Origin: an uncultured bacterium
GTDB taxonomy: Bacteria; Patescibacteriota; Minisyncoccia; Minisyncoccales; JAQTVQ01
Length of the DNA stretch: 32,638 nucleotides
NCBI GenBank assembly: GCA_903839905.1
Contig: CAIMDX010000069.1
Span: forward strand, 1-32,638
Direction: 5' to 3'
Shown here: positions 1 to 32,638 of the stretch, piece by piece
Layout: each line of letters opens with the position of its first letter
Numbering within the stretch: the first letter of the stretch is position 1
Notes under the pieces: generated by a model
Databases searched by the model: none
What the model was told of the DNA's origin: nothing
The model's input: the letters and a program-made list of their open reading frames with translations, nothing else
Position numbers and translations under genes: made by a program

Positions 1-88
1 ATTTATCAAAACAGGAAAATCCTGTCAACGGCCAAGGCGGGAAAAAGCAAACAAAATAATGTTTGTCCCTCCCTCTGTGAATTACGCT

Positions 89-2143
89 TTACTGGCGAAG
101 CATTGGCACAAACTCAATACCGCTGATATCGGTAATAGAGGAACCTGTTAAGAGAGGCTTGGCTACCCACATAATACCGCCATTGTTAAAAACCGTATAA
201 ATAGATTTTGCATCTTTCTGATCATTGGATGATTTTATTATATTTCCCAGATCCTGGCTGTATGTTGTTACTATGTTCCCCAGCAAGTCATATTTTTTAA
301 GGCTCCCGTTTGTGTAGAAATAGAAATAATTTCCATCGCAAGAAAAAGTTGAGTCTGCACTGGCCGAAACCCCTAGATTAATCGTGCCAAGGGCGTTTAG
401 GCTCTGGTCATATTTATATATCTTTTTTCCTGCGTCCTTGCTTGCTTTTGAAAAAAGATAAATGCTGGTTCCGTCTGTAGCTAAAGGACCATTCTCATTC
501 ATATTTATTTTATTGCCGCCTTCGATTTTTAAATACTGAAACAAATGAGCAGTAGTGGGAGCGGAGCAGTATCCATAAGTACCCGGGTATGTAGAATCTG
601 AATATGAACTATATTCTTTTTCATTTATAGTTACGATACCGCAAACTTCCGACCAACTTTCGCTGCTTCTTGTAATGACTGCTCTTTTATAGACTAAACC
701 TCCAGCTTCATTTTTAGAAACTATAAAAAAATAATTATCGGATCCGGCGCCAAAAATTAATCTTTTATTCAACGGATCCCATCCGCTTATTGATGTATCT
801 GCTGTACTGACTGGGTATCCCTCGCTTAACGCTATCCCTCCGACCATCACACTTCCCATAAATGCAAATTCTTTTGAAGGACCCCAAACTCCCGAGCCTC
901 CGCTCCCCGCTCCGATCACTATATTATTCCAAGTCGTAGAATTAGCGCAGACCGAATTAACACAAATGGCGGTGGCTGAATTAATCGTACCCGTGGCGTT
1001 GATATTGCCTCCGACAGAAAGGTTTTTGGTAATATTGACATTACCATTGAAGTATCCTGCGTACCCTGCGATGTTTTGTTGTTCTGCGTATAGAGCTGAA
1101 TTGCCGGAATTGGCGTAAGCCGCGATTGCGTCGCCGGAGCTGCCAGTAGTGACTCCAGAACTACCGGCGCCTACGACTGCCAATTTGGCAAGGGGTGCTG
1201 CTGTCCCGATGCCGACATCGCCGCTGCCTAGAATAGTCATTCTTGTCGTAGGTGCATCGTTAGTAGTGCCCGCGTTAAACACTATTTTTCCTGAAGCTTG
1301 ATTAGCATTGATGGCTAAGGTACCGGACTGCACGCCAAAACCATAAACAGTCGTCCCGCTTTCATACAATCTGATATTATAAGTTGGGTTGTTGCCAACA
1401 GTATCATAGTTAGTGCCAAATGATAGTTTCGCTCCCGGCGCGGCAGTGCCGATGCCCACATTGCCGGTGTTGTAATAGATATTTGATCCCGAAGTAATCC
1501 ATTGGCTGGAAGCGCCGCCTCCTATCTGCGACCAAGAAGACCAGGAACCGGAATATCTGCCGCGGATATAGATGCCGGCATTGGACGGACTGGCATAAGG
1601 TATAGCCAGCTGGGTGATATTGCCCGAACCGTTCTTGGAATTGTATTCAAAGTTAAAAGTATGGAAATACGAAACAGGGCCGGGACCGCTGGCCGCATTG
1701 CCCATAAGAAGAGTATAACCGCTGCCCGAACGGATATTGGAAGGATCATTCCAGTCTAAAACTCCGGCAGTGGTTTGCGCGCCGAATCCTCCGATTATCT
1801 GGCCCTGGACATCTAACTTCGCCCCCGGCGCCGTTGTGCCAATTCCGACACTACCGTCTTGGCCGACAATAAATTTAATTGATCCAGCGTTATTTTTCAA
1901 AGCAAAGCTCTGGCCGGATTGAGTCAACCAGTATTTAACAGCATCAGAACCTATAGCCAAATCTCCGGCTTTAACTTGAGCAATACTGCCTGTATTTATC
2001 GGCGCGGCCACGCTCGCGGGCATGGTGCCGGATGGCTCTGACCAGGCCAGGGTAAAATATCCGGCTGAAAGAGATAGAACTAAAACTGCGGCCAGAAGAG
2101 GCAAAGTTCCCGAAGAGATTTGAAAAAATTTAGGCATAGACAT
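89..2143 (-). CDS. Modular exported surface/fibre-like protein with pyocin-knob-like segment and repeated VGIGT(T/A)AP modules
   Basis: 684-aa ORF; N-terminal hydrophobic signal/anchor (LPLLAAVLVLSLSAGYFTLAW) then EPSGTMPASVAAPINTGSIAQVKAGDL; three VGIGT(T/A)AP modules; knob-like GYTLLMGN...IYIRGRYSGSWSSWSQIGGG; paralog of 18116..19537. Confidence 0.8.
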   Translation of the reverse strand: MSMPKFFQISSGTLPLLAAVLVLSLSAGYFTLAWSEPSGTMPASVAAPINTGSIAQVKAGDLAIGSDAVKYWLTQSGQSFALKNNAGSIKFIVGQDGSVGIGTTAPGAKLDVQGQIIGGFGAQTTAGVLDWNDPSNIRSGSGYTLLMGNAASGPGPVSYFHTFNFEYNSKNGSGNITQLAIPYASPSNAGIYIRGRYSGSWSSWSQIGGGASSQWITSGSNIYYNTGNVGIGTAAPGAKLSFGTNYDTVGNNPTYNIRLYESGTTVYGFGVQSGTLAINANQASGKIVFNAGTTNDAPTTRMTILGSGDVGIGTAAPLAKLAVVGAGSSGVTTGSSGDAIAAYANSGNSALYAEQQNIAGYAGYFNGNVNITKNLSVGGNINATGTINSATAICVNSVCANSTTWNNIVIGAGSGGSGVWGPSKEFAFMGSVMVGGIALSEGYPVSTADTSISGWDPLNKRLIFGAGSDNYFFIVSKNEAGGLVYKRAVITRSSESWSEVCGIVTINEKEYSSYSDSTYPGTYGYCSAPTTAHLFQYLKIEGGNKINMNENGPLATDGTSIYLFSKASKDAGKKIYKYDQSLNALGTINLGVSASADSTFSCDGNYFYFYTNGSLKKYDLLGNIVTTYSQDLGNIIKSSNDQKDAKSIYTVFNNGGIMWVAKPLLTGSSITDISGIEFVPMLRQ

Positions 2144-2250
2144 AAAAAAATGTTAGCTGTTATTGCTATTGCGTTAATAATTAGATTAGTTTTTATTATA
2201 TCACAGCTTCAACTCGCTGCCCTGTGGATAAAAACTTCACCAATCCTCTG

Positions 2251-2267
2251 CAAAGGTCTAACCTCTG
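2251..2267. repeat. Short palindromic repeat CAAAGGTCTAACCTCTG, copy 1 (one mismatch)
   Basis: 16/17 match to copies near 32.4 kb. Confidence 0.7.
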
Positions 2268-2301
2268 CGATTCTGGAAACTTCGCGAAATTAAAAAAGAA
2301 A

Positions 2302-2329
2302 AAGTTGGGCGGATGGCAGCGCCCAACTT
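2302..2329 (-). terminator. Rho-independent terminator candidate downstream of 2328..2972
   Basis: AAGTTGGGCG-8 nt-CGCCCAACTT stem; minus-strand T-rich tract follows. Confidence 0.6.
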
Positions 2330-2972
2330 ATGTTTCCGGCATATCTATCCAGCTGCTTGCTATGAGCAAAGCTCCATTTCTTCGGGTAATATGGTAAGCG
2401 ATCCTGTGCTTGCCTCCGTTCGGCCCAATCTCCGCCTTTTCAAGATCTACTCCCAAAACTTTTCTTTGGCTTGTTGCAAATTGATCAACAAGCTCAAGAA
2501 GAGTGGTTTCCTTGATTTCGGACGGGCCGAGGCTTATTGTCCCCGAATAACCGGATTCCCTCTTTTGGGGAATAGCAGGCAATGCCTTTATTCCCAAAAG
2601 CTGGTAATAACCAGCCTCCAAAGGATCGGAAGGACTGACGAATTCCACCTGGTATCTGGTAGCCTCAAAATCAATGTTCATCCTTCTAAGGACGGAACGA
2701 AGATCTTTCCAGCTATAGGACCAGTCAAGAATTATCACTCCGCCGACTTCTCTAAGCTTGGGCTGGAAAATATCGCCGATATTCGCATTTCTATACGCGC
2801 CGAGCAAACTGGTTGCCGGCATATTTTCTGCGGGTATTTCTTCCATTTTCTTTCCCTTCTGTTCCTTTTTAAGTTTTCCAAAGATCAATTTTGAGCGAAG
2901 TCTGTCTGCCATCAGACAGCTTATTTTTCCGCTCTTGAATTGCGCCCGCAAACGCCATTCAAGAAAGGACAA
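2328..2972 (-). CDS. Hypothetical protein (start uncertain; possibly internal MEEIPAEN)
   Basis: 214-aa ORF, no family recognised; longer than expected by chance and followed by a terminator-like hairpin. Confidence 0.55.
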   Translation of the reverse strand: MSFLEWRLRAQFKSGKISCLMADRLRSKLIFGKLKKEQKGKKMEEIPAENMPATSLLGAYRNANIGDIFQPKLREVGGVIILDWSYSWKDLRSVLRRMNIDFEATRYQVEFVSPSDPLEAGYYQLLGIKALPAIPQKRESGYSGTISLGPSEIKETTLLELVDQFATSQRKVLGVDLEKAEIGPNGGKHRIAYHITRRNGALLIASSWIDMPET

Positions 2973-3179
2973 TATCGCCTAAAAACAAAAAATCCTCAGA
3001 GGCCTGAGAATTTGCAATATGCTTTTTTATTTAACTATTTTTTGCAAACGGAAATTCCCAGACCTTGAGTTCTGCTAAAATAAAACCAAAAATTGTTTCT
3101 TGTCTGAATATTCATTATTTTTTATTTATCAAATCAATTAAGAATTGTCAATTTTTATTTTGTTTTTCTAAAACCATAA

Positions 3180-3312
3180 AAAAGCCGAAACATTTTTAGG
3201 CATGATCCGGAGGCTGGCGCTTGGATGGAACCCCGCCTCCGCTCTTAAGAGAGCTATGGCGAGGCGAGGTCGGAGGGAATTTTAGCGCTTGCCTAAAAAT
3301 GTTTCGGCTTTT
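3180..3312. repeat. Structured inverted-repeat element with 23-bp perfect arms and an internal hairpin
   Basis: AAAAGCCGAAACATTTTTAGGCA (3180-3202) is the exact reverse complement of TGCCTAAAAATGTTTCGGCTTTT (3290-3312); internal hairpin CCCCGCC-TCC-GCTCT-taag-AGAGC-TAT-GGCGAGG (3231-3264). Confidence 0.85.
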
Positions 3313-3417
3313 ATTTTCTCTGAGCCCTTGGATAAAATCGCCACAAGAGCAAAGCCGATGACTCCAAAAATATCACTTCGCAGAAAAACCCCTCTTCTTC
3401 CACTAACAATCCACAAT

Positions 3418-4884
3418 TTATCCATTGCTAATCCTCGGGAACAGCGGCGAAGATTTTTTGGATTCCAATTGATCCGCTATTGCTAAAGAAGTGCCGGGTA
3501 AAAACGGCTCTATTATTTCCCCTATTTTTTTTAAAGCAAAAAGTAAGCTTCCGACCACTTTCCGATTTTTATCAATCAGTTCCTGGCTACCCTGCTCCCA
3601 AGGTTTTTCTTTCTCAACGATCTTATTGCAATAAGCGATCAAATCCCAAATAGCGATCAAAGCTTCATTAAATTTGTATAAGCTTATTTCTTCCGAAGAT
3701 CTTGCTTCCGCTTTTATGATGGCTGTTTTTAATCCGTCATCAGAATTTCCTTCTTCCGCATTTAGCTTATTAGCCATAGCCAAAGTCCTGGCCAGCAGAT
3801 TCCCTAACCCTCCGGCTAGATCGCCATTATACCTTTGCTCAAACTTTTCCTGCGAAAAATCGCCGTCGTCCCAGCCCGGAATCTCGCGCAAAAGATAATA
3901 ACGCACGGCATCGGTGCCGTATTTATCAGCCAAAAAAATCGGATCAACCACATTGCCCAAACTTTTAGACATTTTCTGACCGTTGGAAGTGATATAGCCG
4001 TGGATGAATACTTGTTTGGAATTCGGCAATCCGGCCGACATCAGCATCGCCTGCCACATCGCGGTTTGCTGCCTTAAGTTATCTTTGCCAGCAACCTGGA
4101 TGGCATTCTTGTTTTCTTTAGTTCCCCAAAAATTGATAAATTTCTCTTCATCTTGAGGCCAGCCAAGACAGGAAACATAATTTACCAAAGCGTCAAACCA
4201 AACATACATCACATGATCATCGTCTCCGGGGACTGGTACTCCCCAAGGCATTTTATTCTTCAAACGGGAAATGCTGAAGTCCTGCAATCCTCCTTTAACA
4301 AAACTGTATATTTCTTTCTGGCGGGTCGCCGGAATCACGAATTCCGGATTGGCATCGTAAAGATCAAGCAACGGTTTTTGATATTTAGAAAAGCGGAAAA
4401 AATAATTCTCCTCTTCAATCGTTTCCAGATCTTTGTTCGGGTGGATCGGACAGCGGCCGTCAATCAGTTCCGAATCGGTTTTTTCCAGCTCGCAGCCCAC
4501 GCAATATTTAGCCTTATAGCTTGTTTTGTAAATATCGCCATTCGCTTCGCATTTTTTCCAAAACTCCTGCGCCGCTTTAATGTGATGCGGATCGGTCGTC
4601 CGGATAAAATTATTATAAGAAAGATCCAATTTCTCTTTTAACAAGCTAAACTTGGCCGCATATTCGTCGCAATAAGCCTGGGGATCTTTCTTATCGTCCA
4701 GGGCTTTCTGGTAAATTTTCAGACCGTGTTCATCCGTGCCGGTATTGAAAAAAACTTCCTTTCTTCTTTTTCTTTGGCTTCGCGCAATCGCGTCGGCCTG
4801 GACGATCTCCAAAGCAAAACCGATATGCGGCACCGCATTGACATAAGGCAAGGTCGTGGTGATATAAAAATTTTTGGAATCCAT
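3418..4884 (-). CDS. metG: Methionyl-tRNA synthetase
   Basis: YITTTLPYVNAVPHIGFALEIVQADAIAR, KMSKSLGN, zinc-knuckle-like CVGCELEKTDSELIDGRCPIH. Confidence 0.95.
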   Translation of the reverse strand: MDSKNFYITTTLPYVNAVPHIGFALEIVQADAIARSQRKRRKEVFFNTGTDEHGLKIYQKALDDKKDPQAYCDEYAAKFSLLKEKLDLSYNNFIRTTDPHHIKAAQEFWKKCEANGDIYKTSYKAKYCVGCELEKTDSELIDGRCPIHPNKDLETIEEENYFFRFSKYQKPLLDLYDANPEFVIPATRQKEIYSFVKGGLQDFSISRLKNKMPWGVPVPGDDDHVMYVWFDALVNYVSCLGWPQDEEKFINFWGTKENKNAIQVAGKDNLRQQTAMWQAMLMSAGLPNSKQVFIHGYITSNGQKMSKSLGNVVDPIFLADKYGTDAVRYYLLREIPGWDDGDFSQEKFEQRYNGDLAGGLGNLLARTLAMANKLNAEEGNSDDGLKTAIIKAEARSSEEISLYKFNEALIAIWDLIAYCNKIVEKEKPWEQGSQELIDKNRKVVGSLLFALKKIGEIIEPFLPGTSLAIADQLESKKSSPLFPRISNG

Positions 4885-4929
4885 AATTTATAATTAGCAT
4901 AAGCTTAAGGCCTTTGCAAAAAAGAAAAA

Positions 4930-4951
4930 ACCCTGCCAAAAAGACAGGGCA
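4930..4951 (-). terminator. Rho-independent terminator candidate
   Basis: Minus-strand GCCCTGTC-TTTTT-GGCAGGG followed by TTTTTT. Confidence 0.6.
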
Positions 4952-4955
4952 TAAG

Positions 4956-5153
4956 CTAGGGCGCTTCAAAAGCGCCGGTTTCTCTGGCAAGGCGGGAAAT
5001 TTCTTCCGCCATTGCCGTTAAGATGTCATAGACATCTTTGGGATCTCTAACATCGCTGGCGCAAATAGCATTCGCTATTTGGCCGGCTTGCGCAAATTCA
5101 CGCGCTCCGACCGCAGCCAGAGCCTCTTTCTTCCTTGCTTCAATATTCTCCAT
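4956..5153 (-). CDS. Small conserved-looking hypothetical protein
   Basis: 65-aa ORF MENIEARKKEALAAVGAREFAQAGQIANAICASDVRDPKDVYDILTAMAEEISRLARETGAFEAP with flanking terminators. Confidence 0.55.
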   Translation of the reverse strand: MENIEARKKEALAAVGAREFAQAGQIANAICASDVRDPKDVYDILTAMAEEISRLARETGAFEAP

Positions 5154-5209
5154 AACATCACCTTTTAACTTGTAAAAGTACTGCTTCTAAGCCAAATTCG
5201 GCCCAAAAA

Positions 5210-5233
5210 CAAAAAGCCCTCTTTGCGAGGGCT
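5210..5233 (-). terminator. Terminator-like hairpin, with an inverted copy 53 nt away
   Basis: AGCCCTC-TTTGC-GAGGGCT; minus strand continues TTTTTGTTTTT. Confidence 0.6.
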
Positions 5234-5383
5234 ATCTTTTTGATGGGTGGAATTTATTTAAAAACTATTTCCTATCCAAAAGACGGCCCTCGCAAAGAGG
5301 GATGCTAATGACGATCTGGCTCAAATTTTGCTTATTGGAATTGTACATCTTTGACTTAAAAATATCCCATTGAATGATTATTG

Positions 5384-6097
5384 TCAATCAATAACTTCAC
5401 CCATATCAGATTTGTCGCTTGGGCCGACGACAACCACAAATTCCCCTTTTACAACTCCTTCTTCCAGCTCTTTTATTATTTTTTCAACCGGGCCGCGATA
5501 TATTGTTTCAAATTTTTTGGTCAGCTCGCGGCAAACAACGATTTGACGGATTTTTCCGCTATTTTTTTCCAGTACGGCTATTTCTCCTAAGCTTTTTATT
5601 ATCCTGTAAGTTGACTCGTAAAAAATCACTGGATATTTTGAGGCTAAAATTTCTTCAAAATATTTTTTTCTTTTATTTTTTACCGGCGGAAACCCTAAGA
5701 ACAAAAATTTATCCATTGAAAAATCGCAGACGCTGGCCGCGGCGACCAAGGCGCAAGGCCCGGGGATGGGAATTATTTCCAGATCAGGAAAAATTTTTAA
5801 AGCCGATTCTATTAATTTGTTGCCCGGATCGGAAACTCCCGGAGTGCCTGCGTCCGAAACAAGGGCTAGATTTTTATCTTGCTTTAAAAGATCAATGATA
5901 TAGTCTATTTTTTGAATCTTGGAATGCTGGTGGTAGCTCAAAAGCGGTTTTTTAATTTCAAACCGCTCTAAGATTTTTTGAGTATTGCGCGTGTCCTCGC
6001 ACAAAATCAAATCCGCCTCGGACAATATTCTCAAAGCCCGCGCGGAAATATCTTCCAAGTTACCGATCGGCGTAGCGACGATATAAAGTTTTGGCAT
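5384..6097 (-). CDS. rsmI: 16S rRNA 2'-O-ribose C1402 methyltransferase RsmI
   Basis: MPKLYIVATPIGNLEDISARALRIL, CEDTRNTQKIL, LVSDAGTPGVSDPG, IPGPCALVAA; start placed at MPKLYIV rather than the longer ORF start. Confidence 0.93.
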   Translation of the reverse strand: MPKLYIVATPIGNLEDISARALRILSEADLILCEDTRNTQKILERFEIKKPLLSYHQHSKIQKIDYIIDLLKQDKNLALVSDAGTPGVSDPGNKLIESALKIFPDLEIIPIPGPCALVAAASVCDFSMDKFLFLGFPPVKNKRKKYFEEILASKYPVIFYESTYRIIKSLGEIAVLEKNSGKIRQIVVCRELTKKFETIYRGPVEKIIKELEEGVVKGEFVVVVGPSDKSDMGEVID

Positions 6098-6098
6098 T

Positions 6099-7124
6099 TT
6101 AATTGCTTGATTCCTCTTTTTTCTTTTGCAAAAATTGCCTTGAAAATTCATAAAAAATGCCGGCCATTGGGATAACTAAAATAGCGCCCATTATTCCCCA
6201 AAGCCTGGCTCCGATAAGCAAAGAGATAATAACCAGCACCGGAGGAATGCCGATCATCTTTTTTGTGAGCAACGGGGTCAGAACATTCCCTTCAACTTGG
6301 TGGATCAGGATAAAGGCGATCAAAACCAATATCGCCGCGTTCGGTCCAGGATCTAAAAGCGTAAAAAAACCGATAAGCAACCCCGCAACCATCGGGCCGG
6401 CAATGGGAACAATGTTGCTGACTGCGGCGAAAAGAGCCAGGGTAAGGGAATATTTTATTGCAAAAACTTCCAATAATAAATAAGTAAAGACTCCCACAAA
6501 AATACAGCTTAAAACCCGGCTGCCGAACCATCCGGCAACTTTATTCTCAACGCTGGAAAAAAGAGTATAAATATACTCTTCATATTTTTTGGGAGATATC
6601 AAAAATAAGAATTTTTGGATTGATTTCTCTTCTAAGGACAAAAATATCGCGATAGTGAAAAGAGTGATCATCGTAAAAATCCCTCCAAAAAAAGTTGAAG
6701 CGGCGCTAAAAATGCTAGTTGAAGCTGTTACTAATACCCCTTGCAAATATTTATTAAAAACTTCAAAACTTTGAAGCTGATTGATATCAAAATCTTTCAA
6801 GGCAGGAGCTGCTTTCTCAAAATAAACCGGCAAAAGCTGCGAAAAATTAGTAAGCTCTTTGGAAAAAGTGTTGGCAGTAAAATAAATAAAACCGCTGACA
6901 AGAGAAAAAAACGACAAATAAATAAAAGCTGTTCCTACCACTCTTGGAACTTTTCGCTTTTGGAGGAAATCAATGACCGGGTTGAAAAGAACTGAAATGA
7001 TCAAAGAGAAAACGATCAAAGTCAAAATGTCCTGGATCAGAAAAAGGATATAAAAGAAGATCAAGGCCAGGCCAATCTTCAAAATAGACCCCCATGAAAT
7101 GTCTAAGGTGTTTCCATTGGCCAT
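6099..7124 (-). CDS. AI-2E family (PerM/YdiK-like) permease
   Basis: 341 aa, multiple TM segments; NIVPIAGPMVAGLLIG and IHQVEGNVLTPLL motifs. Confidence 0.88.
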   Translation of the reverse strand: MANGNTLDISWGSILKIGLALIFFYILFLIQDILTLIVFSLIISVLFNPVIDFLQKRKVPRVVGTAFIYLSFFSLVSGFIYFTANTFSKELTNFSQLLPVYFEKAAPALKDFDINQLQSFEVFNKYLQGVLVTASTSIFSAASTFFGGIFTMITLFTIAIFLSLEEKSIQKFLFLISPKKYEEYIYTLFSSVENKVAGWFGSRVLSCIFVGVFTYLLLEVFAIKYSLTLALFAAVSNIVPIAGPMVAGLLIGFFTLLDPGPNAAILVLIAFILIHQVEGNVLTPLLTKKMIGIPPVLVIISLLIGARLWGIMGAILVIPMAGIFYEFSRQFLQKKKEESSN

Positions 7125-7128
7125 AATT

Positions 7129-8400
7129 TTATAAATTAGAATTTAACAAATTAATAAATTCTTCTTTTTCTTTGAACGGGCCGATCAAAGCCAAATTCAA
7201 CTTCTCCGGCTTAAAAATATCCTGGGCAACCGCCAAAATTTCTTCGGCTGTTACGCTGTTAATCTTAGCAAATATATCTTCCGGAGTTAAGATTTCCCCC
7301 TCCAGTAATTCCTGGTCGGCATAGAAAGAAGCTAACGATTCGGAAGACTCCAAAGACATTGCCATCCTCCCCTTAATGATTTCTTTTGCTTTTTTCAACT
7401 CTTCAGCCGGAACTTTTTCTTGAGATATTATCTTATACTCTTTTAATATAGCGGCTATTCCTTCTCCCACTCTGGTATTATCAAGACCAATCCTGGTTAC
7501 CAAACAGCCGGTATCGGGATCCGATTCGGCGCTAGTGGACAGGTAATAAGAAAGGCCGAGTTTCTCCCTGATATTCATAAACATCCTTGAGCTGAAACCT
7601 TTACCTAAAACCACGCTTAATAAACTAAAAGCATATCTGCGGCTATCAGATATCTTATAGCCTCTTGTTCCCAACATCATATGCGCTTGATCGGTTTTCT
7701 TCTCATAAAGAGAAACCATCGGCTTATCCTGGATCTCTAAAACTTTTTCTTTCTGCGGAGCTTCTTCCTTCTTGAAGGATTTGAAATGCTCCTCCACTTT
7801 AGATAGAATATCTCTTTCGTCAATCCCGCCCGCAACGCATACCACCGTATTGGCTGGAGAATAATTTTTTTGCTTATAAGAAACTAATTTTTCTCTGTTA
7901 ATCCCGGACAAACTCTCCCTGTTCCCGATAATCGGGCGGCCGGCGGCGCAATCGCCGTAAAGGAGATCTATCCAAAGGTCTTCAATATGGATCTTGGGAT
8001 CGTCCAAATACATATTCAGTTCTTCAGTGATAACTTTCCTCTCCTTCTCTATTTCATTCTGCGGCAAAAGCGGATTCAAAAAAATATCAGCCGTAAGATC
8101 CAGCGCCAGCTCAAAATTTTCATTCCTCGCTTTGCCCCAATAACCGGTATAGTCGTAGCCCGTGAAGGCATTGGAAATTCCCCCCACCTTGTCCATGGCT
8201 TCCATTATATCTTTTTTATCCGGCCGTTTTTTACTGCCGTTAAAAACCATATGCTCCAAAAAATGCGAAATGCCATTGATCTCTTTGGGTTCGTATTTGG
8301 AACCCGTTCCGGTCAGCACTAAAACCGTCACAGTCTGGCTGTTCTCTTGAGGAGCAGCAATGATTCGCAATCCGTTGGGCAGGGTAATTTTTTTGTACAT
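7129..8400 (-). CDS. M16 family zinc metallopeptidase
   Basis: HFLEHMVFNG (HxxEH) near N-terminus; M16-like C-terminal domain YEKKTDQAHMMLGTRG. Confidence 0.92.
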   Translation of the reverse strand: MYKKITLPNGLRIIAAPQENSQTVTVLVLTGTGSKYEPKEINGISHFLEHMVFNGSKKRPDKKDIMEAMDKVGGISNAFTGYDYTGYWGKARNENFELALDLTADIFLNPLLPQNEIEKERKVITEELNMYLDDPKIHIEDLWIDLLYGDCAAGRPIIGNRESLSGINREKLVSYKQKNYSPANTVVCVAGGIDERDILSKVEEHFKSFKKEEAPQKEKVLEIQDKPMVSLYEKKTDQAHMMLGTRGYKISDSRRYAFSLLSVVLGKGFSSRMFMNIREKLGLSYYLSTSAESDPDTGCLVTRIGLDNTRVGEGIAAILKEYKIISQEKVPAEELKKAKEIIKGRMAMSLESSESLASFYADQELLEGEILTPEDIFAKINSVTAEEILAVAQDIFKPEKLNLALIGPFKEKEEFINLLNSNL

Positions 8401-8435
8401 CAGTTGTTTAAATTTCTAATTACTAATATCTAATT

Positions 8436-8575
8436 AAGCCCCAATGTCCAAATCCCAAAACCCAACCAAGCCCCAAACCCTAATGACCAAATCGTTCGTT
8501 TTAGCCTGCCGGCAGGCAGGGATTTTAGAAATTGGGATTTGGTTGGTCATTGGACATTGGGATTTGGGATTTTAG
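8436..8575. repeat. Degenerate intergenic inverted repeat built from permuted words (CCAATGTCC / AAATCCC / AATGACCAA) with central CCTGCCGGCAGG palindrome
   Basis: ccccaatgtccaaatccc... versus ...ggtcattggacattgggatttggg. Confidence 0.65.
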
Positions 8576-8578
8576 AAG

Positions 8579-10051
8579 CTAGCATCCAAATTTTTCCTTT
8601 AATAATCCGACCAACTCCGCTATCTTCACCCTTTCCTGCTGCATAGTATCCCTGTCTCTCAAAGTAACATCATTATTTTGCAGGGTATCAAAGTCCACTG
8701 TTACGGCATACGGAACGCCGACTTCGTCCAAGCGGCGATAGCGGCGGCCGATGGAACCTGTTTCGTCGTATCGGCACATAAAAAGTTTTTTAAGCGTCTC
8801 GTGGATTTCTTTGGCTTTGGCGACTAATTCAGGCTTGTTTTTTAAAAGTGGCAAGACTGCTACCTTAACAGGCGCCAGGTTTTTAGTAAACCTCAAAATC
8901 GTTTCCGCTTCTTTTACAGCTTCCGTAGTCTGGGTCCGACCTCCTTGGATTTCTTCAAAAGAATCGCACAGAACCGCGAAAAACAGCCTTTCCACTCCGC
9001 AGGAAGGCTCTATCACAAAAGGAATGTAAGAACTTTTATCCGTTTCGTCAAAATATTTCAAATCCGTTCCCGAAAACTTTTCGTGGCGGCCAAGATCAAA
9101 ATCGCGGCGGTTGGCAATACCTTCAATCTCCGCCCATCCCCAAGGAAATTTATACTCCACATCCACGCAAGCCTTGGCGTAATGGGCTAATTCATCTGGG
9201 CGGTGCGGCCTGAATCTTAAATTTTCTTCTTTTAAGCCAAGGTCTTCTACATACCAGCGCATCCTTTCCTTGGTCCAGTATTCAAAAGCTTTATCGTCTT
9301 CGCCGGGTTTGATAAAATATTCCAATTCCATTTGCTCAAACTCGCGGCTACGAAAAATAAAATTGCCGGGAGTGATTTCGTTGCGGAAAGCTTTGCCGAT
9401 CTGGGCAATGCCGAAAGGAAGTTTTACTCTTTGCGTGTCCAAAATATTTTTATAACTGGCGAAAATTCCTTGGGCTGTTTCCGGACGCAAATAGGCCACT
9501 GAAGCGCTGTCCTCAACCGGACCGACAAAAGTCCTAAACATCAAATTAAATTTGCGCGGCGCGGCCAGCTCTCCTCCACAATCAGGGCATTTGGCGCTGG
9601 CCAAAACTTTAGCCATCTGATTGATATCCGCCGTGTCTTTGACTTCTTCGTCCGTAAAACCAAGCTTCTTAAGCTCGCCGGAATCTCTTAATTTTTCCAT
9701 CAAATGATCGGCTCTGAATCTTTTATGGCAAGCTTTGCATTCCGATAAAGGATCAGAAAACTCCGTGGTATGCCCGGAAGCTTCCCAAATTCTCGGGCTC
9801 ATAATAATTGAACTGTCCAAACCGACGATATCGTCTCTTTTCTGGACCAAAGCCCTCCACCAAGTCTTTTTAATATTATTTTTCAGTTCCGTTCCCAAAG
9901 GGCCAAAGTCAAAAAACCCGCCAAAACCGCCGTAAATTTCGGAACTCGGAAAAACAAGTCCCCGCCTCTTAATCAAAGAAAGAATCTTTGCCGCTGTATC
10001 TTCCATAGCCTTTGGGCCCTTCCCTTTACCTCTTTTGGCTTTCGCCTGCAA
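8579..10051 (-). CDS. glyS: Glycyl-tRNA synthetase (class II, homodimer type)
   Basis: SLIKRRGLVFPSSEIYGGFGGFFDFGPLGTELKNNIKKTWW, YLRPETAQGIFASYKN, FIEPSCGVER-like VIEPSCGVERLFFAVL. Confidence 0.95.
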   Translation of the reverse strand: MQAKAKRGKGKGPKAMEDTAAKILSLIKRRGLVFPSSEIYGGFGGFFDFGPLGTELKNNIKKTWWRALVQKRDDIVGLDSSIIMSPRIWEASGHTTEFSDPLSECKACHKRFRADHLMEKLRDSGELKKLGFTDEEVKDTADINQMAKVLASAKCPDCGGELAAPRKFNLMFRTFVGPVEDSASVAYLRPETAQGIFASYKNILDTQRVKLPFGIAQIGKAFRNEITPGNFIFRSREFEQMELEYFIKPGEDDKAFEYWTKERMRWYVEDLGLKEENLRFRPHRPDELAHYAKACVDVEYKFPWGWAEIEGIANRRDFDLGRHEKFSGTDLKYFDETDKSSYIPFVIEPSCGVERLFFAVLCDSFEEIQGGRTQTTEAVKEAETILRFTKNLAPVKVAVLPLLKNKPELVAKAKEIHETLKKLFMCRYDETGSIGRRYRRLDEVGVPYAVTVDFDTLQNNDVTLRDRDTMQQERVKIAELVGLLKEKFGC

Positions 10052-10082
10052 GGTTAAAGTTTGCCGGGTTTTATTGATTATT

Positions 10083-11714
10083 TTATTTAACTTTTGCTTG
10101 CAATGGCAGTATTTTCGAAGACAAAACAGTCTTGGTCCATTGGTCTTCTCCGGAAACCTGGACAGTATCTAAAACAGGAACATCTTTGCCTGTATCCTCT
10201 GTTTTTGGAATAACGGAAAGCTGAAAAGCGCACGATTTCGGTTCTGTTAAAATCCCTGATCCCGCTTCCAAATCTCCAACCTGCCATAATATCTCCCGCG
10301 ACTGCGAATCATAAGTCAGCCCGGAATTTTCTTGCGGCCAAATCTTTCCGGTAAAAATTACTCCTTCCGGCAAAGTCGTTCTAATCTTTACATTCTTAAC
10401 ATCATTATAAGAATTAGTGATCTTCCAAACTAGGGCGAAAGTATTAGCCAGGCCCGGCTCTAAAGGAATAGTTCCTCCGCTCACAAAATATTTGCTATCC
10501 AGTGAAAGCTCTTCCTGCCCTTTCAGAGTAGAGGATACTTTATTGGTAAAACTTTCGTTCAGCTGGCTTATTGTAATTTTATTTGTTATTTCCGGATTCT
10601 TATCCGCCAAAGTCTGTATCGGCCATTCATTTTTTAAGTTTATCCAAAATTCCACTTTCCCTTCTTCACCTTTATCCAAATACTGCAACTGCGGAACTTT
10701 CTTTCCATCCCAAATGATGGAATTATCTCCAGTGCCAAAATTACCTTCAGGCGCCTTGATTGAATTGAAATCAAAACTTTTTCCGTCTAATCTAGAAATC
10801 AAAACCAAATCGGTCAAAGGATCCTCGCCTATATTGCGGAAAAAAATCTCATAGTGCAACATATCGCCAGGCACAGCCGTATATTGAGGGCTGCCGTTAA
10901 TCTGCTGCGAGATATACAGACCCGGTGCGGAAATTTCAACTCCTTTTATAGCTTCTGCTAACGGAATAAAATCGCCATCCTGCCAAATGCCGATCTGCGC
11001 TTTAAAAATTTTCTGTTCTTTCGCCTCGCCACTGACTTTGCCTGAAATTTCTATCCTTCCCCCCTCGCCTTCGTTAAGATTAGCGATGTTCCATTGATTC
11101 TGGTCCAATGCCTGCGGCTTGGCCGAAACAAAATCAAAACCGGACGGATACTGAATCTGGCAGGTCAAATCGGCCAGCGGATAGGAAATATTAGACCAGT
11201 AATTTATTTTAAAAGTAAAAGGCTTGCCGGCCGCCACCGAAGAGGGAAGATCAAGCGTAAAATTTAAAGAGGCTTTTTCCACGATCGTAGTAAAAGTCGT
11301 AGAAACTTCATTCCGGGTATTTAATCCTTTGGGCTGGAAAGTTAAAACTGCTTTGGCGGTCCTTGCCTCTCCTTCCTTGGCCAAAAGCCTGGCCGAAAAA
11401 ACAAAACTACGCTCTTCTCCAGGATAAATATCCCCTTTCAACTGAGCGGAAGACATCCTTTGGATCCTGTCTCCGCCGTCTTCTAAAATGGAGTTTTTGG
11501 GAAATTCAAAAGAAAGCTCTGGACTTTCGGCCCTAATCGTTCCGTTGTTCTTGAATTTAACGATATATTCTATTTTGTCTCCCAGGGCGGCCTTTTGCGC
11601 TCCCAGTATTTCAAGCTTGATCGTTTCCTTGGAATAAGAACTCTGCTTCCACAAATAAAAACTGCCGGCCAAAATTAAAATAAGAACTGCGAAAATGAGA
11701 ATAATTTTTTTCAT
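10083..11714 (-). CDS. Membrane-anchored extracellular protein with DUF11-like repeats
   Basis: N-terminal TM MKKIILIFAVLILILAGSFYLW; repeated beta-sandwich-like GDKIEYIVKFKNNG / GDMLHYEIFFRNIGEDPLTDLVL segments. Confidence 0.7.
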   Translation of the reverse strand: MKKIILIFAVLILILAGSFYLWKQSSYSKETIKLEILGAQKAALGDKIEYIVKFKNNGTIRAESPELSFEFPKNSILEDGGDRIQRMSSAQLKGDIYPGEERSFVFSARLLAKEGEARTAKAVLTFQPKGLNTRNEVSTTFTTIVEKASLNFTLDLPSSVAAGKPFTFKINYWSNISYPLADLTCQIQYPSGFDFVSAKPQALDQNQWNIANLNEGEGGRIEISGKVSGEAKEQKIFKAQIGIWQDGDFIPLAEAIKGVEISAPGLYISQQINGSPQYTAVPGDMLHYEIFFRNIGEDPLTDLVLISRLDGKSFDFNSIKAPEGNFGTGDNSIIWDGKKVPQLQYLDKGEEGKVEFWINLKNEWPIQTLADKNPEITNKITISQLNESFTNKVSSTLKGQEELSLDSKYFVSGGTIPLEPGLANTFALVWKITNSYNDVKNVKIRTTLPEGVIFTGKIWPQENSGLTYDSQSREILWQVGDLEAGSGILTEPKSCAFQLSVIPKTEDTGKDVPVLDTVQVSGEDQWTKTVLSSKILPLQAKVK

Positions 11715-11788
11715 TTTATTTTTTTCAAAAACTCTTTTCCTCTCCGGCGCGCGGCAAAGAAAAAAAGCCCTTTATTCCAACTTATTTG

Positions 11789-14665
11789 TTATTTGTTTGC
11801 TGTTTCAACGGCTAGCCAAAGCTCGTCGCCGCCGATCTTTACTTTCTTTTGCAGTTTGATATTTGCATCTTCTCCGCTCAATTCTATTTTTACGGCAATC
11901 ACATCTTTAGCCAAAATTTCCTTGTTTTTTTCTAAAATTTTATTAAGAAAATCGCTCCCATTGAATTTTACCAGAATTTCGTCTTTTGGGGTAAGGCCGG
12001 CTTCTTTTCTGATCTGCTGAATCTGCCTGGCGATCTCGCGGAGGGTTCCTTCTTCTCTCAGCTCAGGAGTAAGCTTTGTATCTAACTCTATCTCCTTTTC
12101 AAACTGCTCGCAAAAAGAAACCTTTTTGACATTGACCTCTTCTTTTATCAGTTCCCAAAAAGAAACATTGCTTTGAATATTTTCCGAAGCTTTTCTAATT
12201 TTCAATTCGGCCAGTGGCTGTTTGACCTTTATTCCTGTTTCCGATCTTAAGCGCAAAGCCTCGGTAATGATATTTCTTGTCTCATCCATGTCCGCCTCCA
12301 GCTTCGTATCAATAAGGTCCTGGCTGAAAATAGGCCAATCTGACAAATGGACCGATTCTTTGTCTCCGCCAATCGTTTTATAGATATATTCTGAAATAAA
12401 AGGAGCGAACGGAGCTAAAATTTTGGCTGTCTGAAAAAGAACGAAACCGAATGTCTTGATGCCTTCAGCGTCTCCTTCCTTAAACCTGCCTCTTGATCTT
12501 CTTAAATACCAAGTTGAAAGATCATTAATAAATCCTTCAATATTCCTAGCAGCTGAAACAACATCATAGCCGTCCATTTTTTCGGTAGTTTCTTTAATAA
12601 AACGATTGAGCTTGGACAAAATCCATTTGTCTAAAATATGTCGGCTTTGAGGCAAAGAAAAATCCGCCTGCCCTTGCTGGTAAGTTTTATAAAAAGAATA
12701 AACATTCAAAAGCAACAGAATATTTTTTTGGTAGGTTTCTTTCAAATCTTTCTCGGAAAAAAACAAGTCCTCTCCCTTCATTACCAAAGAAGACATTAAA
12801 TAAAGCCTTAAAGAATCGGCGCCGTATTTTTCTATCGCTTCCCATGGATCAGGAAAATTCTTTTTAGATTTTGAAAGCTTTTCCCCTTTTTCGTTAAGAA
12901 CCGTACCGGTCGTAACAACATTTTCAAACGGAACTTTGTCAAAAAGAATGGTTGACATCACATGCATGACATAAAACCAAGCTCTGGTTTGGGCGATATA
13001 TTCGGCCACAAACTGTGCGGGTAAGCGTTTTGCGAAAGCTTCTTTGTTTTCAAAAGGATAATGCAATTCGGCAAAAGGCATTGAAGCGGATTCCACCCAG
13101 CAGTCAATTACTTCCGGAACCCTTTCCATCAAACAGCCGCAAGCGCAAGGAAAATTGACCTCGTCAACAAACGGTCTGTGCAAATCTTCTACTTTCTTGC
13201 CGCTCAATTTTTCCAGCTCGGCAATGGAACCAACGACTTCCAACTTGCCGCATTCCTTACATCTCCAAATCGGCAAGGGCGAAGCCCAATAACGATTTCT
13301 GGAAATATTCCAATCAGGCGCGGATTCCAATCCTTTTTTAAAACGGCCATATTTCAAATGCTCCGGATGCCAATTAATGTTTTCATTCAGCTCAATCAGC
13401 CGGCTTTTTATTTTTTGGATATTGATAAACCAAGCCGGAATGGCGTTGTAATACAAGGCTGTTCCGCATCTCCAGCAAAAAGGATAAGGATGCGTGGTTT
13501 TTTCCGTTTTATAAAGCAAATTTCTTTGAACCAGGTCTTTTTTAATAAATTCATCGGACTCTTTGAATTTTTTCCCTTGAATAAATTCCGGGGCTTCTTC
13601 AATAAACCTGCCTTTATTGTTCAATAACGATAAAACCGGCAAGCCGAATTTTATTCCAAGATTGTAGTCGTCTTCGCCGTAAGCCGGAGCGATATGCACG
13701 ATGCCTGTTCCATCTTCGGCCGTCACAAAATCAGCAGGCAAAACTTTATAAACTTTTGCCGCTTCTTCTTCGTTTAATTTAGCTTTATAGAGCGGCTCGT
13801 AAGACAGCCCTACCAAATCTTTTCCGCTGATTTCTTTTATTATATTTCCTTCCAAGCCGTAATTTTTCGCCCTGTTTTTGGCCAAGATAAAATATTCTTC
13901 TGCCTCTTTAACCAAAACATATATAAATTCCGGATTGACGGCCAAGGCAAGATTGGACGGCAAAGTCCAAGGAGTGGTTGTCCAGGCTAATAAAGAGGCT
14001 TTTGATAATTCCGAATCGCTGCTCTTGACCTTGAATTTAACGATCACCGATTCTTCGGTCAGCTCTTTATAGCTGTTGTCCATCGCCACCTCAAAATTGG
14101 AAAGAGGCGTTTCGCATCTTGGACAATAAAGTAAAACTTTTTTTCCTTCATAGATCAATCCTTTCTTCCAAATTTCTTTGATTGCCCACCAAACGGATTC
14201 AATATAAGAATTGTCCATCGTTTTATAGGAATTCTCAAAATCAATGAACCTGCCGATTCTTTCAATCATTTTTCCCCAATCATGCGCGTAGGTTAAAACA
14301 TTTTCGCGGCAAGTCTGGTTAAAAGTATTGATGCCGATTTCTTCAATTTGTTTTTTACCGGAAATTTTCAATTTTTCCTCAACTATATTTTCAATGGGCA
14401 GGCCGTGGCAATCCCAGCCCCAGCGGCGGGCAACAAAGCGGCCCTTCATGGTCCAATAGCGGGGCACCACATCTTTGATGGTTGAAGCTAAAATATGGCC
14501 GTAATGAGGCAGGCCAGTGGCAAACGGAGGGCCGTCGTAAAAATTAAAAACAGGGCAATTTTTTCTTTGCTCCATTGATTTTTCAAAAATTCCATTTTCC
14601 TTCCAAAATTCTATGACCTCTTTTTCCCGTTTGGAGGGATCGTTTTCACCTCCTTCAAAAACCAT
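11789..14665 (-). CDS. ileS: Isoleucyl-tRNA synthetase
   Basis: FYDGPPFATGLPHYGHILASTIKD, WGWDCHGLPIE, KLSKSKKNFPDP. Confidence 0.96.
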   Translation of the reverse strand: MVFEGGENDPSKREKEVIEFWKENGIFEKSMEQRKNCPVFNFYDGPPFATGLPHYGHILASTIKDVVPRYWTMKGRFVARRWGWDCHGLPIENIVEEKLKISGKKQIEEIGINTFNQTCRENVLTYAHDWGKMIERIGRFIDFENSYKTMDNSYIESVWWAIKEIWKKGLIYEGKKVLLYCPRCETPLSNFEVAMDNSYKELTEESVIVKFKVKSSDSELSKASLLAWTTTPWTLPSNLALAVNPEFIYVLVKEAEEYFILAKNRAKNYGLEGNIIKEISGKDLVGLSYEPLYKAKLNEEEAAKVYKVLPADFVTAEDGTGIVHIAPAYGEDDYNLGIKFGLPVLSLLNNKGRFIEEAPEFIQGKKFKESDEFIKKDLVQRNLLYKTEKTTHPYPFCWRCGTALYYNAIPAWFINIQKIKSRLIELNENINWHPEHLKYGRFKKGLESAPDWNISRNRYWASPLPIWRCKECGKLEVVGSIAELEKLSGKKVEDLHRPFVDEVNFPCACGCLMERVPEVIDCWVESASMPFAELHYPFENKEAFAKRLPAQFVAEYIAQTRAWFYVMHVMSTILFDKVPFENVVTTGTVLNEKGEKLSKSKKNFPDPWEAIEKYGADSLRLYLMSSLVMKGEDLFFSEKDLKETYQKNILLLLNVYSFYKTYQQGQADFSLPQSRHILDKWILSKLNRFIKETTEKMDGYDVVSAARNIEGFINDLSTWYLRRSRGRFKEGDAEGIKTFGFVLFQTAKILAPFAPFISEYIYKTIGGDKESVHLSDWPIFSQDLIDTKLEADMDETRNIITEALRLRSETGIKVKQPLAELKIRKASENIQSNVSFWELIKEEVNVKKVSFCEQFEKEIELDTKLTPELREEGTLREIARQIQQIRKEAGLTPKDEILVKFNGSDFLNKILEKNKEILAKDVIAVKIELSGEDANIKLQKKVKIGGDELWLAVETANK

Positions 14666-14904
14666 ATTTTTTGTTTGATTTTAAACTCTTAAAAATTAAA
14701 AAAATACTAATAGCCTTTACTATCTATTATCTGTCTTATTCTGAGTTTCAACGATAATTTGCCCATTTTTAGACAAATTAAACTCTATTTCTGTTCTGCT
14801 AGAGAATAAAATATACCGTAAGCCTATACAATTTGTCCTCTATAAATTTCTTAGCACCTTTGCCTCTTTTTTTCAATTAAAGGATATCAACAGCTCAATA
14901 TAAA

Positions 14905-14924
14905 AGAACGGCAAATGCCGTTCT
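14905..14924 (-). terminator. Stem-loop AGAACGGC-AAAT-GCCGTTCT, second candidate terminator downstream of argS
   Basis: 8-bp perfect stem; short U tract on the minus strand. Confidence 0.45.
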
Positions 14925-14934
14925 CTCTCACAAA

Positions 14935-14961
14935 AAATCTTACACGGATTTCACCCGTGTA
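14935..14961 (-). terminator. Terminator candidate downstream of argS
   Basis: Minus strand TTACACGG-GTGAAAT-CCGTGTAAGATTTTTTG. Confidence 0.6.
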
Positions 14962-14975
14962 ATATTTTCCACTTT

Positions 14976-16745
14976 TTACATCCTCTCCGGCGCTTTGATG
15001 CCTAAAAGAGTAAGGCTGTTTTTTAAAATTTGGGCTGTGGCTTTGGTCAACGCCAAGCGGAATATTTTTTGCTCTTTCTTCTCGGCGTTCAAGATCGGCA
15101 GTTTTTCGTAAAGCAAATTATATTTTTGCGCCAACTCGTAAGCAAAATTGCACAAAAGATTCGGCGAAAACAACTTGGCCGCTTCGGCCACGATCTCCGG
15201 AAATTTAAAAAGCATGCCCAAAACCGCCCTCTCCTCCACCGCCATCTCAACAACTTCCCGAGGGTCTAACCCTCGGCGATTTTTTGCTTTGCTTAGAAGG
15301 CTTTGACAGCGGGCGATGACATATTGCAAGTATGGCCCGGAATTGCCTTTAAGGTTCAACATTTTGTCCCAATCAAAGATAATTTCTTTGGAATAATGCT
15401 GGGAAAGGTCATTGTATTTTATCGCTCCTATTCCCACCATCTCGGAAATCTGCTGTTTCTCTTTATCTTTGAGATTTTTATTTTGTTCCGATCCTGATAT
15501 TAATTTTTCCGCGCGGACAATAGCCTCATTTAAAACCTCTTCCAAATGGATGGTCTGCCCCTTGCGCGTGGAAAATTTTCCTTCGGCTGTACGATAGAGC
15601 CCGTGTCCTATATGAACAAACTGGCTTTTTTGAGCCCAGCCCAAAAGTTCAGAGGCCAAAAAGAACTGCCGGACATGCAAGGCTTGTTCGGATCCGATCT
15701 CATAAATGAACAAATCAGGATGCCATTGCTTGATACGGTATTTAATAGCAGCCAAGTCGCGGGAAAAATAAGTGGAAGTTTCATTTGATTTCAAAAACAT
15801 AGCCGGAGGCAAAACTTCGTTCGGATATTCAAAAATCAAGGCGCCCTGGCTTTCTTTGGCCAAACCTTTTTCTTTGGCTTCATTGATCACTTCTGCGATT
15901 TTGTCCAAATAGAAACTTTCTCCTATCGCGTGATCTATTTTTACGCCGAGCAGGCCATAAATTCTGTTAAATTCTTTCAGGCTTGTCTTTACGCAAGCAA
16001 TCCAGATCATTTTAGCGGTTTTGTCTCCATCCTCAAGCTTTTTAAACCATTGACGGCCATAATCTGCCATTTCCGGCTTGCCTTCCGCTTCCTGGTGAAA
16101 TTCAACATATATTTTTTCAAAATCAGCTAAAGTCAATTTACCCAAAATCTTAACCGCCTCTTTAGAAGAAGCCCCCTTTAATTTTTTTTCAAAAAGCTGA
16201 TAGCTTAATTTGCCAAATTGCGTACCCCAGTCCCCTAAATGATTGATGCCTATCGTTTTCCATCCCAAAAAACCGTATAGATTATAGATGGCCTGGCCGA
16301 TGATCGTTGACCGCAAATGGCCGATACCGAAAGGCTTGGCAATATTGACCGCAGAATATTCAACTAAAACCGCTTTGTTATTTTTTTTACCGCGGCCGTA
16401 ATTATTTTCTTCTTTCAATATTTTTTCCAGTTCTCCCAATAAAAATTTTTCGGAAACATAAAAATTAAGAAACCCGGGCGCCGCGATTTCTATCCGCTCA
16501 AACTCAATTGGATGCTGTTTCTCTATTTCCTTCTTTAAAATTTCGGCTATTTCCATTGGATTTTTTCCAATCAATTTGCCTATTTGCAAAGCCAAACCAG
16601 TCGCATAATCGCCGCGCCCGTAATCGGGATAATCAATCTTAATTTTAGCCAAATCAAAATCAGCCGGCACAATACCTTCTGATTGCAATAATCTAATGGC
16701 TTCTTTCAATAAAAAATTTAATTGTTCTTTAAGAGTGGCTACCAT
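14976..16745 (-). CDS. argS: Arginyl-tRNA synthetase
   Basis: VEYSAVNIAKPFGIGHLRSTIIGQAIYNLYGFLGWKTIGINHLGDWGTQFGKL. Confidence 0.96.
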   Translation of the reverse strand: MVATLKEQLNFLLKEAIRLLQSEGIVPADFDLAKIKIDYPDYGRGDYATGLALQIGKLIGKNPMEIAEILKKEIEKQHPIEFERIEIAAPGFLNFYVSEKFLLGELEKILKEENNYGRGKKNNKAVLVEYSAVNIAKPFGIGHLRSTIIGQAIYNLYGFLGWKTIGINHLGDWGTQFGKLSYQLFEKKLKGASSKEAVKILGKLTLADFEKIYVEFHQEAEGKPEMADYGRQWFKKLEDGDKTAKMIWIACVKTSLKEFNRIYGLLGVKIDHAIGESFYLDKIAEVINEAKEKGLAKESQGALIFEYPNEVLPPAMFLKSNETSTYFSRDLAAIKYRIKQWHPDLFIYEIGSEQALHVRQFFLASELLGWAQKSQFVHIGHGLYRTAEGKFSTRKGQTIHLEEVLNEAIVRAEKLISGSEQNKNLKDKEKQQISEMVGIGAIKYNDLSQHYSKEIIFDWDKMLNLKGNSGPYLQYVIARCQSLLSKAKNRRGLDPREVVEMAVEERAVLGMLFKFPEIVAEAAKLFSPNLLCNFAYELAQKYNLLYEKLPILNAEKKEQKIFRLALTKATAQILKNSLTLLGIKAPERM

Positions 16746-16753
16746 AAAAAACT

Positions 16754-16871
16754 AATGTAAAATTGAAAAATCAAAATGTAAAATGATAAATTAAAATTAT
16801 AAAATTTCCGTTTTAAGCATTTTGAAACTTTGCATTGTCATTTTGATTTTTGATTTTTACATTTTGAATTA
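16754..16871. repeat. AT-rich degenerate inverted repeat between argS and the coiled-coil cluster
   Basis: aaaaatcaaaatgtaaaatga... versus ...tcattttgatttttgatttttacattttg. Confidence 0.55.
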
Positions 16872-16984
16872 AAGCTTGGGAAAATCTAACCTACTATCAT
16901 GCTGCCTCTATCCATCATCTACTCTATATCTTGGATTTTCCTCTTTTAGTTTAGCGGATTTTATCCAAAATTTAAAGTTTTTAA

Positions 16985-17012
16985 AAAAATACACGGAAAT
17001 CCGTGTATTTTT
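16985..17012 (-). terminator. Bidirectional-looking terminator downstream of the coiled-coil gene cluster
   Basis: AAAAATACACGG-AAAT-CCGTGTATTTTT. Confidence 0.7.
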
Positions 17013-17061
17013 TAGATTAATCATAAAGAGAATCACCTTTATTGTTTGCTGGCAACAGGTT

Positions 17062-17422
17062 TTATTTTTTTGATTTTTCCAAAGCCATTACCCTTTTTTC
17101 CAAAAGAGCAAATTCATCCCGGCCAATTTTCTCCTTCAATTCACCCTGTTAAATAAAACCTTTCTAGGTTTTAGACTGCCGAGCAGTCTATTTAACAGGG
17201 TAAATTGCGGATTAAATGTAACTCATCAAAAACGAGCTCAAATTTATAATCCACCTCATTAAATCTTTCGTCAACTTCTTTTCTAAAATCTCCGATTTCT
17301 TTATCTAAAGCCTTATGTCCATCTAAAACAAAACCAAGCTTGGAGTCAACATCTTCTAAAATCACTCCAAAATGGCGTTCAGAATCAGGGAGTTGCTTTT
17401 TATTTATTTTCCTTTTAATCAT
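17062..17422 (-). pseudogene. Short coiled-coil protein gene interrupted by a 61-bp palindromic element
   Basis: Upstream part MIKRKINKK...FDELHLIRN, then element (stop TAA inside), then in-frame-after-excision ELKEKIGRDEFALLEKRVMALEKSKK*; aligns gaplessly with the paralog LHIIKDDLKEKADRCELKVLERRIEILEKR. Confidence 0.8.
17143..17203. mobile_element. Candidate non-autonomous palindromic element (three-way junction) inserted in a CDS
   Basis: 13-bp perfect outer stem ACCCTGTTAAATA/TATTTAACAGGGT (17143-17155/17189-17201); inner hairpins AAACCT-ttct-AGGTTT and AGACTGC-cga-GCAGTCT. Confidence 0.75.
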
Positions 17423-17441
17423 ATATTTTTTATATACAGAT

Positions 17442-17738
17442 TCACCTCTTTTCTAAAATCTCAATACGGCGCTCCAAAACTTTTAATTCGCATCTATCCG
17501 CTTTTTCCTTCAAATCATCCTTAATAATATGTAAATCCATTTTCATAATCTCTATATCTTCCGTGTTTTTTACGACCATATCGCGAATAACAGACAACTG
17601 TCTTTGCATTCCGGAAAGAGATTCGGCAATAAGCTGAACCTGCGACTTAAAATCCTCGCTGACCACTCCTAAATAGCGCTGATATTCTCCGCGCTGTTCT
17701 TCCAAAATGGTTTTGAGCGACTTTTCACTTAATTCCAT
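17442..17738 (-). CDS. Short coiled-coil protein, intact paralog
   Basis: 98 aa; heptad-like sequence ending DLHIIKDDLKEKADRCELKVLERRIEILEKR. Confidence 0.7.
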   Translation of the reverse strand: MELSEKSLKTILEEQRGEYQRYLGVVSEDFKSQVQLIAESLSGMQRQLSVIRDMVVKNTEDIEIMKMDLHIIKDDLKEKADRCELKVLERRIEILEKR

Positions 17739-17768
17739 ATAATTTAGAAATTTAATAATTTATGTCAT

Positions 17769-17864
17769 TTAAAGTCTTTTCTCAACCAGACCTGCTCTCT
17801 TTTCCAGAAATGCGAATTCGTCTATGTTTAATTTTTTAAGCAGCTTATTCAGTACAGTGGATAC
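17769..17864 (-). pseudogene. C-terminal fragment of a third coiled-coil paralog
   Basis: Minus-strand reading VSTVLNKLLKKLNIDEFAFLEKRAGLVEKRL* resembles IGRDEFALLEKRVMALEKSKK*; no N-terminal part seen upstream. Confidence 0.5.
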
Positions 17865-17890
17865 TATCACAATCAAAAATCAAAAGCCAA

Positions 17891-18003
17891 CCCCGTTAGA
17901 AGTTTGGCCTTGGCCTTTGTTATTATAAAAGCCTGAAGCCGTAAAGCGGCTTCGCCTTTAAGCTTTTCAATAAAGGGAAGCTCTCTTTGAACTTCTAACG
18001 GGG
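17891..18003. repeat. Extended palindromic element with 14-bp perfect ends CCCCGTTAGAAGTT/AACTTCTAACGGGG
   Basis: 17891-17904 versus 17990-18003 exact inverted repeats; interior pairs CCTTT/AAAGG, TTATT/AATAA, AAAAGC/GCTTTT, GAAGCCG-taaag-CGGCTTC. Confidence 0.8.
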
Positions 18004-18115
18004 CCAATCATGGAAACTCAGATTCATAAAATGGTGGCTGACCCCATTTTTAATAAAACAATGTTTGTCCCGCTCCTGCGGATAGCTAAGTACCTGGCAA
18101 CGTTATCACTTTACT

Positions 18116-19537
18116 TTACTTGCGAGACCTTGGCGCAAACTCAAGCCCGATAACAGTTGTGTTTACATCGTTCGACCCGCCATTGGAATCATCATATTCC
18201 ACGCTAAGAGGCCTGACTGTCCAAATAACGCCGTCCATGACAAAAAAAGCATAATCATCTTTCAGGTCATAGTTATATGTTCCTATTCTTTGCCCTGATA
18301 AATCATATTCTTTGATTTGTTTATTTTCATAAAAATAAAAGCTATTTCCGTCCTGAGAAAATATCAATTTTAAATTATATCCAGTTTTTGAAGTAGGAGA
18401 AACCGTTAAAGTAATCGTGCCAAGAGCGTTTAAATTTTGATCATATTTATAAATCTTTTTGCCGCCATCTTTGTCAAATAGTGAAAAAAGGTAAATATAG
18501 GTACCATCTGTGGCCAATGGTCCATTTTCATTCATGTCTATTGTCGCACCGTTGCCGCTTAGAGATTGAAAATTGCCAGCGCCACCGAAGCCGCCGGCGC
18601 CAGAATAGCAGCTTCCAGAATTGCCCGCATATTTTGAACGAGTAGTAGAAGAATATTTTTTGTTTCCTATAATCACGCTTCCGCAGTATCCTCCAGTGCC
18701 AGAGCCACCTTCATAAACTAAGTTCCCGAATTCATTTTTTGAAAAAACAATAGACCCTCTGGCTAATTTTTTACTAACAGGGTCCCACCCGCTTATATAC
18801 CAAGGATCGTTTCTATCCATACCGGTCCCTATTAACGATCTTTCAAGAAAGATAAAATCATTAGATGAAGAACCCCAGGTTCCTCCCGACCCGCTCCCCG
18901 CTCCGATCACTATATTATTCCAAGTCGTGGAATTGGCGCAAACAGAGTTGACGCAAAGGGCAGTGGCCGAATTGATCGTGCCCGTGGCGTTGATGTTGCC
19001 TCCGACAAAAAGGTTTCTAGTGATATTTGAATCGCCCTTGAAATATCCTGCGTACCCTCCTCCTGTGCTGTTTTGTTGCTCTGCGTATAAAGCTGAATTA
19101 GCAGAGTTGGCGTAAGCTGCGATCGCGTCGCCAGAGCTGCCAGTGCCTCCAACTGCTAATTTGGCGAGAGGCGCTGTTGTGCCAATACCGACATTGCCGG
19201 AATTGGCCTGAATGATTGTATTGGAAGTATTGCGATAGCCAAGAAAAAGACTTCCGCTTTTCACATTCAGTTCGTTAGTGTAAATACTGATGCCTCCGGC
19301 ACTGTCCACCACTAAGCCGTCAGCGCCAGCAGGAACATGAAGACTACCTCCAAGAGTCAGGCTTCCTGCCTTGGTTTGGGCTATATTGCTCGTATTGATG
19401 GGCGCATCCACGCTCGCGGGCATGGTGCCGGACGGCTCTGACCAGGCCAGGGTAAAATATCCGGCTGAAAGAGATAGAACTAAAACTGCGGCCAGAAGAG
19501 GCAAGGTTGCCGAAGAGATGTGAAAAAGTTTAGACAT
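18116..19537 (-). CDS. Modular exported surface/fibre-like protein, paralog of 89..2143
   Basis: 473 aa; nearly identical signal region, shared NINATGTINSATA(I/L)CVNSVCANSTTWNNIVIGAG cassette and MNENGPLATDGT(S/Y)IYLFS C-terminal region. Confidence 0.82.
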   Translation of the reverse strand: MSKLFHISSATLPLLAAVLVLSLSAGYFTLAWSEPSGTMPASVDAPINTSNIAQTKAGSLTLGGSLHVPAGADGLVVDSAGGISIYTNELNVKSGSLFLGYRNTSNTIIQANSGNVGIGTTAPLAKLAVGGTGSSGDAIAAYANSANSALYAEQQNSTGGGYAGYFKGDSNITRNLFVGGNINATGTINSATALCVNSVCANSTTWNNIVIGAGSGSGGTWGSSSNDFIFLERSLIGTGMDRNDPWYISGWDPVSKKLARGSIVFSKNEFGNLVYEGGSGTGGYCGSVIIGNKKYSSTTRSKYAGNSGSCYSGAGGFGGAGNFQSLSGNGATIDMNENGPLATDGTYIYLFSLFDKDGGKKIYKYDQNLNALGTITLTVSPTSKTGYNLKLIFSQDGNSFYFYENKQIKEYDLSGQRIGTYNYDLKDDYAFFVMDGVIWTVRPLSVEYDDSNGGSNDVNTTVIGLEFAPRSRK

Positions 19538-19664
19538 AAAAAAATGTTAACTGTTATTAATGTTATGTTAATGATTAAATTAATTTTGATTATATCAAAT
19601 TATTAAAACTAAAAACAGAACAAGGCTGTGGACAAACCAACGGTTGCCGGTTTAAGATAAGATT

Positions 19665-20126
19665 GTGAAAATTATCTCTGAAAACAGAAAAGCGGAATTC
19701 AATTATGAAATTCTTGATCGGTTTGAAGCCGGCCTTGTTTTGAACGGCCAGGAAGTTAAATCCATAAAAACCAGCGGCGCCAGCTTAAACGGCACTTATG
19801 TGATGCTTCGGCAGGAGAAAAGAGCCAAGCGCCCGGAATTATTTTGGATAGGCGGCAATGTCCCTCCTTACCAGCCCGGCAATATGATGTCTAACTATGA
19901 CACGCGGCGAGCCAGAAAATTGCTCTTAAACAAGAAAGAGATCAATTATCTAATAGGCAAAACGAAGATCAAAGGCTTGACTTTAGTGCCTTTAAGGCTG
20001 TATGATAATAACGCTAAATTGAAGCTTGAGTTTGGCATTGGAAGGGGCAGAAAAAAGTTCAATAAAAAAGAACTTATAAAAACCCGCGATGCCGAACGAG
20101 AGATAAGAAGAGCCCTTGCAAGGTAA
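19665..20126 (+). CDS. smpB: SsrA-binding protein SmpB (GTG start)
   Basis: ENRKAEFNYEILDRFEAGLVLNGQEVKSIKTSGASLNGTYV, YDTRRARKLLLNKKEI, LVPLRLYDNNAKLKLEFGIGRGRKKFNKKELIKTRDAEREIRRAL. Confidence 0.96.
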   Translation: MKIISENRKAEFNYEILDRFEAGLVLNGQEVKSIKTSGASLNGTYVMLRQEKRAKRPELFWIGGNVPPYQPGNMMSNYDTRRARKLLLNKKEINYLIGKTKIKGLTLVPLRLYDNNAKLKLEFGIGRGRKKFNKKELIKTRDAEREIRRALAR

Positions 20127-20136
20127 CAAAAACCAA

Positions 20137-20484
20137 GGGGGCGACTGCTTCGACAAAAAAGTTTCGTTCAAAACAAGCAAGCCGAGCATGATAGGTCTGC
20201 TCGTTAATCCGCCCTATCAAACCTATAAGTGCCAACTTATTCAAACAACCCGAATTAGCTTTAGCTTAATTCCATCCGCCAGCCTATTCTCTATAAGCTT
20301 CAGCGGGTGTCAAATTTAGAGATAGATAACTGCCTTTCCTGAAACAGTTATTGATTTGGCTCAGGATAGAAGGATCAAGATTTTGCCTGTTACATACTTG
20401 GCCCTTCAAAAATTCAAAATAGGCTAAGCTTGTAGAAAACTTTGGATGATTTTTTTGGACGGGGTTTCAATACCCCCGCCTCCA
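20137..20484 (+). ncRNA. ssrA: tmRNA (ssrA), tag peptide ANLFKQPELALA*
   Basis: Starts 10 nt after smpB; 5' GGGGGCG pairs with 3' CGCCTCC (20477-20483); 5' ...CTTCGAC and 3' TGGACGGGGTTTCAATACCCCCGCCTCCACC match tmRNA TLD signatures; tag ORF 20231-20269 GCC AAC TTA TTC AAA CAA CCC GAA TTA GCT TTA GCT TAA; P2-like ACAAGC/GCTTGT. Confidence 0.93.
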
Positions 20485-20586
20485 CCCCATTAGAAATTTT
20501 AGATCAAAAAATATTCCATAAAACCATTATTCTTAGAAAAATAATAGCTTTATCAATATTTTGGAATGTAAACTTTCTAACGGGGT
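20484..20586. repeat. Extended palindromic element abutting the tmRNA 3' end
   Basis: ACCCCATTAGAAATTT ... AAACTTTCTAACGGGGT, interior ATTCC/GGAAT and ATTATT/AATAAT pairings. Confidence 0.7.
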
Positions 20587-20640
20587 AAAGAACCTCAATT
20601 TAGCGAATTCGCTTAAAGATGTCCCCTTTCAGCGAGAAAG

Positions 20641-21180
20641 ATTAAAAAATATTTAATCCAAAAAAGACTTATTAAAAGAGTATTTATCAACAACCAAATA
20701 AGGTCCCCGGAAGTGCGATTAATAGATGAAACCGGCAAGCAGATAGGCGTTTTGCCATTAGCCGAAGCCTTGAAGATGGCCCAAGAGAAAAATTTGGATA
20801 TGATCCAAATCACCGAAAAAGTGGAGCCGCCGATTTGCAAGATTGGAGATTACGGCAAGTACCTCTACGCCGAACAGAAAAAAGAAAGAAAAGAAAAGGT
20901 CAGCGGAAAGGCTGGAGAAATAAAAGGCATCAGATTGGGTTTTAATATCGGGATCCACGATCTGGAAACCAGAGCCAAACAAGCCGAAGGATTTTTGAAG
21001 GACGGATCAAAGATAAAAGTAGAATTAATCTTGAGGGGAAGGGAAAAGGGTTTGAGAGGATTCGCCGAGCAAAAGATTCAGCAATTTTTAGAAATTTTAA
21101 ACTCTAAAATACCGATAAAAACTGAAAGGGATCTCAAAAAAGAAATGAGGGCCCTGACGATAATTATTTCAAAAAAATAA
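20641..21180 (+). CDS. infC: Translation initiation factor IF-3, probable non-canonical (ATT) start
   Basis: ORF track starts at GTG 20713 but upstream in-frame sequence [24 protein letters not shown] carries the conserved IF3 N-terminal motif; no ATG/GTG/TTG upstream before the in-frame stop at 20614; ATT at 20641. Confidence 0.85.
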
Positions 21181-21181
21181 T

Positions 21182-21379
21182 ATGGCAAATAAAGCAAAAA
21201 CCAGAAAATGCATCGCTAAAAGGTTTAAGGTAACCCCCACCGGAAAAATCTTAAGAAGACCAACCGGCCAAAACCATCTTCTGTCCAAAAAATCATCTCA
21301 GAAGAAAAGAAGCTTGAAGAAATGGGTTGAAGTCTCTCCCAATGAAGTTAAAAAGATAAAAAGAATTTTAAGCTACTAA
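21182..21379 (+). CDS. rpmI: 50S ribosomal protein L35
   Basis: [45 protein letters not shown]. Confidence 0.95.
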
Positions 21380-21382
21380 AAT

Positions 21383-21727
21383 ATGGTAAGAATAAAAAGA
21401 GGCGTTGCCGCCAACAAAAGAAGAAAAAATACGATCAGCGAAGCAAAAGGATTCAAATGGGGGCGCAAATCCAAATTCAAATCAGCCAAATTGGCTTTAA
21501 TGAAAGCCCGCAGATACTCCTATCGCGACCGCAGAGTAAAGAAAAGAACCATCAGATCGTTATGGCAAACCCACATCAATTTTGCCGTTCGCGCTGAAGG
21601 GCTGTCTTACAGCAAATTCATCGCCGCATTGAAAAAAGCCAACATTGAATTAGACCGCAAGATATTGGCAGGATTCGCCGCCAAAAACCTTAAAGTCTTC
21701 AAAGCAGTCGTCGCCAAAGTAAAGTAA
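21383..21727 (+). CDS. rplT: 50S ribosomal protein L20
   Basis: [66 protein letters not shown]. Confidence 0.97.
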
Positions 21728-21742
21728 TCTATCTCATTAAAC

Positions 21743-21769
21743 AAAAAAACCGCTCAAAGCGGTTTTTTT
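21743..21769 (+). terminator. Bidirectional terminator between convergent rplT and the PP-loop gene
   Basis: AAAAAAACCGCT-CAA-AGCGGTTTTTTT. Confidence 0.85.
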
Positions 21770-21803
21770 TGTTTTAACTAGCAATGGTCCAGTCCAATAG
21801 TCG

Positions 21804-22727
21804 CTATAATATTTTTATCTCTGGCTTGGCTGGCAGCTTATCCTGTTTTGAATATCTTATCATCAGCTCTTTTCCTTTTCCCAAAACTTCAACGGTTTGC
21901 TCTTTTGTTGCCGGAATCAAAAACCTGATCAAAATCGTTGGACCGGCAAAATTTTCCGGCTCAATCAGCAAATCTTCTGGTTTTTCCAAACTGGCCAATC
22001 GCTCCCCTTCTTTTTGATCCCTGGCTATAGCTGCAAAAAAATTATTTTCAAAAAAGATCCGGCCGTTTTTTAAAATTTGAATATCTTCTCCGCTAAAATC
22101 AGGTTTTCTTTTTAGTAATTCTCCCAGCCTCTCCGAAAATTGCGGATCGGTCAGCAAGCAGCCTCCGGCCGGCTGGGGAAAATATTCAATGCCTAATTTT
22201 TTAACCAATTCCAGCTGGCCCTTCCGGGACTTGCCTTGAAAATCAAAAAGATCCGCCCTTCTAACCAACCCCTGTTTTTCGGGAATGGTTTCCGGTAAAA
22301 GTTTGGCTGAAAGGGGCCTTAAGATAAGTCCTTCCAGCCCGGCCCCCTTCTCCATCATCTGGAAAGTATTATTATTCTGGGAAAAAGGCCTTTGGCCAAG
22401 AACCTCGCCCGTGGCAATAAAATCAGCCTTTCTCTTTTCCATCAATTCCTTGGCTTTTTTCAGCATTAAAAAATGGCAATCAACGCAAGGGTTTAAGTGC
22501 TTCCCGCGCCCATGTTCCGGTTTTTTTACCGCTTTAAGCTGATCTTCGGCAATATCAACGGTTTCTATTTCCATGCCGTTTTCTCCAGCGGTTTTTTGCG
22601 CCTGGTCACAACCAAAAAAATAGCTTTCAAAACAAACCGGAAAAACCTCAATTCCCTGATCTTTTAAGATCTTATAAGACAGAAGCGAATCCAATCCGCC
22701 GGAAAAAAGTAAAATTGCTTTAGGCAT
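21804..22727 (-). CDS. PP-loop ATP pyrophosphatase, MnmA/ThiI-like tRNA-thiolation family protein
   Basis: ILLFSGGLDSLLSYKIL (SGGxDS), LNPCVDCHFLMLKKA, PAGGCLLTDPQFSERL. Confidence 0.8.
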   Translation of the reverse strand: MPKAILLFSGGLDSLLSYKILKDQGIEVFPVCFESYFFGCDQAQKTAGENGMEIETVDIAEDQLKAVKKPEHGRGKHLNPCVDCHFLMLKKAKELMEKRKADFIATGEVLGQRPFSQNNNTFQMMEKGAGLEGLILRPLSAKLLPETIPEKQGLVRRADLFDFQGKSRKGQLELVKKLGIEYFPQPAGGCLLTDPQFSERLGELLKRKPDFSGEDIQILKNGRIFFENNFFAAIARDQKEGERLASLEKPEDLLIEPENFAGPTILIRFLIPATKEQTVEVLGKGKELMIRYSKQDKLPAKPEIKIL

Positions 22728-22752
22728 GTTCCCTCGCTCCGCTCGATCAAAA

Positions 22753-23208
22753 TCAAAATGAAAAATGATTAACGGAATTATTTATTAAATAATTATTAGC
22801 TTTGACTAAAATATTCTTGGCATTGGCAAACTTCATTTCTTTAAAAGCTTGTCCAAATGGCAGCCATTCATAACCGATATGTTCATCGGAAATTTTTATT
22901 TCTTCTTGCTCTGTTTCCGCCAAGAAAAAAGCAACTGTTTTAAAAATGGTTTTTCCTTGGACATTGAAAAAATATTTGATGGAATGCTTAAACCCAGGTA
23001 AAAAACGAATATCTTTCAGCCCGGTTTCTTCTTCTATCTCCCGACAAGCCGCAGCCATTTCCGTTTCCCCCTCTTCCAAATGACCTTTGGCAAAATCCCA
23101 ATATCCCTTGGCCTTGGGCGACGATCCAGCATAATGCAAAAGCAGATAATAAATATCCCTTCCCTCTTTTCTAAATATGACCACTCCGGCGGATTTTTCT
23201 GAAGCCAT
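22753..23208 (-). CDS. NUDIX hydrolase
   Basis: GHLEEGETEMAAACREIEEETGL Nudix box. Confidence 0.92.
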   Translation of the reverse strand: MASEKSAGVVIFRKEGRDIYYLLLHYAGSSPKAKGYWDFAKGHLEEGETEMAAACREIEEETGLKDIRFLPGFKHSIKYFFNVQGKTIFKTVAFFLAETEQEEIKISDEHIGYEWLPFGQAFKEMKFANAKNILVKANNYLINNSVNHFSF

Positions 23209-23239
23209 AAATTCTTAATTAAATCACGGTTATTTTAAA

Positions 23240-23358
23240 GTTCAAATTTCAAAGCTCAAATGTCAAATCAAATCCAAAATCCCAAATCCAAAAAAGTTTT
23301 CGTTTTGGGCTTTGGATTTTGGGCTTTATTTGAAATTTGGATTTTGGCATTTGGATTT
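23240..23358. repeat. Degenerate word-repeat inverted element (AAATCC/AAAATCCC)
   Basis: ttcaaatttcaaagctcaaatgtcaaatcaaatccaaaatccc versus ttttgggctttggattttgggctttatttgaaatttgg. Confidence 0.6.
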
Positions 23359-23369
23359 ATAAACCAATC

Positions 23370-25100
23370 CTAAAATTTCTGTTTAAAATAAATTACTAAT
23401 TCTTTTAACGACCAGGTATTAATAACATCTACTGGCTCTGCCCACCCCCTCCTTGCCTGGGCCACTCCCAGCTCCATAAAACGCATTTGGTCCTTGATGT
23501 GGCTGTCGGTATTTATCGCCATTCTTACTCCGGCTTCTTTGGCCTTCTTAATATTAATATCATTCAAGTCCAGCCTTTCCGGATAAGAGTTGATCTCCAA
23601 GGCCACATTGAATTCTTTAGCCGCCCGCAAAAGTTTGTTAAAATCCGCTTGGTATTCGTCTCGTTTTTTCAATATCCTGCCGGTTGGATGGGAAATGATT
23701 TTTATATTCGGATTTTTCATCGCTTTAATTATCCTCTCGGTCATTTGATCTTTTTCCATTTTAAAATGGGAATGCACTCCGCCGATTGCATAGTCTAATT
23801 TAGCCAAGGCTTCATCTTTGATATCAATAGAACCGTCTTTCAGAATATTAGCTTCACAGCCGTGAAGAATTTTCAATTTTAAATTTTCAATTTTCAATTT
23901 TTTATTGGTCCTGTCTATCTCAATCCTTTGCTCCAATAGCTCCTTCTCATTCAACCCATGTTCTATCGTTAGGTATTTGGTGTGGTCGGTAATGCCGGTA
24001 TATTCATAACCGAGTTCCATCGCTTTCTTAGCCATTTCTTCAATAGAGTTTTCTCCGCCGCTCCAAGTTGTATGGCAGTGCAAATCGCCCTTAATGTCTT
24101 TAAGCTCAACCAACTCCGGCAGCTTTTTTACTTGAGCTAATTCTATCTCCCCCCTATCCTCTCTTAGTTCCGGCGGGATCCAGTCCAGGCCCAAGGCGTT
24201 ATAAATGCCTTTTTCATCTTCTCCGGCGATCATCTTGGGTCCTCGAAAAAGACCGTATTCCGAAAGCTTTAATCCTTTTTCAATGGCAATCTTTCTTAAA
24301 ACAATATTATGATCCTTGGAGCCTGTAAAGTATTGCAATGCTGATCCATAGCTTCTTCTCGGTACTACCCGCAGATCCATATCAAAATCTTCTTTTAATC
24401 TTATTGAAGCTTTAGTCCCTCCCTGGCCCCAAATCTTTACTATGCCCGGCAGGCTCGTAAAAAAATTCATTACTTTTTTCGGCTGGCTTGAAACTACTAA
24501 AAAATCCACATCGCCTATGGTTTCTTTCATCCGCCTCAATGAACCGGCAAAATCAACTTGCTCAACTTCTTTGATGCTTTTTAACTTGCCATAAACCTCT
24601 TGGGCTTTGGGCAATATCTCCCCCAACAAAAATCTTCCCTTGGACCTTTTTAAAAATTCTATGCCTTGAAGAATATTCGCTTGGGCTTTGGGCCCGAAGC
24701 CGAATAATCCGGCGATCTTGTTTTGCTTGGCCGCTTTCTCTAATTCTTTAAGGTTAGTAATGCCTAATTTCTGAAAAAGATATCTGGCCCGCTTCGGGCC
24801 CATCCCTTCAACCGCGATCATCTCTTCCATCTTGATTGGCAATTTCCTTTTCAGCTCGCTGTAATATTTTATCTTGCCGGTTTTGATATACTCCTCTATT
24901 TTTTGGGCAATGCTATCGCCCACGCTTGGAATCTCTCCCAAAGCCTTCAATCCGCCTTTTTTATAAATATCAGCCACATTTTGCTCTAAAGCGTCAACCG
25001 TAATAGCCGCATTTTTATAAGCATACGGCTTGAACGGCACTTCCTCGCTTTCCAAAAAATCGCCTATCTCATATAAAATTTTTGCAATTTCTTGATTCAT
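23370..25100 (-). CDS. polX: DNA polymerase/3'-5' exonuclease PolX (family X polymerase plus PHP domain)
   Basis: MNQEIAKILYEIGDFLESEEVPFKPYAYKNAA, HhH EGMGPKRARYLFQKLG, GDVDFLV, PHP motif GDLHCHTTWSGGENSIEEM. Confidence 0.95.
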   Translation of the reverse strand: MNQEIAKILYEIGDFLESEEVPFKPYAYKNAAITVDALEQNVADIYKKGGLKALGEIPSVGDSIAQKIEEYIKTGKIKYYSELKRKLPIKMEEMIAVEGMGPKRARYLFQKLGITNLKELEKAAKQNKIAGLFGFGPKAQANILQGIEFLKRSKGRFLLGEILPKAQEVYGKLKSIKEVEQVDFAGSLRRMKETIGDVDFLVVSSQPKKVMNFFTSLPGIVKIWGQGGTKASIRLKEDFDMDLRVVPRRSYGSALQYFTGSKDHNIVLRKIAIEKGLKLSEYGLFRGPKMIAGEDEKGIYNALGLDWIPPELREDRGEIELAQVKKLPELVELKDIKGDLHCHTTWSGGENSIEEMAKKAMELGYEYTGITDHTKYLTIEHGLNEKELLEQRIEIDRTNKKLKIENLKLKILHGCEANILKDGSIDIKDEALAKLDYAIGGVHSHFKMEKDQMTERIIKAMKNPNIKIISHPTGRILKKRDEYQADFNKLLRAAKEFNVALEINSYPERLDLNDINIKKAKEAGVRMAINTDSHIKDQMRFMELGVAQARRGWAEPVDVINTWSLKELVIYFKQKF

Positions 25101-25153
25101 TTCTTCTGTTGCCTTATTCTAAGCTAAAAACAAAGGACGGTCCATTGAAAAAC

Positions 25154-25183
25154 CAAAGGGGATGCTAGATAGCATCCCCTTTG
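25154..25183 (-). terminator. Strong palindrome/terminator downstream of greA
   Basis: CAAAGGGGATGCT-AGAT-AGCATCCCCTTTG; minus strand continues GTTTTT. Confidence 0.65.
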
Positions 25184-25203
25184 ATTTTTGATCTGGCCAA
25201 TGG

Positions 25204-25692
25204 CTAAGCTTCTCCTTGGGAGACCTTTAATACTTTATAAACAAAATTTGGCTGATTTTTTACAGCAACCGCTTCTCCTATTTTCCGGCCCAGTAATGCC
25301 TGGCCAACCGGCGACTCGTTAGATATTCTTCCTTCAAAAGGATTGGCTTCCAGCGTTCCGACTATAGTAAAACTGGTCTTATTTCCCGAATTGTCCTGCA
25401 AAAAAACTTTTGATCCCAAATAAACTGTTTCTTTGTCTTCTTTCGGCGGCATTATTATCTCATAGTTCTTCAAAACCGTATCCAGCTCCTGAAGCTTGGT
25501 TTCAAGCATCTCCATATCCTCCTGAAACGACAAATATTCCGAGTCAATATCTTCCGATTGCAAAACCTTGGGAACATCTCCCCTAGTCTTGGCCAGCCTT
25601 ATTTTTTTTAATTCCTCAAACTCCTTCTTAATTTTGGATAAACCTTCGCGAGTTAAATAAAATTTTTGATCTTGAAGCATTGTTGTTGCCAT
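25204..25692 (-). CDS. greA: Transcription elongation factor GreA
   Basis: YLTREGLSKIKKEFEELKKIRL...; ATG at 25692 (MATTMLQDQ) preferred over the TTG at 25719, which lies in a terminator hairpin. Confidence 0.92.
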   Translation of the reverse strand: MATTMLQDQKFYLTREGLSKIKKEFEELKKIRLAKTRGDVPKVLQSEDIDSEYLSFQEDMEMLETKLQELDTVLKNYEIIMPPKEDKETVYLGSKVFLQDNSGNKTSFTIVGTLEANPFEGRISNESPVGQALLGRKIGEAVAVKNQPNFVYKVLKVSQGEA

Positions 25693-25696
25693 ATAT

Positions 25697-25723
25697 ATAA
25701 AAAATCCCTTCTGGGGCAAGGGA
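25697..25723 (-). terminator. Terminator/attenuator candidate immediately upstream of greA
   Basis: Minus strand TCCCTT-GCCCCAG-AAGGGA-TTTTTT ending a few nt before the ATG. Confidence 0.6.
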
Positions 25724-25973
25724 GTTAGCTTTTATTATTTATTCCTGATTGTGTTTAAGTTTGTTCTACGAGCTTTTCCCTTACCTTAGAAGTGTGGTCC
25801 TTGACCGCAAATAAAAAGTTTGCCGGCAAGTTTAGCGGTAATGGATTGCTTCATTCTGTTTTGGACATTCAGCATATTCATCGTGAATTAATAATAAGCT
25901 CGGCCCCAGCCTTTGTCAATAATCAATTTTACCCTTATTTATCAAGGCTTTCTAACCATTATCAACAGCCAAC

Positions 25974-26003
25974 AAAAAATCCGCCGAAATGAGCGGATTT
26001 TTT
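25974..26003 (-). terminator. Terminator at the end of the ATP synthase operon
   Basis: AAAAAATCCGC-cgaaatga-GCGGATTTTTT. Confidence 0.8.
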
Positions 26004-26013
26004 GCGAAAATTA

Positions 26014-26295
26014 TTATTTTTTCTCTAATTCTCCAGTTTGGCAATAAAGAAAAACTTCTCCTGTCACTAAAACCGTTGTTTGTTTAGGCTGGACTTCCAA
26101 AACTCCTCTTTCAATGTCAAAAATAAATTCTTTCAATTCTTTATCCTGAATCTTTATTTTTCCTTTTTTCAAAGGAGTGATCAATGGCACATGGCCTTCA
26201 AGCACCGTAAGCTCTCCGGCAAGGCCGGGCAAAATAACAGAGCAAACATCTCCCTGGAAAACTATTTTTTCGTGGCTGATAAGGCTTAATTTCAT
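26014..26295 (-). CDS. atpC: F1 ATP synthase epsilon subunit (short, N-terminal domain only)
   Basis: 93 aa; MKLSLISHEKIVFQGDVCSVILPGLAGELTVLEGHVPLITPLKKG. Confidence 0.9.
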   Translation of the reverse strand: MKLSLISHEKIVFQGDVCSVILPGLAGELTVLEGHVPLITPLKKGKIKIQDKELKEFIFDIERGVLEVQPKQTTVLVTGEVFLYCQTGELEKK

Positions 26296-26300
26296 AAAGT

Positions 26301-27659
<1,359 letters not shown>

Positions 27660-27660
27660 T

Positions 27661-27770
27661 TAGCTTGTAGGAATTAGCTTGTAGCTTGTAGGAGTCTCGC
27701 CTTCGGCGAGAAAGGAATAATATTGCCGAAGGCAATATTTCTCTACAAGCTACCAGCTACAACCTACAAC
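27661..27770. repeat. Three-way-junction palindromic element between atpG and atpD
   Basis: Arms TTGTAGGaattAGCTTGTAGCTTGTAG / CTACAAGCTACCAGCTACAACCTACAA; inner hairpins TCTCGCC-ttc-GGCGAGA (27695-27711) and AATATTGCC-gaa-GGCAATATT (27719-27739). Confidence 0.8.
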
Positions 27771-27774
27771 CTCG

Positions 27775-28677
27775 TTACGATATTGCCTCTTTGGCTGAAG
27801 TTATTTCTCCCAGTTCGGAGGTGATCTGCTCCTGTCTGGCCTTGTTATAATCTAAAATTAAAAACTTGATAATCTCTTTGGCATTGTCGGAAGCATTTTT
27901 CATGGCGATCATGCGGGCCGAATGTTCGGAAGCGTTGGCTTCCAAAATGGAATGGTAAATTTCAAAAGTAACAAGCTCCGGCACCAAGCTTTCAAAAATT
28001 TCTTTGGAACTGGGTTCAAAAACATATTCCAAATACGGTTCCGGTTCTATTTCTTTTGATCCTTTCGGGGCATGCTCCTTTAAAAGTTTTTCAAAAATAT
28101 CTTCTTCTACCGGCAAAACTTGTATTACGCAGGGCTCCTGGGTAAGAGTCGTTACAAAATTGGTAAAAACAAGATAGATTTTTTGATATTCTTTTTCAAA
28201 ATATCTGGTCAGTACCTCGGCAAGAGGCCTTATCTCATTCAGTTTTCCAAAGTCTCCGATTCCGCTGAATTCAATCTTTAATTTATAGCCTTTTCTCTTA
28301 AAAAAAGCTGATGACTTTTTCCCAATGGCAACGATTTCCACCGGCGCAATCTTTTCAAGATCTTTAATCTGCTTATGGGCATAGTTCAAAATATTTTTGT
28401 TAAAAGACCCGCAAAACCCCCTGTCGGAGCTGACCACTACGGCTAATATTTTTTCCGGCGGCCGCTCTTTAAAATAAAAACTGGCCAGGCCCTCTTTTTT
28501 TTGGTATGCGCTCAATTTTTTCAATATCTGATAAACCCTTAAAGCGAATGGACGAGAATTAAGCGCTAGATTCTGGGCCTTGCCCATTTTGACCGCCGAA
28601 ACCAAACCCAAGGCATTGGTAATCTTGGAAATATTCTGGACAGAACCGATCTTCTGCTTAATTTCTTTAGACTTCAT
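27775..28677 (-). CDS. atpG: F1 ATP synthase gamma subunit
   Basis: MKSKEIKQKIGSVQNISKITNALGLVSAVKM; SSDRGFCGSFN. Confidence 0.95.
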   Translation of the reverse strand: MKSKEIKQKIGSVQNISKITNALGLVSAVKMGKAQNLALNSRPFALRVYQILKKLSAYQKKEGLASFYFKERPPEKILAVVVSSDRGFCGSFNKNILNYAHKQIKDLEKIAPVEIVAIGKKSSAFFKRKGYKLKIEFSGIGDFGKLNEIRPLAEVLTRYFEKEYQKIYLVFTNFVTTLTQEPCVIQVLPVEEDIFEKLLKEHAPKGSKEIEPEPYLEYVFEPSSKEIFESLVPELVTFEIYHSILEANASEHSARMIAMKNASDNAKEIIKFLILDYNKARQEQITSELGEITSAKEAIS

Positions 28678-30205
28678 ATTTTTGCAGCGCTTCCCTTAAC
28701 CCTTTTTCCATTTCCAAACGAAGCTCGGGGCTAATGTCTCTGGTTTTTTTAATATTTTCTAAAACTTCCGGCTTGATAGATTCAAAATATTCAAAAATAT
28801 CTTTTTCCGCCTGCTTGATGTCGGGCAGCTTAACTTTGTCCAACCATCCTTTAACAGCGGCAAAAATAATCAAAACTTCTTTTTCAAACGCCAGCGGATT
28901 CCTTTCTTCCTGCTTTAAAAGCATCATCATTCTTTTGCCTCTTTCTATTTTTTCGCGGGTTTCCTGATCTACCTCTTCGGCAAATTCCAAAAATCCTTCC
29001 AGCTCTTTGAATTGAGCCAACTCCAGTTTTAAAGTAGAAGCTATCTTTTTCATCGCTTTGGTTTGGGCCGCGGACCCGACTCTGGAAACAGAAAGACCAA
29101 TATTCACCTCTGGCCTCTGTCCTTTAAGATACAATCCGGCGTCAAAAAAGATTTGGCCGTCAGTAATGGAAATTACATTAGTGGGCACATAAGCGGTGAT
29201 GTCTCCGGCTTGAGTTTCAATAATAGGAAGAGCGGTCAATGATCCGCCTCCTTTTTCCTTGCTAAGCTTGGCAGCTCTTTCCAATAATCTTGAGTGGAGA
29301 TAAAAAACATCTCCCGGATAAGCTTCTCTTCCCGGCGGCCTTCTTAAAATCAAGGCGATTTCGCGCCAAGCCCAAGCATGCTTGGTCAAGTCATCATAAA
29401 TAACCAACGCGTCCTTTCCGGCATTCATAAAATATTCTCCCTGCGCCGCTCCGCAATAAGGAGCCAAATACAAGAAAGAAGCCGGGTCGGAGGAAGTTGC
29501 AGCCACAACAATGGTATATTCCATAGCGCCGCTCTTTTCCAATATTTCAATGGTGCGGGCCAATTTGGCTCTTTTTTGCCCGATGGCCACATAAATGCAG
29601 ATCGGTCTTTTAGCTTCGGTCTTTTGATTTATGATCACATCAATAGCAAGAGAGCTCTTAGTGGAAATTCTATCGCCCAAAAGCAATTCTCTTTGCCCTC
29701 TTCCAATCGGAATCAAGCTATCAATAATTTTAATACCAGTATGCAAGGGATAATCAACCCCTTCTCTTTCAATAACCGATGGGCCGATTTTCTCTATCAA
29801 CCCGAAATCTTTGGATTCAATTTTTCCTTTGCCGTCCAGCGGCCTTCCCAAGGGATCAATTACGCGGCCGATCATTCCTTCTCCCACCGGTACAGAAACG
29901 ACTTTACCGGTTCTCTTAACAACATCTCCCTGCCTGACTTTGGAGTCTTCTCCTAAAATAATGGCTCCCACTTCCGTTTCTTCCAGGTTCAAAGCTATGC
30001 CTAAAATTTCTTCTTCCTTCCCCTCAAATTTAATGATCTCCATTGAGCTCACATTTAAAAGGCCGCTAATCTTGGCGGTTCCGTCTTTAACTTCAATCAC
30101 CTGGCCGATCTCTTCTTTTTGGGAATTGAAATCCAAATCTTCTATTTCTTTTTTTAAATAGTCTAAAATTTCCATATTATTTGCAGGGCTTTGCCCTAAA
30201 TCCAA
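28667..30205 (-). CDS. atpA: F1 ATP synthase alpha subunit (degenerate P-loop)
   Basis: GVDYPLHTGIKIIDSLIPIGRGQRELLLGDRISTKSSLAIDVI; LRRPPGREAYPGDVFYLHSRLLERAAK; start probably at MEILDYL. Confidence 0.97.
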   Translation of the reverse strand: MDLGQSPANNMEILDYLKKEIEDLDFNSQKEEIGQVIEVKDGTAKISGLLNVSSMEIIKFEGKEEEILGIALNLEETEVGAIILGEDSKVRQGDVVKRTGKVVSVPVGEGMIGRVIDPLGRPLDGKGKIESKDFGLIEKIGPSVIEREGVDYPLHTGIKIIDSLIPIGRGQRELLLGDRISTKSSLAIDVIINQKTEAKRPICIYVAIGQKRAKLARTIEILEKSGAMEYTIVVAATSSDPASFLYLAPYCGAAQGEYFMNAGKDALVIYDDLTKHAWAWREIALILRRPPGREAYPGDVFYLHSRLLERAAKLSKEKGGGSLTALPIIETQAGDITAYVPTNVISITDGQIFFDAGLYLKGQRPEVNIGLSVSRVGSAAQTKAMKKIASTLKLELAQFKELEGFLEFAEEVDQETREKIERGKRMMMLLKQEERNPLAFEKEVLIIFAAVKGWLDKVKLPDIKQAEKDIFEYFESIKPEVLENIKKTRDISPELRLEMEKGLREALQKYEV

Positions 30206-30206
30206 A

Positions 30207-30590
30207 TTAAACTAATTTTTTCCTGATATTTTCAATAATCGTCTTTATTGAAGAATCAATTAAAAAGTTGTTAGTCTTAGCTTTAAATCCGCCGATAATG
30301 GATTGGTCTATTTCAACTTTGAATTTTTTATCTTTGCCTAATTTTATTCTTAAATTTTCTTTTATTTCTTCCACTGCCCTCTGGTCTAAATTCCTGGCCA
30401 GAACCAAAACCGCTTCATTCTCTTTCTCTATCAGCTCCAATTCTTTCAAAATCTTGGGAAGAAAATATGTTTTCTTCTTGCGAGCCACTACTTCCAAAAA
30501 ATTCTTGGCTATTTTTTTCTGGCCGTTTTCATTCTTTCCAGCCAAAGCTGCAACAAAAGCCTTAGCGAAAATTTTAGCTTCATTTTTCAT
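30207..30590 (-). CDS. atpH: F1 ATP synthase delta subunit
   Basis: 127 aa between atpF and atpA; C-terminal IDQSIIGGFKAKTNNFLIDSSIKTIIENIRKKL. Confidence 0.88.
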   Translation of the reverse strand: MKNEAKIFAKAFVAALAGKNENGQKKIAKNFLEVVARKKKTYFLPKILKELELIEKENEAVLVLARNLDQRAVEEIKENLRIKLGKDKKFKVEIDQSIIGGFKAKTNNFLIDSSIKTIIENIRKKLV

Positions 30591-31069
30591 TATTTCTGTA
30601 CGGCTAAAAGCTTATCTATAAGGGCTTTGTCTTTCTGGGAATCAAGTTTTTCCCCTAAAATTTTCTCGGCCAGCGCCAAGGCGGATTCCACTTCTCTTTT
30701 TCTTTCAGCATCCTTCATTTTGTCTATTTCCCGCTGGGTTTCTTTTTTAGCAGCCTGAATAATATTAAGCCTCTCCTGTTCTCCCAAAAGAATAGAGTTT
30801 CTTATCTTTTCATCGCCTTTCTTTTTGCCTTGATCAAAAATTTCCATAGCTTTCTGCTGGGCTTTGGCTACGATCTCTTCTCTTTTTTCCCTGATTTCTT
30901 TTATTTTTTCTTCAGCAACCATTGACCTTTCCAGCCCCTCTTCAATCTTTTGTTTTCTCTCCCTTAAAATTTTCAAAAACGGACCCAAGGCGAATTTTTT
31001 CAACAAAAACAAAACAATCAAAAAATTGATCATCTCGCCTAACAAGATTTTCCAGTCAATTCCCAACAT
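30590..31069 (-). CDS. atpF: F0 ATP synthase subunit b
   Basis: N-terminal TM IDWKILLGEMINFLIVLFLLKKF followed by long charged helix. Confidence 0.92.
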   Translation of the reverse strand: MLGIDWKILLGEMINFLIVLFLLKKFALGPFLKILRERKQKIEEGLERSMVAEEKIKEIREKREEIVAKAQQKAMEIFDQGKKKGDEKIRNSILLGEQERLNIIQAAKKETQREIDKMKDAERKREVESALALAEKILGEKLDSQKDKALIDKLLAVQK

Positions 31070-31083
31070 AAATGATAATTAAT

Positions 31084-31135
31084 GTTAAATCCCGCAAAAA
31101 CGGGAGTGCCTACCAAAAGGCAGGCACTATTTAGC
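31084..31135. repeat. Three-way-junction palindromic element between atpE and atpF
   Basis: GTTAAAT (31084-31090)/ATTTAGC (31129-31135, one G.U) enclosing TCCCG-caaaaa-CGGGA and AGTGCCT-a-CC-aaaa-GG-c-AGGCACT. Confidence 0.7.
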
Positions 31136-31143
31136 AACGAAAA

Positions 31144-31377
<234 letters not shown>

Positions 31378-31382
31378 TTAAT

Positions 31383-31640
31383 TTATTTTTTCTGATTATT
31401 TTTGTTATTTTTTTGCGAATTTTTTTCTATAAACGGCAAGACAAGGTAGCGAACATCAACGATTGTAACAATAATTGAAAAAATTACAAGCGATATCAGA
31501 AACAAAGGCGCGGTATTAAATTTTTTATCCAAGAATATTCCTAAAAGCAAAAACGCTATCATAGGCAATACGACCAGCAGCCCCATCTGCATTCCGAGCC
31601 CCAAAGCGTACAAAAAATCTTTCTTTTGATTATTCTCCAT
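31383..31640 (-). CDS. AtpI/AtpZ-like small membrane protein
   Basis: 85 aa, two TM segments, GLGMQMGLLVVLPMIAFLLLGIFLDKKFNTAPLFLI; position inside the F0 cluster. Confidence 0.7.
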   Translation of the reverse strand: MENNQKKDFLYALGLGMQMGLLVVLPMIAFLLLGIFLDKKFNTAPLFLISLVIFSIIVTIVDVRYLVLPFIEKNSQKNNKNNQKK

Positions 31641-32346
31641 GTAGAACCGTGGCAGTTGTATAAAAAACCACCACTAATGACGAAAAAATAAAAGCCTGGA
31701 TGAAACCGACCAATATTTCCAAAGCTAAAAACGGCAATGGCACGAAATAAGCCAGACCCCAATGGATGCCGGTGGCTACCACAATCAATAATGTTTCTCC
31801 GGCAAACAGATTCCCGAAAAGCCGCATAGACAAGGAAATTATCCTGGTAAATTCCCCCAGTCCTTCCAAAATACCGACAAAAAACAAAACCGGGCTTCTC
31901 AAATCAAAAAACCTTCCGAGGTAAGAAAAAAGCCCAAGCTCTTTGATGGAAGAAAAATTAATGAAAAATACGGATAAGGTAGCCAGAGCCAAAGTAAAGT
32001 TTATATCCGAGCTTGGCGAACGCAAAAAAGAAAAAAGGCCCAGCCCGGGCAAAAGCTCTACTAGATTGGATAAAAGAATCATTAAAAACAAGGTGATGGC
32101 AATCGGAAAAACTTTTTCCGATTTGGCCCGATCGTGCGTTACGCTATCAACAAAATTAAGGTAACTCTCCAATATCCATTCCAAAAAATTCTGGACTTTT
32201 CCAGGCCAAAGGCTCTTTTTTCTGAAAGCCAAAAAAAACAGGAGGGATAAAAATCCTCCTATCGCCAAGATAAGCAAAAAGGTATTGGTTACCGGGAAAT
32301 TGCCAATTTGAAAAAGTTTTGTAGCTTCAATAGATATTTCCTCCAT
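31630..32346 (-). CDS. atpB: F0 ATP synthase subunit a
   Basis: LSMRLFGNLFAGETLL with essential Arg; multiple TM; IQAFIFSSLVVVFY. Confidence 0.95.
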   Translation of the reverse strand: MEEISIEATKLFQIGNFPVTNTFLLILAIGGFLSLLFFLAFRKKSLWPGKVQNFLEWILESYLNFVDSVTHDRAKSEKVFPIAITLFLMILLSNLVELLPGLGLFSFLRSPSSDINFTLALATLSVFFINFSSIKELGLFSYLGRFFDLRSPVLFFVGILEGLGEFTRIISLSMRLFGNLFAGETLLIVVATGIHWGLAYFVPLPFLALEILVGFIQAFIFSSLVVVFYTTATVLHGE

Positions 32347-32413
32347 AAGAGTTCATTCTAGCCCGCCAAAATCAAAAATGTCAAGAATCGCGATTTTTAA
32401 ATCGCAACTTTAC

Positions 32414-32430
32414 CAAAGGTCTAACCTTTG
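32414..32430. repeat. Short palindromic repeat CAAAGGTCTAACCTTTG, copy 2
   Basis: Same 17-mer at 32469-32485; variant at 2251-2267. Confidence 0.8.
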
Positions 32431-32466
32431 ATAGAAGTCATCAATAGAGAAAAAGGTGATTTTTTT

Positions 32467-32487
32467 TGCAAAGGTCTAACCTTTGCA
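32467..32487. repeat. Short palindromic repeat TGCAAAGGTCTAACCTTTGCA, copy 3
   Basis: Perfect 9-bp arms with CTA centre. Confidence 0.8.
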
Positions 32488-32500
32488 GCCAGATATTATT

Positions 32501-32638
32501 TTATTCTACTAGTTCCGGCTGGTAAAAGTCGTTCATTTTGATCTTTTGAGCGATGGCTTTGGTGATTTTTTTGTTTTGGATGGACACTTCCAAAGCCAGA
32601 CCTTCCATTGTTTCTTTGGAAAAGCTCTGGTCAAAAAG
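32501..32638 (-). CDS. 3' end of a partial ORF running off the window
   Basis: Minus-strand reading LFDQSFSKETMEGLALEVSIQNKKITKAIAQKIKMNDFYQPELVE*, open to the window edge. Confidence 0.5.
   Translation of the reverse strand, partial: LFDQSFSKETMEGLALEVSIQNKKITKAIAQKIKMNDFYQPELVE

Follow-up and report, generated by a model that had tools for sequence, protein, structure and literature searches.

A palindrome inside a small coiled-coil gene

The window, i.e. the whole stretch of 32,638 bp that was analysed, originates from an uncultured bacterium of the Patescibacteriota (hereafter the source genome) and contains on its minus strand a small coiled-coil gene which is interrupted by a palindrome of 61 bp and lies next to an intact paralog. 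The features are outlined in Table 1. The minus-strand open reading frame ends ..DELHLIRNLPC-stop, and its stop codon lies inside the palindrome. As single-stranded DNA the palindrome folds on either strand into a three-way junction consisting of the outer stem CCCTGTTAAAT/ATTTAACAGGG, which becomes longer when the flanks are included, and two hairpins. The fold energies for the two strands amount to -22.4 and -24.8 kcal/mol (z about -9), and none of 200 shuffles was as stable. The palindrome had no Rfam match at the gathering threshold. An integron attC site, whose folded form starts with RYYYAAC (5') and finishes with GTTRRRY (3'), was considered and rejected because the core sites stand in the wrong order, the palindrome reading GTTAAAT ... 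ATTTAAC from the outside in.

Table 1. Features of the interrupted locus and of the related elements (window positions, or loci of other genomes).
Feature	Position or locus	Strand	Basis
Inserted element, 61 bp (CCCTGTTAAAT ... ATTTAACAGGGTAAA)	17144..17204	+	Absent from ortholog L015; family consensus ends
Target-derived flank TTCA, insertion 3' of TTCA	17140..17143	+	Empty site CTCA^TTACGG in L015 (caret, insertion point); TTCA conserved at -4..-1 in the family
Left terminal arm CCCTGTTAAAT	17144..17154	+	Fold; identical arms in the family
Inner hairpin 1, AAAACCT(TTCT)AGGTTTT	17155..17172	+	Fold
Inner hairpin 2, AGACTGC(CGA)GCAGTCT	17173..17189	+	Fold
Right terminal arm ATTTAACAGGG	17190..17200	+	Fold; identical arms in the family
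Element-borne 3' tetranucleotide TAAA	17201..17204	+	Conserved in the family; absent from empty sites
Interrupted coiled-coil gene, 5' portion (76 aa, its C-terminal residues and stop codon contributed by the element)	17192..17422	-	Open reading frame; protein search
3' remnant of the coiled-coil gene (ELKEKIGRDEFALLEKRVMALEKSKK-stop), severed from its start	17062..17142	-	Protein match 17065-17151
Intact paralog, 98 aa	17442..17738	-	33% identity
Second, different palindromic element (CCCCGTTAGAAGTT...AACTTCTAACGGGG, 113 bp)	17891..18003		Ends resemble the terminal repeat of GIY-YIG element L307
Further copy of the second palindromic family, 101 bp, imperfect arms	20485..20585
Arm-matched GIY-YIG elements, Patescibacteria	L281 (one mismatched pair), L295, L298
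Arm-matched GIY-YIG elements, Desulfobacterota	L322, L324, L325
Arm-matched GIY-YIG element, Cloacimonadota	L326
Arm-matched GIY-YIG element, Omnitrophota	L328

An intact ortholog of 99 amino acids (..LRLIRNELKEKVGRDEFALLEKRV..) was found at locus L015 of genome G036, which belongs to another genus. In the blastn alignment L015 matches the window up to position 17143 and resumes at 17204 on adjacent L015 bases, with nothing in between. Similarly, a protein search placed residues 1-73 of the ortholog at 17204-17422 and residues 71-99 at 17065-17151. The coiled-coil protein, for which no Pfam family was obtained above the cut-off, was detected by protein search in 26 of the 247 genomes of the order. 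It is split only in the source genome, which bears the palindrome, and the homologs listed for the 25 other genomes are unsplit. Since an intact ortholog lacks exactly this segment and the split homology is confined to the source genome, the palindrome is an insertion with defined ends in the coiled-coil gene. This copy destroyed the gene; the neighbouring paralog is intact.

These results allow the claims of the initial annotation, which was made from the sequence alone, to be judged. It had placed a three-way-junction palindrome at 17143-17203 inside a coiled-coil gene, and both position and fold were confirmed; these bounds and 17144-17204 are equivalent choices, because an A stands both at the start of the segment and directly after it. 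The claims that the element supplies the stop codon and that exact deletion of 17143-17203 restores the gene held as well, the latter matching the gap-free junction of L015. So did the statement that no target-site duplication fits cleanly: a duplication of AATT was rejected, as it requires an empty site 4 bp shorter than that of L015. The reading as a mobile or mobilised insertion is supported by two empty sites (L015 and G198, see below) and by copies in many genomes and phyla. The attribute "recent" is not supported by any dating, since ortholog and interrupted protein share 68-79% identity at the protein level and no empty site from the same species is at hand. Of the checks suggested at the time, the search for the empty site in relatives and that for further copies succeeded, and neither of the outcomes named as refuting (relatives sharing the palindrome at this locus, or no other copies) occurred. 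The likely parent, an element coding for a GIY-YIG nuclease, had remained unidentified.

Three further observations concern the surroundings. The second palindromic family in the window (CCCCGTTAGAARTT ends, about 100-113 bp) has at least four copies in the source genome, the two in the window and those at G000:C20:37971-38073 and G000:C17:7152-7261. The middle of the window is flanked by two related surface-protein-like genes (MSKLFHISSATLPLLAAVLVLSLSAGYFTLAW...) at 89-2143 and 18116-19537. At L120:1564-2403 (G000:C24) and other loci, Y1 (RAYT-type) transposase genes bear their own small hairpins, e.g. ATGGTCAAGGCC-N-GGCCTTGACCAT, both within the gene and at its ends.

A dispersed family and its insertion rule

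Searching with the pattern CCCTGTTAAA-N(22-50)-TTTAACAGGG revealed copies in 31 of the 247 genomes of the order, among them five in the source genome, 30 in G118 and 11 in G050, while the reversed control pattern gave no match in the same 247 genomes. Furthermore, at least 120 matching stretches were found among 85,488 species genomes of several phyla, a lower bound as the scan stopped there. Named matches fall, among others, into Nealson-, Nomura-, Kaiser-, Moran-, Niyogi-, Taylor- and Berkelbacteria and into Omnitrophota, WOR-3, Cloacimonadota, Desulfobacterota (Desulfobacterales), Bacteroidota and Myxococcota; viral contigs yielded a single match. The palindrome thus belongs to a dispersed family spread across several bacterial phyla. 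The copies share the arms CCCTGTTAAAT/ATTTAACAGGG, whereas the two inner hairpins vary in sequence yet stay self-complementary, so that the arms are better conserved than the inside. Exactly two hairpins were obtained for 107 of 151 distinct inner sequences (median z -2.8), and these sequences are entirely different from each other. In some copies, from WOR-3 and elsewhere, the inner sequence does not obviously form two hairpins.

Pairs of palindromes in G118, at L246 and elsewhere were considered as possible ends of a longer transposon. They were dismissed as chance neighbours, since the enclosed genes are ordinary ones (HU, DNA polymerase III delta-like, outer-membrane protein). At loci L094-L113 of G118 the palindrome is one component of a composite repeat, about 200 bp long, built from CCAGATA-hairpin-CACTGG modules and a terminator-like hairpin and amplified in many intergenic regions. 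At the WOR-3 locus L171 palindromes lie within ATCTGCGTTAATCTGCG-type tandem repeats, which are common in that genome.

For the analysis of the flanks 173 distinct copies were considered; the G118 composite repeats were excluded because their conserved flanks belong to the larger repeat. Without any prior orienting, TTCA..TAAA (or its complement TTTA..TGAA) was the commonest flank pair, present in 85 of the 173 copies, and symmetric TTTA..TAAA flanks were found in three. Once the copies were oriented, positions -4 to -1 and +1 to +4 proved strongly conserved, with no conservation beyond 4 bp. With TTCA..TAAA kept fixed, either of the two inner hairpins can be the one nearer to TTCA.

Which of the two tetranucleotides belongs to the target follows from the empty sites. 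Comparison of the L015 empty site with the filled sequence TTCA[CCCTG..GGGTAAA]TTGCGG of the window demonstrates that TTCA pre-existed at the coiled-coil locus and that TAAA was brought by the element. The second empty site was provided by a copy in the start of a prmC-like gene of G198, which is missing in congeners. Here AGCCAT^TGAATTTC became AGCCAT[TTTACCC..GGG]TGAATTTC, which reads TTCA^CCC..GGGTAAA on the other strand, so the two loci obey one insertion rule on opposite strands. A third site, inferred from the tandem repeat itself, is that of the WOR-3 copy L171:4733 in GGACGCAGATTAA^CGCAGATTAACACG, where the rule holds with TTAA as target. Evidently, the element inserts 3' of an existing TTCA (or TTAA), adds TAAA and generates no target duplication, as established by two empty sites and one inferred site; at neither L015 nor G198 was a target-site duplication present. 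The G198 copy (L061:1501-1556, i.e. G198:C24:8404-8459) lies in frame, and the open frame is kept with about 20 extra residues.

Full-length GIY-YIG elements with the same ends

In G019 two arms lying 285 bp apart enclose an open reading frame of the GIY-YIG type (Pfam 2e-15). This frame runs MYYAYILRSGKDKKLYTGYTNNL..KNRLKSYLTG-stop, and its final codons TTA ACA GGG TAA are at the same time the right arm. Full-length elements of about 280 bp were found in four phyla (Patescibacteria, Cloacimonadota, Desulfobacterota and Omnitrophota), encoding nothing but a single-domain GIY-YIG nuclease of about 84 amino acids, whose last residues and stop codon (TAA or TGA, both were seen) are supplied by the right repeat. 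These elements share both the terminal repeats and the flank rule of the palindromes. The coding elements carrying the palindrome ends are L288, L281, L295, L298, L322, L324, L325 and L328. For L323 (Cloacimonadota) the right arm is present and no matching left arm was found, and more distant GIY-YIG genes carry other repeats, e.g. ACCCCGTTAGATA and CCCCGTTAGAAATT.

The two arms of an element are either identical to those of the palindrome or compensatorily changed on both sides (ACCCTGTGAAAT/ATTTCACAGGGT; GCCCAGTGAAAT/ATTTCACTGGGT). When 14 arm pairs are compared, changes on both sides affect nine of 12 base pairs, and pairing holds for 98% of the cells; as this set was partly chosen for complementarity, it illustrates the covariation and does not test it. 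In a fairer comparison, 30 of 71 GIY-YIG frames lie between inverted repeats of at least 10 nt, as against only 5 of 176 other frames of the same loci, and at least two of these five are themselves reads of GIY-YIG elements. Within a single genome, full-length copies resemble each other as far as the ends of the repeats and differ outside them (L393/L394, 80%; L384/L385, 98%).

Minimum-energy folds were calculated for three full-length elements, and all three gave the palindrome-type three-way junction, with the stems AATTTTAAAT/ATTTAAAATT and AAGATTTGAG/CTCAAATCTT or close variants and the reading frame in the loops. A 150-bp intermediate from Moraniibacteriota keeps those stems with short loops and folds into a three-way junction as well, so that intermediate deletion forms do exist. 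A set of 21 proteins shows conservation of the catalytic-type residues (the GIY and YIG tyrosines, Arg and Glu). Among solved structures, the UPF0213 members PDB 1zg2 and 1ywl come closest (E 4e-4), and the literature describes the Slx1 family as related small GIY-YIG proteins which cut branched DNA.

The source genome contains three GIY-YIG genes, none of which has the palindrome ends. A close nuclease (E <= 1e-28) was found in 16 genomes, four of them among the 31 palindrome-bearing ones, where about two would be expected by chance; co-occurrence of nuclease and palindrome at the genome level within the order is thus weak and not significant. As a separate observation, the single-domain GIY-YIG genes at L265, L267 and L276 have no palindrome-type repeat and are directly followed by tRNA-like sequence (gggcccgtagctc / gcccccatagctcaattg).

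Origin and movement of the palindromes

The insertion, the dispersed family, the target rule and the ends and fold common to palindromes and full-length GIY-YIG elements are established by the data. The best explanation for them, to which we assign a probability of roughly 0.7, is that the palindrome is a non-autonomous (MITE-like) derivative of tiny GIY-YIG elements with the same ends and was moved in trans by their nuclease; derivation and nuclease action are inferred. According to this proposal, the short palindromes would derive from full-length elements by loop deletion. The nuclease would cut the branched (cruciform or three-way) DNA formed by the element as well as the TTCA target, after which the freed ..TTCA 3' end would pair with the TTTA/TAAA end of the element and then be extended. 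Palindromes would move in trans with nuclease from full-length elements. Such a copy step would account for one flank being target sequence that merely resembles TTTA, with A always at -1, for the exact TAAA at the other end, for the two orientations in which the inside is found with respect to the target, and for the ending of full-length frames in TAA or TGA according to orientation. As a point against, a strictly one-strand mechanism would not give both hairpin orders without extra inversions. That the nuclease drives movement remains an inference without biochemical or population evidence of movement, and mobilisation of the palindrome by the enzyme of its partner is likewise inferred, without a movement assay. 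Circles, polymorphic sites and the junction sequence CAGGGTAAA-CCCTG would be possible traces of movement. The absence of a matching nuclease from the source genome could reflect loss of the nuclease, arrival of palindromes by transfer, or another enzyme.

A bolder reading, for which we consider the odds to be balanced, treats the elements of about 280 bp as an autonomous class whose single-domain GIY-YIG nuclease is the sole transposition enzyme, acting on the three-way-junction fold and inserting 3' of TTCA; the class would cross phyla and shed palindromes of 45-65 bp, the present one among them.

One rival explanation is mobilisation in trans by a Y1 HUH transposase of the IS200/IS605 or REP-associated type, with the GIY-YIG gene as a mere passenger, which we regard as unlikely. 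Insertion 3' of a fixed tetranucleotide without duplication, the hairpins and the different conserved 3' tetranucleotide resemble IS200/IS605 chemistry, and Y1 genes occur in 33 of 60 relatives, with one in the source genome. However, at the Y1 loci that were examined CCCTGTTA is missing and the palindromes are different ones (e.g. ATGGTCAAGGCC), the inside of the palindrome is found in either orientation with respect to the target, and the distributions do not match: G025 contains seven palindromes without any Y1 gene, whereas none accompanies the 15 Y1 genes of G009. A matching GIY-YIG element is likewise missing from G025. An unknown or host enzyme (e.g. replication or template switching at hairpins, or an unrecognised transposase) moving both palindromes and GIY-YIG elements is similarly improbable. 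In its favour, many palindrome-bearing genomes, the source genome included, now lack a matching nuclease, and another arm-recognising enzyme could move both kinds of element, given that the arms of the palindromes are better conserved than the inside. Against it, the full-length elements consist of ends and nuclease gene alone, the catalytic residues are conserved across phyla, and past nuclease loss or lateral transfer would account for the absence of the nuclease too.

A homing-type process, in which the GIY-YIG protein does no more than cleave empty sites and the copies are spread through repair by recombination between homologous flanks, appears very unlikely. GIY-YIG is a homing nuclease fold, the full-length elements are selfish nuclease genes, and GIY-YIG proteins are known in CPR rRNA insertions (PMC11270868); yet the copies occupy unrelated sites sharing only 4 bp, whereas homing requires homologous flanks, and GIY-YIG insertions with low site conservation, seemingly outside homing, have been reported (PMC11270868). 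Finally, an ordinary terminator or structured intergenic hairpin absorbed into the gene, conceivable as stable hairpins are frequent between genes, is all but ruled out by the empty sites with exact junctions (L015, G198), by the occurrence over several phyla of copies which agree in their arms and 4-bp flanks and twice lie inside coding genes, and by the absence of an Rfam family.

The palindromes can be compared with known systems. Like the bacterial MITEs Correia, ERIC and RUP (PMC10969869), they are short, non-coding and dispersed, have terminal inverted repeats, enter genes and share their ends with a longer coding element; together with the empty sites, these criteria for a MITE are met. 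In contrast to MITEs, the family generates no target-site duplication, its presumed partner encodes a GIY-YIG nuclease and no recognised transposase, and two inner hairpins are kept as a three-way junction. We therefore use the label "MITE-like" and not MITE, because the criterion of a target duplication is not fulfilled and proof of the enzyme is lacking. IS200/IS605 and REP/RAYT elements insert 3' of a short fixed sequence without duplication, possess hairpins and have non-autonomous relatives. The palindromes share the insertion 3' of a short fixed target and the lack of duplication, but have no adjacent Y1 gene, Y1 genes adjoining other palindromes instead, and do not keep a single orientation relative to the target. 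The full-length members alone have the nuclease fold of a homing endonuclease element, and the one conserved homologous site of such elements is lacking. Rickettsia palindromic elements also lie inside protein genes, sometimes in frame as the G198 copy does, and to our knowledge have no nuclease partner. Double-hairpin elements and GC clusters of fungal and yeast mitochondria (PMC4478555) are mobile short hairpins for which intron endonucleases were proposed as helpers; they differ in being organellar and are not known to include an element that has their ends and encodes its own nuclease, and the GC clusters are flanked by the direct repeats AG/ACT. UPF0213/Slx1-like single-domain GIY-YIG proteins were described as stand-alone host genes (PMC1564403), whereas here the gene ends in the terminal repeat of a multicopy element.

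In CPR rRNA genes GIY-YIG proteins have been reported only in non-intron insertions, with low insertion-site conservation, and the rRNA genes of the same hosts also hold uncharacterised insertions of less than 200 bp without a reading frame (PMC11270868). In that report the GIY-YIG insertions are described for rRNA genes alone and without any connection to dispersed palindromes, and neither "inverted repeat" nor "palindrom" appears in its text. They may possibly be elements of the palindrome family. In their relevant passages, neither the survey of the GIY-YIG superfamily (PMC1564403) nor the review of bacterial MITEs (PMC10969869) mentions such elements, and no published description was found among the 5.39 million open-access papers searched, subscription papers and preprints lying outside the scope.

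The shared ends suggest an undescribed way for DNA to jump. If the nuclease indeed drives movement, a protein of about 84 amino acids would be one of the smallest enzymes of transposition, GIY-YIG would have to be counted with the enzyme classes that move DNA, and the full-length element, with the nuclease as its transposition enzyme, would represent a new kind of element. Because the junctions are exact, the mechanism can be put to the test in a standard laboratory host. The family may also explain the non-intron GIY-YIG and the short insertions without a reading frame in CPR rRNA genes. A multicopy palindrome family of Patescibacteria and at least six other bacterial groups, which breaks or lengthens genes, gains a likely parent and an insertion rule.
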